The notes under the pieces: model-generated
Databases searched by the model: none
What the model was told of the DNA's origin: nothing
What the model saw: only the letters and a program-made list of their open reading frames with translations
Program-made: the position numbers and the translations under genes
In this document: positions 1 to 64,000 of the stretch, in pieces
Position numbering within the stretch: position 1 is the stretch's first letter
Layout of the letters: each line of letters opens with the position of its first letter
Assembly (NCBI GenBank): GCA_900637705.1
Contig: LR134390.1
Coordinates: 558,001-622,000, forward strand
Length of the DNA stretch: 64,000 nucleotides
Source of the DNA: Fusobacterium varium
GTDB taxonomy: Bacteria; Fusobacteriota; Fusobacteriia; Fusobacteriales; Fusobacteriaceae
Direction: 5' to 3'

Positions 1-273
1 AGATAGTGAAAAATTAGAGCGTACTTCATAATAATCTTCACTAACCAAAGGCAAGAGATGAGGTGTTTGTGTACTAATAATCCACCCTTTATCAAGAAAT
101 TGTTTTAAAGTACTTGGGATAGGATAATATATATTATTAATTGTGAGTCCAAATTCAGTTATATTCTCCATCCTTTTATGTTCATCCCCCTTTTTTTCTA
201 TGTCACTTGCCTTTGACGCAATAATTGATAAGAAGAAACAAAAGTATAGAGTAAATATCAGCATTTTTTTCAT
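1..273 (-). CDS. Exported protein of unknown function, N-terminal part
   Basis: Ninety-one codons read leftward from an ATG at 273 and run off the window edge without a stop. The first 20 or so residues (MKKMLIFTLYFCFFLSIIAS) form a typical signal peptide, followed by a charged, soluble-looking segment, so the product is probably exported to the periplasm or outer membrane. A purine-rich AGAAAGGA lies about 10 nt upstream as ribosome binding site. No family is recognised from the visible part. Start and strand are reasonably certain; function is unknown. Confidence 0.6.
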   Translation of the reverse strand, partial: MKKMLIFTLYFCFFLSIIASKASDIEKKGDEHKRMENITEFGLTINNIYYPIPSTLKQFLDKGWIISTQTPHLLPLVSEDYYEVRSNFSLS

Positions 274-364
274 ATTTTTCTAATCCTTTCTGCAAAAAGT
301 CTAAAACTCTATATAGATATAAGTTTAATCAATAGCCAGTCAATAATAATAGTTTAATTTAAAC

Positions 365-904
365 TTAATCTTCTTTTAAAATAAGTTCTTCCTTAAAAAG
401 TCCCATTTCAATTATGTCATGATATTTTCCAAATCTGAAAAGTTCTTTTCTTCTTACTCCTTCTTGTTTGAAACCAACTTTCTCATAACATTTTTTTCCT
501 TTTTCATTGAAGCTGAAATAATCAAGGTCAATTTTATGAATATTCATTTCATCAAAGATAAAACGGCAAAGAGTTCTAAGAACATCACTTCCATAACCTT
601 TTCCCTGATATTGTTCTCCAAGCCATAATCCAATGATTACTTTTCTGTTTTTATCATCATAGGAATTTATTCCACAGCCACCAATATATTCTCCACTCTC
701 TTTTTCTTCAATAGCGAAATTAAAAGTTGGTCCATTGTTAATCATAGCTTTTTCTACAAATTCTTTTTGTGCAGACATTGAAAAGGGAAAAATATTGTTC
801 CTTCCAAGCATTGTTCTTATATTTAAAGTATTTATAAGTTTAAAAGAAATTTCAATATCACTTTCTTTATAAGCACGCAGAATTATCTTTTTCCCCTCTA
901 TCAT
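365..904 (-). CDS. GNAT family N-acetyltransferase (RimJ/RimL type)
   Basis: A 179-residue acetyl-CoA-dependent N-acetyltransferase, normal length for the RimJ/RimL branch of GNAT. The acetyl-CoA pyrophosphate loop is visible at about residues 99-106 (QYQGKGYG), followed by the helix SDVLRTLCRFIF, and the C-terminal NEKGKKCYEKVGFKQEG stretch matches the usual GNAT motif B. The opening phrase I-I-L-R-A-Y-K-E-S-D-I is also typical of the group. The ATG at 904 has AGGAGG just upstream. The gene lies 9 nt after the pepD stop on the same strand and may be co-transcribed with it. The substrate (protein N-terminus, antibiotic or small molecule) cannot be told. Confidence 0.85.
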   Translation of the reverse strand: MIEGKKIILRAYKESDIEISFKLINTLNIRTMLGRNNIFPFSMSAQKEFVEKAMINNGPTFNFAIEEKESGEYIGGCGINSYDDKNRKVIIGLWLGEQYQGKGYGSDVLRTLCRFIFDEMNIHKIDLDYFSFNEKGKKCYEKVGFKQEGVRRKELFRFGKYHDIIEMGLFKEELILKED

Positions 905-913
905 AGTTTCCTC

Positions 914-2345
914 CTAAAGATTTTCTAAATATTTTACAAGAAGTTTGTATGTATTATCAAATGATTCTAAATTCATTCTTTCATTAGGAGTATGAACATC
1001 ATAAGATTCAACTCCAAGTGTAACTATATCAATATCAGGAATTATTTTTTTAAATACTCCACATTCAAGACCACCATGAGTAGCTTTAATTTGAATATCT
1101 CTATCATAAAAATCTTTATATACAGTTTTTAAAATTTCTCTCATAGTAGAATTTTCACTATATTCCCAAGCTGGATAACGTGAGCCACTTTCCCATTCAA
1201 AACCGAATATATTACAGAAATTAATCAATATTTCCATACCTTCATCATTATATGATTCAATTGCACCACGAAGAGAAAAAGTACAGATAACTTCATTATC
1301 TATAGTCTTTATTACTCCCATATTTTGAGAAGCAACTGTAAGACCATCAATTACCATACTTCTATGTTTAAATCCATTAGGAACCATATAGAACATAGTA
1401 ATTATAGAATCACTTACATCTTTTACACACATTTCTTCAGCTTTGTCTTCATAAAGTTCAATAGTAAGTCCAGCATCGCTGTACATAAGTTCTTTTTTAT
1501 TTTTCTTTTTGTTCAGCAACAATATTCTTGATATTTTCAATATTACCTGAACTAGCAAAAATGGCAGTAGCTTCTCTAGGAATAGCATTTTCTTTTGACC
1601 CACCATCTATATTTATAAGATTTATACCAGCTTCCTTATTTAAATGATAAAGAACTCTGCTGCATATTTTGTTTGAATTTCCTCTTTCAAGATGAATGTT
1701 TCCTCCTGAATGTCCTCCATACAATCCTCTTATTTCTAACCTATAAACAGAAGAGTTACATTTTTCCATTTTTAATTTCTTTTTTAGTCTGAATCTTAGT
1801 CCCCCAGAACAAGAAACGTAAGTACTCAATGCACTGCTGTTATCTAAGTTGATAAGTCTTTTAGATGTAAAGTCTTTTTTATCAAGGGCTTGGGCACCAA
1901 TGAGTCCAACTTCTTCACAAACTGTAAAAACACATTCTAAAGCTGGATGTTTTAAAGTTTTATCTGCAAGAATAGCCATTGTTAAAGCAGCTCCAGCACC
2001 ATCATCAGCACCTAAAGTAGTTCCTTTTGCTCTTACAAAACCATCTTCAATGTATAATTGTAAAGAATCTTTTTCAAAATCAAAATTACAATCTCCATTT
2101 TTTTCACAAACCATATCTATATGAGATTGAAGGATAATAGCAGGGTGATTTTCATAACCTTTACTTGCAGGTTTGTAAATTATTACATTATACAGGTTAT
2201 CCTGCTTAACTTCTAAACCTAAATCATTAGCAAATTTTACAAGATAATCACTTAATTTTTTTTCATTGTGTGAACCATGAGGTATTCTGGAAATATCCTC
2301 AAAATATTTTTGATGTGGCAGATATTCATTTAAAACATAACTCAT
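914..2345 (-). CDS. pepD: Aminoacyl-histidine dipeptidase (M20C), frameshifted as read
   Basis: A cytosolic zinc dipeptidase of the PepD/M20C family that splits Xaa-His dipeptides such as carnosine. The N-terminal part shows the metal ligands: H75-x-D77 (SHIDMV), D114/D115 (GADDG) and E144/E145 (CEEVG). The C-terminal part is the second catalytic half, with THGGLECG and TLGVESYDVHTPNERM. The reading frame breaks near 1500-1510, where the two frames overlap in A-rich DNA; removing one A from either A5 run joins EQKE to KKELMYSDAG and restores about 477 residues, the family length. No internal start with a ribosome site suggests two genes. Homopolymer sequencing error is the likeliest cause; a true disruption cannot be excluded. 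Confidence 0.85.
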
Positions 2346-2417
2346 TTTTATTCCTCCCCTATTCTAAATGTTATATGTAATTATTACTCTAAAATATTAA
2401 TTTTAGCAAGAGATATT

Positions 2418-2446
2418 TTGATTTTTTTTAAATATTAAGGTATATA
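2418..2446 (+). promoter_or_regulatory. Sigma70-type promoter for the alkD-like/CAT genes
   Basis: TTGATT (2418-2423) and TATATA (2441-2446) are separated by 17 bp, about 40 bp upstream of the ATG at 2486. Found by eye; the composition is very AT-rich so chance matches are possible. Confidence 0.5.
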
Positions 2447-2485
2447 TATAAGTAAGAACATAAAATACGAGCAAGGAGAAGGGAT

Positions 2486-3199
2486 ATGGACTATACTTTG
2501 ATAAAATGGAATAAGAAAAATTATGAACTTTTTATTGATGAGTTAAAAAAAATGCAAGATGAAAAATATAGAGAATTTCATAACAAAATAATTGGAGCAG
2601 AGGTTGAAGTTATAGGATTAAGAAGTCCAATAGTAAAAGATATAGCTAAGAAAATAGCCAAAGGAGATTGGGAAGGTTTTCTTGCTCAAAAGAAAGGAAA
2701 GTATTATGAGGAAACTACTTTAAGAGGACAGGTCATAGGTTTTGCCAAAGCTGATAAAGAAACAATAAAAAAATATATAGAAAGATATATTGATGAAATA
2801 GATAACTGGGGAATATGTGACACATTTATTGGAAATTTGAAAATAATAAAAAAAGAAAAAGAATATTTTTATCCAATGGTTAAAAGAATGGCAGAGTCTG
2901 AAGAACAATGGAAAATAAGATTTGGACTTATAACACTTATGTCTTGTTACATAGAAAAAGAATACATAAATGAAATATTTAGAATATGTTCGAGAGTAAA
3001 AAATAAGGAATATTATGTACAAATGGGACAGGCATGGCTTATTTCAACATTGTTTATAAAATTTAGAGATGAAACTTTAGAATATTTAAAAGATAACTCT
3101 TTAGATAAATGGACACAAAATAAAGCTATTCAAAAAATAAGGGAATCATTCAGAGTGAGTGAAGAAGATAAGGAGCTAGTAAAAAGTTTAAAAAAGTAG
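2486..3199 (+). CDS. DNA alkylation repair protein (AlkD-like HEAT-repeat glycosylase)
   Basis: A 237-residue, all-helical protein of the AlkC/AlkD DNA glycosylase superfamily, which removes alkylated (mainly positively charged) purines. Recognisable elements are the start of the repeat core (LRSPIVKDIAKKIAKGDW), the DNIDNWG-like DEIDNWGICDTF segment with the conserved D-x-x-x-x-D-W region, and a C-terminal TQNKAIQKIRESFRV helix. It is soluble and has no signal peptide. GGAGAAGGG precedes the ATG. It is followed after 17 nt by a CAT-like gene, so the two probably share one transcript. The family call is good; the substrate range is not visible. Confidence 0.85.
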   Translation: MDYTLIKWNKKNYELFIDELKKMQDEKYREFHNKIIGAEVEVIGLRSPIVKDIAKKIAKGDWEGFLAQKKGKYYEETTLRGQVIGFAKADKETIKKYIERYIDEIDNWGICDTFIGNLKIIKKEKEYFYPMVKRMAESEEQWKIRFGLITLMSCYIEKEYINEIFRICSRVKNKEYYVQMGQAWLISTLFIKFRDETLEYLKDNSLDKWTQNKAIQKIRESFRVSEEDKELVKSLKK

Positions 3200-3216
3200 G
3201 TTTAGGAGGCAGTATC

Positions 3217-3869
3217 ATGTTTCATAAGATAGATATGGAAACTTGGGAAAGAAAAGAGTATTATCACTATTATATAAACTTTATAAAATCTAAATACAAT
3301 CTTAATATTGATATGGATATAACAAAACTTTTAAAATTAGTAAAAGAAAAAAATTAAAACTTTATCCAGTACTCATTTATGCAGTTATGAAAGGAATTAA
3401 TAAAAATAAGGAATTTAGAATGAGTTATGATAAAGAGGGAAATTTAGGTTATTGGGATTATTGCAATCCTTCTTATACTATATTCCATGACGATGATAAA
3501 ACTTTTTCAGACATATGGAGTGAGTATTCAGAAGATTTTTTTATTTTTTATTCAAATGTTACAAGGGATATGGAAAAGTATAAAAATATAAAGGGAATAA
3601 AAAGTAAACCTGAACGTCCAGATAATTTTTCACCAGTTTCATCTATTCCATGGTTAAGTTTTACAGGTTATAGTAATGATACTTACAGTGAATCAAATAT
3701 GCTTTTTCCTGTAACTGTATTTGGAAAATATTATGAAAGAGATAGGAAAATACTTCTTCCATTTTCTGTATTTGCTGTTCATGCTGTGGCTGATGGGTAC
3801 CATACTTGTAAATTAATAAATGATATTCAAGAAATAATTTTAGAGGTAGAAAATTGGTTGAATATGTAA
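3217..3869 (+). CDS. Chloramphenicol acetyltransferase-like protein, frameshifted as read
   Basis: The N-terminus starts at the ATG at 3217 (MFHKIDMETWERKEYY), the hallmark opening of trimeric type A CAT enzymes, after an AGGAGG site. The frame is lost in an A7 run at 3347-3353; adding one A joins VKEKK to LYPVLIYAVMKG and gives about 217 residues, the CAT length. The catalytic motif is near the C-terminus: VHAVADGYH, holding the active-site His of the family HxxxDG motif. The enzyme would acetylate chloramphenicol or a related hydroxyl substrate using acetyl-CoA. Whether it confers resistance is unknown; many chromosomal homologues do not. It probably shares a transcript with the AlkD-like gene. 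Confidence 0.8.
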
Positions 3870-3870
3870 A

Positions 3871-3951
3871 AAAAGAGTGATAAGAAAGCTAGATTTAATT
3901 TTAGAAATTAGAAAAGTTCTAAAACAGTCTATCTACTTTAATCACTCTTTT
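3871..3951. terminator. Bidirectional terminator with large loop
   Basis: AAAAGAGTGAT at 3871-3881 pairs perfectly with ATCACTCTTTT at 3941-3951. The A-run on one side and T-run on the other make it usable from both strands, and it sits between two convergent genes. The loop is about 59 nt and could fold further. Confidence 0.65.
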
Positions 3952-3979
3952 CATATATAATAATGAAAGTTTTCTATAA

Positions 3980-6238
3980 TTATTTTTCTTTTACACAAAG
4001 AACATGATAAACTCCATTAATTACATGAGTTCCTTCAGTTTCATGTTCAAATCCTGGGAATGCTTTGTCCCATAGAGATAATGCTTTTAGGTATTTAATT
4101 TGGGGACTGTTTTCATCTCCAAAATTTTCACCAGACATAAGCATAGGAATACCAGGTGGATAAGGAATAACAGAATTGGCAGTTACTCTTCCTACTAATT
4201 TGTCAGCTGGAACTAATTCAACCTCTTGGCTTACAATTTTATTATAAGCTTCTCTTGGGAGCATTTCAGATTTAGGAAGAGTTGAATATGCTTCATTTAA
4301 AACTTTTCCTGGGTTGTTAGCTTTTAGATAAGCAAACATTTCATCTCCTAAATCATGGAATCCCATTTCTCCATAGTGTTCTGGGTGGGCAGCAACTAAT
4401 TCAGGAAGTACATCTTTTAATAGAGTATTGTTGTCATAATGTTTTTTGAATGAAAGAAGTACATTTACAAGTGTGCTCCATTTTCCTTCTGTAATACCCA
4501 TTGAGAATAGGAACATAACTTGGAAATCTGTTGTTCTTGTAGGAACAATTCCATATTTTGCTAAATAAGCAGAAACTAAAGCAGCAGGAACACCTTTTTC
4601 AAGAAGTTCTCCATCATCACCCATTCCTGGAGCAAGGATACTAACTTTGATAGGGTCTAACATTGCCCAGTTTTCTGGAAGATCAGCAAATCCATGCCAT
4701 TTGTCTTCTGGATGCATTATCCAACAGTCTTGTTCTGTAGTAAGAAGTTCCATAGGTGCTTCTTCAAAATTATATTCTTTTTTAGTTTTAGGATCAATTA
4801 CTTTTTCAGTATTCCAAGGTTTGAAAAACCAGTCATTTTTAGCAGTGAATTCTTTGTATAATTTTCCAATTTCTTGACGGAATTCAACAGCTTCTTTAAC
4901 TACTTCTTTTATTAATGATTTACCAGAATTTCCATCCATCATTGCAGCACCAATATCATTTGATACAGCTATTGCATATAATGGAGAAGTAGTAGCGTGC
5001 ATCATATAAGATTGGTTGAATCTGTCTTCATCAATAGGATTATTACCATTTCTTACATGAATAAATGAAGCTTGTGATAAAGCATTTAATAATTTATGAG
5101 TTGAATGAGTTGCGAAAACTGTAGATTTATTTTTATAATCTTTTGGATTTCCTCTCATAGCAAAGTGATCTTTATATACTTCATTGAATCTTGCATATCC
5201 ATACCAAGCTTCATCAAAATGGATATAATCTGCATTTCCTTGGAATATATCTTCAGCTTTTGCAGCATTATAACAAACACCATCATAAGTACAGTTAGTA
5301 ACTACAACATATTTAGGTGCTACTTCTGTTACTTTTTTCATTTGATCTGGAAGAATAGGTCCGATTATTCCATATCTATTTCTTGTAGGAGTCATATATA
5401 CTGGTTTTGCTCCTGTAAGGATAAGACCTTGTTCAATAGATTTATGACAGTTTCTGTCTATAAGAGCAGTATCCTTATCTGTAAGACATGCTTGGAAAAC
5501 AGTTCTGTTAGAACCAGATGTCCCTACTAGTACACTGTAACTTCTATCTGAACCAAATATTCTTGCTATATTTTTTTCTGAATCAAGGAAAGCACCAGTA
5601 TGGTCAAGTAAAGAACCTAAACTTGTTCTTTCAATTCCTGTATCTGTTCTAAAAAGATTTTCTCCATAATAATCAAAGAATTTTTTACCAACAGCAGTTT
5701 TTAAAAATCCAACTCCTCCTTGGTGTCCTGGAGCAGCCCAAGAGTATTCAGCAACTTTATTGTAATTGAATACAGCTTTAGCTAATGGTGGTAAAAGAGC
5801 ATCTCTATATTGTTTTATTTCTTCAGAAATACGTTCTCCAATAAAGTCAATATCATTTTCTAATATCCAGATATATTCATCTATAGAGTTTAATGTACAT
5901 TCATCAAGAGAAGATGTAGTATCAGTTTTTTCTGCTAATAAAAATACAGGGACTCCTTCTTGTCTTTCATGTAATACAGTAATTAAATTAACAAATTCTT
6001 TTTCTTTTTCAATAGATTTTTTATTCAAATTCCAGTCTACAAGCAGACAGTCTATAGATTTGTTGATTGCTGCCTCTTCGATTGCTTCTTTGAAGTTTTT
6101 CACTTCTATTACTTCAATTCCTCTTTCTCTTAAATCATTTTTTAAAAGAGAAATTCTTTTAGTTACAGGTGATTCTTCGTTTAAAAAGCTGTTTTGAATA
6201 ATAACAGTAGTATATTTTTGACCTTCTAAACTTTTCAT
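3980..6238 (-). CDS. adiA: Biodegradative arginine decarboxylase (PLP fold type I)
   Basis: A 752-residue inducible arginine decarboxylase converting arginine to agmatine and CO2 with consumption of a proton; decamer former in the cytosol. Length and residue pattern follow E. coli AdiA (about 755) more than lysine or ornithine decarboxylases. An N-terminal wing domain (residues 1-130) precedes the PLP domain, with HQGGVGF near 172, GTSGSNRT near 239 and the PLP-binding K382 in ATHSTHKLLNA. The C-terminus (GFEHETEGTHVINGVYHV) is as in AdiA. TAAGGAGGAG precedes the ATG. It is transcribed away from an antiporter-hdcA operon, making a 221-bp divergent control region. This is typical acid-stress equipment. 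Confidence 0.92.
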   Translation of the reverse strand: MKSLEGQKYTTVIIQNSFLNEESPVTKRISLLKNDLRERGIEVIEVKNFKEAIEEAAINKSIDCLLVDWNLNKKSIEKEKEFVNLITVLHERQEGVPVFLLAEKTDTTSSLDECTLNSIDEYIWILENDIDFIGERISEEIKQYRDALLPPLAKAVFNYNKVAEYSWAAPGHQGGVGFLKTAVGKKFFDYYGENLFRTDTGIERTSLGSLLDHTGAFLDSEKNIARIFGSDRSYSVLVGTSGSNRTVFQACLTDKDTALIDRNCHKSIEQGLILTGAKPVYMTPTRNRYGIIGPILPDQMKKVTEVAPKYVVVTNCTYDGVCYNAAKAEDIFQGNADYIHFDEAWYGYARFNEVYKDHFAMRGNPKDYKNKSTVFATHSTHKLLNALSQASFIHVRNGNNPIDEDRFNQSYMMHATTSPLYAIAVSNDIGAAMMDGNSGKSLIKEVVKEAVEFRQEIGKLYKEFTAKNDWFFKPWNTEKVIDPKTKKEYNFEEAPMELLTTEQDCWIMHPEDKWHGFADLPENWAMLDPIKVSILAPGMGDDGELLEKGVPAALVSAYLAKYGIVPTRTTDFQVMFLFSMGITEGKWSTLVNVLLSFKKHYDNNTLLKDVLPELVAAHPEHYGEMGFHDLGDEMFAYLKANNPGKVLNEAYSTLPKSEMLPREAYNKIVSQEVELVPADKLVGRVTANSVIPYPPGIPMLMSGENFGDENSPQIKYLKALSLWDKAFPGFEHETEGTHVINGVYHVLCVKEK

Positions 6239-6459
6239 TTTACTCCTCCTTATATATTTTAAATGTTAAGTTCAAGTAATATATTAAATTTTCTTTCCAA
6301 TGAACTTCTCATGTCATAGTCATACACATAAAAAAAGAATTTCCTTTTAAAAAAAATAAAAAAAATTAAAAAAGGAAAAAATAAATTATTTAGAATACCC
6401 ACTTTAGAAACAATTGGAAACAATAAAAAGTTAAAAAATAATTTTAAAGGAGGAATTAT

Positions 6460-7944
6460 ATGAGTACTGAAAATAGTAGTACACCAAATACTACTAATAC
6501 TAAAAAACTTGGAGTTATTGCACTTGCAGGTCTTGTTATTAGTGCTATGATTGGAGGGGGAATTTTTAATCTTCCACAAAATATGTCACAATCAGCATCA
6601 GCAGGAGCTGTAGGAATAGCCTGGATTATAACAGGTATAGGAATGTATTTTTTAACTAATACATTTAGAGTATTATCAACAGTTGTTCCAGATGCTAAAT
6701 CAGGGATATATAGTTATGCAAGATTAGGATTTGGTAAATTTGTAGGATTTTTAATGGCATGGGGGTACTGGCTTTCAGCTGTATTCGCCAATGTAGGTTA
6801 TGCAATTCTTCTTATGGATTCATTGAACTATTTCTTTCCACCACATTTTAAAGGAGGAAATAATCTTCCATCAGTAATAGGTGGTTCCATATTAATTTGG
6901 GCAATGTATTTTATGATAATGGCTGGAGTGCGTCAAGCAACTAGTATTAATACTATAGGAACAATAGCTAAATTAGTTCCTATTGCATTATTTATTTTAG
7001 TTTCTTTGTTTGTTTTTAAAATCTCTATGTTCCATACAAATTTTTGGGGAGATGAAACAATAAAATCTCTTCATGATGTAGATTTAGGAAGTTTAGGAGG
7101 ACAAATAAAAAGTACAATGCTTGTAACATTATGGTCTTTTATAGGTATAGAGGGAGCAGTTGTTATTTCAGATAGAGCTGAGAGTCAAGCAGCAGTAAGT
7201 AAAGCTACATTAATAGGATTTTTACTATGCTTACTTTCATATATGGCTATATCGATGCTTCCATTTGGTAATTTATCTCAAGGTGAATTATCTGTCTTAG
7301 CACCACCATCAACAGCACCTATTCTTGCAGATGTAGTTGGAAAATGGGGTAGCTGGTTTATGAATATAGGTGTAATAATTGCACTTTTAAGTTCATGGCT
7401 TGTTTGGACAGTATTACTAGCAGAGCTTCCATATGCCTGTGCAAAAGATGGAACTTTTCCAAAAATCTTTGCTAAAGTAAATAAAAATGGAACTCCATCT
7501 TTTTCTCTTTTAGTATCAAGTATAGCTATGCAGATTACTATGATATTTGTATATTTTGCTAGTAATGCTTGGAATGTAATGTTGAGTATTACAGGAGTTA
7601 TGATACTTCCAGCATATATTGCATCAACTCTTTATTTATGGAAGATATCTGCTACAGGGCAATTTCCTAAAAATGCTACTATAAAAGAAAAGACTGCTCT
7701 TATTACTGGAGTTTTAGGAAGTATTTATGGAGCATGGCTTATATATGCAGCAGGTTTAAAATATTTAGTAATGGCTAGTATCCTCTTTGCTATTGGAATA
7801 TTAGTTTTTGATAAAGCTCGTAAAGAAAATAAAGCACCAAATGAAAGTGTCTTTACTAATGTAGAAAAAATATTGGCAATAGGATTGATAATAATAGCAA
7901 TAATAGCTTTATTTCTATTAATTACTAAAAGAGTCAGTCTTTAA
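6460..7944 (+). CDS. APC-family amino acid/amine antiporter, probably histidine/histamine
   Basis: A 494-residue, roughly 12-helix inner-membrane antiporter of the basic amino acid/polyamine antiporter branch of the APC superfamily. The first helix carries the substrate-backbone motif ISAMIGGGIFNLP (about residues 29-41), and TLWSFIGIEGAVV (about 225-237) matches the conserved helix 6 region. AAAGGAGG precedes the ATG. The hdcA gene begins 38 bp downstream on the same strand, so exchange of histidine for histamine is the simplest role. Arginine/agmatine exchange for the divergent adiA is the main alternative, and the family also includes ArcD-type arginine/ornithine exchangers. Substrate assignment therefore rests on context. 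Confidence 0.8.
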   Translation: MSTENSSTPNTTNTKKLGVIALAGLVISAMIGGGIFNLPQNMSQSASAGAVGIAWIITGIGMYFLTNTFRVLSTVVPDAKSGIYSYARLGFGKFVGFLMAWGYWLSAVFANVGYAILLMDSLNYFFPPHFKGGNNLPSVIGGSILIWAMYFMIMAGVRQATSINTIGTIAKLVPIALFILVSLFVFKISMFHTNFWGDETIKSLHDVDLGSLGGQIKSTMLVTLWSFIGIEGAVVISDRAESQAAVSKATLIGFLLCLLSYMAISMLPFGNLSQGELSVLAPPSTAPILADVVGKWGSWFMNIGVIIALLSSWLVWTVLLAELPYACAKDGTFPKIFAKVNKNGTPSFSLLVSSIAMQITMIFVYFASNAWNVMLSITGVMILPAYIASTLYLWKISATGQFPKNATIKEKTALITGVLGSIYGAWLIYAAGLKYLVMASILFAIGILVFDKARKENKAPNESVFTNVEKILAIGLIIIAIIALFLLITKRVSL

Positions 7945-7982
7945 GCATAAATTAAATCAAATTAAAATTTGGAGGTTTTATA

Positions 7983-8912
7983 ATGGAAAAAGAAACTAAA
8001 GTACGTGCACCAAGAATTGATAAGACTGCAATAAGTCCTTATGAAAATTATTGTGATGGATATGGAGCTCCTGGAGCTCAGGGAAATGGATATGTTTCTG
8101 TATTAAAAGTATCTGTAGGAACTGTAGAAAAGACTGATGATTTTTTATTAGATGGTATAGTATCTTATGACAGAGCTGAAATAAATGATGCTTATGTAGG
8201 GCAAATAAATATGCTTACTGCCTCATCTTTCTGTGGAATAGCAGGACAAGTATGGGGGCATGATTTAGCAGCTCATGACGATGTTGCAGCTAAAAAAATT
8301 CAACCAGTTTTAGAAGCTACACAATTTGATGGTTCTAAATTGCCAGTTTATGATGCAAAACCATTATTAGAAGCAGGAATTGAACTTTTTGGTGTTGAAA
8401 AAGAAAGAAGATTTACACTTGTTCCAGGAGCACATACTATTTGTGCTAATAAAGGAGTTACAGCATATAGACCAAAAGAGGATAGACCATTAAAAGAAGG
8501 AGAAGCTTATGGAGTGTGGTGTTTCATAGCTTTATCACTTTCTGCTGACAGAGATAACTGTGCAGATTTATTCATAGAAGATGCAGGATTATGGACTAAA
8601 AATGATAATGCAGAAGATCTAAAAAAATTCTTAGAGGAACATAGAAAATCTGTTGTATGGTCAGTAGTAAGCTGTGGACAAGATTCAGATGTATTATTTG
8701 AAAGAACATATGTAGGATTTGCTTATACTATAATGAAACCAGGAGAAATAGGAACATCTTTAACATGTGCTCCATATGTAAGTCTAGCAAGAAATGCTGT
8801 ACCAACAAATGGTTTTAATTCTTTAAATGAAATGACATTAACAGAGTGGCTAAAAGATATGAAATTTGATTCACTTGTTGAAAAAAGAAAAAATTCTTGT
8901 TGTAATAAATAA
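7983..8912 (+). CDS. hdcA: Pyruvoyl-dependent histidine decarboxylase proenzyme
   Basis: A 309-residue proenzyme that cleaves itself into beta and alpha chains and makes a pyruvoyl cofactor, then decarboxylates histidine to histamine. The cleavage site is TASSFCG with the Ser81-Ser82 pair at the same numbering as in the Lactobacillus enzyme (about 310 residues). Other family landmarks are DGIVSYDRAE (57-66), LPVYDAKPLLEAG, CANKGVTAYRPK, YGVWCFIALS and GFAYTIMKPGEIGTS, the last containing the active-site Glu region. GGAGG precedes the ATG. No gene for an HdcB-like maturation factor lies next to it. It is probably co-transcribed with the upstream antiporter and ends at a strong terminator. Confidence 0.92.
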   Translation: MEKETKVRAPRIDKTAISPYENYCDGYGAPGAQGNGYVSVLKVSVGTVEKTDDFLLDGIVSYDRAEINDAYVGQINMLTASSFCGIAGQVWGHDLAAHDDVAAKKIQPVLEATQFDGSKLPVYDAKPLLEAGIELFGVEKERRFTLVPGAHTICANKGVTAYRPKEDRPLKEGEAYGVWCFIALSLSADRDNCADLFIEDAGLWTKNDNAEDLKKFLEEHRKSVVWSVVSCGQDSDVLFERTYVGFAYTIMKPGEIGTSLTCAPYVSLARNAVPTNGFNSLNEMTLTEWLKDMKFDSLVEKRKNSCCNK

Positions 8913-8953
8913 TATTAAAAAAGAATGCTAGATTTGGAAAATATAAGTATATT

Positions 8954-8978
8954 GAGGAGGCTTGGCCTCCTCTTTTTG
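8954..8978 (+). terminator. Rho-independent terminator of the antiporter-hdcA operon
   Basis: An 8-bp GC-rich stem GAGGAGGC/GCCTCCTC with a 3-nt TTG loop is followed by five T residues. It lies 42 bp after the hdcA stop. Confidence 0.9.
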
Positions 8979-9038
8979 TTGTAAGTTATAGAAATAAATT
9001 ATATAATAAGTAAATTAATGTCTTATTTGAGGTGAAAA

Positions 9039-9556
9039 ATGAGAGAGAAAATTTTGGAAACTAATAGATTATTTTTAGTATATGGAAAGAAAGTGATATA
9101 AAATATGCTGATGAACTTTGGGGAGATTCAGAAGTAACTAAAATGATAACAGCCTCAGGAAAAATGAATAAAGAGGAAATAAAAAATAGATTGGCAAAAG
9201 AAGTAGAAAATTATAAAAATTTTGGAATTCAATATTTTCCTCTTTATTTAAAGGAAGGTGAAATTTTTGTTGGCTGTTGTGGTTTAAGACCATATAATAA
9301 AGAAAAAAATATTTTAGAAATGGGTATACATATAAAAAAAGAATATTGGGGAAAAGGGATTGCCCTAGAAGGGTGTACAAAAATAATTGAGTATGCATTT
9401 GATATTTTAAAAGTTTCTGCTATTTTTGTAGGGCATAATCCAAATAATATAGCATCAGCGTATCTTATAAAAAAATTGGGATTTACTTACTTAGAAGATA
9501 GTTACTATCCACCAACAGGATTATATCACCCATCATATATTTTTGAAAAAAAATAA
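9039..9556 (+). CDS. GNAT family N-acetyltransferase, frameshifted as read
   Basis: The ATG at 9039, preceded by TTGAGGTG, opens MREKILETNRLFL, a typical RimJ-type start. The frame breaks in a T5 run at 9072-9076; adding one T continues as SIWKESDIKYADELWGDSEV and then runs to the stop at 9556, about 172 residues. The acetyl-CoA binding loop is EYWGKGIALEG, and HNPNNIASAYLIKKLGF is the usual C-terminal GNAT motif. It is separate from the gene at 365-904 and only distantly similar. It lies between two terminator or promoter regions and may be monocistronic. Substrate unknown. Confidence 0.75.
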
Positions 9557-9563
9557 AAAAATC

Positions 9564-9592
9564 TTTACATATCAAAAAATGGAGTATTATAT
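9564..9592 (+). promoter_or_regulatory. Possible promoter for the M20 peptidase gene
   Basis: TTTACA (9564-9569) and TTATAT (9587-9592) are 17 bp apart and lie about 32 bp before the ATG at 9625. Both boxes are weak and the region is very AT-rich. Confidence 0.35.
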
Positions 9593-9624
9593 TAAATAAT
9601 TATTATTTAAAACAATTAGGGGGA

Positions 9625-10806
9625 ATGAGGATGGAGAAAAAATTAAAGAAAGCTTTTGAATTCATTAAGCAAGAAGAAGAAACAATGAAAAAGTTATGGT
9701 TTGATTTATGTAGAATAGAAAGTCAATCTTTAGATAGAGAAGGGATAAATAAAGCAGTTGAATTTTTAGAAAAAAATCTTAAAAACTTTGGAATGAAAAC
9801 ACAGGTATTTGATTATGGCAGTGGTGGAAATAGTATAACTGCTTATTTTGACAATGGAAGTAAAGAACTTGAAACAATTATAATCGGGCATTTAGATACT
9901 GTGCATAAAAAAGGTAGTTTTGGAGAAGAGGTTATAAGAATAGATGAAGCTAATGATATGGTTTATGGACCTGGAGTTCTTGACTGTAAAGGTGGAGTGG
10001 TAATAGGAGCCTTTGTTGCGAGAGTTTTAAATCATATTGGATATGATAAAATTGTGAAGCTTGCATATTCAGGAGATGAAGAAGTAGGGCATCAAACTAC
10101 TAATGGAAAAGGAAAAGAGTTTTTTTTAGAAGAAGCAAAAGGATTTAAAACTGCAATAGATTGTGAAACAGGTTTTACAGATGGTAGAATTGTTGTTGGA
10201 AGAAAAGGGGCAGCGAGATTTCAAATTATAATACAAGGAAAAGGAGCTCATGCAGGAAATGAACCTGAAAATGGTGTTAGTGCAATTAAAGAAGCAGCTT
10301 ATAAAATTCTTAGGATAGAAGAAGAGAATGACTATAATAACACACATTATAATGTTGGAATAATTAATGGAGGAACTAATGTAGGAAGTATTCCAGAAAA
10401 TTGTACTTTGACTATTGATGTAAGATATAGAAAAGCTTCTGATATAAAAGAAATAAGAGATTTTTTGGAGAGAGTAACCAAAAAAACATATGTAAAAGGA
10501 ACAAAATCTGAATTAAAAGAAATACTAATTTTTGACTCTATGGATGAAACTGAAAAAAATAAAAGATTATTTGAAATAGTAAAGGAGAATTCAGAAAGAT
10601 TAAATTTAGGAATACCATATCCATGTTTTTTAGGGGGAGGGTCTGATGCAGCTTATACAGTAGCCTTAGGAATACCAACTATTTGTGCAATGGGAGTACA
10701 AGGATATGAAAATCATACTATAAGAGAAAGAGCTGTAATAAGTTCTTTTGTTGAAAGAACAAAACTTATTGTTGCTTCAATATTATCATTGCCAGAAGTA
10801 ATTTAA
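9625..10806 (+). CDS. M20 family zinc peptidase (carboxypeptidase G2-like)
   Basis: A 393-residue cytosolic metallopeptidase of the M20 clan. Metal and catalytic residues are visible: H89-x-D91 (GHLDTV), D120 in GPGVLDCKGG, E152/E153 in SGDEEVGH, and a C-terminal H in YENHTIRERA. The lid or dimerisation domain lies between about residues 185 and 295 (GRKGAARFQIIIQGKGAHAG). The order of motifs is closest to the glutamate carboxypeptidase (CPG2)/ArgE/DapE group; the exact substrate is unknown. ATG codons at 9625 and 9631 are both possible after the GGGGG site; the first is used here. It is monocistronic and followed by a strong terminator. Confidence 0.85.
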   Translation: MRMEKKLKKAFEFIKQEEETMKKLWFDLCRIESQSLDREGINKAVEFLEKNLKNFGMKTQVFDYGSGGNSITAYFDNGSKELETIIIGHLDTVHKKGSFGEEVIRIDEANDMVYGPGVLDCKGGVVIGAFVARVLNHIGYDKIVKLAYSGDEEVGHQTTNGKGKEFFLEEAKGFKTAIDCETGFTDGRIVVGRKGAARFQIIIQGKGAHAGNEPENGVSAIKEAAYKILRIEEENDYNNTHYNVGIINGGTNVGSIPENCTLTIDVRYRKASDIKEIRDFLERVTKKTYVKGTKSELKEILIFDSMDETEKNKRLFEIVKENSERLNLGIPYPCFLGGGSDAAYTVALGIPTICAMGVQGYENHTIRERAVISSFVERTKLIVASILSLPEVI

Positions 10807-10843
10807 GAATATTTATAAAAATAAAGATATTTAAAAACAATGG

Positions 10844-10906
10844 ACTTCATTTATAGTAAACAGTTAAAGAGATAAGAAACTGTTTATTATAAATGAAGTT
10901 TTTTTA
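10844..10906 (+). terminator. Rho-independent terminator after the M20 peptidase
   Basis: A stem of about 23 bp runs from ACTTCATTTATAGTAAACAG to its near-perfect complement CTGTTTATTATAAATGAAGT, with a short loop and a run of seven T residues. Confidence 0.85.
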
Positions 10907-11356
10907 TAACAAGTTTTAATTTATAAATTATAAATTAAAATTAAAGTAAAATAACATTTTCAAATGATTAAGAACTTAAGTATTATAATTTATATAGTTT
11001 CTTTTCTAAATTGAGCACTTAAAAAATATTTTGTTCTAATTACAAAGTTATAAATATAAATAATAACAATAATATTTTTATTATCTCGAAACGAAAGATT
11101 ATCTTCTATAAAACTTAAAAATAAATGTGTCAATGATGTGACAATTATACAAAAAAATATACATGAAAATTATAAGAAAATAAAAAACTTAGATAGTCTT
11201 ATATATATAATTTAATCCGTCTATATACATATATGATATGAATAAAATCATTGAAATAAAGAATAAAAAGATGCTGTGACAGATTTCTTGGTATTTTCAC
11301 GCAGATTTCATTAAAATTTATTATATTAATACTGTAGAAAGTAAGAAATTATAAGA
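10907..11356. other. Long AT-rich upstream region of the first porin, no gene
   Basis: No open frame with coding character or ribosome site is seen. One small dyad, TGTCA-ATGATG-TGACA at 11128-11143, could be a regulator site. Further short near-palindromes occur around 11084-11105. Clear -35/-10 boxes could not be chosen with confidence. The length (about 560 bp to the porin start) suggests extended transcriptional control. Confidence 0.5.
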
Positions 11357-11472
11357 GTTGCTAATTATCTTATAATTATTTTTCTCTTAAATTTAAAGAT
11401 ATAAGAATATGACAATTTCCCAGGTTGTTATATTCTTATACTTTATAATAATAAATACTAGGGGGTATTTTT
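11357..11472 (+). promoter_or_regulatory. Structured 5' leader of the first FomA-like porin
   Basis: The leader contains GTTGCTAAT (11357-11365), then a 15-bp hairpin: ATAAGAATATGACAA at 11401-11415 pairs with TTGTTATATTCTTAT at 11425-11439 (one G-U), with the 9-nt loop TTTCCCAGG. No T-run follows, so it is not a terminator. An unusually strong AGGGGG site ends 7 nt before the ATG. The second porin has the same GTTGCTAAT box, a hairpin with a different stem sequence but the same TTTCCCAG loop, and the same AGGGGG site. The loop could pair with the G-run (three G-C, two G-U pairs), which would hide the ribosome site. Confidence 0.6.
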
Positions 11473-12579
11473 ATGAAAAAATCTTTATTATTAGTTGGTG
11501 CATTCTTAACAGTTGCAGCAATGGCACAGGCAAAAGAAATAGTTCCTGCTCCAGTAGTTGTAGAAGAGGCACCAGTACAAGTTGTAGAAAAAGAAGTTAT
11601 TGTTTACAGAGACAGAGAACCACAAGGATTCAGACCAAATGGATATGTTGATTTACAATATAGATATTATGGAGAAGCTGAAGAACTTAATTACAAAAAT
11701 AATGGTGTCAGCAATAACTATGGAAGAACACAATTAATGGGAAGAATTAATATGACTGAGAATCAAGCTTTAGAATATAGAATCAGATCATATAATGATT
11801 GGAATTCTTCTTCTAATGATAAACAAAAAGGAGAAGATGGAACTCAAACAAGATTGAGATATTTTTATAATCACGGAAATGTAGGAGATTCTAGTGTAAA
11901 TTTAACATCTAGAATAGAGTATAGAAAAGAAGCTGAAAGTGATGCACAATCATTAGAATATCAAGCAAGATTTAATTTTGCTGATTATTTATTCAATAAT
12001 GATTTTGTAAAAACTACTGAATTTACAATCGCTCCTAAATATAAATATTATTGGGCATCTAATAGTGATGATTATCAAAATAGATTAGGAGTAGATTTAT
12101 TTACAATGCATCAATTTCCATTTGGATTTTCATTTGAATTTAACTTATATGGAGATCAATATTTTTATGGACAACGTCAATATACTAATGATCACAGTAC
12201 TGTAAAAAATAATACTGGTTTAACTATGGAAGCTTATTTGTACAATACAACTAATTTATATACAAATGACAAATTTGATATAGACTTCTATTTTGAGGGA
12301 GGATATGACCCATATAACTGGAATTCAGAGAAAGTATTAAAAACAGCTATAAATGAAAAAGGGGATTTAAACGATCCTACAAATTATACATATAATGATA
12401 ATACATATGAATTGTATGCTTATCCACAAATTATAACAACATATAAAGTTAGTCCTAACTTTAATGTATATGCTTCTTTAGGAGCAGAATATAGAAACTG
12501 GGCAAATATAAATCAAAAAAGTGCTAAAGATTGGAGATGGCAGCCAACAGCTGTTATAGGATTTAAGACTACTTTTTAA
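11473..12579 (+). CDS. FomA-family major outer membrane porin, copy 1
   Basis: A 368-residue outer-membrane beta-barrel of the Fusobacterium FomA porin family, forming diffusion channels and acting in adhesion in F. nucleatum. A signal peptide (MKKSLLLVGAFLTVAAMAQA) is probably cleaved after residue 20. The mature start shows the family segment VVEKEVIVYRDR, then RPNGYVDLQYRYYGE. Alternating aromatic strands run to the C-terminal DWRWQPTAVIGFKTTF, ending in Phe as barrel proteins do. The first 45 or so residues are almost identical to the porin downstream, while the barrel regions differ, consistent with tandem duplication and divergence of surface loops. It has its own terminator, so the copies are probably expressed separately. 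Confidence 0.9.
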   Translation: MKKSLLLVGAFLTVAAMAQAKEIVPAPVVVEEAPVQVVEKEVIVYRDREPQGFRPNGYVDLQYRYYGEAEELNYKNNGVSNNYGRTQLMGRINMTENQALEYRIRSYNDWNSSSNDKQKGEDGTQTRLRYFYNHGNVGDSSVNLTSRIEYRKEAESDAQSLEYQARFNFADYLFNNDFVKTTEFTIAPKYKYYWASNSDDYQNRLGVDLFTMHQFPFGFSFEFNLYGDQYFYGQRQYTNDHSTVKNNTGLTMEAYLYNTTNLYTNDKFDIDFYFEGGYDPYNWNSEKVLKTAINEKGDLNDPTNYTYNDNTYELYAYPQIITTYKVSPNFNVYASLGAEYRNWANINQKSAKDWRWQPTAVIGFKTTF

Positions 12580-12610
12580 ACTTTAAAAGTCTAGATATTA
12601 ACATGAAAGG

Positions 12611-12640
12611 AAAAAACTCTTTTTATAAAAGAGTTTTTTT
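12611..12640 (+). terminator. Terminator after porin copy 1
   Basis: AAAAAACTCTTTT pairs with AAAAGAGTTTTTTT around a short TA-rich loop, ending in a run of seven T residues 60 bp after the porin stop. Confidence 0.85.
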
Positions 12641-12717
12641 CGTTAGACAACACTAATAAAACATATTTTCTTCACTTTTCTATATTATATTCTTTGTATA
12701 AGAGAAATATTGTAAAA

Positions 12718-12867
12718 GTTGCTAATCTTTTATATATTATTGCTCTTCCCAAGAATAAGGTGATAATTTACCAGTTTCCCAGATTAGGTAAATTATCATC
12801 TTTAGTGTGAATTATTATATATTTCGGTATATATAATTTAAAATATAGAAAATAGGGGGTATTTTTT
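12718..12867 (+). promoter_or_regulatory. Structured 5' leader of the second FomA-like porin
   Basis: GTTGCTAAT (12718-12726) is followed by a 16-bp hairpin: AAGGTGATAATTTACC at 12757-12772 pairs with GGTAAATTATCATCTT at 12787-12802, around a loop containing TTTCCCAG. A second hairpin at about 12814-12836 has a TTCG loop. An AGGGGG ribosome site precedes the ATG at 12868. The architecture matches the leader of copy 1 although the stem sequences differ. Confidence 0.6.
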
Positions 12868-13938
12868 ATGAAAAAATCTTTATTATTAGTTGGTGCATTC
12901 TTAACAGTTGCAGCAATGGCACAAGCTAAAGAAGTTGTACCTGCTCCAGTTGTAGTAACAGAAGCACCAGTACAAGTAGTTGAAAAAGAAGTTATTGTCT
13001 ACAGAGACAGAGCGCCTCTAGGATTCAGACCAAATGGATATGTAGATTTACAATACAGATGGTATGGAGAAACTGAAAACAAAGAAAATGGAGAAAATCC
13101 TTGGGCAGGAAAAACTAACTATTCAAGAACTCAGTTAATGGGAAAAATCAACATGACTGAAAATCAAGCTTTTGAATACAGAATCAGAAATTATAACAGT
13201 GTTTCTGCAAAAGAAGGAACTGGAAAAAATGGTACTGATACAAGATTAAGATATTTCTATAATCATGGAAATTTAGGAGATTCTAATGTTAATCTTACAT
13301 CAAGAATCCACTACAGAGATAGAAATGATACTGATGGACATCAAGAATTAGAATACCAAGCAAGATTTAATTTTGCTGAGTATATGTTTAATAACGATTT
13401 TGTAAAAACTACTAACTTTGTAGTTGCACCTAAATATCGTTATGAATGGGGATCTGGAAATGATGATGATTATGATAATCAAATCGGAGCAGATTTATAT
13501 ACTTACTTTGAATTACCATTAGGATTCTCTTTTGAGTTTAATATGTATAATACTCAACATTTCTATGGAAGAGATCATGTATATGACAGAGGAAACAAAA
13601 TAAAAGATAAAAACTTTACAATTGATGTAGAGGCTTATATCTATAACACAACTAATCTATACACTAATGGAGATGTAACAGTTGATTTCAACTTCGAAGG
13701 TGGATATGATGATTACAGCTGGTCACAATATAAGAAATTTGGAGCTTTAGATCAAAAACAAGACTATGAATTATATGCATTACCATATGTTCAAGTTAAC
13801 TATCAAGCTACTCCAAACTTCAAAGTATATGCAGCAGCTGGAGCAGAATATAGAAACTGGGCAATCACTGCTAAAAGCGATGCTAAAGACTGGAGATGGC
13901 AGCCAACTGTATTTGCAGGATTTAGAGCTTCATTCTAG
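12868..13938 (+). CDS. FomA-family major outer membrane porin, copy 2
   Basis: A 356-residue paralogue of the preceding porin. The signal peptide is identical in copy 1 and copy 2 (cleavage after residue 20, AQA-KE), as is most of the periplasmic linker, and the end of the barrel is DWRWQPTVFAGFRASF with a terminal Phe. The central barrel differs in its likely surface loops, for example NKENGENPWAGKTNYSRTQL in place of the copy 1 loop. Codon choice uses more C-ending codons (AAC, TAC, TTC) than most genes here, which fits a highly expressed protein. It has its own leader and terminator. Whether it or copy 1 is the functional equivalent of FomA cannot be told. Confidence 0.9.
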   Translation: MKKSLLLVGAFLTVAAMAQAKEVVPAPVVVTEAPVQVVEKEVIVYRDRAPLGFRPNGYVDLQYRWYGETENKENGENPWAGKTNYSRTQLMGKINMTENQAFEYRIRNYNSVSAKEGTGKNGTDTRLRYFYNHGNLGDSNVNLTSRIHYRDRNDTDGHQELEYQARFNFAEYMFNNDFVKTTNFVVAPKYRYEWGSGNDDDYDNQIGADLYTYFELPLGFSFEFNMYNTQHFYGRDHVYDRGNKIKDKNFTIDVEAYIYNTTNLYTNGDVTVDFNFEGGYDDYSWSQYKKFGALDQKQDYELYALPYVQVNYQATPNFKVYAAAGAEYRNWAITAKSDAKDWRWQPTVFAGFRASF

Positions 13939-13997
13939 TAAGTTAGGTTACTACTTTACAACTTAGGACATTCTTAACTAACCAACATTATAAAGGG

Positions 13998-14034
13998 GAG
14001 TTAGCCAAAGCTTTTATTTTGGTTAACTCTTTTT
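13998..14034 (+). terminator. Terminator after porin copy 2
   Basis: GAGTTAGCCAAA pairs with TTTGGTTAACTC (one G-U), followed by TTTTT, 60 bp after the porin stop. Confidence 0.85.
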
Positions 14035-14080
14035 CTTATACATAAAAAATAAGAATAAAAAATGGGAGGACAATAAATAA

Positions 14081-14741
14081 ATGAAAAAATTTTAATAGTA
14101 GAAGATGAAATGGAGATAAGAAATATTTTGAAATTATATCTTCTAAAGGAAGGTTATGATGTTACAGAAGCAGAAGATGGAGAAGTAGCGATAAAACTTT
14201 TTTATGAAAAGCCATTTGATTTGGTAATACTTGATATAATGCTACCTAAAAAGATGGTTGGAGTGTTTTGAGAGAAATAAAAAAGTATAGTTCTGTTCCT
14301 GTTATGATATTATCTGCAAGAGATGATGATGAAGATGAATTATTTGGTTTTGAAATAGGAACAGATGAGTACATAACTAAACCTTTTAATAACAAAATAC
14401 TTTTAGCAAGAATAAAGACTCTTATAAAGAATACAAGTAACAATACTGATCATATTATTGAGTTAGGAAAGATAACTATTAATGATACATCTCATACAGT
14501 AACAGTAGAAGGCAAGGAAGTTATTTTAGCTCCTAAAGAATATGAACTTCTTATATATCTTATAAAAAATCATAAAATTGCCTTAAGTAGAGATAAAATG
14601 CTTACAGAAGTATGGGGATATGATTTTCCTGGAAGTGATAGAACAATTGACACCCATATAAAAAATTTGAGAAAAAAATTGGGAGATGAATGTATAAAAA
14701 CTGTTAGAGGAATAGGATATAAATTTGAAATAAAAAATTAG
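14081..14741 (+). CDS. OmpR/PhoB-family response regulator, two frameshifts as read
   Basis: A two-component response regulator with an N-terminal receiver domain and a C-terminal winged-helix DNA-binding domain, about 220 residues when repaired. One A must be added in the A6 run at 14084-14089 (giving MKKILIVEDEMEIRN) and one in the A5 run at 14248-14252 (giving DIMLPKKDGWSVLREIKK). With these the acidic pocket, the phospho-accepting Asp in LVILDIMLP, the VPVMILSARD switch region and YITKPF Lys are all present. The output domain ends with SDRTIDTHIKNLRKKLGDE and VRGIGYKFE, typical of OmpR-type DNA binders. GGGAGG lies before the ATG. It is followed by its histidine kinase. Target genes are unknown; the adjacent porins are candidates by position only. 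Confidence 0.85.
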
Positions 14742-14757
14742 GAGGAACACAAAGTTA

Positions 14758-16144
14758 ATGAAAAAAATTTTTTATAAAATATTTTTTGCTTTTATTGTAA
14801 TCTCTTACCTTCCACTAATAGTAATATATTATTTTAATTTTTTATATATGGATAAATATATCGTTCAAAATACAAAAGAACAATTAATAAAAGTATCTGA
14901 AGATATCTCAATTAAAGATATTCCTTTGGATAAAATAATAGATAGCAAAAAAAATAAAGATATAAAAATAGCATATATAAATTTTCAGAAATCTGAAAAA
15001 GAAAGTGAACTTTTCAATTATTTTAATAAAACTGAAATAAAAGCTAATTTAGAAAAACTCCATACTGGAGATTATACAATAAGACTTACAAGCATGACAG
15101 ATTTTCTTAACTATTTTCTTCTTATAAAGAAAATATCAAATACAGAGTTTTTAGTGATTATATCACCAACCATAGTTCCTAATGTTGTAACTAAGATGAT
15201 GTCATCATTTTACTTGGATTTGTCAGCTTTTATAGTACCAATACTTTTTGTTTTAGCATATATTTTCTCAAAATATTTTTCTGATCCAATTGTGACTTTG
15301 GAAAAAATATCATCTAAAATATCAAAATTAGATTTTTCATCAAATATAGACTTTAAATATAACAATGAATTGGAAACTCTTGGAAATAATTTAAAGGGAA
15401 TGTCTGAAAAACTAAAAAATAATATAGATGAATTGAATAATTTAAATTTACAAATGAAAATAGAGTTAAAGGAAAAAGAGAAATTAATAAATTTTGAAAA
15501 AGATTTTATGCGTTCAATAGGACATGAATTAAAAACACCTATTGCCATAATTAATGGATATATAGAAGCACTTCAAGATGACATTGTGTCAGATGAAGAA
15601 AAAATAATGTGTATTCTATTATATATAATGAAGGAATGTTTCTTGATAAACTTATCAAGAATTTAAATACATATTTAAAATATGAATTTAATTTTTCTGA
15701 TGAGAGTTATGAAGAATTTCAATTAAAAGAATTATTAGAAGAAAAATTAAATAAGTATAATCTTGATTTTGTTAAAAAAATATAGGAATAAAAATAGACA
15801 TAGATGAAAGTAAAATTTTTATTGATAAATATCGTGTGTCTATAATTTTAAATAATCTTTTTACTAATGCTATTACTTATGTAGATGATAGAAAGAAGAT
15901 TGAGATAGAATTTAAAGATAAAATTTTAAGAATATCAAATAGCTCTGCATATATACCAGAAGAAAAATTTAAAAATATATTTAGACCATTTTATAAACTT
16001 GATTCTTCTAGAAATAGAAAATATGGTGGAGCAGGCTTAGGGCTTTCAATTGTAAAAAATATATTAACCAGTTTAAATCTGGAACATAGCCTTATTTTCG
16101 ATGAAGAAAAAAATTATGTTATATTCACAATAAAATTTAATTAA
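14758..16144 (+). CDS. Sensor histidine kinase, two frameshifts as read
   Basis: The membrane sensor partner of the preceding regulator, about 462 residues when repaired. Two membrane segments (about residues 8-28 and 155-172) bracket a periplasmic sensor domain of about 125 residues, followed by a HAMP-like linker. The phospho-accepting His is in SIGHELKTPIAIINGY (dimerisation domain). The ATP-binding domain shows the N box LNNLFTNAITY and the G2 box KYGGAGLGLSIVKNIL; the G1 box is replaced by an RISNSS-type segment, as in the VanS-like subgroup. Adding one A in the A6 run at 15599-15604 and one in the A7 run at 15774-15780 restores the frame. The stimulus is unknown. Confidence 0.82.
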
Positions 16145-16152
16145 AAAAGTTC

Positions 16153-16183
16153 TTGACCCTCAAGTAGCTTTATAGTTTAAAAT
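16153..16183 (+). promoter_or_regulatory. MerR-type promoter with 19-bp spacer (pump operon 1)
   Basis: TTGACC (16153-16158) and TAAAAT (16178-16183) are separated by 19 bp rather than 17, the hallmark of promoters activated by MerR-family proteins. The spacer carries the dyad-like CTCAAGTAGCTTTATAG. An almost identical element precedes the second pump operon at 23184, whose last gene is a MerR regulator. It reads toward the TetR gene at 16358 and overlaps the left arm of the terminator that ends the histidine kinase transcript. Confidence 0.6.
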
Positions 16184-16262
16184 TAATGTTGTTTTGGAAA
16201 ACATTTTTCTCTACTTACCTAGAATTCTTAGTTTTCTAGATTTTACAACATTAATTTTTTAT
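16180..16262 (+). terminator. Terminator after the histidine kinase gene
   Basis: AAATTAATGTTGT near 16180-16192 pairs with ACAACATTAATTT near 16243-16255, followed by a T-rich run. The loop contains a smaller inner hairpin (CTAGAA/TTTCTAG). The left arm overlaps the -10 box of the MerR-type promoter. Confidence 0.6.
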
Positions 16263-16284
16263 TTTTTGAAATAATAAAAAAACA

Positions 16285-16334
16285 TTGACTTATGAGTCAA
16301 GAAGGTGTAAAATTTACCAATGACCTATTGGTCA
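16285..16334 (+). promoter_or_regulatory. Promoter and two candidate operators of the TetR-family gene
   Basis: TTGACT (16285-16290), a 17-bp spacer and TAAAAT (16308-16313) form a near-consensus promoter. A perfect dyad TTGACTTATGAGTCAA (16285-16300) covers the -35 box, and a second dyad TGACCTATTGGTCA (16321-16334) lies just past the -10, over the probable transcription start. Such placement suits repression, most simply autorepression by the TetR-family product of the next gene. Confidence 0.7.
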
Positions 16335-16357
16335 AAAAAAATTATAAGGAGTAGGGT

Positions 16358-16996
16358 ATGTCAGGTGTAGGGAAAAAAGAGCAGATACTAGAAGCTGCTA
16401 CAAAACTCATACTAAAAAAAGGTTATTCTCATACTTCAGTTGAAGATATAACTAACGAAATGGGGATAGCTAAAGGGAGTTTTTATACTTACTTTAAGTC
16501 AAAAAATTTATTATTAAAGACTATTGCAGAGAAGAAAATTGATGAAATGATAGAAAAACAGGATAATATTCTTAAGAATGCTCTTTCTTTTGAAGAAACT
16601 TTAAAGAATATTATTCTGGTAAGACTTAAATTTTCCAATGAGAGTATGAAAAGAGAACTTGTATTAATAAGCTTAATAAAAAATATGGAAGCTTTGAGTC
16701 CTGAAATAAAAGAGATATTAAAAAGAATAGGAGAAATAAATATAGATTTTATAAAAAAATTACTTATAAAATTTAAATCTGAGTTAAAAGCAGAAGAGGA
16801 AAATTTTCAAAGATATTCAGAACTTATCAGTGCCATTATACGAGAATTTAAAGTAGTAAGTTTTTTCTTGGATAAAGAGTGTAATGAGAATATTTTTATT
16901 CAAGATTTTGATACAGTAATAGAGAAAATGAATAATGAAAAACTTGAAGAAGGTATAGATTTTATATATAGATGTATTATAAAAATATTAAAATAA
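16358..16996 (+). CDS. TetR/AcrR-family transcriptional regulator
   Basis: A 212-residue repressor-type regulator. The N-terminal DNA-binding region is textbook TetR: KKEQILEAATKLILKKGYSH followed by TSVEDITNEMGIAKGSFYTY, helix-turn-helix at about residues 27-47. The rest is a helical ligand-binding and dimerisation domain. ATAAGGAG precedes the ATG. It heads an operon with a TolC-like channel, adaptor and RND pump, so it most likely represses the efflux operon and itself through the two dyads in its promoter. The inducer is unknown. Confidence 0.9.
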   Translation: MSGVGKKEQILEAATKLILKKGYSHTSVEDITNEMGIAKGSFYTYFKSKNLLLKTIAEKKIDEMIEKQDNILKNALSFEETLKNIILVRLKFSNESMKRELVLISLIKNMEALSPEIKEILKRIGEINIDFIKKLLIKFKSELKAEEENFQRYSELISAIIREFKVVSFFLDKECNENIFIQDFDTVIEKMNNEKLEEGIDFIYRCIIKILK

Positions 16997-17040
16997 TAAA
17001 AAATAACTATTAATAATTTATGAATATTTAGGAGGTAGTA

Positions 17041-18312
17041 ATGAAAAAAATATTAGGATTGCTTTTAATACTAAGTAGTTCGCTGTTTGCTAGAGAAATT
17101 ACTCTGGATCAGGCTATACAGATGGCATTAGAAAATAGTAAAGAAATTAAAGTTTCTGAGAAAGATGTTGAAGTATCAAAATTAAAAGTAGGAATAGCAT
17201 TCAAAGATGCTCTGCCAAGTGTTGTATATAATGGAAAATATACTAGGGGCGAATATGAGCGTAAAATGTATAAACATGGTTGGGAAGAACAAGTGGATAG
17301 AAAAGGTGGTTATACTCAGACTATATCTATATCACAGCCGTTATTCCAAGGAGGAGCAATTCTAGGTGGAATAAAAGGTGCAAAGGCATATAAAAGTATA
17401 GCTAATTTATTGTATTTAGGAGAGAGAAGAGATACAAGACTTAGAACTATCCAAAATTATTCTAATATTGTTAAATATCAAAAAGATTTAGAAGCTCTGG
17501 AAGCTTCTAAAAAAGAACTTCAAGCTAGATATAATAAACAGAAAGCACAGCTGGATTTAAGACTTATAACTAAAACAGATTTATTAAAAACTGAATATTC
17601 ACTTTTAGATGTAGAGTCACAAATTATTGGAACTAAAAATGGAATAACTATTGAAAAAGAAAATCTTAAAATAAAAACAGGAATTCCAAAACATGAAGAT
17701 GTAAGTGTTGTAGAATTTGAAGTTCCTATGTATTTGAGCAGAAACATAAACTTTAAAGCTGATTTAGATCAAGCTATGAATGAAAGTATAAATGCCTTGG
17801 TAGCTAAAAATTATGTAGAAGCAGCAGATGCAAGTAGAATAGTATCAAGAGCAGATATGCTTCCTAAGGTAAATGCCTTTGCAAGTTATGGTACATCAGA
17901 AAGAACAAAATACAATCCAACAATAGATGAAGCAGAATGGAGAGGTGGAATAGAAGTAACATGGAATGTATTTGAATTTGGAAAGAACTATGATAATTAC
18001 AGAGTAGCAGCAATAGGAAAAGAACAGGAAATGTTGAGAGAGAAGATATCTAAAGACAGTATAGATATAAATGTAACAGATGCTTATTTAGAATTGATAA
18101 AAATGGAAAAAGAGAGAGATTCTAAAGAAAGAGCAATGGAAGCAGCAATAGAAAACTTTAGAATGGATCAAGAAAGATATGATGCAGGATTGATTTCGAC
18201 AGTGGATTACTTATTATCTGAATCACAGGTAAGAGAAGCAACAGTAGCATATAATCAAATAGTAATAGATTATTTATATGCATTTGAAAAATACAGATCA
18301 CTGCTTATTTAG
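17041..18312 (+). CDS. TolC-family outer membrane efflux channel
   Basis: A 423-residue outer-membrane channel of the OEP/TolC family that links RND pumps to the outside. A signal peptide (MKKILGLLLILSSSLFA) is followed by REITLDQAIQMALENSKEIK, the usual OEP opening. Two repeat halves of coiled-coil helices are visible, ending in AGLISTVDYLLSESQVREA and VIDYLYAFEKYRSLL. AGGAGGTAGTA precedes the ATG. It is the only OEP gene in the window and lies between the TetR gene and the first adaptor, so it may serve both RND systems. The 155-bp gap before the adaptor contains possible attenuator hairpins. Confidence 0.9.
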   Translation: MKKILGLLLILSSSLFAREITLDQAIQMALENSKEIKVSEKDVEVSKLKVGIAFKDALPSVVYNGKYTRGEYERKMYKHGWEEQVDRKGGYTQTISISQPLFQGGAILGGIKGAKAYKSIANLLYLGERRDTRLRTIQNYSNIVKYQKDLEALEASKKELQARYNKQKAQLDLRLITKTDLLKTEYSLLDVESQIIGTKNGITIEKENLKIKTGIPKHEDVSVVEFEVPMYLSRNINFKADLDQAMNESINALVAKNYVEAADASRIVSRADMLPKVNAFASYGTSERTKYNPTIDEAEWRGGIEVTWNVFEFGKNYDNYRVAAIGKEQEMLREKISKDSIDINVTDAYLELIKMEKERDSKERAMEAAIENFRMDQERYDAGLISTVDYLLSESQVREATVAYNQIVIDYLYAFEKYRSLLI

Positions 18313-18344
18313 AAATATCTTACATAACGAATTATGCTTGAGCA

Positions 18345-18403
18345 ATTACTTATAATTTCAAAGAAGTTTTATAAGGTAATTAGTATCTTTGTAAAACTTT
18401 TTT
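18345..18403 (+). terminator. Possible intra-operon attenuator
   Basis: AAGAAGTTTTA (18361-18371) pairs with TAAAACTTTTTT (18392-18403), giving a terminator-like hairpin ending in T residues. An overlapping alternative pairs AATTACTTATAA (18345-18356) with TTATAAGGTAATT (18370-18382). The two share bases and partly exclude one another. This lies between the channel and adaptor genes and could lower pump expression relative to the channel. Confidence 0.45.
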
Positions 18404-18467
18404 AAATTTACTTGTATATAAAAATCAAGTTTAGAATTAATCATCAGGGATTTTAGGAGGAATAAAA

Positions 18468-19538
18468 ATGAAAAAAACAGGTTATTTGATACTGCTTTTA
18501 ATATTGATTATGGCAGGTTGTGGGAAGAAGCAGGAGGAAGTTATAGAAAAAAAAGTTAAGTATGTTATTACAGAACCTGCAACAATGAGAAAAATGAGTC
18601 AGGTATTTAAATCAGATGCTGTACTGGAACCTAAAAATAAGGTTAATCATAAAACTGAAAAAGGTGGAACAATAGAAAAAATATTAAAAAGAAATGGAGA
18701 TACAGTTAAAAAAGGGGAACTTGTAATGGAGCTTTCAGATGCAGCAACAGAATCAAGTTATTTTACAGCAAAAGCAAATTATACATCTGCATTGTCTTCA
18801 CTTAATATTGCAAAGAGTAACTATGAGAAATTTAAAAATCTTTATGAGAAAGAATTGGTATCTTATCTTGAATATGCAGGATATGAAAATACTTATGTAG
18901 GAGCCAAAGGAAATTATGAGGCAGCTAAAGCATCTTATGAAAATGCAAAAAGTGATTATAATAAATTATTTAGAAAAGCAGAAATAGATGGAGTCATTGG
19001 AAATCTTTTTGGAAAAGAGGGAAATGAAATATCAGCAAGTGATATCATCTTTACAGTAGTAGATGATAATTCTATGGAAACTTATGTAGGATTTCCAGCA
19101 GAGTGGCTTACTCAAATAAAAGTTGGACAGGAATTAGAAGTGGAAGTAGGAGCCTTAGGAAAAAAATTTACTGGAAAAATAACAGAGATAAACCCAATTG
19201 CAGATTCTTCAACTAAAAAATTTATGATAAAGGTTGCAGTTGCTAATCCAGATAAAGCTATAAAAGATGGAATGTATTCATATGTAACTATTCCAGTTGG
19301 AGAAATAAATGTATTGTCAGTTTCAGATGAAGCAATATTTGTAAGAAATTTATTAAGCTATGTATTTAAAATAGAAGATGGAGTGGCAAAAAGAGTAGAG
19401 GTAAAAACAGGAGCTACAAACCTTCCATATACTGAAATTTCTTCTGAAGATATAAAAGAGGGAGATAGAATAGTAGTTAAAGGTATATTTGGATTGGAAG
19501 AAGGAAATGAAGTAGAGGAAAATACAGAAGCAAAATAA
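18468..19538 (+). CDS. RND efflux periplasmic adaptor lipoprotein 1
   Basis: A 356-residue membrane fusion protein bridging the RND pump and the TolC-like channel. The lipobox MAGC puts the acylated Cys at residue 18, so it is anchored in the inner membrane. The biotinyl-lipoyl-like domain (GGTIEKILKRNGDTVKKGEL), a helical hairpin (about 105-165) and the beta-barrel domain (EVEVGALGKKFTGKITEINP) appear in order. TTTTAGGAGG precedes the ATG. It is followed after 33 bp by the pump gene. Length and order are normal for HAE-1-type adaptors; the drugs or metabolites moved are unknown. Confidence 0.9.
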   Translation: MKKTGYLILLLILIMAGCGKKQEEVIEKKVKYVITEPATMRKMSQVFKSDAVLEPKNKVNHKTEKGGTIEKILKRNGDTVKKGELVMELSDAATESSYFTAKANYTSALSSLNIAKSNYEKFKNLYEKELVSYLEYAGYENTYVGAKGNYEAAKASYENAKSDYNKLFRKAEIDGVIGNLFGKEGNEISASDIIFTVVDDNSMETYVGFPAEWLTQIKVGQELEVEVGALGKKFTGKITEINPIADSSTKKFMIKVAVANPDKAIKDGMYSYVTIPVGEINVLSVSDEAIFVRNLLSYVFKIEDGVAKRVEVKTGATNLPYTEISSEDIKEGDRIVVKGIFGLEEGNEVEENTEAK

Positions 19539-19571
19539 AATTTAAAAGAAAATAATGAGGTGAAAATATAA

Positions 19572-22500
19572 ATGACTTTAGCAGGTTTATCGATACGTAG
19601 ACCAGTTGCTACAACAATGCTTATGATATCTGTTATGTTCATTGGATTAATGGCAATGTTTTCTATGAAATCAGAGCTTTTACCAAATATGAATATTCCA
19701 GTTGTTACAGTAAGAACAACATGGCAGGGAGCAGTAGCAGAAGATGTAGAAACACAGGTTACTAAAAAAATAGAAGAAATACTTCCAAACGTTGAGGGAA
19801 TAGATAAAATAGAATCAACATCAACTTATGGACAGTCAACAATAGTAGTAAAATTTGACTATGGAATAAACGCAGATGAAAAAGTAACAGAGATACAAAG
19901 AGAATTGTCTAAAATAACAAATGATCTTCCTAGTGCAGCTGATACACCAATAGCTAAGAAAGTAGAAGCAGGAACCGGGAATTTAACTTTGGTAATAATG
20001 ATGAGTGCTCCAAATAAAGCAGAATTAAGTAGTTTTGTTGAAGAATATTTAAAGCCTAAGTTTGAAAGTCTGCCTGGTATAGGGCAAGTAAATGTATTTG
20101 GTAATCCAGATAAGCAGCTACAAATACAAATAGACAGTGACAAACTTGCAGCTTATGATCTTTCTCCAATGGAACTTTATGATATGATAAGAGTATCAAG
20201 CTTAAATGTACCTTTGGGAACTGTGAGTACAGGAACTAAAGATGTAATAGTAAGATTTATGGGAGAATTGAACTACATAGATACTTTTGAAGATATGATT
20301 ATAAAGAGTAATGGAAATACATTAAGAGTTAAAGATGTAGCAGATGTTGTTTTTACAACAGAAGATCCAGAAGATATTTCATACCTTTCAGGAAAAGAGT
20401 CAATAGCAGTAATAGTAGAAAAATCATCAGATGGAAGTACAATAGATTTGAATAAAAGGGCACTTGAAGCTCTTGAAAGTTTGGAATCTATAATGCCTCC
20501 AGATACTGTATATAATGTATTACTTGATACATCTATAGACATAAATCGTTCAATATCAAATGTAAGCAGCACAGCAGTACAAGGACTTATATTGGCAACA
20601 ATAGTATTGTATCTGTTCCTAAAAAATATGAGAGCGACACTATTGGTATCAGCAGCTCTTCCAGTAGCAGTAATATTTACATTTGCATTTCTTGCATTAA
20701 ATGGAACATCACTTAACCTTATCTCATTGATGGGATTGTCAATAGGGGTAGGAATGCTGACAGACAACTCCGTAGTTGTTGTGGATAACATTTATCGTCA
20801 TATGACGGAATTGAAATCCCCAGTAATGGAGGCATCAGATAATGCAACAACAGAAGTTGCTATGTCAGTTATAGCATCAGCTTTAACAACAATGGTTGTA
20901 TTTATTCCAATACTATTTATTCCAGGAATAGCAAGAGAAATATTTAGAGATCTGGCTTATTCAATAATATTTTCAAACCTTGCAGCAATAATAGTTTCAT
21001 TAACTTTGATACCTATGCTTGCAAGTAGATTTCTTACAAATAAGGCAGATATCACAAAGGAAGGAAAGATATTTGGAACAGTAAAAAGTAAATATTTAAA
21101 ATTAATAAACTGGGCAGTAAATAATAGATGGAAAACAATAGGAATAACAATATTTGTATTTGTATTTTCAATAGGAATTGTACCAAAATTTTTAAAGATG
21201 GAGTTTATGCCTAAGCAGGACCAAGGAAGATATTCGATAGTTGCTGAGTTAGGAAAAGGACTTGATCTGGAAAAATCAAAAGCAATAGCTAAAGAAATAG
21301 AGAATATTGTTATAAATGATCCTAATACACAAAGTTATTTTACAATTGTTCAAAAAGATAGTTTTTCTATAAATGTGGATATAGGAAAGAAAGATACAAG
21401 AGATACTTCTGTATTTGATATAATTACTAAATTAAGACCAATTGTAGAAAAAATACCAGATACAAGAACAAATTTATCAGAAGATTTTGCGATGGGGTCA
21501 CAGCAAAGAGATGTTCAGTTTGACATAGTTGGTTCTAATCTTAATGAAATTAAGGAAGTAGGAGCAAAGGTACTTGAAGAAATTAAAAAATATCCAGGAG
21601 CAGTTGATGTAAAATCAACATTGGATCCAGGAAATATAGAAGCAAGAGTAGTACTTGACAGAGATAAAATAAAGAGTTATGGAATTAATCCATCTGTAAT
21701 AGCTCAGACATTGAGTTATTCAGTATTGGGAGGAGATAGAGGAGATACAGTAACTGTTAAGACTGGAGTAGAAGAGATAGATGTTATAGTAAGATTACCT
21801 AAAGATAAGAGAAATGATATAAATGCTTTGAAAAATCTTAATATAAAAATAGACAGTGGAAAATTCATAAAACTATCAGATGTAGCAGATATAGTAATGG
21901 CAGAAGGATCATCAGAAATAAATAAGACAGATAGAATATATAGTGTAACAGTATCTGCAAATGATGGTGGAGTGGGAATGAAAGCTATCCAAGATAAACT
22001 TGTAGAGGCATATAAGTCAACTAATCCTCCAAAATCAGTTGACTACAGATGGGGTGGAAATTCAGAAAACCTTAGTGATGCAACAAGTCAATTAGGATTT
22101 GCACTTGGAATATCAATATTCCTAATATATGCATTACTAGCAGCTCAGTTTGAAAATTTTGTACTTCCAGTAATAATTATAGGATCAATACCACTTGCAT
22201 TAGTAGGGATAGTATGGGGACTTTTAGTAACTGGTCAACCTGTAGATATAATGGTTATGATAGGAGTAATACTTCTAGCAGGGGTAGTTGTTAACAATGC
22301 TATAGTATTGATAGACTTTATTAAGATGACCAGAGAAAGAGGAAGTGAAAGACAGGAAGCAGTAATAGAGTCATGTAGAACAAGACTTAGACCGATTTTA
22401 ATGACAACTATGACAACAGTATTGGGAATGCTTCCATTATCGCTTGGAATAGGAGAAGGATCAGAAATATACAGAGGAATGGCTATAACAGTTATGTTTG

Positions 22501-22652
22501 GATTAACATTCTCAACACTTTTAACACTAGTAGTAATTCCAATCCTTTATACATTAATTGAAGATATGAATAATGCTATTTTAAAATTTCTTAAAAAAGT
22601 GTATAATAAAATTATGGATCTTTTACCTAAAAAATTAAGTGGAAGAAACTAA
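19572..22652 (+). CDS. RND-family efflux pump 1 (HAE-1 type)
   Basis: A 1026-residue proton-driven inner-membrane transporter with 12 predicted helices and two large periplasmic loops. It opens with LAGLSIRRPVATTMLMISVM, and helix 4 reads GVGMLTDNSVVVVDNIYRHM, carrying the proton-relay Asp followed by Asn as in HAE-1 rather than the Asp-Asp of AcrB. The second half has AGVVVNNAIVLIDFIKMTRE. Such pumps export hydrophobic drugs, dyes or fatty-acid-like compounds; the substrate is not readable. AATGAGGTG precedes the ATG. It is followed 17 bp later by a small PII-like gene, which is an uncommon addition to the operon. Confidence 0.93.
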   Translation: MTLAGLSIRRPVATTMLMISVMFIGLMAMFSMKSELLPNMNIPVVTVRTTWQGAVAEDVETQVTKKIEEILPNVEGIDKIESTSTYGQSTIVVKFDYGINADEKVTEIQRELSKITNDLPSAADTPIAKKVEAGTGNLTLVIMMSAPNKAELSSFVEEYLKPKFESLPGIGQVNVFGNPDKQLQIQIDSDKLAAYDLSPMELYDMIRVSSLNVPLGTVSTGTKDVIVRFMGELNYIDTFEDMIIKSNGNTLRVKDVADVVFTTEDPEDISYLSGKESIAVIVEKSSDGSTIDLNKRALEALESLESIMPPDTVYNVLLDTSIDINRSISNVSSTAVQGLILATIVLYLFLKNMRATLLVSAALPVAVIFTFAFLALNGTSLNLISLMGLSIGVGMLTDNSVVVVDNIYRHMTELKSPVMEASDNATTEVAMSVIASALTTMVVFIPILFIPGIAREIFRDLAYSIIFSNLAAIIVSLTLIPMLASRFLTNKADITKEGKIFGTVKSKYLKLINWAVNNRWKTIGITIFVFVFSIGIVPKFLKMEFMPKQDQGRYSIVAELGKGLDLEKSKAIAKEIENIVINDPNTQSYFTIVQKDSFSINVDIGKKDTRDTSVFDIITKLRPIVEKIPDTRTNLSEDFAMGSQQRDVQFDIVGSNLNEIKEVGAKVLEEIKKYPGAVDVKSTLDPGNIEARVVLDRDKIKSYGINPSVIAQTLSYSVLGGDRGDTVTVKTGVEEIDVIVRLPKDKRNDINALKNLNIKIDSGKFIKLSDVADIVMAEGSSEINKTDRIYSVTVSANDGGVGMKAIQDKLVEAYKSTNPPKSVDYRWGGNSENLSDATSQLGFALGISIFLIYALLAAQFENFVLPVIIIGSIPLALVGIVWGLLVTGQPVDIMVMIGVILLAGVVVNNAIVLIDFIKMTRERGSERQEAVIESCRTRLRPILMTTMTTVLGMLPLSLGIGEGSEIYRGMAITVMFGLTFSTLLTLVVIPILYTLIEDMNNAILKFLKKVYNKIMDLLPKKLSGRN

Positions 22653-22669
22653 AAGGAGGGGGATTTACA

Positions 22670-23059
22670 ATGACAGATGGACATTATAACTATAAGATGA
22701 TATTTGTAAATATAAATGAATCACAAAAGGCAAGATTGGAAGACTTTTTTGATGAAATAAAATTTTATTACTATACTGTACAGAAGAAAATAGAAAGTGT
22801 ATGGGACGCCAAAGTAAAACATAAAAATACACTTGTTTGGCCAGGGACAGATTGTACATTTATATTGACAGTTCCAGAAAGAAATCTGGATAAAATGCTG
22901 ACAAATTTAAAGACTTTCAGAATGTCTCTTCCACGAGGAATAGTAATGACAGCAGGAGTAATTCCTGTGGATAGAATTATAATAGATTTTCTTAATGAAG
23001 ATATAGTTCCTGATGAAGAACTTTTAGAGAGGCTAAAAGAAAAACATAAGGTAAAATAA
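22670..23059 (+). CDS. Small PII-like (ferredoxin-fold) protein
   Basis: A 129-residue soluble protein with beta-alpha-beta pattern: KMIFVNINESQKARLEDFF, then YYYTVQKKIESVW, CTFILTVPERNLDKMLTNLK and GVIPVDRII. This resembles PII-like proteins of the group found linked to RND efflux genes (the PII-NG type), though no family motif is decisive. AAAGGAGG precedes the ATG. It has no signal peptide or membrane segment. As last gene of the TetR-channel-adaptor-pump operon, it could sense a cytosolic metabolite or adjust the pump. It ends at a terminator. Function is inferred from shape and place only. Confidence 0.6.
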   Translation: MTDGHYNYKMIFVNINESQKARLEDFFDEIKFYYYTVQKKIESVWDAKVKHKNTLVWPGTDCTFILTVPERNLDKMLTNLKTFRMSLPRGIVMTAGVIPVDRIIIDFLNEDIVPDEELLERLKEKHKVK

Positions 23060-23077
23060 TAAATAATAATATAAAGT

Positions 23078-23124
23078 GAGGATAAGTTCAATGTCAGAAA
23101 AGACAAAACTTATCCTTGTTTTTA
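23078..23124 (+). terminator. Terminator of pump operon 1
   Basis: GGATAAGTT (23080-23088) pairs with AACTTATCC (23107-23115), followed by TTGTTTTTATT. Confidence 0.7.
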
Positions 23125-23183
23125 TTGAGGAATAAATTGCATTTTTTTCTTTTTTAGTGTATATTTATTTATATATAAATCAA

Positions 23184-23214
23184 TTACCCTAAAGTAACTT
23201 TATAGTTTTAAAAT
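23184..23214 (+). promoter_or_regulatory. MerR-type promoter of pump operon 2
   Basis: TTACCC (23184-23189) and TAAAAT (23209-23214) are 19 bp apart (20 if the -35 is aligned with the copy at 16153). The shared core ACCCT-AAGTA-CTTTATAGTTT and the -10 TAAAATTA match the element at 16153-16183 at nearly every base. The dyad CTAAAGTAACTTTATAG lies in the spacer. The operon it serves ends in a MerR-family gene, suggesting autoactivation. Confidence 0.65.
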
Positions 23215-23263
23215 TAGGGTTAGTTTATATCCAATGAATTTTGTATACAAAACAGGGGGAGTT

Positions 23264-24322
23264 ATGAAAAAATTATTACTAGTTATTTCTCTTTTTTCTT
23301 TAGTTGCATGTGGTAAAAGCAAGGCTACTCAAACAGAAAAAAAAGAAGTAGTTAAATTAGCAAAGACAATTGAATTAAGTGAACAAAATCTTGAATATGT
23401 GAAAGATTATAATGGAGAATTAAAACCTGTTAATGAAGTAACTACAATTACTCCTACAGGAGGAGATGTAAAAAAAATAAATTTTAAAAATGGTGATAAA
23501 GTAAAAAAAGGAGATGTAATTCTTGAACTTACAGATGCATCAACAGAAGCAAGCTATTATGAAGCTGAAGGAAATCTTTTGAAAGCTAAATCAAGCTATT
23601 CAACTGATAAAATCTCTTATGAGAAATATAAAAAATTATATGCAAAAGAACTTGTATCTGAAGATGAGTATTTAAATTCTAAAAATAAGTATGAAACAAG
23701 CATAGGTGGCTTAAAAATAGCTGAGGCTAATTTTATAAGAGCCAAGGATAATTTTTCAAGATTAAAAGTAACAGCTAAAATAGATGGAACTATAACTGAC
23801 TTAGATCTCAAGGAATTTGAAAAAGTATCAGCTTCTCAAAAAATATTAACAATAGTTGATAATAGCAATATGGAATTAGTAATAGCTGTTTCTGGGAAGG
23901 ATACTGAATATACAAAGGTTGGAGGAAAAGCAGAAGTTTTTGTAGAGGAATTAGGAGAAAAATTAGAAGGGACTATAACTGATATAAATCTTAGTTCAGA
24001 CAGTAATACAAAAAAATATTCAGTTAAAATTATTGTAAATAATGAAAATCAAAGACTTTTAAAGGGATTGTATGCTAAAGTAAAGTTACAGCAAGGATAT
24101 ATAAAGGGATTATTTGTACCTAAGCAGGCAATAATGATAAAAGATCTTTATTCATATATAGTTATTTCAAGGAATAACACTGCTGTTATTTATAAAATTA
24201 CTCCTGATATTACAATAGGTAATGAACAAAGAATTGAGTTTCCTGATTATCAGATAGGGGATAGAGTAGTAGTAGAGGGACAGTATCTTCTTAATAATAA
24301 TGATAAAATAAAGGAGAACTAA
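23264..24322 (+). CDS. RND efflux periplasmic adaptor lipoprotein 2
   Basis: A 352-residue membrane fusion protein. The ATG at 23264 is chosen because a GGGGG site lies just before it and the lipoprotein signal MKKLLLVISLFSLVAC (acylated Cys16) starts there; an upstream ATG at 23234 would add ten residues that spoil the signal. The lipoyl-like domain (GGDVKKINFKNGDKVKKGD), helical hairpin and beta-barrel parts follow in order. It is a distant paralogue of the adaptor at 18468. The gene ends 3 bp before the second RND pump, so they are tightly coupled. No channel gene belongs to this operon. Confidence 0.88.
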   Translation: MKKLLLVISLFSLVACGKSKATQTEKKEVVKLAKTIELSEQNLEYVKDYNGELKPVNEVTTITPTGGDVKKINFKNGDKVKKGDVILELTDASTEASYYEAEGNLLKAKSSYSTDKISYEKYKKLYAKELVSEDEYLNSKNKYETSIGGLKIAEANFIRAKDNFSRLKVTAKIDGTITDLDLKEFEKVSASQKILTIVDNSNMELVIAVSGKDTEYTKVGGKAEVFVEELGEKLEGTITDINLSSDSNTKKYSVKIIVNNENQRLLKGLYAKVKLQQGYIKGLFVPKQAIMIKDLYSYIVISRNNTAVIYKITPDITIGNEQRIEFPDYQIGDRVVVEGQYLLNNNDKIKEN

Positions 24323-24325
24323 GAT

Positions 24326-27300
24326 ATGAAATCAATTTCAGAATTTTCAATAAGAAAACCAGCTACAGCTACAATGTTTATAATATCGATGATTTTCTTT
24401 GGTATATTAGGTCTTAAAAAAATGCCAATAGAAATGCTGCCTAATATAAATAAGCCTACTGTAAGGATAAGAATAAAATGGGACGGAGCAACTCCATCAG
24501 ATGTAGATAAAATGATTACAAGAAAAATAGAAGATGTTCTTCCAAATGTAGAAGGAATAGTTGAGTATACTTCTGAGTCTTCTGCTGAACAATCTCTTAT
24601 ATTTGTAAAATTTAAGTATGGAACTGATGTTGAAACAAAGATAACTCTTATACAAAATGAGATAAACCAAATAAGAAATAAATTTCCAGATGATATGAAA
24701 GAGCCTTCTATAAGAAAAAGCTCAATGTCAGATGTACCTGCTATTACTTTTTCAATGGCAGGTGGAGATAGAATGGAAATGAGGAGTTATGCTGAAAATA
24801 ACTTGAAACCTATGCTGGAAAGAATTTCAGGAGTAGCTCAAATACAAGTTTTTGGTGGGCAGGAACAAGAAGTATCAGTGGAAGTAGATCCTAATAAATT
24901 AGAAAATTACAATCTAGGTATAATGGATGTATATAATAAAATGAACAAAGCCAGTGTCAATCTTCCAGGTGGAATATTAAGAGAGGGAGAAAAAGAATAT
25001 CTTATAAAAATAGAAGCAGAGATAGAAACTGCTGATCAGATAAAAGAGATTGTATTAAGTAATAAAAATGGACATCTTTTAAAATTAAAAGATATAGCAA
25101 AGATACAAGTTGCTCCCAAAGATAGAACATCAATATATAGAAAAAATGGAAAAGATAGTATAGTAGTTATTGTTTCAAAGACAGATGACGGAAATTCAGT
25201 TGCAATTGTTAACGAAACAAAAAAAATAATAGAAAGTAATAGGGGTTCACTTCCTATTAATACTGTATTGAACTATGAATTTGATTCTTCTGTTACAATA
25301 CTGAATTCAATATCTAATGTTAAATCAAGTGGGTTACAGGGGCTGGTTCTAGCATCTGTCATACTTTTTATCTTTTTAAAAAGTGTTTCAGCTACTTTGA
25401 TAATAGCTGTTGCTATTCCTATATCTATAATCTTTACTTTCTTTTTATTAAATATTCAGGGGATAAGTATCAATTTAATATCTCTTATGGGATTATCTTT
25501 AGGAATAGGAATGCTTGTAGATAACTCAGTAGTAGTTGTAGATAATATATTTAGGCATATGACTGAATTGGGAAAAACAAGATTACAGGCAGCAAAAGAT
25601 GGAGCAGAGGAAATGGCTCTTCCTGTACTAGCTTCAACAATGACTACAGTTGCTGCATTTTTACCTTTAGTTTTTCAGGAAGGATTGGCAAAAGAGCAAT
25701 TCAATAATTTATGTTATGCAATATCATACTCATTATTGGCTTCATTAGTAATATCACTTACATTTGTACCAATGATAGCAAGTAAAGTAATGGATAGTAA
25801 AAAAGATTTGAATGCTGAAGGAAAAATAATGATTAACTTCAGGAAAATATATGTTGCAACATTAAAATGGGCTATAAGACACAGAGGGGCTGTATTAGGT
25901 ATACTTGCAGTTTTATTCGCTGGCTCAATGTTTATTGCATCAAAAATAGGAGGGAGATATATTCCAACTGTTGATGAGGGACGGTATGCAGTGGTAGCAA
26001 AACTTCCATCGGGAGCAGATGTAAATAAAGCTGATAGAATAGGAAAAGTTCTTGAAGAAAAAGCAGTTATATTGCCATTTGTAAAAGATTATACAGTTTC
26101 AGGAAATAGTTCAAATACTATTCTTAATATAAATGCAGGTTTAAAAACTTCAAGAAATGAATCACTTCAAGATATAATGAGAGAACTTAGAAAAACTTTT
26201 GTAGAATTTCCAGATGTGGAATTAACAATAACTCCAGGATATAAATTTGGAACTAGAGGAATATATGATTTAGAGTTTGAACTTTATTCAGATAATGAAT
26301 CACAGCTTCAGATGATATCTCAAGAGCTTAAAGAAAAAATAAAAGAAATAGATGGAATATATGATGTAACTTCTTCATTTGAAGGAGGAAAGCCAGAAGG
26401 AAAATTCTATATAGATAGAGAGAAAGCAGAGTATTATGGATTAGATGCTAAAACTATAGCAACAATGATACAGACGCAAATATTAGGTGGAACACCCATA
26501 AAAATCAATAGTGATAATAGTGAAATAGATGTAACACTTCAATTACAGAAAAAATATAGAGAATCTACAGGATTGATATTAGATTCAAGAATAACACTTC
26601 CTACTGGTGGAAATATCAGAATATCTGATGTTGCTGAATTTAGAGCTGAAGAGGGACCTTCAAAAATAGAAAAAAAGGATAAGAAAAAGAAAATAGTTAT
26701 ATATGCAAATTTGAAAGATGAACTTGATTTAGAAACAGCACAAAAACTTGTAATCACAACTTTAGAAGATATGGGATATCCAGATGGTTTGACTTATGGA
26801 ACTGGAGGAAAAAGTGCTGATATGGCTGAAATGGGAGCTCAATTGAAATCAACATTTGCTATTGCAGTATTTCTTATTTATTTTATTCTTGTATGGCAGT
26901 TTGAATCTTTTATAATGCCATTTGTTATTATATTATCTATTCCTCTTTCTACTACAGGTGCATTTTATGCTCTCTATGCAGCAGGACTTAGTATAGATGC
27001 CATGGTTTCTGTAGGATTTGTAATGCTGGCAGGAATAGTTGTAAACAATGCTATTGTATTGATAGATTTTATTAATATTAGAAGAGCTGCTGGAGATAAT
27101 ATGAATAAAGCTCTTATCACAGCTGGAAAGACAAGATTAAGACCAATTTTAATGACTACACTTACTACTGTTCTTGGAATGATTCCATTGATGTTCAGTA
27201 ATGGAGAAGGTTCTGAAATATACAAAGGAATGTCCTTTGTTGTTGTATTTGGTCTTTCAACAGCTACACTTTTAACTTTAGTAGTAATACCTGTATTTTA

Positions 27301-27367
27301 TTATTTAATAGATGACTTTATACTTGTGATGAGAAGATTTAGAAAAAAATTATCAAAAAAATCATAA
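24326..27367 (+). CDS. RND-family efflux pump 2 (HAE-1 type)
   Basis: A 1013-residue inner-membrane proton antiporter, paralogous to the pump at 19572. The opening ISEFSIRKPATATMFIISMI, helix 4 GIGMLVDNSVVVVDNIFRHM with a single relay Asp, and the second-half AGIVVNNAIVLIDFINIRRA are all as expected. It must use an outer-membrane channel from elsewhere, most simply the TolC-like protein at 17041. A MerR regulator follows after 15 bp. Regulation by the MerR-type promoter at 23184 suggests induction by a compound sensed by that regulator. Substrate unknown. Confidence 0.92.
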   Translation: MKSISEFSIRKPATATMFIISMIFFGILGLKKMPIEMLPNINKPTVRIRIKWDGATPSDVDKMITRKIEDVLPNVEGIVEYTSESSAEQSLIFVKFKYGTDVETKITLIQNEINQIRNKFPDDMKEPSIRKSSMSDVPAITFSMAGGDRMEMRSYAENNLKPMLERISGVAQIQVFGGQEQEVSVEVDPNKLENYNLGIMDVYNKMNKASVNLPGGILREGEKEYLIKIEAEIETADQIKEIVLSNKNGHLLKLKDIAKIQVAPKDRTSIYRKNGKDSIVVIVSKTDDGNSVAIVNETKKIIESNRGSLPINTVLNYEFDSSVTILNSISNVKSSGLQGLVLASVILFIFLKSVSATLIIAVAIPISIIFTFFLLNIQGISINLISLMGLSLGIGMLVDNSVVVVDNIFRHMTELGKTRLQAAKDGAEEMALPVLASTMTTVAAFLPLVFQEGLAKEQFNNLCYAISYSLLASLVISLTFVPMIASKVMDSKKDLNAEGKIMINFRKIYVATLKWAIRHRGAVLGILAVLFAGSMFIASKIGGRYIPTVDEGRYAVVAKLPSGADVNKADRIGKVLEEKAVILPFVKDYTVSGNSSNTILNINAGLKTSRNESLQDIMRELRKTFVEFPDVELTITPGYKFGTRGIYDLEFELYSDNESQLQMISQELKEKIKEIDGIYDVTSSFEGGKPEGKFYIDREKAEYYGLDAKTIATMIQTQILGGTPIKINSDNSEIDVTLQLQKKYRESTGLILDSRITLPTGGNIRISDVAEFRAEEGPSKIEKKDKKKKIVIYANLKDELDLETAQKLVITTLEDMGYPDGLTYGTGGKSADMAEMGAQLKSTFAIAVFLIYFILVWQFESFIMPFVIILSIPLSTTGAFYALYAAGLSIDAMVSVGFVMLAGIVVNNAIVLIDFINIRRAAGDNMNKALITAGKTRLRPILMTTLTTVLGMIPLMFSNGEGSEIYKGMSFVVVFGLSTATLLTLVVIPVFYYLIDDFILVMRRFRKKLSKKS

Positions 27368-27382
27368 AGAAAAGGAGAGAGA

Positions 27383-28243
27383 ATGGAAGATTACTTAACA
27401 ATTGGAGAAATATCAAAACTTACTGCAGTTCCTATTTCTACACTACGTTATTATGATAGTGAAGGAATATTTTCTCCTGCTCTGAAAGATGAAAAGAATA
27501 ATTATAGATATTACACTGGTTTTCAAATACCAGTATTAAAAATAATAATACACTTGAAAAAACTAGGATTTAGTAATGAATCTATAAAAAGTCATTTGAA
27601 AAATCTTAATTATTCACATACTTTGGAATTGATAACAAAAATAATAGAAGAAACTAAAGTAGAAATAAAAAGGCTTCAGAGAATAGAAAAAGAGTTGATA
27701 CAAAATGCAGATCAAGTAAAGCAGTTGATTGAAATAGAAGAAAAAATAGATACCTTTTTTATAGAAGAAATGGAAGAAATAAAAGCTGTATATACAGATA
27801 TATCTTTAGATACTGATCCTAAGAAAATAATTCAAACAGCATTTAAAAAATTGGATATTTCCTTAAGTACTAGTAATTCATCTGAAATAACAAAGAAAAT
27901 AGATGTACCATTAAATAACACTACTTTGCCAATAGGAATATATGCTTTAATAATTCCTAGAGAAAATATTGAAAATGGGAACTTCAAAGAAGAAAAAATT
28001 ATTTTTATGCGAGATGTGAAGAGTATTGAAAAGAAAATGATACTTCCTAAAAATAGATATGCATGTCTTTATTGTAAAAATAGATTCAGAGATAGAAAAG
28101 AGTATGTTGAAAAACTTCTAAAATGGATAAAAGATAATAATTTTGAAATTACAGGAGATACTATCATACATTTTTTAGCTGGTCCTGGTTTTGTAAAAGA
28201 TCCTAAAGAACTACTGTATGCAGTAAAAATACCAATAAAATAA
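27383..28243 (+). CDS. MerR-family transcriptional activator (BmrR-like)
   Basis: A 286-residue regulator: the winged helix-turn-helix is at the N-terminus (LTIGEISKLTAVPISTLRYY, residues 4-23, then NNYRYYTGFQI), followed by a long dimerisation helix (about 75-125) and a C-terminal domain of about 150 residues resembling the GyrI/BmrR effector-binding fold. This is the layout of multidrug sensors that activate pump genes. AAAGGAGAG precedes the ATG. It is the last gene of pump operon 2. The two long-spacer promoters at 16153 and 23184 are its most likely targets, linking both pump operons under one activator. Confidence 0.88.
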   Translation: MEDYLTIGEISKLTAVPISTLRYYDSEGIFSPALKDEKNNYRYYTGFQIPVLKIIIHLKKLGFSNESIKSHLKNLNYSHTLELITKIIEETKVEIKRLQRIEKELIQNADQVKQLIEIEEKIDTFFIEEMEEIKAVYTDISLDTDPKKIIQTAFKKLDISLSTSNSSEITKKIDVPLNNTTLPIGIYALIIPRENIENGNFKEEKIIFMRDVKSIEKKMILPKNRYACLYCKNRFRDRKEYVEKLLKWIKDNNFEITGDTIIHFLAGPGFVKDPKELLYAVKIPIK

Positions 28244-28272
28244 AAGGACAGGGATAATTCCCTGTCCTTTTT
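28242..28272. terminator. Bidirectional terminator of pump operon 2 and the TPR gene
   Basis: A perfect 12-bp stem AAAAGGACAGGG/CCCTGTCCTTTT with loop ATAATT, flanked by A and T runs, sits between convergent genes. Confidence 0.93.
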
Positions 28273-28274
28273 GA

Positions 28275-29138
28275 TTAACCAGCCAAACTTTGATTTGTAA
28301 TATTTCCTTCTTTATTTACTTCTACTATTATACAGTGTCCTGCAAAATAGTCTGGGCAGCAGCAGAAAAATATTTCTAAAGAGATTTCATTGTTTTTAAT
28401 ATTCATGGTAATACTTTCAACATATAGACTGTCAGTAAAATCTTTTTCAGAAATTGGAAAAAAGACTTTTTCTCCATCTTCCATTATATAGCACTCCTGC
28501 TCTTCATCTTCTGCTTCTTCAGCACTGGAAGCCCAATCTTCAGCTAATTCAAGCATTCCATCATCTATAAGCACTTTTTCTATTATTTGTGAATTGTCTT
28601 CAATCCATTTTAATTTATTCTTTATCTGTGGAAGAAAAGAATCAATTGTAAAATTATCTTCAGTATCAATGTATAGATCAGCAAGATCATTTTTCCAGAT
28701 ACTAAATAAAGCTTCAACAGTGAATACATCTGATTTTTTAAAATCTATAGTTTTAAGATCATTCCAAGTTTTTGTTCCCTCATATATATTTAATTTCTTA
28801 TTCAATACTCTTAAAAGCATTATTGTCCATCTGTCATTGGAATCTAATTCTAAAGATTGTTTTGTATATTTTTGAGCTTTTTCAAATTCCTCAAGTGAAT
28901 AGTAAGCAAACCCTACTCTATAATTCCAAAGAGGATCACTTATCCCTTCTTTTTCAATAGAGAATAATACTTTCAATGCACTATCAAATTTTCTTTCTCC
29001 ACTGAATGCTCTAGCCATATAGCTATTGATTTCATAATCTCTATCTTCAGATGGGATAGATTTAATTTTTTTTATTATTTTACTATATTCTTCTTTTTCT
29101 ATTAAAGCTTCAAATTCAATTTTTAATCTTTTTTCCAT
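28275..29138 (-). CDS. TPR-repeat protein of unknown function
   Basis: A 287-residue cytosolic protein. The N-terminal half holds tetratricopeptide-like repeats (NYRVGFAYYSLEEFEKAQKY then LELDSNDRWTIMLLRVL), and an acidic segment (SSAEEAEDEEQE, about residues 206-217) precedes a C-terminal beta-rich domain with ISLEIFFCCCPDYFAGH, resembling the DUF2262-type domains attached to such repeats in gut bacteria. No signal peptide. It stands alone on its strand and shares a bidirectional terminator with the MerR gene. Protein-protein binding is likely; nothing more specific can be said. Confidence 0.65.
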   Translation of the reverse strand: MEKRLKIEFEALIEKEEYSKIIKKIKSIPSEDRDYEINSYMARAFSGERKFDSALKVLFSIEKEGISDPLWNYRVGFAYYSLEEFEKAQKYTKQSLELDSNDRWTIMLLRVLNKKLNIYEGTKTWNDLKTIDFKKSDVFTVEALFSIWKNDLADLYIDTEDNFTIDSFLPQIKNKLKWIEDNSQIIEKVLIDDGMLELAEDWASSAEEAEDEEQECYIMEDGEKVFFPISEKDFTDSLYVESITMNIKNNEISLEIFFCCCPDYFAGHCIIVEVNKEGNITNQSLAG

Positions 29139-29400
29139 TATTTATTTTACCATTCCCTTTCTTCTATAGCTTCTTCTATATTTTCCTATAATATGATTTT
29201 ACCATATCGATAAACATTTAGCCATTACTCTATAGTAGAATTAATGAAAATATTTAGTTATAAAGTGTCAAAGAAAAGTTGCAAATAAAAAAATATGAAA
29301 ATATAGGAGTTCTTTTTTATATTTTTATTATAATTTTCTTTCTTTTATGTTAATATGTAGTCAGATATTTAAAAGTTGTATGAATAAAGGAGGATACATA

Positions 29401-30546
29401 ATGGAACTTAATTTAGATTTTTTGTTAGATGATATAGTAAAAAATAGAAGAGCACTTCATCAAATGCCAGAAACTGCTCTAGAAGAATTTAAAACAAAGG
29501 AATATTTAAAAAATTATCTTGTTTCTATAGGGCTTGAACCACATGATATTGTTGAAACAGGATTATATGTATATATTGAAGGAAAAGATAAGAATAATTG
29601 TATAGCTTTTCGTAGTGATATAGATGCCCTAAATATTGAAGAAGAAAATGAAATAGAGTTTGTTTCTAAAAATAATGGTAAAATGCATGCTTGTGGGCAT
29701 GATGGACATATGTCTACTTTATTAGCTTTTGCTAAATATCTTACAACTATACAGCCACTTGAGAAAAGTGTATTATTGATATTTCAGCCTGCTGAGGAAG
29801 CACCTGGAAGAGCAAAAGATATAGTAGAAACAGGAATTTTCAAAAAATACAATGTAAAAGCTATCTATGGAATGCATCTGTTCCCAGAACTTCCAGAAGG
29901 AGTAGTTGCTTGTAAAGAGGGACCTTTCTTTGCACAGGCTACTGTAATAAATGTAGAGATAACAGGAAAAAGTGGACATGGAGCTATGCCTCATAAAGCT
30001 GTAGATCCACTTATTGCTTTTACTAAGGTAATAGATGCTTATCAGACAATAATTTCAAGAAACTTTTCTCCATTTGATCCAGGAGTTATAACAATAGGTA
30101 AATTCTCTGGTGGAAGTGCTCAAAATATAATACCTGAAAAAGTTGAGTTCTGGGGAACAGCAAGAACATTTGCACAGTCTGATTCTGAATTTATAATAAA
30201 GAGAATGAAAGAGATACACAGAGGAATAGAGCTTACTTACAATGTAAAAATAGATGAAAATCTTGTTATTCTTTATCCACCAGTAATAAATGATAAAGAA
30301 CTTTATAAAAAATTTACAGAAACTATGAAGGATATGGACTATAGAGAGCAGGACGCTTTGACAATATCAGAGGATTTTGCTTACTATCAGCAGGAAGTTC
30401 CAGGAATATTTTTCCTATTGGGAACTAGAAATGAAGAAAAGGGATATATTCACCCACTTCATAACTGTCATTTCAATTTTGATGAAAAAGTATTGTTAAA
30501 AGGTGTAGAGGCTTTTGCCAGAATATTAGAAAGTCACAATAAATAA
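29401..30546 (+). CDS. M20D family amidohydrolase (HipO/ArgE-like)
   Basis: A 381-residue metal-dependent amidohydrolase that removes acyl groups from amino acids or peptides. The ATG at 29401 is used because AAAGGAGG lies directly before it; an upstream frame extension has no ribosome site. Conserved features are FRSDIDALNIEEE (70-82), MHACGHDGHMS (95-105, metal-binding C98, H100 and nearby), QPAEEAPGRA and YGMHLFPELPEG, with a C-terminal LHNCHFNFDE metal site. This is the indole-acetyl-amino-acid/hippurate hydrolase group, which also contains N-acetyl-diaminopimelate deacetylases. It appears monocistronic; substrate unknown. Confidence 0.88.
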   Translation: MELNLDFLLDDIVKNRRALHQMPETALEEFKTKEYLKNYLVSIGLEPHDIVETGLYVYIEGKDKNNCIAFRSDIDALNIEEENEIEFVSKNNGKMHACGHDGHMSTLLAFAKYLTTIQPLEKSVLLIFQPAEEAPGRAKDIVETGIFKKYNVKAIYGMHLFPELPEGVVACKEGPFFAQATVINVEITGKSGHGAMPHKAVDPLIAFTKVIDAYQTIISRNFSPFDPGVITIGKFSGGSAQNIIPEKVEFWGTARTFAQSDSEFIIKRMKEIHRGIELTYNVKIDENLVILYPPVINDKELYKKFTETMKDMDYREQDALTISEDFAYYQQEVPGIFFLLGTRNEEKGYIHPLHNCHFNFDEKVLLKGVEAFARILESHNK

Positions 30547-30550
30547 TATA

Positions 30551-30604
30551 AAAAAGCTGTTCAAGTTGATGACTAAAAATCATCAATTTGCAACAGCATT
30601 TTTT
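30551..30604. terminator. Bidirectional terminator after the amidohydrolase
   Basis: AAAAAGCTGTTCAAGTTGATGA pairs imperfectly with TCATCAATTTGCAACAGC followed by ATTTTTT, with loop CTAAAAA. It separates two convergent genes. Confidence 0.85.
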
Positions 30605-30623
30605 ATCATATATATATTTGAAA

Positions 30624-31490
30624 TTATTTTGTGATTCCTAGATAATAAGCTATATTAGCATTTTTATCTTTTCTTCCTCTGATTTTTGAAACAGAACAGC
30701 TCATGATTGCAGTTACTCCAGGTCCATGTCCAGCTTTTATGCAATCGCTATGAACAACTACACCAATAGTAACTGATCCTTTTAAATAATCTCTTCCAAA
30801 GCAATTATTACAATCTTGAAGCAGAACAATATCTCCAAATCTTAGTTCATTGATACCATATTTTTCATTAGCTTCTTTATCTCCTGTCATAATATCATAA
30901 TCACCAGAAAAAGCAGTGGCGCTTCCTACTCCTGACCCCATCAAGTAAGGAGGAATTTCAGTAGCTACAGGGACTTCAAGACATCCATCTTCAGTTATTT
31001 TTATATTCATTTTTTCTAAAAGAGTTGGATCAATATTCATGCATACAACATCATCAAACCCTTCTATTTTTAATCCTTGTCCAAAAGCTTTTACAAGTAT
31101 TTTATCATCGATATTTAATTTTTCTAAAGTTTCTTCATCAAAATATACAAGAGTATGTTCAATTCCACCATGACCACCAGTAACAAAACCAGTAGCTCCT
31201 TTAGCATCTCCTGTCATTACCTTTGCTGTATTTCCAATACACCCAAGAACCATAAGAGCATTATTTTCATTAACATTATCGTTTTTGACACTTACTCCTG
31301 GTTCAACATGATCTCCTATCCATGTCATGCATGAATCTCCAACTTTTACATTATAAGAAATACCTCCAGTAGCTGGTAATATCATAGGATCTCCATCTCT
31401 AGAAATTCTATAAGGAGAAGCTATAGTAGGACTGTGCACTTTTCCTCCCACTGATTGCATAACTAAAAATTCTTTGTTTGTCTTAATCAT
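30624..31490 (-). CDS. DUF4438 domain protein
   Basis: A 288-residue soluble protein matching the DUF4438 family, which has structural representatives but no assigned reaction. Recognisable conserved stretches include GGKVHSPTIASPYRISRDG, a Gly-rich GFVTGGHGGIEHTLVYF, and PPYLMGSGVGSATAFSGDYD, followed by HSDCIKAGHGPGVTAIMSC. Several conserved His, Cys and Asp residues suggest a metal or cofactor site. AGGAGG precedes the ATG. It stands alone on its strand. A terminator-like hairpin lies in the probable leader on the same strand, about 70 nt upstream, and could attenuate its expression. Confidence 0.75.
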   Translation of the reverse strand: MIKTNKEFLVMQSVGGKVHSPTIASPYRISRDGDPMILPATGGISYNVKVGDSCMTWIGDHVEPGVSVKNDNVNENNALMVLGCIGNTAKVMTGDAKGATGFVTGGHGGIEHTLVYFDEETLEKLNIDDKILVKAFGQGLKIEGFDDVVCMNIDPTLLEKMNIKITEDGCLEVPVATEIPPYLMGSGVGSATAFSGDYDIMTGDKEANEKYGINELRFGDIVLLQDCNNCFGRDYLKGSVTIGVVVHSDCIKAGHGPGVTAIMSCSVSKIRGRKDKNANIAYYLGITK

Positions 31491-31560
31491 TTCTTTCCTC
31501 CTGAATATTTTAACGATTATTGGCTATTGATATTTTAATACATTTTTTTATTTTAGTAAA

Positions 31561-31601
31561 GAAAAACAGGATAATTTGAACTCATTCTTCAAATTATCCT
31601 G
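31561..31601 (-). terminator. Intrinsic terminator-like hairpin upstream of the DUF4438 gene
   Basis: On the minus strand a perfect 14-bp stem CAGGATAATTTGAA/TTCAAATTATCCTG with a 7-nt loop is followed by TTTTTC. No minus-strand gene lies upstream of it, and the next gene downstream is DUF4438, so it may be a leader attenuator or the end of a short RNA encoded in 31602-31763. Confidence 0.7.
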
Positions 31602-31667
31602 CTTTCACAAATCTATATTATAAAACATCTTGGGGAAAGATTTTATATTTTTAATATATCAAGATAT

Positions 31668-31729
31668 TGTGACAATTGTGTTACAGTTAGGTTGAAAAAA
31701 TTGACAAAAAAGTTTTTCTGGACTACTAT
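31668..31729 (+). promoter_or_regulatory. Promoter with upstream dyad for the CGGC gene
   Basis: TTGACA (31701-31706), 17 bp and TACTAT (31724-31729) form a promoter ending 35 bp before the ATG. Upstream, TGTGACA-ATTG-TGTTACA (31668-31685) is an 18-bp dyad with one mismatch per arm, suited to a dimeric regulator. The dyad sits between divergent genes and could act on both. Confidence 0.55.
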
Positions 31730-31763
31730 TCTAATAGAGAAATTAGATATGTAGGAGGAAAAT

Positions 31764-32186
31764 ATGGATAATACAAAGTTAATAGTAATAATACAATGTG
31801 AAATAGCCAAAAGAAGATGCAGTGGATTTTACTGTATGGATTCTTTTTATAAGAAAGATAGAGCATTCAGTATTTACCCGAAAGAACAGGATATACAATA
31901 TATGATGTTTGAATGTGGTGGGTGTTGTGGAAAAGAAATTTCAAGCCTTCTAGGTCATTTATCCAGAAAATTAAAAGAAGAGGATATTATTAAAAAAGAT
32001 GAAGTAGTCATTCATTTAGCTTCTTGCATGGTAACTGATAATCATCATTATGACAGATGTCCACATATAGATTATATAAAAAATATAATAGCAAAACAAG
32101 GATACCGAAATGTAGTAGAGGGAACTCTTTTAGCAAAAGCTTCAGAGAAAAAACGTGAATTAGGTATGTATAAAAAATATGAGTGA
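31764..32186 (+). CDS. CGGC domain protein
   Basis: A 140-residue soluble protein with a Cys-rich core FECGGCCGKE (about residues 50-59), the signature of CGGC domain proteins, thought to bind metal or act as small redox proteins. Other conserved residues are C12 (IIQCEIAKRRCSG), HLASCMVTDNHHYDRCPH near residues 91-108, giving about nine Cys in all. TAGGAGGAAAAT precedes the ATG. The gene has a good promoter of its own and is not clearly linked to neighbours. The biochemical role is not established for the family. Confidence 0.8.
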   Translation: MDNTKLIVIIQCEIAKRRCSGFYCMDSFYKKDRAFSIYPKEQDIQYMMFECGGCCGKEISSLLGHLSRKLKEEDIIKKDEVVIHLASCMVTDNHHYDRCPHIDYIKNIIAKQGYRNVVEGTLLAKASEKKRELGMYKKYE

Positions 32187-32246
32187 TTTGATTTAAAAAA
32201 TATTTTTTAAAATGAAGGGATAAACAAATAAATTTTTCTTTTTTCG

Positions 32247-32275
32247 TTGTAAAAAGGTAGATTATTTGGTATAAT
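32247..32275 (+). promoter_or_regulatory. Promoter of the ACT/DUF711 operon
   Basis: TTGTAA (32247-32252), a 17-bp spacer and a consensus TATAAT (32270-32275) lie about 70 bp before the ACT-domain gene. Confidence 0.75.
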
Positions 32276-32343
32276 TATAAAATATTTTAGGATTATTTTG
32301 TATTATTAAAAATTTATATAAATAAAAATTCAGGAGGTAAAAA

Positions 32344-32613
32344 ATGAAGTGTATTATTACTGTCTTAGGAACAGACAAAGTTGGTATCATAGCTAAAGTA
32401 TGTACATACTTATCAGATGCTAATGTAAATATCCTTGATATTTCACAAACAATAGTTGATGGTTATTTCAATATGATGATGATAGTTGATATCACTGCTC
32501 CATCAAAACCTATGGAAGTTATAGGAGAAGAACTTAGACAAATAGGAAAAGTTCTAGGAGTTATAATTTCAATGCAACATGAAGATATTTTTAACTGTAT
32601 GCATCGTATTTAA
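32344..32613 (+). CDS. ACT domain protein (UPF0237)
   Basis: An 89-residue stand-alone ACT domain. It opens MKCIITVLGTDKVGIIAKVC, with the glycine loop DKVGI that binds amino acids in ACT domains, and continues NVNILDISQTIVDGYFNMMM, the typical strand pattern. AGGAGGTAAAAA precedes the ATG. It is followed 31 bp later by a DUF711/UPF0210 gene; this pair occurs together in many Firmicutes and other anaerobes, sometimes as one operon, but its function is not known. A role in sensing an amino acid is inferred from the fold. Confidence 0.88.
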   Translation: MKCIITVLGTDKVGIIAKVCTYLSDANVNILDISQTIVDGYFNMMMIVDITAPSKPMEVIGEELRQIGKVLGVIISMQHEDIFNCMHRI

Positions 32614-32644
32614 TTAACCAGCAGAAAATTAAGGGAGGAATGTC

Positions 32645-34003
32645 ATGATTTCCAGAGTAGAAATACAGGAAACAAATAGAATGATAGCAGAAGCTAACTT
32701 AGATGTTCGTACTATCACTATGGGGATTAGCCTTATAGATTGTGCTGATCCAGATATTAATAAATTCAATGAAAATATATATAAAAAAATAACTACATAT
32801 GCAAAAGATTTGGTAAAAGTCGGAGATGAAATTGCAAAACAATTTGGAGTACCAGTAGTTAATAAAAGAATATCAGTAACACCTATTGCTATTGCAGCAG
32901 CAGGCTGTAAAACAGATTCATATGTAAGTATTGCAAAAACTCTTGATAAAGCTGCACAAGAATGTGGAGTAAACTTTATAGGAGGGTTTTCTGCTCTTGT
33001 CCAAAAAGGCTGTACACCTTCAGATAGAATTCTTATAGATTCTATTCCAGAAGCTTTGGCTGTTACAGAAAGAGTATGTTCATCTGTAAATATAGGGACT
33101 TCAAGAAATGGATTGAATATGAATGCTGTAAAAAAAATGGGAGAGATAATAGTAAAAACTGCTGAACTTACAAAGGATAGAGATAGTATAGGGTGTGCTA
33201 AACTAGTTGTTTTTTGTAATGCAGTAGAAGATAATCCATTCATGGCAGGAGCATTTCATGGAGTAGGAGAAGCTGATTGTGTTATTAATGTAGGAGTAAG
33301 TGGACCAGGAGTTGTAAAGAGAGCATTGATGGAAGTAAGAGATGCTGACTTTGAAACACTTTGTGAAGTAGTAAAGAAAACTGCATTTAAAATAACAAGA
33401 GTAGGGCAGATAGTTGCTCAGGAAGCTTCAAGAAGATTAAATGTTCCTTTTGGAATAATTGATCTTTCATTGGCTCCTACACCAGCAATTGGAGATAGTA
33501 TTGCTGAAATATTTCAAGAGATGGGACTTGAGCATGCAGGAGCTCCTGGAACTACAGCAGCACTTGCTATATTAAATGATAATGTAAAAAAAGGTGGGGT
33601 AATGGCCTCTTCCTATGTTGGAGGATTAAGTGGAGCTTTTATTCCTGTAAGTGAAGATCACGCAATGATAGAAGCTGCAAAAGCTGGAGCTTTAACTCTT
33701 GAAAAATTAGAAGCTATGACTTGTGTATGTTCTGTTGGATTAGATATGATAGCTATTCCAGGAAGTACAACAGCAGCGACTATTTCTGGAATCATAGCTG
33801 ATGAGGCAGCTATTGGAATGATAAACAACAAAACTACTGCTGCAAGACTTATTCCAGTAATTGGAAAAGAAGTGGGAGATATGGTAGAATTTGGAGGTTT
33901 ATTAGGATATGCTCCTATTATGGCTGTAAATAAATTCAGCTGTGAAAATTTTATTAAAAGAGGAGGAAGAATTCCTGCTCCTATCCACAGTTTCAAAAAC
34001 TAA
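32645..34003 (+). CDS. PFL-like DUF711 (UPF0210) family protein
   Basis: A 452-residue cytosolic protein of the UPF0210/DUF711 family, full length. Family stretches include [20 protein letters not shown] near the N-terminus, [35 protein letters not shown] and [20 protein letters not shown]. The family is related in fold to glycyl-radical/PFL-type enzymes but lacks the glycyl radical motif, and its reaction is not known. AAGGGAGG precedes the ATG. It is paired with the ACT-domain gene just upstream, which may act as its regulatory subunit. The operon ends at a structured terminator. Confidence 0.9.
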
Positions 34004-34042
34004 CTGAATTTTAATAAAAAAGATAAAATTATAATTTTAAAG

Positions 34043-34168
34043 AAGAGAATGTCATTAAAAAGATTTTTTAAGGATTACAACAGTTTTACTGTTGTATCTC
34101 AGTAATCATAGCAGCTAAAATTGTAGCTTGCTTAATTACTGGAAAATTTATTAGTCATTCTCTTTTTT
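34043..34168 (+). terminator. Multi-hairpin terminator after the DUF711 gene
   Basis: AAGAGAATG (34043-34051) pairs with CATTCTCTT (34156-34164), followed by a T run. The 104-nt interior can form two further hairpins: GATTAC/GTAATC enclosing AACAG/CTGTT, and AGCTA/TAGCT with flanking AGC/GCT. The interior is more structured than a simple terminator loop needs. Confidence 0.55.
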
Positions 34169-34271
34169 TATCCCAAATATCTAATTTCTTTATGAATAAA
34201 TACTTTTATTTCTAAAAAAAGTAGTGTAAAATAGAAAGGATATGATAAATTTTATATTAAGGGGAGAGTAA

Positions 34272-35624
34272 ATGAATAAATTTGAAAATGACCTTTCAAA
34301 GGGAAATGTTGTAAAACAATTGATAAAATTTTCTATACCATTTCTTATTTCCAATTTGATACAGACACTATACAGTGTGGCAGATATGGTAATAGTAGGA
34401 AGATATGCTTCTACTACAAGTATGTCAGGAGTTGCTAATGGTTCACAAGTACAATTTGTAATAACTAATATGGTAATGGGATTTACTGTAGGAGGAACAG
34501 TTCTTGTAGCTCAATATCTAGGTATAGGAAATAGAAAAGCTATGAAAGAAACAATAAGCACCTTATTTACAACTTTGTTGCTAATAGCAGTTGTAATAAC
34601 TACTTTGATGATATTTACTATGGATCCATTATTAAAATTGATTCAGACTCCAGCAGAAGCTTTTTTTGAAACAAGAGCTTACTTCTTTGTAACTACATTA
34701 GGGACAATATTTATATTTGGATATAATGCTCTTAGTGCTGTTATGAGAGGAATGGGAGATAGTAAAAATCCACTGTATTTTGTTGCTATTGCCTGTGTAA
34801 CAAATATTATTTTAGATTTATTGCTTGTAGCTAAATATGGAATGGGAGCAGAGGGAGCAGCAATAGCTACTGTTATTTCTCAAGCTGTAAGTATGATATT
34901 GTGTATTATTTATTTGAAGAAAAATGGATTTATATTTGATTTTAAACTAAGCTCATTTAAATTTTATAAAGATAGATTCGATTTACTTTTAAAAATAGGA
35001 ATACCTACATCAGCTCAAAATGCTATTGTAAGTGTATCGTTCTTATTTCTGATAGCTTTAGCTAATACTTTTGGAGTATCTGCTTCTGCTGCAGTTGGAG
35101 CAGTAAGTAAATTGAATAGTTTTGCAATACTTCCAACAGTTGCTGTAAGTGCTTCTGTTTCAGCTATGAGTGCACAAAATATTGGTGCAAGGCAAATAAG
35201 GAGAGCAGTACAAACTTTAAAGACAGGAATAATATTTTCTCTTGCTATTTCTTTTATAATATTTTTATTTATGAGAATTTTTCCAGAAGATTGTTTAAGT
35301 ATGTTTGGAGAAGATAAAGAAATGATAAAATGTGGGGTAGAGTATTTAAGTGCAATAAGTTATGATTATCTTCTTGTTCCATTTGTATTTTGCTTGAATG
35401 GATTATTTATAGGTGCAGGGCATACTAAATTTTCTTTTATAAATAGTGCTTCAGCTTCATTATTTATAAGGATTCCAGCTTGTTATTTTTTAGGAGTATT
35501 TCTAAATAAAGGATTATATGGACTAGGATTAGGGGCACCTTTAGCTTCTATGTTTGGAGTGATAATGGGAGTAGTGTTCTTTTTATCTAAGAAATGGATG
35601 AGAGCTGTAATTGTAAAAGAGTAG
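34272..35624 (+). CDS. MATE-family efflux transporter
   Basis: A 450-residue inner-membrane exporter of the MATE family with 12 predicted helices in two six-helix halves. It starts DLSKGNVVKQLIKFSIPFLI, has SVADMVIVGRYAST (helix 2 region) and MGFTVGGTVLVAQYLG in the first half, and the mirrored VSVSFLFLIALANTFGVSAS in the second. Such proteins exchange Na+ or H+ for cationic drugs or metabolites. AAGGGGAGAG precedes the ATG. It appears monocistronic. No hairpin terminator lies right after its stop; the first is at 36055, beyond the tandem repeat array, so its transcript may read through the array. Confidence 0.9.
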   Translation: MNKFENDLSKGNVVKQLIKFSIPFLISNLIQTLYSVADMVIVGRYASTTSMSGVANGSQVQFVITNMVMGFTVGGTVLVAQYLGIGNRKAMKETISTLFTTLLLIAVVITTLMIFTMDPLLKLIQTPAEAFFETRAYFFVTTLGTIFIFGYNALSAVMRGMGDSKNPLYFVAIACVTNIILDLLLVAKYGMGAEGAAIATVISQAVSMILCIIYLKKNGFIFDFKLSSFKFYKDRFDLLLKIGIPTSAQNAIVSVSFLFLIALANTFGVSASAAVGAVSKLNSFAILPTVAVSASVSAMSAQNIGARQIRRAVQTLKTGIIFSLAISFIIFLFMRIFPEDCLSMFGEDKEMIKCGVEYLSAISYDYLLVPFVFCLNGLFIGAGHTKFSFINSASASLFIRIPACYFLGVFLNKGLYGLGLGAPLASMFGVIMGVVFFLSKKWMRAVIVKE

Positions 35625-35632
35625 AATAAAAA

Positions 35633-35649
35633 AATTTAAAACAAAAGGA
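35633..35649 (+). repeat. 17-bp direct repeat, left copy
   Basis: AATTTAAAACAAAAGGA is repeated without change at 36089-36105. The two copies enclose the tandem array and its terminator (439 bp between them). They look like a target-site duplication or recombination scar, but an origin by simple duplication is equally possible. Confidence 0.75.
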
Positions 35650-35674
35650 TCAGCAGGCAGGCTCAGCATATAAA

Positions 35675-36052
35675 ATTAGTGCGGCGTAAAGTGCGGCGCA
35701 AGAAAAAACAATAAGGAACATATAAATGCAGCAAACTCAAGTTTTCAGCAGGTAGGCTCAGCATATAAAATTAGTGCGGCGTAAAGTGCGGCGCAAGAAA
35801 AACAATAAGGAACATATAAATGCAGCAAACTCAAGTTTTCAGCAGGTAGGCTCAGCATATAAAATTAGTGCGGCGTAAGGTGCGGCGCAAGAAAAACAAT
35901 AAGGAACATATAAATGCAGCAAACTCAAGTTTTCAGCAGGTAGGCTCAGCATATAAAATTAGTGCGGCGTAAGGTGCGGCGCAAGAAAAAACAATAAGGA
36001 ACATATAAATGCAGCAAACTCAAGTTTTCAGCAGGCAGGTTCAGCATATAAA
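35675..36052 (+). repeat. Tandem array: four 94/95-bp units, non-coding
   Basis: Units span 35675-35769 (95), 35770-35863 (94), 35864-35957 (94) and 35958-36052 (95). They are nearly identical: they differ by A5 or A6 in one run, GTAAAG versus GTAAGG in the middle, and AGGTAGGC, or AGGCAGGT in the last. A partial unit (CAGCAGGCAGGCTCAGCATA) precedes the first copy at 35651. Each unit holds a direct pair GTGCGGCG, a small hairpin AAACT-CA-AGTTT, and ATGCAGC near GCTCAGCAT that can pair. The unit is far more GC-rich than its surroundings, and its length is not a multiple of three, so it does not encode a protein repeat. It is not CRISPR: no spacers. Confidence 0.95.
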
Positions 36053-36054
36053 AT

Positions 36055-36088
36055 AAAGGACTGTATTCTAGAGTTACAGTCCTTTTTT
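36055..36088 (+). terminator. Terminator closing the tandem array
   Basis: A perfect 11-bp stem AAAGGACTGTA/TACAGTCCTTT with loop TTCTAGAGT and a T run starts 2 bp after the last unit. It is the first terminator after the MATE gene. Confidence 0.88.
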
Positions 36089-36105
36089 AATTTAAAACAA
36101 AAGGA
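36089..36105 (+). repeat. 17-bp direct repeat, right copy
   Basis: Identical to 35633-35649 (AATTTAAAACAAAAGGA); it begins at the end of the terminator T run. Confidence 0.75.
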
Positions 36106-36150
36106 ATAGATTCTTGTAAATGGAATTTAAATTCATTTGTATTTTCTGTA

Positions 36151-36231
36151 ATTTTAGTAAAAAATTATCACCCATGAGGTAAATTTACCTTGTGGGTGAT
36201 TTTTGTTATGGTAGATAATTTTTAGCAAAAA
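36151..36231 (+). repeat. Diverged palindromic repeat, copy A
   Basis: It starts ATTTTAGTAAAAAA and contains a 34-bp near-perfect palindrome at 36167-36200: ATCACCCAT-GAGGTAAATTT and its mirror ACCT-TGTGGGTGAT, with a perfect AGGTAAATTTACCT core, then TTTTTG. It can form a hairpin with a T run, so may also work as a terminator. Copy B at 36302 shares layout and many bases. Confidence 0.65.
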
Positions 36232-36301
36232 ATTTGTAAAAAAATATTTTATAAAATAAAAAAGTAAAATTTTTTAACATGATTATAAAAATAAAAAAAA
36301 T

Positions 36302-36380
36302 ATTTTAGTAAAAAAAATCATCAGCCGTTAGTTAAATTTACCGTGTAGGTTATTTTTGCTTACGGTGGGCAATTAAAGAT
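36302..36380 (+). repeat. Diverged palindromic repeat, copy B
   Basis: It starts ATTTTAGTAAAAAA like copy A and keeps TTAAATTTACC, GTGTAGGTTATTTTTG and TACGGTGGGCAATT at matching places, but the palindrome is eroded (ATCAGCCGTTAGTTAAATTT). The 36232-36301 stretch between copies, and 36381-36488 after them, is plain AT-rich DNA with no gene seen. Confidence 0.55.
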
Positions 36381-36488
36381 AATCTTAGTATCAAAAGAAG
36401 TTATACATTTCTTTGGGAAAAGAGAGAAAAATAAAGAATTTTTTTTTACAAAAGATAGAAAAATATTAAAAAAATCCTTTAAAAAATA

Positions 36489-36516
36489 TTGATGAAATAA
36501 GGTTGTTTAGTATAAA
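36489..36516 (+). promoter_or_regulatory. Possible promoter of the HTH gene/autotransporter region
   Basis: TTGATG (36489-36494), a 16-bp spacer and TATAAA (36511-36516), about 210 bp before the ATG at 36728. The long leader in between shows no clear gene. Confidence 0.4.
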
Positions 36517-36727
36517 TATTATAAATGATAGGAAGATGTTTTATTCTGTTCTTTATTTCAAATTTTTAAATCTTATATATACAAAAATAGAATGTTGTGA
36601 TAATATATGAACCATATCATTTGTGAAAATTTTAACCATAAAGAAAGTCTTACAAAAAAGATTGTAAAAAAAAGTAATAACTATAAAAAAGTTTGTAGAT
36701 ATTACTACGAATTTGAAGGAGTGAAAG

Positions 36728-37141
36728 ATGGAAAACAAGGGAAAAACAGAGAATCAGCCATTTTGTCAGCAGGAGGAAAAGGTATTGCAATTATTTAGAT
36801 GTCGGTATGAGGGAAAGGAACTTGACAGGTTTAGAAATCTACATCTGACTCTCACTGAAATCTACAGTGATTTTAACGGTCGAGATATAAAATGCTATGT
36901 TGAAACAATAGCTAACTACAGTGGATTAAGTAAAGCTTGGATACCTAAAGGATTAAAAATATTTGAGGAGTTAAAATTGATACAACTGGTGGAGGAAAGA
37001 AGCAAGGGAAAATTTAAAGGGAAAAGGTTAATATTCACTCCTGAAAACATTGAAAAAGAAGAAAAAAACGATGATAAGAAAAACGTTACCGAGAAAGCCA
37101 GTACTGGTTTTTCGAAGACATCAGAAGATAATCTTTATTAG
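36728..37141 (+). CDS. Small winged-helix-like DNA-binding protein
   Basis: A 137-residue basic soluble protein, family not recognised. Residues about 18-100 look like a winged helix: EEKVLQLFRCRYEGKELDRF, LHLTLTEIYSDFNGRDIKCY, then VETIANYSGLSKAWIPKGLK (helix-turn-helix) and ELKLIQLVEERSKGKFKGKR as a wing. The C-terminal 35 residues are charged and probably disordered. GAAGGAGTGAAAG precedes the ATG. It is the first of two small DNA-binding genes upstream of the autotransporter, pointing to a local regulator. A plasmid-type replication or partition role is a less likely alternative. Confidence 0.6.
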   Translation: MENKGKTENQPFCQQEEKVLQLFRCRYEGKELDRFRNLHLTLTEIYSDFNGRDIKCYVETIANYSGLSKAWIPKGLKIFEELKLIQLVEERSKGKFKGKRLIFTPENIEKEEKNDDKKNVTEKASTGFSKTSEDNLY

Positions 37142-37250
37142 AAAATAATAAAAGATATAAATAATACACACAGGGGAAGAAAAAAATATTGAGAAAATAT
37201 TTGAAGGGGAATAACTGAAGCTATGGAATAAAAAATTTGGGAGGTAGGGA

Positions 37251-37310
37251 ATGAAAAAGAATTTGGAGGAAAGAGGCTTAGGGATAAAGGGAGGGGGTAC
37301 AGGTGAATAG
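37251..37310 (+). CDS. Possible 19-residue leader peptide
   Basis: ATG-AAA-AAG-AAT-TTG opens a 19-codon frame (MKKNLEERGLGIKGGGTGE) that ends at TAG 37308-37310. It has its own GGGAGG site and overlaps the GTG start of the next gene (37303) by eight bases, so translation may be coupled. It could equally be chance. Confidence 0.35.
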   Translation: MKKNLEERGLGIKGGGTGE

Positions 37311-37542
37311 CGAAGAGTATATTTACAGAAAACTTGATACTTTATCCTCTCTGGATAGGGTTTTATCTGAAGAAATGGTTAAACATCTAGGGGAATGGAC
37401 AACGATAGACGATGTGGCAAAATATTTTAAAAAACATAGAAATACTATATGCTATAAGCTGGAAGCAGGAGATATACTGCACAGAAGAATAGGAACGAGT
37501 ATTTTGATTTATACAAGAAGCTTGATTTTTCTATTGGAATAA
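37303..37542 (+). CDS. Small helix-turn-helix protein
   Basis: A 79-residue protein with a C-terminal helix-turn-helix: GEWTTIDDVAKYFKKHRNTI followed by CYKLEAGDILHRRIGTS, an arrangement like excisionase or MerR-type DNA-binding domains. The GTG at 37303 is used because GGGAGGGGG lies just before it and no closer ATG exists. It lies between the winged-helix gene and the autotransporter and ends near a terminator, so it is separate from the autotransporter transcript or overlaps its control. Family not recognised with certainty. Confidence 0.6.
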   Translation: MNSEEYIYRKLDTLSSLDRVLSEEMVKHLGEWTTIDDVAKYFKKHRNTICYKLEAGDILHRRIGTSILIYTRSLIFLLE

Positions 37543-37612
37543 AATGCATATACAAAGACTGGAAGCATACTGGTTTTATGTAAAAAATAATACACCAGAA
37601 GCTTAAAGAAAA

Positions 37613-37642
37613 GAGGCTGTAGCAGAAGCTGCAGTCTTTTTT
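37613..37642 (+). terminator. Terminator after the small HTH gene
   Basis: GAGGCTGTAGC pairs with GCTGCAGTCTTTTTT (two G-U pairs) around an AGAA loop. Confidence 0.7.
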
Positions 37643-37777
37643 ACCCAAGAATAAAAGATGGATAAAAACTTATGAAAATAATAACACCAAAATTTTAAAA
37701 ATATTTTATCAACAATAGAAGATTGCCTGATAAAGCGCTAAACGAGGGAAAATAAGCTTTGAATCTAAAGGAGTGCA

Positions 37778-37883
37778 AAAAGTTCTTGTTTATGTATAAA
37801 AGGGAACTTTTCTCAGTTACCGGCTTAATTTCTACAATTAAATTCTCAATTTTAATTAGGATTTTGGAGCTGAAAATTGAGAA
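37778..37883 (+). promoter_or_regulatory. Leader region of the autotransporter with two hairpins
   Basis: AAAAGTTC (37778-37785) pairs with GAACTTTT (37804-37811); neither arm is followed by a pure T run. TTCTCAATTTT (37843-37853) pairs with AAAATTGAGAA (37873-37883), enclosing GGAG in the loop. A possible -10 (TGTATAAA) lies at about 37794. The stretch 37643-37777 holds nothing recognisable. Confidence 0.4.
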
Positions 37884-37931
37884 AAAATTAAATAAAAAAT
37901 ATATAAAAACAAACTTAGGGAGGAAATTTTT

Positions 37932-40900
37932 ATGATTGAAAAAATTATGAAGGCAGTAAAAAGCAGCAACAAAAGAAGAGGAAGAAATATAACAATAGGA
38001 GCAGTAGTAGGATTTCTATTGTCATGTACAGCAGTAATGGGAACAGTAGATGGTAATTACTTGTTTATAAAAGATGATAGTGGAATAAAATTTAGTACTG
38101 ATGGAAATGAATGGAATAACACAAATCCATATGCTGAAAATAACTGGCTTGAAAGTACAAAAACATATATAAATAATACAATACTATCAGCCAACGGAAC
38201 AGGAGATGAGGCTTATGGAGTGAAATTAGAATTGAACTCACCTAATTTTAGATTTATAAACAATGGAGCAATAAATGGAAGTTCTAATTCAAACAAAGCT
38301 TATGGAATATATGTTAATGATGGAAAAGTAGAAAGTATAGAAAACAATGGGACAATAAATGGAAGTTCTAATTCAAGCAGTGCTTATGGAATATATGTTA
38401 ATTATGTTAATTATGGAAGAGTAGGAAATATAGAAAACAATGGAGTAATAACTGGTAATTCTGGAGGTTCTGGTTATAGTATTGGAATTGGAATATATGG
38501 CAGAGGGGCAGCAACTCAGATAATAAATAGGGGTATAATAAATAACAAAATAAGTCCAAATGATAATTCTAGCACTAATAGTAGTGGAATAGCTGCAGGT
38601 TCAAATTCAGAAGGAACAGAAAAAATAATTAATATAGGAGAAATAAATAGTTCTAATAATGGAAATGCCTTTACTACTGGGATACATGTTGGGAAAAAAG
38701 CAAGAGAAGTGATAAATATGGGAAATATAAAGACTTTTGATGCTAAGTATAGCTATGGAATATCTTCTTATAATCTTGGTACTAGTGCCCAAATAAATAA
38801 TCTATTAAATATGGGAACTATAAGTTCTTTTAATACATCTAATAGTATTGGAATTTTTAGCGCTGATAATGGAACAATAGAAAAAATAGTAAATACAGGA
38901 GTTATTTATGGGCAGAATAGTACTGTATCTATTGGCGCTACTGGGACTATAGGAGATGTAAATAACTATGGAATATTTGCAACAGATGGAGATAAGATTA
39001 TATTTAATAATAATGGAAATATGACAGGTACTGAAAATAACTATGGAATGTATATAACTAAAACAAATGGACAAATAACTATAAATGTAGATGACGAAAA
39101 GAGTAATTATTCTGGTAATATAGTAGTAGGATACAATGAAGATGGAAGTGAAATAACAAAATATATGACAATAAGAAATGCTAAATTAAATAAAGAAAAA
39201 ACTGAAACAGAAAGTTTTATACTTGCAGGAAAATCAGGAAAATATAATAATTCAATATTAAATGGGAAAGATAAGACTTTAAATGTTTTAGAAGGAAGAA
39301 ATAAAATAACAGACTCTATAATCAATGCATATCAAACAGCAGTAGTTATAAAGGGAAAAAACTCATCACTTGTTCTTAATAATACTGTAGTAAATGGTGG
39401 GGCAGCAAAAGATAAAGAGGTACCAACAATAGAGATAGAAGGAGAAGATAATGCTTTCACTCTAAAGGGAGAATCAATAGTAAATACAGGGGCAAGAGAT
39501 AATGTAGCTATAACAGTTGGAGGAAAAGATAATGCTCTTGTTTTAGAAGGAAATGCAAAAGTTAATGGAGAGATGAAATCAACAGGAACTAATAATCTAA
39601 TAAGTCTTAATGGAAATACTGGAAATGGAATGAATATACTTCATAACATATCAGGATTTACAAATATGAATATAGATAATAATGTGACATTCTTTGAAAA
39701 TGTAGAAGTAACAGGAACAGAAACAGTAACTGTAGGAGGAACATTAAATTTAAGATTAAAAAAATCAGAGCCTATACCATATGGAGATATACCAACAGCA
39801 GTTCATGCTTTTTCAGGAACTAATAGTACAACAATAAAAGGAGCATCAGAAGAGGAAGCAGGAACTTTAAACTTCATAACAAACGGAATAGGAAGAGAAA
39901 TTTATGTTGATATGGAAAATATAGAACTTGAAAATATGAAGGTGAGAGCAAATTCAATTATAGACAAGGTAGAAATATCTGATGAATATATTCATTTAGG
40001 AGCAGGTTCAGACTTAAGTGGAATTGTAAATCCAAAGGTAAGTAAATATGATTCATTGGATAATATATATAAAAGTTTGTACAGCAGTACAGAAGAAAAC
40101 CTTGATGCTTTGAGAGATATATTAAGTATGACTTATCTAGGAACACATTATGGATATAATACTAGTAATGAAGAACAACTTAAAAATCTAATGAGCTACT
40201 TAGACAGCATTTATACAGGAACTCCATATTCAGTTTCAAGTGAACTTTCAAGAAGATCAGCAGGAATGTTTAGAGATATAGTAACAGAAAATCAATTTAG
40301 ACCAGACTTAAACAGATGGCTGGTAATGGGTGGACTAACTCATACTGATGGAGGAACTAAAGACAGCTACTATGGACAGAATTACCATGGCTTTGATACA
40401 GGTACAGCAGATGTAGATACTGATATGAAACTTACTGGAGCTTATGCCCTGGGGAAATATGGATATTCAGAAAATGTATCATTAGGAGTAACAGCAGGAG
40501 GAAACAAAAGCGAAGCTAAACTTCCAATGTCAAAGGTAAAAGGAAACAGTGGATATGTAGGAGCCTTTGCAGAAAACTACAGAGGAAACCTTACACTGAA
40601 AGCTGGAGCAGGAATTCAATATTCAGAATATGATGCTAATAGAGCAGCATTAGGAGGACACAGCTATAGCGATAAATATTCAGATATGACATATGATATT
40701 TACTTGAATGGAAGATATTCTAATCCAATGGGAGATAACTTCTTCTTAGAGCCATATGGAACATTATCATATACATATGTAGACCAAGAGGGAGCAGATG
40801 AAGGAAGCAAAGTATTAGCAATAGAAACAGATTCAAAATCATTTGACTATACAGCAGCAAAAGTGGGAGTAGATCTTAAAAAAGTAATACCACATGAGAA

Positions 40901-41198
40901 AGGAAAGAGTACACTGTCAGCAGGAGTAAGCTACACAAGACTTCTTAATGGTGCAGATAAAGATAATATCACAGGAAGATTTAAAGGAAAAGATGCAAGT
41001 GATTTTGATATTCTAGTAGCTCACAAAAATGAAAACAGCATAGGATTAAATGCTAAGTACACTCTTGAACTTGAAAGTGGAATCCTGTTTGATGTAAAAG
41101 GAAGCTACTCAGTAGAAAGAGATTCACACAATGGAACTGGAAAGAACAGAAACAAAGGTGAATGGATAGTAGGAACAGGATTAGGATACAAGTTCTAA
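37932..41198 (+). CDS. Autotransporter (type Va) with repeat-rich passenger
   Basis: A 1088-residue surface protein: long charged N-terminal stretch and signal anchor (GAVVGFLLSCTAVMGTVDG, residues about 23-41), a passenger of about 700 residues, and a C-terminal autotransporter beta-barrel (about 810-1088) ending GTGLGYKF with terminal Phe. The passenger repeats motifs such as ENNGTINGSSNSSSAYGIYVN, NNGAINGSSNSNKAYGI and similar beta-helix turns, the typical right-handed beta-helix of secreted adhesins or enzymes. No catalytic serine-protease motif is evident, so an adhesin or surface-coat role is inferred. GGGAGG precedes the ATG. Two HU-like genes follow closely; two HTH genes precede. The passenger is low in Cys, as usual. 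Confidence 0.92.
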   Translation: MIEKIMKAVKSSNKRRGRNITIGAVVGFLLSCTAVMGTVDGNYLFIKDDSGIKFSTDGNEWNNTNPYAENNWLESTKTYINNTILSANGTGDEAYGVKLELNSPNFRFINNGAINGSSNSNKAYGIYVNDGKVESIENNGTINGSSNSSSAYGIYVNYVNYGRVGNIENNGVITGNSGGSGYSIGIGIYGRGAATQIINRGIINNKISPNDNSSTNSSGIAAGSNSEGTEKIINIGEINSSNNGNAFTTGIHVGKKAREVINMGNIKTFDAKYSYGISSYNLGTSAQINNLLNMGTISSFNTSNSIGIFSADNGTIEKIVNTGVIYGQNSTVSIGATGTIGDVNNYGIFATDGDKIIFNNNGNMTGTENNYGMYITKTNGQITINVDDEKSNYSGNIVVGYNEDGSEITKYMTIRNAKLNKEKTETESFILAGKSGKYNNSILNGKDKTLNVLEGRNKITDSIINAYQTAVVIKGKNSSLVLNNTVVNGGAAKDKEVPTIEIEGEDNAFTLKGESIVNTGARDNVAITVGGKDNALVLEGNAKVNGEMKSTGTNNLISLNGNTGNGMNILHNISGFTNMNIDNNVTFFENVEVTGTETVTVGGTLNLRLKKSEPIPYGDIPTAVHAFSGTNSTTIKGASEEEAGTLNFITNGIGREIYVDMENIELENMKVRANSIIDKVEISDEYIHLGAGSDLSGIVNPKVSKYDSLDNIYKSLYSSTEENLDALRDILSMTYLGTHYGYNTSNEEQLKNLMSYLDSIYTGTPYSVSSELSRRSAGMFRDIVTENQFRPDLNRWLVMGGLTHTDGGTKDSYYGQNYHGFDTGTADVDTDMKLTGAYALGKYGYSENVSLGVTAGGNKSEAKLPMSKVKGNSGYVGAFAENYRGNLTLKAGAGIQYSEYDANRAALGGHSYSDKYSDMTYDIYLNGRYSNPMGDNFFLEPYGTLSYTYVDQEGADEGSKVLAIETDSKSFDYTAAKVGVDLKKVIPHEKGKSTLSAGVSYTRLLNGADKDNITGRFKGKDASDFDILVAHKNENSIGLNAKYTLELESGILFDVKGSYSVERDSHNGTGKNRNKGEWIVGTGLGYKF

Positions 41199-41218
41199 TA
41201 ACAACAATGGGGGAAGCA

Positions 41219-41512
41219 ATGACAGAAGGGGAATTTATAAGGTTCTATAAAAAGAGAAATCTTTCAAGAAGCTATAAAGAAGTAAAAGAGAAAATAGATA
41301 TATTCTGGACTGTTTTGCTGAAGGCTTTAGATGAAGATGGAAAAGTGTTATTAAAGGATTGGGGAGCATTTGAGAAAAAAGAGGTAGCTCCCAGAAAAAT
41401 AATGACGCCGAGAATGGAAAAAGCAGGACTTACAAGAGCAGGAGAAAAGGTACGATTCAGAACAGGAACAGGGTTAAAGAATCTTGTCAATGGAGCTGAT
41501 GCTGATGAATAA
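41219..41512 (+). CDS. HU/IHF-family DNA-binding protein, copy 1
   Basis: A 97-residue protein with the HU/IHF layout: N-terminal helical half (MTEGEFIRFYKKRNLSRSYK, KEVKEKIDIFWTVLLKALDE) followed by VLLKDWGAFEKKEVAPRK, matching the conserved G-x-F-x-V segment of HU, and PRMEKAGLT toward the arm. The ATG at 41219 follows GGGGGAAGCA; a longer upstream frame reads through the autotransporter end and is rejected. It lies 20 bp after the autotransporter and overlaps the next HU-like gene. Sequence is far from housekeeping HU, so a specialised nucleoid or regulatory role is possible. Confidence 0.75.
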   Translation: MTEGEFIRFYKKRNLSRSYKEVKEKIDIFWTVLLKALDEDGKVLLKDWGAFEKKEVAPRKIMTPRMEKAGLTRAGEKVRFRTGTGLKNLVNGADADE

Positions 41513-41774
41513 GAAAGAATTGGCAAAGCTATACAGCGCAATAAGTCAGGGGAAGGTATCACAAAAGGCAGCACTAGAAGAAATAAATGTATTTACCCAA
41601 ACTCTACAGGAAGCCTTATGTAAGTATAATTCAGTATCATTTATCAATATAGGAGTATTTGAAGTACTGGAAAGAAAGCCGAGATTAGTAAGCAATCCAT
41701 CAACTAGGGAGATAATGAAAATCTATCCTAAGAAGGTAGTAAGGTTTAGAGCATCGAAAAATCTAATAAAATAA
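41505..41774 (+). CDS. HU/IHF-family DNA-binding protein, copy 2
   Basis: An 89-residue HU-like protein beginning MNKKELAKLYSAISQGKVSQ; the N-terminal helices, SFINIGVFEVLERKPRLVSN and VRFRASKNLIK follow the HU pattern (helical body, I-G-x-F-x-V core, terminal K-rich tail). Its ATG overlaps the TAA of the preceding gene (ATGAATAA), giving translational coupling, with GGAG nine bases upstream. The pair could form a heterodimer like HU-alpha/beta or IHF. Followed by a bidirectional terminator. The link with the autotransporter is positional. Confidence 0.75.
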   Translation: MNKKELAKLYSAISQGKVSQKAALEEINVFTQTLQEALCKYNSVSFINIGVFEVLERKPRLVSNPSTREIMKIYPKKVVRFRASKNLIK

Positions 41775-41791
41775 AATTGAATAAAAAAATG

Positions 41792-41830
41792 AAAAGACCA
41801 AAAGAATTAAATTTCCTTTGGTCTTTTTTT
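41792..41830. terminator. Bidirectional terminator
   Basis: AAAAGACCAAA and TTTGGTCTTTT pair around an AT-rich loop, flanked by A and T runs, between convergent transcripts (HU-like genes and rubrerythrin). Confidence 0.85.
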
Positions 41831-41833
41831 ATA

Positions 41834-42409
41834 TTAATAGTTAGTTTCTTTTATTTCAAAGAATGCTTTTGGATTTAAGCAAACTGGGCATTTAGCAGGA
41901 GCTTCAGGTCCTTCATGTACATACCCACATAAAATACATTTCCACCTGTTAGTTCCATCTTTTTTAAATACATGGTCAGTTTCCACATTTTCCAAAAGTT
42001 TTAAATATCTTTTTTCATGTTCAATTTCAACTTTAGAAATAAGTCTAAATACTCCAGCTATAACCTTGAATCCTTCTTTTTCAGCAACTTCTGCAAAGTG
42101 TGGATAAAGCTCTGAATGTTCTTCATGCTCTCCAGCAGCAGCCATTTTTAAGTTTTCCAAAGTAGTTCCAACATATCCAGCAGGATAAGCAGCCTGTATT
42201 TCAAGACCTTCTCCTCCTTCAAGGAAGCTAAAGAATCTTCTTGCGTGTTCTTTTTCATTTTCAGCAGTTTCTATAAAAATATTAGCAATTTGTTCATATC
42301 CTTCTTCTCTTGCTTTTTCAGCGAAATAAGTATATCTCATTCTAGCTTGAGATTCTCCAGCAAAAGATTTTAATAGATTTTTTTCAGTTTCTGTACCTCT
42401 AATAGACAT
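41834..42409 (-). CDS. rbr: Rubrerythrin
   Basis: A 191-residue non-haem iron peroxidase that reduces hydrogen peroxide in anaerobes. The N-terminal four-helix di-iron domain contains the ExxR-type segments FAGESQARMRYTYFAEKARE and ETAENEKEHARRFFSFLEGG, plus EHEEHSELYPHFAEVAEKEG and KVEIEHEKRYLKLLENVE, which hold the Glu and His iron ligands. A C-terminal rubredoxin-like domain has two Cys pairs (WKCILCGYVHEG and CPVCLNPKAFF). Length is standard. GGAGG lies just before the ATG. It stands alone in front of the gatCAB operon and is followed by a terminator shared with the HU-like genes. Confidence 0.95.
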   Translation of the reverse strand: MSIRGTETEKNLLKSFAGESQARMRYTYFAEKAREEGYEQIANIFIETAENEKEHARRFFSFLEGGEGLEIQAAYPAGYVGTTLENLKMAAAGEHEEHSELYPHFAEVAEKEGFKVIAGVFRLISKVEIEHEKRYLKLLENVETDHVFKKDGTNRWKCILCGYVHEGPEAPAKCPVCLNPKAFFEIKETNY

Positions 42410-42497
42410 TTTTAAAACACCTCCATAATATAATTACAAACTCTTTTAATTTCTATATATATTTTATTCTATTTAAATTTAAGGAATCCTTTTTTAA

Positions 42498-42530
42498 ATA
42501 AAAAGAAAGTGACTTATTTAATCACTTTCT
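42498..42530 (-). terminator. Terminator of the gatCAB operon
   Basis: On the minus strand AGAAAGTGA and TCACTTTCT pair around a 9-nt loop, followed by TTTTTA. It lies just past the gatB stop. Confidence 0.8.
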
Positions 42531-42540
42531 CAATTTAAAT

Positions 42541-43986
42541 TTAGCTTAATTTTTTAGTCATTAATTCTGTAACCATATTAGGGTTAGCTTTTCCTTTAGA
42601 AAGTTTCATTACTTGTCCAATAAGTCCTTTTATAACTCTTGGTTTTCTTCCCTCATCAGAATTTTTATAATCTTCTACCATTTTAGGATTAGCATTGATA
42701 ACTTCATCTATCATAGCTTCAATAGCACCAGTATCAGCTACTTGAACCATTCCTTTTTCTTTTACTATAACTTCAGGAGCTCTGTCATCAGTAAGTTTTA
42801 TTTCAAAAAGTTCTTTAGCTATTTTTGTAGATATAACATTTTTTTCTATAAGAACAATTATCTCTCCTAAATGTTCTGGAGATATAGTAAACATATCAAT
42901 TGTTATATTTTTTTCTTTTAGATTTCTCATAACTTCAGTCATAATCCAGTTAGAACTTAACTTAGGGTTATTAGAAGTTTTTACTACTGCTTCAAAATAA
43001 TCAGCTAATTCAATATCTTCACAAAGAATATTGGCATCATATTCAGGAATAGCATAATCAGAAATAAATCTTGTTAGTTTATCAGCTTTAGATTCTGGCA
43101 TTATTTTTTTAATATTTTCTATTTCCTCATCTGTAATAACAAGTTTTAAAAGGTCTGGCTCTGGGAAATATCTATAATCCATAGCCTCCTCTTTACTTCT
43201 CATTATTCTTGTAGTTTGAGCTTCTTCGTCCCATAATCTAGTTTCTTGATCTATTTTTCCACCATTTTCAATTGTTTCTATTTGTCTGCCTATTTCATAA
43301 TCTATTGCTCTGGCAACAGCTTTAAATGAGTTAAGGTTTTTAACCTCTACTCTAGTTCCAAATACTTTTGATCCTTTTTCCATAACAGAAATATTAGCAT
43401 CACATCTTAAAGAACCAAGTTCCATAGATACATCACTGATACCAGTGTATTTAATGATACTTTTTAAAGTATTAAGATATTCATAAGCTTCTTCTGAAGT
43501 TCTCATATCAGGTTCAGAAATTATTTCTATCAATGGTATAGAAGCTCTGTTGAAGTTAATAAGAGATTCATGCTCAGCATGAATAGATTTTGCAGCATCT
43601 TCTTCTATTTGAATTTTAGTAATACCAACTTTTACCATTCTTCCAGAATTAAGTTTGAATTCTAATGAACCTTTTTCAGCATATGATTTATCAAATTGAG
43701 TTATTTGATAGTTTTTAGGTGTATCAGGATAAAAATAATTTTTTCTATCAAAGCCACTCTCATTATTTATTTTACAATTAAGTGCAAGTCCAGCTTTTAC
43801 AGCATATTCCACAACTTTTTTATTAAGTTTAGGAAGAGCTCCAGGGTGTCCTAAACAGATAGGACAAGTATGTGTATTAGAGTCAGCATTATCATAGTCA
43901 GCACTACAACCACACCAAACTTTTGTTCCAGTTTTTAATTGAAGGTGAACCTCCAATCCTATTACTGATTCCCATTCTCTCAACAT
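42541..43986 (-). CDS. gatB: Aspartyl/glutamyl-tRNA amidotransferase subunit B
   Basis: A 481-residue subunit that activates Glu or Asp already charged on tRNA(Gln/Asn). The ATG at 43986 is taken (MLREWESVIGLEVHLQL) because AGGAGAG lies right before it; an upstream frame extension of 18 residues overlaps the operon gap. Family motifs: CSADYDNADSNTHTCPICLG with the Cys-rich zinc region, GSLRCDANISV and WDEEAQTTRIMRSKEEAMDY. C-terminal YqeY-like domain ends MTKKLS. It is the last gene of gatC-gatA-gatB, needed where no GlnRS exists. Normal length. Confidence 0.95.
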   Translation of the reverse strand: MLREWESVIGLEVHLQLKTGTKVWCGCSADYDNADSNTHTCPICLGHPGALPKLNKKVVEYAVKAGLALNCKINNESGFDRKNYFYPDTPKNYQITQFDKSYAEKGSLEFKLNSGRMVKVGITKIQIEEDAAKSIHAEHESLINFNRASIPLIEIISEPDMRTSEEAYEYLNTLKSIIKYTGISDVSMELGSLRCDANISVMEKGSKVFGTRVEVKNLNSFKAVARAIDYEIGRQIETIENGGKIDQETRLWDEEAQTTRIMRSKEEAMDYRYFPEPDLLKLVITDEEIENIKKIMPESKADKLTRFISDYAIPEYDANILCEDIELADYFEAVVKTSNNPKLSSNWIMTEVMRNLKEKNITIDMFTISPEHLGEIIVLIEKNVISTKIAKELFEIKLTDDRAPEVIVKEKGMVQVADTGAIEAMIDEVINANPKMVEDYKNSDEGRKPRVIKGLIGQVMKLSKGKANPNMVTELMTKKLS

Positions 43987-44015
43987 ATTTATCTCTCCTT
44001 CTAAATAGAAGCTTC

Positions 44016-45473
44016 CTAGTCTAGTACAGGAAGTTTCCATTCTCCTCTAATTTTTTCAAATGCATCTCCAGCTTGTATAAGTTCTCCTTCACAGAAAGGT
44101 TTTCCAAGAAGCTGTATACCAACAGGCAGTCCATCAGCAAGTCCAGCTGGTATAGAAATACCAGGAATACCTGCTAAGTTTGCAGAAATTGTAAATATAT
44201 CTTCAAGATATAATTCAATAGGAGTTTTTACATCATCTAATTTAAAAGCTGTACTTGGAGATACTGGAGTGAATATAATATCTACATTTTCAAAAGCTTT
44301 ATCAAAGTCATCTTTAATTAGTTTTCTTACTTTTTGAGCTTTTTTGAAGTAAGCATCATAGAAACCAGCACTTAATACATAAGTTCCTATCATTATTCTT
44401 CTTTTAACTTCATCTCCAAAACCTTCTGTTCTTGAATTAATATATAAATCATCTATATTTTTAATATCTTTGCTTCTATATCCATATCTCACTCCATCAA
44501 ATCTTGCAAGATTCGAACTTGCTTCAGCTGGAGCAAGTACATAGTAAGTAGGAACAGCATATTTAGTGTGAGGAAGAGATATTTCGATTATTTCAGCACC
44601 AAGTTCTCTGAATTTTTCTAGAGCTTCATTTACTATTTTTCTCACATCTTCTTTTATTCCATCAATAAAATATTCTTTAGGAACACCTATTTTCATTCCT
44701 TTGATATCTTTTCCTAAAAATTTTGTATAATCAGGAACTTCTTTTTTAGATACAGTAGCATCATAATCATCTTCACCAGCAATGACATTCATACAAAGGG
44801 CTATATCAGCTACATTTTTAGCTATAGGTCCTATTTGATCCAGTGATGAAGCAAATGCCATAAGTCCATATCTTGAAACTCTTCCATAAGTAGGTTTCAT
44901 TCCAACTACTCCACAAAAAGAAGCAGGTTGTCTGATACTTCCACCAGTATCTGATCCAAGAGAAATGAAAGCTTCTTGAGCAGCTATTGAAGCTGCAGCT
45001 CCTCCACTGCTTCCACCAGGGACTCTTTCAGTATCCCAAGGATTTTTTGTTTTTTTATAACAAGAAGTTTTTGTAGTACTTCCCATAGCAAATTCATCCA
45101 TATTAGTTATACCAATAATGATTGCATCTGCTTCTTTTAATTTTTTTACAGCAGTAGCATCATATATTCCAGTATATCCTTCAAGTATTTTAGAACAAGA
45201 AGTGCTTATATCTCCTTCAGAAACCATATTATCTTTTATAGAAACAGGTATTCCAGCTAAAGCACCAAGTTTTTCACCATTTTTTACTTTTTCATCAATT
45301 TTTCTGGCTTCCTCTAAAGCTTTTTCTTTTCTAAGATGAACAAAGCTTCCTATATTTCCATCAATTTTTTCTATTCTTTCAAAGATTTCTCTTACAACAT
45401 CTTCAGATTTTATCTCACCTTTTGAGATTTTTTCTTTTATCTCAACAGCAGATAACTTATAAAAATTTTCCAT
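44016..45473 (-). CDS. gatA: Aspartyl/glutamyl-tRNA amidotransferase subunit A
   Basis: The 485-residue amidase subunit that releases ammonia from glutamine for the transamidation. It belongs to the amidase signature family: the catalytic Lys is in GIPVSIKDNM, and the Ser-cisSer-Lys region is GGSSGGAAASIAAQ followed by SLGSDTGGSIRQPASF. The C-terminal DGLPVGIQLLGKPF is also conserved. It sits between gatC (26 bp upstream) and gatB (29 bp downstream), ordinary gatCAB order. AAGGAGG precedes the ATG. Confidence 0.96.
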   Translation of the reverse strand: MENFYKLSAVEIKEKISKGEIKSEDVVREIFERIEKIDGNIGSFVHLRKEKALEEARKIDEKVKNGEKLGALAGIPVSIKDNMVSEGDISTSCSKILEGYTGIYDATAVKKLKEADAIIIGITNMDEFAMGSTTKTSCYKKTKNPWDTERVPGGSSGGAAASIAAQEAFISLGSDTGGSIRQPASFCGVVGMKPTYGRVSRYGLMAFASSLDQIGPIAKNVADIALCMNVIAGEDDYDATVSKKEVPDYTKFLGKDIKGMKIGVPKEYFIDGIKEDVRKIVNEALEKFRELGAEIIEISLPHTKYAVPTYYVLAPAEASSNLARFDGVRYGYRSKDIKNIDDLYINSRTEGFGDEVKRRIMIGTYVLSAGFYDAYFKKAQKVRKLIKDDFDKAFENVDIIFTPVSPSTAFKLDDVKTPIELYLEDIFTISANLAGIPGISIPAGLADGLPVGIQLLGKPFCEGELIQAGDAFEKIRGEWKLPVLD

Positions 45474-45499
45474 TTAGAAAATCCTCCTTATATATTTTA

Positions 45500-45790
45500 T
45501 TATTCACCAACAACTTTTGGAACTATTACAGCTCCATCTCCAGAATCTGGAGCATTAGAAAGAGCTTTTTCCACTGATAATGATTCTCTTACTTCATCTT
45601 CTCTTAAATTATTTACTGTGTTGTTGACCTGTATAAGAGGTTTTACCTCATCTGTATTTATTTCATCTAGCACATCAATATATCCTAGTATGTCATTCAG
45701 CTCTACCTGAAATTTTTCTATCTCTTCAGGGGTGAATTTAAGTCTAGCAAGTTTAGCTACATTTAAAACTTCTTCTCTAGTCAAAGCCAT
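45500..45790 (-). CDS. gatC: Aspartyl/glutamyl-tRNA amidotransferase subunit C
   Basis: A 96-residue subunit that bridges GatA and GatB. It opens ALTREEVLNVAKLARLKFTP, the usual GatC start, and continues FQVELNDILGYIDVLDEINT; the C-terminal part ends in DGAVIVPKVVGE as expected. AGGAGGAAAAT precedes the ATG. First of gatCAB; 24 bp separate it from the rluB-like gene upstream, so it probably belongs to the same long transcript. Confidence 0.93.
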   Translation of the reverse strand: MALTREEVLNVAKLARLKFTPEEIEKFQVELNDILGYIDVLDEINTDEVKPLIQVNNTVNNLREDEVRESLSVEKALSNAPDSGDGAVIVPKVVGE

Positions 45791-45814
45791 ATTTTCCTCC
45801 TCAAAATTTAAATT

Positions 45815-46525
45815 TTATAATGAATATAAATAATTTATTTCGTCGTTTGTAAGTTCTCTGTATTCTCCTAATTTTAAATTACCAAGAGAAAGATTACCTA
45901 TTTTTTCTCTTCTTAGGGTTATTACAGGATGATTTATTTTGTCCATCATTCTTCTTACCTGCCGATTCCTTCCCTCTCTTATAGCAACTAAAAGTTCAGT
46001 TTTTCCTTTTTCTCTTCTTAAAATTCTAACATTGGCAGGAAGAGTAATTCCATCATCTAATTCAACTCCATTTTTAAGAAGCTCAACATTGTTTTCTTTT
46101 ATTTCTCCCAAAACTTTAACATAATATTCTTTGAATATTTCAGCTTTTGGGTGAATTATTCTATTAAAAAGTTCCCCATCATTAGTGAGTATGATAAGAC
46201 CAGAAGTATTATAGTCTAATCTTCCAATAGGAAATATTCTTTCTTTGCAGTTGATAAGATCAACTACAGTTTTTCTTCCTCTATCATCTTTTGATGAGCT
46301 TAGTACTTCCAGAGGTTTATTAAGGATATAATAAACTTTTTTTTCAGTATGCTTTTCTATTTTTTTTCCTCTTATATAAATTTCATCTTTGTCACTAACT
46401 TTAATACCTGGAGTAGCCTTTTCTCCATTTATTTTTATACTTCCCTCTTCTATCATTTTATCCACTTCTCTTCTTGAAGCGATTCCAAGAGAAGCCAGAT
46501 ATTTATTTATCCTCATTTCCTCCAT
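45815..46525 (-). CDS. rluB: RsuA/RluB-family pseudouridine synthase
   Basis: A 236-residue rRNA-modifying enzyme. An S4 RNA-binding domain at residues 3-60 (MRINKYLASLGIASRREVDK, then GSIKINGEKATPGIKVSDKD) precedes the catalytic domain with the Asp nucleophile in IFPIGRLDYNTSGLIILTND and a C-terminal IREGRNRQVRRMMDKINHPV. It most resembles RluB (23S rRNA position 2605) or its close relatives; the exact target cannot be told from RsuA/RluE members. Its start overlaps the scpB end by 23 bases, showing translational coupling in the chromosome-condensation gene context. Confidence 0.85.
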   Translation of the reverse strand: MEEMRINKYLASLGIASRREVDKMIEEGSIKINGEKATPGIKVSDKDEIYIRGKKIEKHTEKKVYYILNKPLEVLSSSKDDRGRKTVVDLINCKERIFPIGRLDYNTSGLIILTNDGELFNRIIHPKAEIFKEYYVKVLGEIKENNVELLKNGVELDDGITLPANVRILRREKGKTELLVAIREGRNRQVRRMMDKINHPVITLRREKIGNLSLGNLKLGEYRELTNDEINYLYSL

Positions 46526-47039
46526 CTTCTGTTCTCCCTTTTACTTCTAAGTAATTAGGAAGTTCATCTATGGAACTTATTCCAATATATCCTAAAAACT
46601 TATCTGTTATTTCATATAAATTGGCTCTTCCAATACCTTCTTTTTTTCCACAAACTCGGACAAATTTTTTTTCTTCAAGGTTTTGAATTATTCTATCTAC
46701 TGAAACTCCCCTTATAGATTCTACTTCACTTTTAGTAATAGGTTGCCTATAGGCTATTATTGAAAGAGTTTCAAGAGCAGCACCTGAAAGTCTTTTAGGT
46801 TTTGCTTCATGTTCAAAATATTGATTTATAAATTCCCCATATAGAGGATTGGTTACTAAGTATACAAATTCACCACTAAATTCAATATTGATGCCACTAT
46901 TTTTTCGTTCTAATTTCAATTCTTCTAATACTCTCATAATTTCTTCAATAGAAAGAGAAAAAAATTTAGAGAGATCTTTTATTTTTACCTCATCTCCTCC
47001 TAAGAGAAGAATAGCTTCTATTTTATTTTGTATGCTCAT
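46503..47039 (-). CDS. scpB: Segregation and condensation protein B
   Basis: A 178-residue kleisin-interacting subunit of the SMC-ScpAB complex. Two winged helix domains are seen: residues about 1-80 (NKIEAILLLGGDEVKIKDLS and related) and about 90-160 (LETLSIIAYRQPITKSEVES, VSVDRIIQNLEEKKFVRVCG). This last sequence is a hallmark of ScpB. Length normal. It overlaps both neighbours (rluB and the exported-protein gene) by about 20 bases, so the genes are co-translated. Partner ScpA is not in the window. Confidence 0.92.
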   Translation of the reverse strand: MSIQNKIEAILLLGGDEVKIKDLSKFFSLSIEEIMRVLEELKLERKNSGINIEFSGEFVYLVTNPLYGEFINQYFEHEAKPKRLSGAALETLSIIAYRQPITKSEVESIRGVSVDRIIQNLEEKKFVRVCGKKEGIGRANLYEITDKFLGYIGISSIDELPNYLEVKGRTEDGGNEDK

Positions 47040-48645
47040 TATTATTCTCCCTATATTGGACAGCTGTTAAATATAGATAAAGAAGTTCTCCATATATTCC
47101 AGCAGAGTTACTTTTATTTAAGTAAATTTTAGGAACTATATATGAATTATTTTTTTCTATTATTATTTCAAGATTAGAAAGAAGATTGTCAGCCATTTCT
47201 TTAAATCCATTTTCATACAACTTTATAATAAAATTTAAGTTATATTCTATATCTATAACATCTTCATTTCTAACAGTAAGAACACCAGAATTTTTATTGT
47301 AATATTTTTCATAATCAGATAACAGTATTTTTTTTTGATTATCTTTTGGAAGTATATCTAAGTAAGCTATATTTTTATAATTACTTTTTTCACTAGTTCT
47401 TCTAGTCTTTATTCCATCTTTTAGAGTATAATTTTTTATTATAAATTGGTGAAGAAGATTTTTTCTCTCTTTAATCCAATTTATATCATCATTAAATTCA
47501 TTTAATTGTGATATTGTTTCTAAAAGTTTATATTGAGTATAATAATTATAAATATTATCTCTTCCATCAAATATTTCTCCATTATTTTCAATGGAGTCAA
47601 CCATAGAAAGAACTTCAGGCTTAATTTTCCAGTTAAAAAAATTGCTGTCAAACATTTTATTTTGATCATTTAAATATCTGAAAAGATAAGTGTAGTAAGC
47701 AGCACTTTCAGTTTCAGTTTTTCTTATATTGATATCAACAAACATTTTTCTTTCATCAAAATCATTTTTAAATAAGCTGGATATATAATAAAGCTTCATT
47801 TTGTTGGTAAGATTTTCTTTACTGTTATTATAAGAGATAGAATCTGGAATAACAGCTCTTGAAGTTATGATATCCAACATTCTTAATTGAGTAATAACAC
47901 TTTCTTGATTTTTGAAATTTCTTTGTTCAGATTTAAGTCCTAACCAGTAATTAAATTCTTCAGATATGATATCATTACTTTTTACAAGATTATTATTTTT
48001 AAAATTATCAAAAAATTTGAATGTAAAAAGAATAGGTTCATTTTTATTTATATTACTTATGAGGTAATATAAGTTATCATCTTGATATTTTTTAGTTTTA
48101 GTAGTAACTTCTTCCAAAACAAAATTTTCAATTACATTATCTCTTCCAATAAATACCTGACCTCCATAATTTTCAGATTTGAAAAATATATGATTTCCAT
48201 AAACAAAAGAATTTGAAGCTCTTATAAATTCTATATTTCCATTATCCTGTTGAGGAAATATATGAAATGCAAAATCTATTCTTTTATCAGTTTTTAAATT
48301 TTTCAAATCTACTATTATGTATAGCTTTTCTCTTTCCAGCATAGATGGTATAATAGTTACATCTATATCTTGTCCATTAATAGAATAGTAAAGTTTTAAA
48401 ATATTAGTTCCAGGAACCATTTCAGTTCTATTAAAAAAACGATTGATAGATATTATTTCTTTTCCATCAATAATTATTTTTCCTTCTATCTTAGAGATAT
48501 CAATAGGATTAAAAACATCTCCTTTTATGAAGTGGACACTGTTAAAATTTTTATCATAAAAAAGAACTATCTCACTATTACTAATGAGATAGTTACTATA
48601 TGAAAAGGTATGTATCATAAGAAAAATTAAAAAAAATCTTTTCAT
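47023..48645 (-). CDS. Exported protein of unknown function (alpha/alpha-barrel-like)
   Basis: A 540-residue protein with signal peptide MKRFFLIFLMIHTFSYS. The first half is beta-rich (IIIDGKEIISINRFFNRTEM and so on) and the second half helical with repeated hydrophobic helices (TESAAYYTYLFRYLNDQNKM, YNYYTQYKLLETISQLNE, SAGIYGELLYLYLTAVQYRE). This pairing recalls GH15-type six-hairpin glycosidases, but no catalytic signature is plain and the call is only structural resemblance. It is embedded between mreB and scpB in a growth-gene operon, and its stop overlaps the scpB start by 17 bases, suggesting an envelope role. Confidence 0.55.
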   Translation of the reverse strand: MKRFFLIFLMIHTFSYSNYLISNSEIVLFYDKNFNSVHFIKGDVFNPIDISKIEGKIIIDGKEIISINRFFNRTEMVPGTNILKLYYSINGQDIDVTIIPSMLEREKLYIIVDLKNLKTDKRIDFAFHIFPQQDNGNIEFIRASNSFVYGNHIFFKSENYGGQVFIGRDNVIENFVLEEVTTKTKKYQDDNLYYLISNINKNEPILFTFKFFDNFKNNNLVKSNDIISEEFNYWLGLKSEQRNFKNQESVITQLRMLDIITSRAVIPDSISYNNSKENLTNKMKLYYISSLFKNDFDERKMFVDINIRKTETESAAYYTYLFRYLNDQNKMFDSNFFNWKIKPEVLSMVDSIENNGEIFDGRDNIYNYYTQYKLLETISQLNEFNDDINWIKERKNLLHQFIIKNYTLKDGIKTRRTSEKSNYKNIAYLDILPKDNQKKILLSDYEKYYNKNSGVLTVRNEDVIDIEYNLNFIIKLYENGFKEMADNLLSNLEIIIEKNNSYIVPKIYLNKSNSAGIYGELLYLYLTAVQYRENNNEHTK

Positions 48646-48667
48646 ATAACCCCTTCTTTCTCTAAAA

Positions 48668-49714
48668 TCAATAGTCAGTTTCTGGAGAAATTAAAACTTT
48701 ATTATAAATATGGAAATTCTTTAAAAGTATTTGAATACCATTTATAACTGCATTTAATGGATCTTCAGAAATAGTTACATTCAGATTAAGACTTTCAGAA
48801 ATCTTTTTATCTATACCTCTAAGAAGTGCTCCACCACCAGTGATATAGATTCCCCTTCTTTTTATATCTGAAGATAATTCAGGAGGAGTTTTCTCAAGAA
48901 TGACTTTTATTTCTTCTATTATCTGTTGTAATAATTCACTCAATGCTTCTACTATTTCAGAAGAATATATTTTTATATCTTTAGGAAGTCCATTAAGGGC
49001 ATTTCTACCACTGATATCAATAGAAATATCTTCTTCAAGTTCAACAACAGCACCTATTTGCTTTTTGATATCTTCAGCAGTTTTTTCTCCAATTAAAAGA
49101 TTATGCTTTTGTCTAATATATTCTATTATTGTAGTATCAAATCTATCTCCTGCTACTCTGAAAGATGAAGTTTTAACAACTCCTCCTAAAGAAATGACTG
49201 CTAATTCAGATGTACCTCCACCAATATCAACAATCATATTTCCTTCAGGCTCAAAAATATTTAGTCCTATACCTATAGCAGCAGCCATAGGTTCTTCTAC
49301 AAGATATGCCTCTCTGGCTCCAGCTTCTCTGGTTACTTCTATAACAGCTCTTTTTTCAACTTGAGTAACTCCAGCAGGAACGCAGATAATAACTCTTGGG
49401 CTTGAAAAAAATCTATTATGGCTTACTCTTTTATAAAAAGAACTAAGCATTTTTTCTGTTATTTCATAATCAGCGATAACTCCATTTTTTAAAGGTCTTA
49501 TTGTATCAAGATTATTTGGAGTTCTACCTATCATAAGTTTGGCTCTTTCACCAACTTCAAATATATCTTTTGTTCTTGTATTTATAGCAACTACAGAAGG
49601 TTCATTTAAAATAATTCCCTTATCTTTTACACATATTAATGTATTAGATGTTCCTAAGTCAATTCCTAAATCTTCAGAAAAAAAACCTAAAAATTTGTTA
49701 AAATATCTCTTCAT
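48668..49714 (-). CDS. mreB: Rod-shape-determining protein MreB
   Basis: A 348-residue bacterial actin that guides lateral cell-wall synthesis. The ATPase core is clear: phosphate 1 loop LGIDLGTSNTLICV (about residues 16-29), MIVDIGGGTSELAVISLGGV (phosphate 2), and YITGGGALLRGIDKKISE (adenosine motif). Length is as usual. It lies in the order maf-mreB-exported protein, without mreC/mreD nearby, so another cluster may hold those. AAGAAAGGGG-type purines precede the next gene; GAGGTG lies before this ATG. Confidence 0.93.
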   Translation of the reverse strand: MKRYFNKFLGFFSEDLGIDLGTSNTLICVKDKGIILNEPSVVAINTRTKDIFEVGERAKLMIGRTPNNLDTIRPLKNGVIADYEITEKMLSSFYKRVSHNRFFSSPRVIICVPAGVTQVEKRAVIEVTREAGAREAYLVEEPMAAAIGIGLNIFEPEGNMIVDIGGGTSELAVISLGGVVKTSSFRVAGDRFDTTIIEYIRQKHNLLIGEKTAEDIKKQIGAVVELEEDISIDISGRNALNGLPKDIKIYSSEIVEALSELLQQIIEEIKVILEKTPPELSSDIKRRGIYITGGGALLRGIDKKISESLNLNVTISEDPLNAVINGIQILLKNFHIYNKVLISPETDY

Positions 49715-49744
49715 TCTTCACCTCTAAATGTATTTATGTTTTTA

Positions 49745-50323
49745 TTATATTTTTTCTATATCTTTTAGTTCTATACCTAAATGAGAAATTTTTTCAACAA
49801 ATTTACCAATAGGAAATCCCATTACACTGAAAAAATCTCCATCTATGCCATTGACAAATACTGCTCCTTTTCCTTGTATTCCATAGGAACCTGCCTTGTC
49901 CATAGGTTCATTAGTAGATATATACCATTTTATCATATTATCAGATAATTCCCTAAAAGAAACTTTAGTAATATCATAATCTGTAATATCTATTTTTTTA
50001 GATAAGTTAATTAGACTGTATGCTGTGATAACATTGTGTTTTCTGCCAGATAGCATTTTTAATGTATTAAAGGCATCATCTTCGTTAATTGGCTTTCCTA
50101 TTATTTTGCCATCTATTTCAACTATAGTATCTGCTCCCACAACAAATTCATTGGGATATTGTTTAGCAACTGCCATAGTTTTTTTTCTTGCTATATCCAT
50201 AATCTTATCAGTAATTAAAATTTTATCACTTATTTCTTCTATCTGGGCACTTTTAATTTGTATTTTAAATCCAGTGTCTTCAAGTATCTCCTTTCTTCTT
50301 GGAGATTTAGAAGCTAGAATCAT
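49745..50323 (-). CDS. maf: Maf family nucleoside triphosphate pyrophosphatase
   Basis: A 192-residue house-cleaning enzyme that hydrolyses non-canonical or dTTP/UTP-type nucleotides to monophosphates. The start MILASKSPRRKEILED has the family S-x-R-R/K-x-E motif, then EFVVGADTIVEIDGKIIGKP and SGRKHNVITAYSLI, MDKAGSYGIQGKGAVFVNGI and GDFFSVMGFPIGK, all diagnostic. Its start overlaps the preceding charged protein's end by 17 bases. Part of the long minus-strand operon with mreB. Exact nucleotide preference unknown. Confidence 0.93.
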   Translation of the reverse strand: MILASKSPRRKEILEDTGFKIQIKSAQIEEISDKILITDKIMDIARKKTMAVAKQYPNEFVVGADTIVEIDGKIIGKPINEDDAFNTLKMLSGRKHNVITAYSLINLSKKIDITDYDITKVSFRELSDNMIKWYISTNEPMDKAGSYGIQGKGAVFVNGIDGDFFSVMGFPIGKFVEKISHLGIELKDIEKI

Positions 50324-50784
50324 CTTTTTTTCCTCCAGGTGTTCTTATTGTTAAAAGTTTTCTTTCTTTTTTTTCTGATTTTTCAAGAGTTTTTTCTATT
50401 ACAGTTTCTGTATTGTCAGCAGTTTCTTTGATTTTTTCCTCTTTGACAGGAGAATCTGCTATAGTAAATAATGGAAAATCTATAGTACTTTCATATGCCA
50501 TGTCAGAAGCAGGATTTTCTATTTTTTCTTCTTCTTTTTCTTCTTCCAATTCTTGTTTTACTGCTTCTTTTTAGTTTTTTCATTTTTTTGTCTACTAAAA
50601 AATCAGGATCAATTATTTTCAAAAATTCTTCATCATCATCTTCTTGTGTATCAGATTCTTTTATATTATTTATTATATCATTATTCTTATTTTCATCAAT
50701 AGAGTAACTTTCCAAAACTAATTCTTTATTTAAAATAACTTCTTCAACTCTTTCTTTTATTCTTATTTCTTTTTCTAGTTCCAT
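50307..50784 (-). CDS. Charged coiled-coil protein, frameshifted; probably the tail of the next gene
   Basis: A lysine- and glutamate-rich low-complexity segment (for example KERVEEVILNKELVLES, then EEEKEEEKIENPASDMAYES, ending RTPGGKKDDSSF). The frame breaks at the T5 run 50568-50572 (minus-strand A5); dropping one base joins KKMKKLKEAVKQELEEEK to the downstream part. The apparent start ATG at 50784 has no ribosome site. Dropping one base from the A5 at 50784-50788 fuses it to the membrane protein upstream, giving about 370 residues with a long soluble tail. It is therefore likely not a separate gene. Function unknown. Confidence 0.5.
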
Positions 50785-51403
50785 TTTTAATTTTTATCAG
50801 CTTCTCTTTTTCTAGAGCTTCCTTTATAGCTATCTGCTCTCTTAGGAGCTGCTCTTCTTTTTGTATTCTTTTCTTTTCTTTATGTTCATGATAAATTCTA
50901 CATATTGTTGTTTTAATAAATTTTGCAGTTATAAGAAAGAAAGTAGAAAATATTAAAAAACCAAGTCCAACATAAATATAGCAGAACATAATATTTTTTA
51001 GAATAAGATAGAATAAATAAGTAGCTATAAACCCTATTTTATATTTATATATGGAAAGACCTAAAAAATTTTCTATAATACTATCATCTGCCAACTCCTT
51101 TGTAAAAGGAAGTTTTAATTTACATACTATAAAAAGATAGAGGCAGCTTATTAATAAAATAAAAAAAGCATGTAATTTTACATTAAATACCATTTTTTTC
51201 TTTCTATCTTTAATGAAGAAAAAAAGTGGCGAAATTATCAACATAAATAAAGCTGGAAAAATTATAATTCCAAGGTAATTTTCTAAAAATAAATATATAC
51301 CAGTACTTTTTAATTTACCATTAAAGAAATAACTTGATATGAAATAAATAATAAAATAAAGATATAAATATTTCAAGTGTAGAAATTTCAATATTTTTTT
51401 CAT
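50744..51403 (-). CDS. Membrane protein with charged helical tail
   Basis: A 219-residue protein with about five predicted membrane helices (YLYLYFIIYFISSYFF, then YLGIIIFPALFMLIISPLFF, HAFFILLISCLYLFIVCKL, and so on), followed by a charged helix (EEQLLREQIAIKEALEKEKL) that becomes nonsensical after KIKN, consistent with a one-base frameshift into the next frame. Repaired, it would continue into the charged protein at 50307-50784. No family recognised. It heads the minus-strand operon that includes maf and mreB; an envelope role is only inferred. Confidence 0.6.
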   Translation of the reverse strand: MKKILKFLHLKYLYLYFIIYFISSYFFNGKLKSTGIYLFLENYLGIIIFPALFMLIISPLFFFIKDRKKKMVFNVKLHAFFILLISCLYLFIVCKLKLPFTKELADDSIIENFLGLSIYKYKIGFIATYLFYLILKNIMFCYIYVGLGFLIFSTFFLITAKFIKTTICRIYHEHKEKKRIQKEEQLLREQIAIKEALEKEKLIKIKNGTRKRNKNKRKS

Positions 51404-51553
51404 ACCATACCTCGTCCTGAATTTACTATTAAACTATTCTATATTGTATCATAGAGAAAAATAGTTTTCAAGAAATATACCTTTAGCTTTTTTAAAGTTT
51501 TTTTTTGTGTTATAATTTGTAATAGAGAAAGACAAAATAGAAAGGTGGTACAT

Positions 51554-52006
51554 ATGTTAAACAAAGGTATAATTAAAGAAATAAATGGAGATAAAATAGT
51601 AGTAAAATTATATAAAGATACATCATGTTCACATTGTAGTGGGTGTAGTGGAGATAGTAAATATGGAAAAGATTTTGAATTTACAACAGATAGAAAAGCT
51701 GAGATAGGAGATACAGTTACATTTGAAATATCTGCTGGAAAAGTTATAAAAGCAGCGTCTATTGCATATGTATTTCCTGCTGTAGCAATGATACTGGGTT
51801 ATTTCATAGCAAGCAAACTGGGATTTTCTGAAAATCAGAGTATTGCTTCAAGCTTTATAGCATTAGGAGTATCTTTTGTATGTTTATTTCTCTATGATAA
51901 ATTTGTAGTTAAAAAACAGAAAAATTCTGAAATTGATATAATTTCTATTGAAAAAGAAGATACAAGTGAAATGATAGATAACTGTAAAAATAAAGATATA
52001 TTTTAA
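51554..52006 (+). CDS. RseC/MucC-family (SoxR-reducing system) membrane protein
   Basis: A 150-residue membrane protein. The N-terminus has a Cys cluster SCSHCSGCSGDSKYG (about residues 22-36), followed by two membrane helices (AASIAYVFPAVAMILGYFIA, SFIALGVSFVCLFLYDKFV) and a charged tail. This layout matches the RseC/MucC family, known from sigma-E control in E. coli and as a part of Rnf-linked SoxR-reducing systems. The ATG at 51554 is taken because AAAGGTGG lies 6 bases before it; an upstream GTG would overlap that site. A TATAAT box is at 51511-51516. Its role here is not known. Confidence 0.8.
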   Translation: MLNKGIIKEINGDKIVVKLYKDTSCSHCSGCSGDSKYGKDFEFTTDRKAEIGDTVTFEISAGKVIKAASIAYVFPAVAMILGYFIASKLGFSENQSIASSFIALGVSFVCLFLYDKFVVKKQKNSEIDIISIEKEDTSEMIDNCKNKDIF

Positions 52007-52011
52007 ATAAA

Positions 52012-52050
52012 AAAGAGGAAAGCTGCTTAAAATTGGTTTTCCTCTTTCTT
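52012..52050. terminator. Bidirectional terminator
   Basis: AAAGAGGAAA (52012-52021) pairs with TTTCCTCTTT (52038-52047), with T and A runs outside, between convergent rseC-like and YihY genes. Confidence 0.8.
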
Positions 52051-52053
52051 AAA

Positions 52054-53313
52054 TTATTTATTATTTTCCAAAAGATCTTTAATTAAAAAATCAAAGTCTT
52101 TATTTTTGATTATTCTATAAAAAGCTCTGTTATCATCATTAACCTGCAATTTAATATCCTCACCAGAATTTTCTAAGATATTAAATATTTTTTTGAAATT
52201 TATTTGGTCTATATTTTGAAGTATAGTAAATCCTTCTTCATTATCATTTTTTACATTGATAACTTTTGCTACTAATCCGTTTTCTTCAAATATATTAAGA
52301 ATATGTAAGATAACATCATAAGAAATATTACTTCTTTCAGCAAGTTCTTTTACTGTAACTGGAGAAAGATTGTTTAAATATCTTCTTATAAGTTCTCGTA
52401 TTATTATCATTCCAGTATACTCTTTAGATTTAAAGCTTATCCCATTTACATTATTAGAATGAGATTTCAAATCTTTATTCTGTAAAAAGTATGATAAATG
52501 AGCTCCTAGAATGATAAAGAACCACATTATTTTCAGCCAGAAAAAGAAAATAAAGATAACAGAAAAACTTCCATATATTTTATTGTAAGTGATAATCATA
52601 ACCTGTAGGTGTATGAAAAAATATTGAAGCCCTGAAAAAAGTACAGATGTAAAAATAGCTGAGAAAAAAGCAGGAATCAGCTTTACTTTTGTATTAGGTA
52701 TGAGCATATATAGTGCTGTAAAAAATAAAAATATACTGAAAGATGGTATTATCTGCAAAGTATATGGAGAAATATCATAAATACCTTCCAGTTTTTTTCC
52801 TATTATAACCATACCACCATTTATAGTAAGTATAAGTAATGGAAATAATAGAAAAAAAGCTATATAATCAGTTATTTTTCTTAAAATCATTCTTGATTTC
52901 TCTACCTGCCAAATATCATTAAATGATTTTTCAACAATAGAAAACATAGTGATTAAAGTCCAGCCCAGTGACAAAAAACCTATTCCAGCTAAAACTCCAC
53001 TTCTAGCATTTTCTAAAAGGTTTTCAGAAAATTGTACAAGAAAAGTAATCATCTCTTCGTTCAAAGGGGAGTATTTGCTCAAATGAATAATAATATTTTC
53101 TGCTACTCCTAGCCAGCTTCCTAAGCTAAATAAAATTGCAAATATAGGAACAAGAGAAAGAAGGGTATAAAAACAAAGAGATGTAACCCAGAGGGCAGAG
53201 TTAGCTCTTTTGTAATTTTCTAATGCTCTTTGAATACCTGAAATTATATTGGATATTTTTCCCTGTCTGGCTACTTCTTTTAAAAAGTAAATTAATTTTC
53301 TCTTTATATTCAT
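52054..53313 (-). CDS. YihY/BrkB-family membrane protein
   Basis: A 419-residue inner-membrane protein of the YihY/virulence factor BrkB family (once called ribonuclease BN). Six membrane helices span residues about 40-285, with the family segments ALWVTSLCFYTLLSLVPIFA, GLQYFFIHLQVMIITYNKIY and GSFSVIFIFFFWLKIMWFFI. The C-terminal 130 residues (NVNGISFKSKEYTGMIIIRE, PVTVKELAERSNISYDVILH) look like a winged helix, a common addition in this family in Clostridia and Fusobacteria. The family's function is not settled. It stands alone with a terminator on one side. Confidence 0.85.
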   Translation of the reverse strand: MNIKRKLIYFLKEVARQGKISNIISGIQRALENYKRANSALWVTSLCFYTLLSLVPIFAILFSLGSWLGVAENIIIHLSKYSPLNEEMITFLVQFSENLLENARSGVLAGIGFLSLGWTLITMFSIVEKSFNDIWQVEKSRMILRKITDYIAFFLLFPLLILTINGGMVIIGKKLEGIYDISPYTLQIIPSFSIFLFFTALYMLIPNTKVKLIPAFFSAIFTSVLFSGLQYFFIHLQVMIITYNKIYGSFSVIFIFFFWLKIMWFFIILGAHLSYFLQNKDLKSHSNNVNGISFKSKEYTGMIIIRELIRRYLNNLSPVTVKELAERSNISYDVILHILNIFEENGLVAKVINVKNDNEEGFTILQNIDQINFKKIFNILENSGEDIKLQVNDDNRAFYRIIKNKDFDFLIKDLLENNK

Positions 53314-53352
53314 AAATTATATTCCCCTCTTTCCTGTCAAAAAACTTGTGTA

Positions 53353-53819
53353 TTATTCTTCAGATGCTTCTATTTTGTTATTTGCTTCATCTATTTCGTC
53401 AGTTCTGATTTTTTCACCAACAGTAGTTACATCAGCAGTTACAAGAGAAACATCAGGTGCATTTAAATCTCTGTAATTTAATTCAAAATCATCTTTCTTT
53501 ATTGCGTAAATAGTAGAAAGTGTCATTGGAGAGATAACATAATCTCCAACTCTTACAGTAACAGTTTTTCCATCTGAATCTTTCATATAGAATGGATTTT
53601 CATGTGTACCAATTCCCTGAAGAACTTTATCATCTACTTGAATAGCTTTTATTTCTTTGAAATCATCAATTTTTTATCACCAATATATGAAAAAACTGGA
53701 GAAGCACTAATTGGAATAAGAAGCTTTTCCATTACATAATATTCTGGGATTATCTCTTTTGATAGTGTAATTGAAGCAGTTAAAGAAAAAACTGCAAGTA
53801 TAGCTAAGATTTTTTTCAT
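53353..53819 (-). CDS. Small exported protein, frameshifted as read
   Basis: From the ATG at 53819 the signal peptide MKKILAILAVFSLTASITLS is followed by KEIIPEYYVMEKLLIPISAS. The frame is lost in the T6 run 53670-53675 (minus-strand A6); adding one base joins GDKKIDDFKEIKAIQVDDKV to the downstream frame containing MKDSDGKTVTVRVGDYVI, about 155 residues. It is predicted periplasmic. No family recognised; the beta-rich, repetitive make-up suggests a small envelope protein. TCAGGAGG precedes the start. It lies between htpX and YihY on the same strand. Confidence 0.65.
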
Positions 53820-53858
53820 TTTTCCTCCTGAAATATTTAAGTTGTTTTTATTTTATTA

Positions 53859-54713
53859 TTAATAAACCATTTCTTGAAGTCTTCTTATTCTATCCTCTGT
53901 AGATGGATGTGTACTGAAAAGAGAAGCCATTTTACTTCCAGTTAATGGACTTACAATAAACATATTCTCTGTAGACGGAGCAGCATTTCTCATAGGAATT
54001 CTTCTGCTATAATCTTCCAGTTTTCTTAATGCTCTAGCAAGATACAGAGGATTTCCACTGACTTTTGCTCCAAATTCATCAGCTTTATATTCTCTGGTTC
54101 TAGATATAGCCATTTGTACAAGCATAGCAGCAATGGGAGCAAAAATGGCTACTGCAATCAAAGCTAAAGGATTACCACCATCTCTATCATCATTTCTACT
54201 GCTTCTTCCACCAAATATTGCAGCCCATTTTGCCATGTTGGCAAGAAAAGTAATAGCTCCTGCCATAGTAGCTGCAACAGTTCCAATTAAGATATCTCTA
54301 TTATGTACATGCCCAAGCTCGTGTCCAATGACACCAGAAAGTTCATCTTCATCAACTATATCCATAAGTCCTCTTGTCACTGCAACAGCAGCATGGCTTG
54401 GATTTCTTCCAGTAGCAAAAGCATTAGGTTGTGCTTCATTTAATATATACACCTTAGGCATAGGTATATCAGCTTCTATAGCTAGTTTTTTTACCAATTG
54501 ATATAAACGACTGTTTTCATCTACAGGTTGTGCTCCATACATAGACAAAACTATTTTATCACTAAACCAGTATGAGATGAAATTCATTACTCCTGCCATT
54601 ATTAAAGCAAAGATAAGTCCTTCTCTCCCAGCTACAGCATTTCCTATGAGCATAAGAATAAATGTCATAACAGCCATTAGTATAAAAGTTTTTAAAGTTT
54701 TCACTTTATTCAC
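53859..54713 (-). CDS. htpX: Protease HtpX (M48 membrane zinc protease)
   Basis: A 284-residue inner-membrane protease that degrades misfolded membrane proteins. The zinc motif is HELGH at residues 131-135 (VIGHELGHVHNRD), with a second Glu ligand in RTREYKADEFGA. Two N-terminal helices (residues about 8-50) and two central helices (about 145-190) anchor it. The C-terminus FSTHPSTEDRIRRLQEMVY is diagnostic of the M48B/HtpX group. Length matches E. coli HtpX (293). GGAGTGAATA precedes the ATG. Stress control is expected but no operator is visible. Confidence 0.95.
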   Translation of the reverse strand: MNKVKTLKTFILMAVMTFILMLIGNAVAGREGLIFALIMAGVMNFISYWFSDKIVLSMYGAQPVDENSRLYQLVKKLAIEADIPMPKVYILNEAQPNAFATGRNPSHAAVAVTRGLMDIVDEDELSGVIGHELGHVHNRDILIGTVAATMAGAITFLANMAKWAAIFGGRSSRNDDRDGGNPLALIAVAIFAPIAAMLVQMAISRTREYKADEFGAKVSGNPLYLARALRKLEDYSRRIPMRNAAPSTENMFIVSPLTGSKMASLFSTHPSTEDRIRRLQEMVY

Positions 54714-54817
54714 TCCTTTTTCTTTTTTGATTTTAATTTATTATATTATATCACTATCTGGTTCTAAAATAACATATTATTTTATTTATGTCAAAGTTTA
54801 GAAATTTTATCTAGCTG

Positions 54818-54846
54818 TTGAATAAAAAAGAAAATTTGAGTATAAT
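54818..54846 (+). promoter_or_regulatory. Promoter of the ppx-selenium operon
   Basis: TTGAAT (54818-54823), a 17-bp spacer and TATAAT (54841-54846) about 60 bp before the ppx start. Confidence 0.75.
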
Positions 54847-54905
54847 CTATAATATGAAGAAGTAATTAATATCTTTAAAATATTATAAAATTGAGAGGCT
54901 GAAAA

Positions 54906-56096
54906 ATGACTGATAAAAATGGCAGGTATACAAAAGGAATAATAGATATAGGAACAAATTCATGTAGATTATTTATAGCTGAAGTTATGAAAACTGAAAA
55001 AGGAATAGACATTTTAAATGAATTAATAAAAGAAGTAGAAATTGTAAAACTTGGAGAAGGAGTAAATGAAAATCACTTCTTAAAGGAAGAAGCAATAGAA
55101 AGAACAATTGAATGTTTAAAAAAGTATAAAGAAACAGCAGATAAATATAATGTAAAAGAATTGAAAGCTTTTGCTACATCAGCTACAAGAGATGCAGAAA
55201 ATAGAGAAAAATTTATGAAAAAAGTTAGAGAGTTGGGAATTGAAATAAAATGTATATCTGGAGAGGAAGAGGCCAAATTAAATTTTCTTGGAAATTCTTT
55301 GGTATTCAATGACAGAATACTTGTTATAGATATAGGTGGAGGAAGTACAGAATTTACTCTTGGAAAGAATAATGAAATTGATTTTATAAAAAGTATAGAT
55401 ATTGGTGCAGTGAGAGCTACAGAAAAGTTTTTTTCTCAAGATGATTATTCTCAAGAGAATATTGAAAAGTGCAAAGAATGGGTAAGGAAAAATATTGAAG
55501 AAATAAAAAAGATTAAAAATGAAGAGTTTAAAGCAGTAGGAGTGGCTGGAACGGCTACAACACAAATATCAGTAAAAAAAGAAATGAAAATATATGATAG
55601 TCAGCAAGTTCATATGTCTGAGATATCTGTAAAAGAATTAGAAGAAAATTTAGAATTATTTATTTCAAAAAGTATAGAAGAAAGAAAAGAAATAATCGGA
55701 CTTGAACCAAAGAGGGCTGATGTTATAATAGCAGGAACCATTATTTTAATAACTATTTTAAAAGAATTAAACAAAGAGAAAATAATTGTTTCTGAATCGG
55801 ATAATTTGACAGGTGCTATGATAAAGGAGGAAAAAATGAGCGAAAGGCTTGAGTGGATACTTGAAGCTTATGAGAGTTTTAAAAGGTCTTCTAAAAGAAG
55901 ATTAGTAGCTGGAAATATTTTTGATTATTTTATGCAGGATTTCAGAGGTGAGATAAGTGATGCTTATGATTCTGCAACAAAAGAGGAAATAAAAGAAGAT
56001 ATAAAAGAAATGGCTGATATTATATATAATGAAGAAGATAAACATAAAAGAGAATTTTTAGTAAGAATTTTGGTAAATATAGTAAAAATGCTTTAA
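54906..56096 (+). CDS. ppx: Ppx/GppA exopolyphosphatase-like protein
   Basis: A 396-residue phosphatase of the sugar kinase/actin fold that removes phosphate from polyphosphate or pppGpp. The N-terminal phosphate 1 loop is KGIIDIGTNSCRLFIAEV, and phosphate 2 is RILVIDIGGGSTEFTLGKNN with the conserved DIGGGS. Catalytic Glu region SGEEEAKLNFLG is clear. C-terminal HD-like half (about residues 310-396) is short, so the protein resembles Ppx1/GppA-type forms rather than long E. coli Ppx. It begins the operon leading into selD-selA-selB, with 37 bp before selD; no direct functional link with selenium is known. Confidence 0.85.
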   Translation: MTDKNGRYTKGIIDIGTNSCRLFIAEVMKTEKGIDILNELIKEVEIVKLGEGVNENHFLKEEAIERTIECLKKYKETADKYNVKELKAFATSATRDAENREKFMKKVRELGIEIKCISGEEEAKLNFLGNSLVFNDRILVIDIGGGSTEFTLGKNNEIDFIKSIDIGAVRATEKFFSQDDYSQENIEKCKEWVRKNIEEIKKIKNEEFKAVGVAGTATTQISVKKEMKIYDSQQVHMSEISVKELEENLELFISKSIEERKEIIGLEPKRADVIIAGTIILITILKELNKEKIIVSESDNLTGAMIKEEKMSERLEWILEAYESFKRSSKRRLVAGNIFDYFMQDFRGEISDAYDSATKEEIKEDIKEMADIIYNEEDKHKREFLVRILVNIVKML

Positions 56097-56133
56097 GTTT
56101 TAATAAATATAATTTGTAAATAGGAGGCTGAAA

Positions 56134-57162
56134 ATGAAAAAACTGCATCTAGATAGATGCTCTATAGGTGGTTGAGCCAGCAAAATAGGGCCAGAGGTCT
56201 TGAGTGATGTACTTTCAAAACTTCCGAGTGTGGAAGATAAAAATTTAATAGTAGGGTTTGATAAATCAGATGATGCAGCAGTATATAAGCTTACTGATGA
56301 GATAGCTATGATACAAACTTTGGATTTTTTTACTCCTATGGTAGATGATCCATATATATTTGGTCAAATAGCAGCAGCTAATTCATTGAGTGATGTATAT
56401 GCCATGGGAGGAATTCCTAAAACAGCAATGAATATAGTGTGTTTTCCTGAAAAAATGGATATAAATATCCTTGGAGAAATATTGAGAGGTGGAGCTGAAA
56501 AAGTTGCAGAAGCAGGAGCTGTCCTAAGTGGAGGACATTCAATACATGACCCTGAAATAAAATATGGACTGTCAGTTACAGGAATTGCTCATCCAGATAA
56601 AATATTAAAAAATCATGGGTGTGAAACTGGAGATATTCTTGTATGTACTAAATCTTTAGGGACTGGGATAGTTACAACAGCTTCAAAAGTGGGAATGGCA
56701 AGTGAGGAAGCTTTAAAAGAATCTATAAAAAACATGACTACTTTAAATAAATATGCAGGGGAAATTATTGTAAAATATCCTATTACTGCTTGCACAGATA
56801 TAACTGGATTTGGATTTTTAGGTCATTCTTTTGAAATGGCTGAAAACTCTGAAAAAACTTTGATTTTTGAAGCAGAATTCATTCCTTTTATAAAAGAAGC
56901 AAAAGGATATGCACAAGATTTTCTTATAACAAGTGGTGGACAGAAAAATAGAAATTATGTACAAAAACATGTAGATTTTCAAAATATTCCTCTGTGGATG
57001 CAGGAAATACTTTATGACCCACAAACTTCAGGAGGATTGTTATTTTCAGTAAAAAAAGAATATATCAAAGAATTGATGGAAGAATTTAATTCTAAAGATA
57101 TAGAAGCCCATATAGTTGGAAGTGTTACAGACAAAAAGGACAAATTTATTATTGTGAGGTAG
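56134..57162 (+). CDS. selD: Selenide, water dikinase, a selenoprotein with in-frame UGA
   Basis: SelD makes selenophosphate from selenide and ATP, the selenium donor for tRNA-Sec. The frame from ATG 56134 (AGGAGG just upstream) reads MKKLHLDRCSIGG, then TGA at 56173-56175 (residue 14), then ASKIGPEVLSDVLSKL and on to 57162. TGA occupies the position of the catalytic Cys (C17 in E. coli) in the R-C-S-x-G-G motif, so it almost surely encodes selenocysteine. With it the protein is 342 residues, normal length. Other motifs: DFFTPMVDDPYIFG, GGHSIHDPEIKYGLS, DITGFGFLGH, YDPQTSGGLL. AGGTCT 20 nt after UGA matches the loop of E. coli fdhF SECIS. Confidence 0.93.
56173..56205 (+). promoter_or_regulatory. 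Bacterial SECIS-like element in selD
   Basis: UGA is followed 19 nt later by AGGTCT (56195-56200), almost the spacing of UGA to the AGGUCU loop in E. coli fdhF (17 nt). A short stem AGGGCC-AGA-GGTCTT can form just upstream of or around it. The exact fold is not certain. Confidence 0.5.
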
Positions 57163-57167
57163 AAAGT

Positions 57168-58537
57168 ATGGAGAAAAATCTGTTTCAAAAGCTTCCTAAA
57201 GTAGATATTCTTATGAAAAATGAAAAATTGGAAGAGATAAGCAAAAAATTGAGTTATCACAATTATTATCAGGCAGTGAAAGATGGAATAGAATTTTTTA
57301 GAAACAAGATAAAAAATAATGAAATAGAAAATTTTTCAGAAGATGAAATAATTTTGAAAATAAAAGAAATATCAGGAATAAAAAATAAATTGAATTTAAG
57401 AAGAGTTATAAATGGAACTGGAACTATAATTCATACTAACTTAGGACGTTCTATTTTAAATGAAAAAATAACTGAAGATTTGGGAGAAATACTTTTAAAT
57501 TATAGTAATCTTGAATATGATTTAGAAACTGGGAGCAGAGGGAGTAGATATTCACATATAGAAAAACTTATATGTGAGATAACTGGAGCAGAGGGAGCAT
57601 TAATAGTAAATAATAATGCTGCAGCTGTTATTTTATGTCTAAATGAATTTGCTAATGGAAAGAATACAATTGTATCAAGAGGAGAATTAGTTGAAATTGG
57701 AGGATCCTTTAGAATACCTGAAATAATGAAATTAGCTGGGACAGCATTAAAAGAAGTAGGGACAACAAATAAAACACATATTTTTGATTATGAAAATAAT
57801 ATAGATGAAGGAACAGCTGTTTTATTAAAAGTTCATACATCTAATTTCAAAATAACTGGTTTTACAGAAGGAACAGATAAAAAAGATATAGCAGAACTAG
57901 GAAAAAAACATGGATTATTGACAATGGAAGATCTTGGGAGTGGGGTGTTGGTAGACTTTTCGAAATATGGACTTTCTAAAGAGCCAACTATTCAGGAAAG
58001 TATTGAATCAGGAATGGATATAGTTACTGTAAGTGGAGATAAACTTTTAGGTGGACCTCAATGTGGAATCATTTTAGGGAAAAAGCCATTAATAGAAAGA
58101 TTGAAAAAGAATCAATATTTGAGAGCTTTTCGTGTAAATAAAATAACTATTTCTATATTGGAGAATATTTTTCAATATTATAAAGATGAAAGAGAAGCAG
58201 TAAAAGAAATTCCAGTTTTAAATATGATAACTGAGAAAAAAGAAAAAGTATTGGAAAGAGCAGAAAAATTATCATTTATGCTGACAGAAAAAATATAGAG
58301 AATAATGTAATTGAAACAGAAGCTAAAATAGGTGGAGGATCTATGCCAGAAGAAACAGTAGAAAGCTATGCTGTTTGTTTTAATGGAGATGCTGTTTTAC
58401 TTGAAAAAAAATTCAGAGGAAATGATATTCCCGTAATAGGAAGAATAAAAAGTGACCGTTTTATCATTGATGCCAAGACATTGAAAGAAAAAGATTTTGA
58501 AGAAATATTAGGAGCTGCTGAAAGGATATTTCTATGA
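57168..58537 (+). CDS. selA: Selenocysteine synthase, frameshifted as read
   Basis: A PLP enzyme that turns Ser-tRNA(Sec) into Sec-tRNA(Sec) using selenophosphate. The PLP Lys is K292 in TVSGDKLLGGPQCG; earlier segments include INGTGTIIHTNLGRSILN and GSRGSRYSHIEKLICEITGA, both diagnostic. The frame breaks in the A6 run at 58288-58293; one added A joins LTEKNIENNVIETEAKIGGG to SMPEETVESYAVC and the C-terminal domain, giving about 456 residues, near the family length. The gene sits 5 bp after selD and overlaps selB. Loss is unlikely because the rest of the pathway, including an UGA-containing selD, is intact. Confidence 0.9.
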
Positions 58538-60410
58538 GAAACGTAATAATAGGAACAGCTGGTCATATTGATCATGGAAAGACAACAGTTGTAAAAGGGT
58601 TGACAGGACAGGATACTGACACCCTTCCAGAAGAGAAAGCAAGAGGAATGACAATTGATTTAGGTTTTACTTTTTTTACTTTGAGTAATGGAAGAAAAGT
58701 TGGAATAGTAGACGTTCCTGGACATGAAAAGTTTATAAAGAATATGGCAGCAGGAGTTACAGGAATAGATATAATTCTTTTTGTCATAGCCTGTGATGAT
58801 GGGATAAAACCTCAAACTTTGGAACATGCTGATATTATAAATATATTAGGTGTTAAAAGGGGAATAATACTTCTCACTAAAAGAGATTTAGCAGATGAGA
58901 ATAAAGTGCTTGAGCTTAAGAAAAATGTAAGAGAGCTTTTTAAAAATTCTTATTTAGAAAATAGTCCAATATTAGAAATATCTGAAAAAGATTCTAAAAG
59001 TTTTGAGAAATTAAAAGAAGTGCTTGAAAACGAGATATTAAAAATAGAAGAAGATAGAGCTGAAAACAAAGATTTTAGACTGGATATTGATAGAGTATTC
59101 TCAGTAAAAGGATTTGGAACAGTGGTTACAGGTACTTCCAAGAATAGTAGAATTTCTGTAGGAGATATTGTAACAGTTTATCCTCAAATGAAAGAAGTAA
59201 AAATAAAGGGAATAGAAAATCATGGAAATAAATTAGAAATCTTGGAAGCTGGAAATAGATGTGCTTTAAATATAAATATAGATTCTAAAGAAATAAGAAG
59301 AGGAAATATCATAGCTAAAAAAAATTCTCTTATTGTATCAAATAGAGTAGATTGTATTTTTACGCTTTTAAAAAGAAGTAGTAATGTAAAAAATAACCAA
59401 AGAATAAGAATAAACATAGGAACAGAAGAACTTATAGGAAGAGTAAAAATATTTCTTGAAGATGAAATATTTTCTGGAGATAAAAAATTTGTACAAATAG
59501 AATTTGAGAAGGAGTCAGCTTTTTCTGTGGGAGATATAGGAATAGTGAGGAGCTTTTCACCAATAGCAACTATTGGAGGAATAGAAATAATAAACATTCC
59601 TAAAGAGAGAGCCAAAAGAAAAGATTTAAAATATTTAGAAAAATTGGAAATTCTTTCTTCTAAAAATAAATATAAAAAAATAGAGAGTATAGTATTAAAT
59701 AGTGATGATATATTCATGACTAAAGAAAATATAGAGCTTTTTTTAGGAGAAAAAATATCAGAAACAGAAATAGAAAATTCTCAAAATATAGAGAAAATAT
59801 TTGATGATATCTATATAAATACAGATAAATTAGAAAATTTAAAGAATCAGATTTTAGAATATCTAGAACAATATCATCAAAAATATCCGTTGGCTATTGG
59901 GATAAAAAGATCAGAATTGAAAAATAGATTTTTTGAAAATTATTCAATAAAGGTGTATAATATAATTCTAGAGTATTTTAGAAAAAAAAATATTATTGAA
60001 ATGCATGAAGAATATATTTTTAAAAAAGATTTCAAAATAAAATTAAATAAAGAACAGAAAAAAAGGAAAGATGAGATATTTTCAATATACAAAAAAGGTG
60101 GATTTACTCCACAAAAAATAGAGGATATATCAAATCTATTTAAAGATAAAGATTTTTTTTCAGCAGTCCATTCATATATGGTGAATAATTCTTTCCTTGT
60201 AGAACTAAAAGATGGAAATTTTATGCTTAAAGGATTTTTTATGGAAAGCGAAAAAAATTAAGAGAGTATCTTGAAAAAAATAGGAAAATAACCTTAGGAG
60301 AAGCTAGAGAATTATTTGGAATCAGCAGAAAATCAATTCTCTTAATATTGGAAAAACTAGATGAAAATGGAGTAACCAAAAGAATTGATGAATACAGAAT
60401 TTTAAAATGA
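58534..60410 (+). CDS. selB: Selenocysteine-specific elongation factor, frameshifted as read
   Basis: SelB carries Sec-tRNA to ribosomes paused at UGA plus SECIS. GTPase motifs: GTAGHIDHGKTTVVKGLTG (G1, residues 6-24), RGMTIDLGFTFF (G2), IVDVPGHEKFIKNMAAGVTG (G3) and LLTKRDLADE (G4). Then beta-barrel domains and a helical C-terminus made of winged helices. The frame is lost in the A7 run at 60251-60257; adding one A continues KKLREYLEKNRKITLGEARE to the TGA at 60408, completing the last winged helix that binds SECIS (about 625 residues). The start overlaps selA by 4 bases. Repair makes this a full-length SelB. Confidence 0.92.
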
Positions 60411-60430
60411 ACAAAGCAGGAGGTAATATA

Positions 60431-61006
60431 ATGATAAAAGTAAATGCAGTAGGACAAACTTGTCCAATTCCTATTATAATGACAAAGAATGCTTTGAAAG
60501 ATATAGAAGAAGGAGAGGTAGAAGTATTAGTTGATAATAAAATATCTCTTGAGAATCTTCAAAAAATGTCAAAAGAAATGGGATATGATTATAGTATCGC
60601 TGAAACAGGAGAAATATTTAAGATTATTATTAATAAAACAAAAGAAGAAATTGAAGAGTTTGAAGATGAAGATAATACAGTTGTTGTAATAGATTCTGTA
60701 TATATGGGAAAAGGAGATCCTGAACTTGGAAGAATACTTATGAAAGGGTTTATATACACTCTTACAGAAGTAGAAGTTCTTCCTAAGACTATAATTTTCT
60801 ATAATGAAGGAGTAAAACTTGCTGTAGAAAATTCTGAAAGTCTAAATGATTTAAAAAATCTTGAAGAAAGAGGAGTAGAAATACTTTGCTGTGGAACATG
60901 TGTTAATTTTTATGGGTTGACAGATGACATAAAAATTGGTAGTATAACTAATATGTATAACATAGTGAATAAACAAATGAATGCAAGAAGGGTAATAAAG
61001 CCATGA
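60431..61006 (+). CDS. yedF: YedF-like sulfurtransferase, selenium metabolism
   Basis: A 191-residue protein with a TusA/SirA-like N-terminal domain, AVGQTCPIPIIMTKNALKDI (Cys11 as sulfur or selenium carrier), and a C-terminal DsrE-like domain with VEILCCGTCVNFYGLTD. This two-domain form, found with selD and selA in many selenium users, is classed as selenium-metabolism YedF and thought to deliver selenium to SelD. The ATG at 60431 is preferred because AGGAGG lies before it; an ATG at 60407 that overlaps the selB stop has none. It lies 20 bp after selB. Confidence 0.88.
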   Translation: MIKVNAVGQTCPIPIIMTKNALKDIEEGEVEVLVDNKISLENLQKMSKEMGYDYSIAETGEIFKIIINKTKEEIEEFEDEDNTVVVIDSVYMGKGDPELGRILMKGFIYTLTEVEVLPKTIIFYNEGVKLAVENSESLNDLKNLEERGVEILCCGTCVNFYGLTDDIKIGSITNMYNIVNKQMNARRVIKP

Positions 61007-61242
61007 TGAAAGAAGAAAAATTTCTTCTGCTTGCTGCTGATTCTACACATCTTATAATTAAGAGCGAGAAATTACTCAAAGAAAATGGAATAGAATGCAG
61101 AATAATTCCACTTCCTTCTGAAGTAAAAGCAACATGTGGTCTTTCAATAAGAATGGAATTTGAAAATAAAAATAAAGTAGAAGAATTACTGAAATCTAAT
61201 GGAATAGAATTAGAAAGATATAGTGTAATAAAAAAGGATTAA
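61003..61242 (+). CDS. DUF3343 protein, putative selenium/sulfur carrier
   Basis: A 79-residue protein. It opens MMKEEKFLLLAADSTHLIIK, then RIIPLPSEVKATCGLSIRME with the CGLS segment that marks DUF3343. The single Cys46 region and its standard location next to selenium genes suggest a small carrier for selenium or sulfur. It overlaps the yedF stop by four bases (ATGA), so the two are translated together. The family role is proposed, not proven. Confidence 0.85.
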   Translation: MMKEEKFLLLAADSTHLIIKSEKLLKENGIECRIIPLPSEVKATCGLSIRMEFENKNKVEELLKSNGIELERYSVIKKD

Positions 61243-61280
61243 AAAAACATATAGAAAAATTAGATTAATAATTGATAAAT

Positions 61281-61375
61281 GGTGGCGGAGGAAAACTGGT
61301 GTTTTCAGCAGTCTTCAAAACTGTCGTGGTGGCTGAAAAGTCATTGGTAGGTTCGATTCCTACACGCTACCGCCA
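61281..61375 (+). tRNA. selC: tRNA-Sec (anticodon TCA)
   Basis: A 95-nt transcript with the features of selenocysteine tRNA: long acceptor GGTGGCGG pairing with the 3' CGCTACC, a six-pair D stem (GAAAAC/GTTTTC around TGGT), anticodon loop CTTCAAA with TCA at 61315-61317, a long variable arm, a T arm GTAGG-TTCGATT-CCTAC, discriminator G and encoded CCA at 61373-61375. The E. coli tRNA is the same length. It lies 38 bp after DUF3343, completing the Sec cluster. Confidence 0.95.
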
Positions 61376-61390
61376 TAAGTATAAATATAT

Positions 61391-61436
61391 CAAAGCTGGG
61401 TGAAAAGAAAATGACTTCTCCCAGCTTGTTTTTTAT
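61391..61436 (+). terminator. Terminator after tRNA-Sec
   Basis: AAGCTGGG (61393-61400) pairs with CCCAGCTT (61420-61427) followed by GTTTTTT. It ends the selenium cluster. Confidence 0.88.
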
Positions 61437-61524
61437 TTAAAATAGTGATATACTTATATGTGAATATAGATAAAACGATGTTTGAATTGGTTTTGTAACC
61501 CTGTATATTTTAGAAAATTAATAG

Positions 61525-61552
61525 TTTAAAAAAGTAAAAAATGGGTTATAAT
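61525..61552 (+). promoter_or_regulatory. Promoter of uvrA
   Basis: TATAAT at 61547-61552 with a weak TTTAAA 16 bp upstream. No SOS-box dyad was recognised here. Confidence 0.55.
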
Positions 61553-61600
61553 ATTTGTAATGAATATAAATTAATAATGCTTTTAAATTAAGAGGTGTAT

Positions 61601-64000
61601 ATGTTAGACAAGATTGTAATAAAAGGTGCAAGAGAACATAATCTAAAGAATATAGATATTGAGATTCCAAAGAATAAATTTGTAGTTATCACTGGTGTAA
61701 GTGGAAGTGGAAAATCTTCACTTGCTTTCGATACTATTTATTCTGAAGGTCAGAGAAGATATGTAGAAAGTCTTTCTGCTTATGCAAGACAATTTATTGG
61801 GCAGATGAATAAACCTGAAGTGGACAGTATAGAGGGATTAGCCCCTGCTATATCTATTGAACAAAAAACAACTAACAGAAACCCTCGTTCTACTGTAGGA
61901 ACAATTACAGAAGTATATGACTATATGAGACTTCTTTTTGCACATATAGGAACAGCTCATTGTCCTATTTGTGGAAGAAAAGTTGAAAAACAAAGTACAG
62001 AAGAGATAACAGAAGGAGCAATAGAAAGATTTCAAGAGGGAGATAAAATAATAGTTTTAGCTCCAGTTGTAAAAGATAAAAAAGGAACACATAAAAATCT
62101 TTTTCTTAATCTTTTGAAAAAAGGATATGTAAGAGCAAGAGTAAATGGAACTATTCTCTATCTTGAAGATGATATAGTTTTAGATAAAAATCTTAAACAT
62201 AATATTGAAGTGGTAATAGACAGACTTGTATTGAAAAAAAATGATAAAGAATTTCAAAGCAGATTGACACAATCTGTTGAAGCAGCTACAGAACTTTCAA
62301 ATGGGAAAGTTATTTTAAATGTAAATAATCAGGATTTTGCATATAGTGAAAATTTTGCCTGCCCAGAACATGATGAAGTGAGCATACCTGATCTTAATCC
62401 AAGACTATTTTCTTTCAATGCACCATTTGGAGCTTGCCCTGAGTGTAAAGGGATTGGAAAAAATCTGGAAGTTGATGAAAATAAATTGATAGATAATGAT
62501 GAATTATCCATTGTAGAAGGGGGTATGTATATACCAGGTGCCATGGCTAGAAAAGGATACAGCTGGGAGATATTTAAAGCAATGGCAAAACATTTGAAAA
62601 TAGATATTAATAAGCCTATAAAAGATCTTTCAGAAAGAGATATGAATATAATATTTCATGGAAGTGATGTTAAGTTTAAATTTGATTATGAAGGTGATGA
62701 TTTTCAATTCCATGGATATAAGCAATATGAGGGAGCAGTAAAAAATCTTGAAAGAAGATACCATGAAACATTTTCTGATGCAATGAAGGAAGAAATAGAA
62801 AATAAATATATGGTTGAAAGAATATGTAAAGTTTGTAATGGAAAAAGGTTAAAACCAGAAGTTCTTTCTGTAACTGTTGGGGATAAAAATATCATGGAGA
62901 TATGTGAATTGAGTATAAAAGATTCACTTAAATTTTTCTTGATTTGAAACTTACTAATAAACAAGAGATGATAGCCAAAGAAATCTTGAAAGAAATAAGA
63001 GAAAGACTTACATTTATGATAAATGTAGGACTTGATTATTTAAATCTTGCTCGTGAAACAAAAACCCTTTCAGGAGGGGAAGCTCAAAGAATAAGACTTG
63101 CAACTCAGATAGGGTCAGGACTTACAGGAGTGCTTTATGTATTAGATGAGCCAAGTATTGGACTTCATCAAAAAGACAATGACAAGCTTCTCGCTACTTT
63201 AGGAAGGCTTAAAGATTTGGGAAATACTTTGATAGTTGTAGAACATGATGAAGATACTATGCTTCAAGCTGATGAGATACTGGATTTAGGACCAGGAGCT
63301 GGAGATTTTGGTGGAGAAATAGTTGCCTATGGAAGTCCTAAAGAAGTGATGGAAAATAAGGAATCTATTACAGGAAAATATCTAAAAGGAGAATTAAAAA
63401 TAGATATACCTGAAAAAAGAAGAAAATGGAAAAAATCTTTAAAAATAATAGGAGCAAAGGGAAATAATCTGAAAAATATAGATGTTGAAATCCCTTTAGG
63501 AGTAATGACAGTAGTTACTGGTGTAAGTGGAAGTGGAAAATCTACACTTATTAATCATACTCTGTTTCCAGCACTTTTTAATAAATTGAATAAAGGAAAG
63601 CTATATCCTTTAGAGTATAAAGAAATAAAGGGAATAGAGGAACTTGAAAAAGTCATAAACATTGACCAGAGTCCAATAGGTAGAACTCCAAGATCTAATC
63701 CAGCTACCTATACTAAGCTTTTTGATGATATAAGAACTATTTTTGCTGAAACAAAAGATGCCAAACTGCATGGATTTACAAAGGGAAGATTCTCTTTCAA
63801 TGTAAAAGGTGGAAGATGTGAAGCATGTCAAGGAGCAGGAATAATCAAAATAGAAATGAATTTTCTTCCAGATGTATATGTAGAGTGTGAAGTGTGTAAA
63901 GGTAAAAGATATAATAAAGAAACACTAGATGTATACTATAAAGGAAAAAATATTTCTGATGTATTAAATATGAGTGTAAGAGAAGCTTATGAATTTTTTA
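61601..64000 (+). CDS. uvrA: Excinuclease ABC subunit A, frameshifted and partial
   Basis: The damage-recognition ATPase of nucleotide excision repair; about 800 codons of the usual 940 lie in the window. First Walker A is [19 protein letters not shown] (residues about 31-49), first zinc finger AHCPICGRK, and [10 protein letters not shown] marks the insertion. The frame is lost in a T5 run at 62933-62937; adding one T continues [20 protein letters not shown], the ABC signature [17 protein letters not shown], second Walker [13 protein letters not shown], and [11 protein letters not shown], and runs off the window edge. ATG 61601 is chosen over a GTG at 61595 that overlaps the AAGAGG site. Confidence 0.95.

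Follow-up and report, generated by a model that had tools for sequence, protein, structure and literature searches.

The locus lies in a 64-kb stretch of Fusobacterium varium DNA, referred to here as the window. A gene for a MATE-family transporter (positions 34272-35624, plus strand; Pfam MatE, E 8.9e-54) is followed by a tandem array of short units, an intrinsic terminator, an autotransporter cassette and a rubrerythrin gene. The array has the MATE gene as its left neighbour and forms the left edge of an island of about 6.15 kb (35636-41778) between the MATE and rubrerythrin genes.

The island and its autotransporter cassette

The extent of the island is taken from a comparison with three related genomes (G008, G009 and G010; one genome per species), which carry MATE orthologues at 93-94% identity. 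In all three, the MATE gene is directly followed by a bidirectional terminator and a convergent rubrerythrin gene, and the island is absent. Homology between these sites and the window ends at 35633 and restarts at 41822-41832. The empty site that the first-pass annotation had proposed to look for in relatives is clear in these genomes for the whole 6.15-kb island, not for the array by itself. The sequence GAATAAAAAAAT occurs at two sites only in the window, 35624 and 41779, and the island together with both copies spans 35624-41790. Judged by the sequence match and by the point at which homology stops (35633), the left copy (35624-35635) is probably one half of a 12-bp target-site duplication, and the pair is consistent with such a duplication around the island. 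The right copy is contained in a segment (41779-41832) that, by sequence comparison, also holds the probable ancestral terminator of the MATE and rubrerythrin genes. This terminator probably now stands on the far (rubrerythrin) side of the island, 6.2 kb away.

The autotransporter cassette (36106-41778, plus strand) consists of two hairpins, a gene for a 137-aa protein, an autotransporter gene and two HU/IHF-like genes. The autotransporter (37932-41198) matches PF03797 (E 2e-24) and the HU/IHF-like genes (41162-41512 and 41484-41774) match PF00216. The 137-aa protein (36728-37141) has no Pfam or NCBIfam match and is weakly DnaD-like, with a match to a phage DnaD-like helicase loader at E 0.0011. 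No recognisable transposase or recombinase lies within 35624-41790. The gene for the 137-aa protein, which lies upstream of the autotransporter, is found in multiple copies in the F. varium/F. ulcerans group. Searches of the window's own genome (a single contig of 3,302,398 bp) return six matches to this gene, counting that of the present island and one partial match, and 28 to the HU-like gene; related cassette genes are also present in G008-G010. The island looks like a mobile cassette that is dispersed in many copies. In F. varium, predicted autotransporters number 32 in strain ATCC 27725 and 44 in strain Fv113-g1 (PMC5720691).

The left end of the cassette is marked by two related hairpins, at 36159-36205 (the first, ATCACCCATGAGGTAAATTTACCTTGTGGGTGAT) and 36312-36358. 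The same hairpins, or a variant of them, are found at the left ends of five further cassette copies in this genome (L090, L091, L092, L093 and L095), and they may serve as an end signal of the cassette or as a bidirectional terminator. Left-hand homology to the other copies in the genome starts at window positions 36082-36282 and is longest for the paralogous cassette L092. Every other cassette copy examined lacks the array, and a cassette-linked function of the array was rejected on this basis.

The tandem array and its flanking repeats

TRF places the array at 35650-36054 with a period of 94, 4.3 copies, 98% matches and a score of 761, the next-strongest array in the 64-kb window having a score of 60. 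When unit alignment and motif positions are also taken into account, the feature comprises four 94/95-bp units and a partial fifth of 27-29 bp (35650-36056, plus strand). Unit starts are marked by TCAGCAGG at 35650, 35745, 35839 and 35933, and at 36028 in the partial unit (spacing 95, 94, 94 and 95). The array therefore opens and closes with the same block of about 27 bp, TCAGCAGGCAGG(C/T)TCAGCATATAAAAT, and has the layout A-(B-A)x4, in which A is this block. The four aligned units vary only in a C or T at GYAGG, an A or G at TAARG and a run of five or six A, the last of which accounts for the two unit lengths. Because neither unit length is divisible by three and the 5A/6A slip shifts all frames, reading frames are broken across units, and the array contains no open reading frame of at least 80 aa. 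TRF, the unit alignment and this check for open frames thus bear out the head-to-tail, near-identical and non-coding units of the first-pass annotation. Its description of a composition unlike the AT-rich surroundings also holds, with a GC content of 41% in the array against a background of 29% (0.41 versus 0.292, sd 0.041, over all 405-bp windows). A CRISPR array was rejected as a candidate because the whole 94/95-bp unit is constant, with no differing spacers.

Each unit carries paired direct motifs, namely GTGCGGCG (eight copies in the array, two per unit, 12 bp apart) and TCAGCA (twice per unit, 13 bp apart). Such regular pairs could mark an iteron-like array of protein-binding sites for the 137-aa protein of the cassette or for HU-like proteins, but this is highly improbable, given that the array is missing from paralogous cassettes that share these genes.

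The search of the unit against Fusobacterium genomes that the first-pass annotation had suggested points to a single locus. Within its own genome, blastn and a profile search find the unit at this locus only, and in the genus the same two methods give only short AT-rich or ribosome-binding-site matches. No relative is found by blastn in 97 other Fusobacteriota genomes. Among phages, the unit query matches only the terminator/A-rich end, plasmids give no match, and four patterns searched against viral contigs return only isolated matches of 18-20 nt. The exact 21-mer core has one match in 84,980 species genomes, which was discarded; it lies on a GC-rich Opitutae contig whose surrounding DNA is unlike the unit.

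The array and its terminator are flanked by two exact copies of AATTTAAAACAAAAGGA, the left at 35633-35649 and the right at 36089-36105, which are 456 bp apart from start to start and have 439 bp between them, as had been noted in the first reading. Outside the array, no other exact direct repeat in the 64-kb window reaches 17 nt with its copies spaced 100-1000 bp apart. The left copy abuts the MATE flank and begins exactly where homology to that flank ends (35633). The right copy is native to the left end of the cassette, since L092 carries AATTTAAAACAAATGGGATAGATTC at the matching site, with 96% identity over 232 bp. L092, which has no array, contains one copy resembling the 17-mer; the sequence that L092 shares, CTTTTTTAATTTAAAACAAATGGGATAGATTC..., directly follows the terminator of another rubrerythrin-like gene. 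On sequence grounds, the array and terminator behave like something set between two copies of the outermost 17 bp of the cassette.

This arrangement could reflect a small insertion of the array and terminator (439 bp plus 17 bp) into the cassette end, in which case the 17-bp repeat would be a target-site duplication and the insert a non-autonomous mobile element or a capture event. The duplication suggests that the array and terminator came as an insertion rather than grew in place, and it counts against a minisatellite. The uniqueness of the exact repeat in the window, the native right copy, the precise start of the left copy and the foreign GC content all argue in the same direction. Against an insertion, the two ends of the 439-bp block carry no terminal inverted repeats, which sets it apart from MITEs and insertion sequence derivatives and led to rejection of a MITE, no second copy turns up in the genome or phylum, and the phage and plasmid searches give nothing beyond the terminator/A-rich end. 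A repeat of 17 bp is also long for a transposon target-site duplication. With this evidence, a small insertion is considered unlikely, and the mobile element with target-site duplication put forward by the first-pass annotation draws some support from the 17-bp repeat but lacks both inverted ends and other copies.

Terminator, folding and small open frames

The intrinsic terminator AAAGGACTGTA-loop-TACAGTCCTTTTTT (36055-36088, plus strand; inverted repeat I10) is a hairpin with a T-run directly after the array. Its fold of -14.3 kcal/mol (z -5.2) agrees with the earlier description of a terminator-capped array, and it is the first strong terminator past the MATE gene. Apart from this hairpin, the sole stand-out fold is that of GTGCGGCG (z -2.2). 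Whole units, compared with shuffles, have z values of +0.53, -0.37 and +0.21 on the plus strand and +2.0 and +1.4 on the minus strand. The paired motifs seen at first reading are therefore present, but the accompanying claim of repeated structures in a transcript is weak because the units fold no better than shuffles. Rfam covariance models give no match at the gathering score in the array, and all matches by E-value are far below it. One of these, snoJ26 (E 0.006, 30 bits versus a gathering score of 50), belongs to a eukaryotic family and was rejected. An independent structured RNA, which had also been proposed, is supported neither by folding (unit z about 0) nor by Rfam. Elsewhere in the window, Rfam identifies a selenocysteine tRNA at 61281-61371 (RF01852, 67.6 bits).

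The small signals within each unit could also be explained by a tandemly amplified small gene with multiplied promoters that would produce an RNA of about 120 nt or a micropeptide. Each unit would supply an ATG with a Shine-Dalgarno sequence (AAGGA), together with a short G+C hairpin and a weak box resembling a promoter (TTTTCA-18-TAAAAT), and the last copy would be an open frame of 15 codons running straight into the terminator. The promoter-like boxes recur in each unit, AAGGA lies 8 nt before the ATG in every unit, the stop codon of the putative mini-ORF MQQTQVFSRQVQHIK (36009-36056, plus strand) touches the terminator, and the GTGCGGCG hairpin also speaks for such a gene. However, the boxes match at just 9 of 12 positions, shuffles of the AT-rich region give 6.1 such sites, and in the three earlier units the frame ends after only nine codons (MQQTQVFSR). 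No homologue and no Rfam match were found, and the peptide ISRQAQHIKLVRRKVRRKKKQ, read from unit 1, has no match among phages. The amplified gene is improbable. More doubtful still is its extended form, in which the F. varium lineage would have a hitherto undescribed gene for a small RNA or micropeptide, with a promoter-leader segment amplified in tandem before one terminator and copy number tuning output beside the newly inserted autotransporter. Tandem type I toxin genes were rejected, as the plus-strand ATG frames are 9 or 15 codons long and the minus-strand open frames, of 33-37 aa, have C-termini that change with the 5A/6A slip and ATG starts that have no clear Shine-Dalgarno sequence.

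Origin of the array and comparison with known repeats

The array is probably an intergenic minisatellite that grew locally and represents neither an RNA family nor a dispersed element, an explanation held with moderate confidence, and it is read as restricted to the species or strain. With its 4.3 head-to-tail, near-identical units of 94/95 bp, it looks structurally like an ordinary minisatellite that ends in a transcription terminator. The statement of the first-pass annotation that no known family fits is accurate at the level of sequence, not at that of structure. The starting state would have been a segment of about 95 bp between two near-identical blocks of about 27 bp (TCAGCAGGYAGGYTCAGCATATAAAAT), and replication slippage or unequal recombination between these blocks may have expanded it to four copies. 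The higher GC content and the inner paired motifs speak against a minisatellite, as they are unexplained by slippage alone.

Insertion of the island would have moved the MATE gene's own terminator to the far side. The terminator capping the array now probably ends the MATE transcript and may shield the cassette from read-through, and the repeats themselves are probably without sequence-specific function. Of the three options offered at first reading, the 3' end of the MATE transcript with its terminator fits best, given the displaced terminator and the position of the array's terminator as the first strong one after MATE. The analysis found no evidence of a novel RNA family or of a mobile element, and the array opens no new class of system. 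If the minisatellite reading is true, the array is a candidate strain-typing (MLVA) locus and a marker for the spread of the autotransporter cassette in the F. varium/F. ulcerans group, and it comes with a replacement terminator where the island was inserted.

Among known systems, the array resembles the bacterial intergenic minisatellites or VNTR loci used in MLVA typing, which likewise have head-to-tail, near-identical intergenic units of tens of bp that differ by single bases and poly-A length. Unlike typical VNTR loci, it is capped by a terminator and stands at an insertion junction. MIRU-VNTR loci are also intergenic minisatellites, with units that carry a mini-ORF each, as do the units described here. 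MIRUs are dispersed and mycobacterial, whereas the F. varium array is confined to one locus in a different phylum, and a MIRU-like interspersed repeat was rejected on account of this single locus (blastn, profile).

A second intergenic array occurs in the same genome at positions 1693-2070 of locus L149 (G000:C1:1136692-1137069), with a 143-bp unit, 2.7 copies, 94% matches and 24% GC. Both arrays are intergenic and tandem with high unit identity, although their sequences are unrelated and the 143-bp array is AT-rich. About one copy of the 143-bp unit is present in G008 and none in G009 or G010; because copy number differs between species, turnover of intergenic arrays does occur in the group. 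The 143-bp array is one of only two non-coding arrays with a score of at least 150 in 286 kb of sampled sequence, made up of the window and stretches chosen mainly around autotransporter loci, and the remaining arrays in this sample lie inside open frames, most of them in autotransporter loci.
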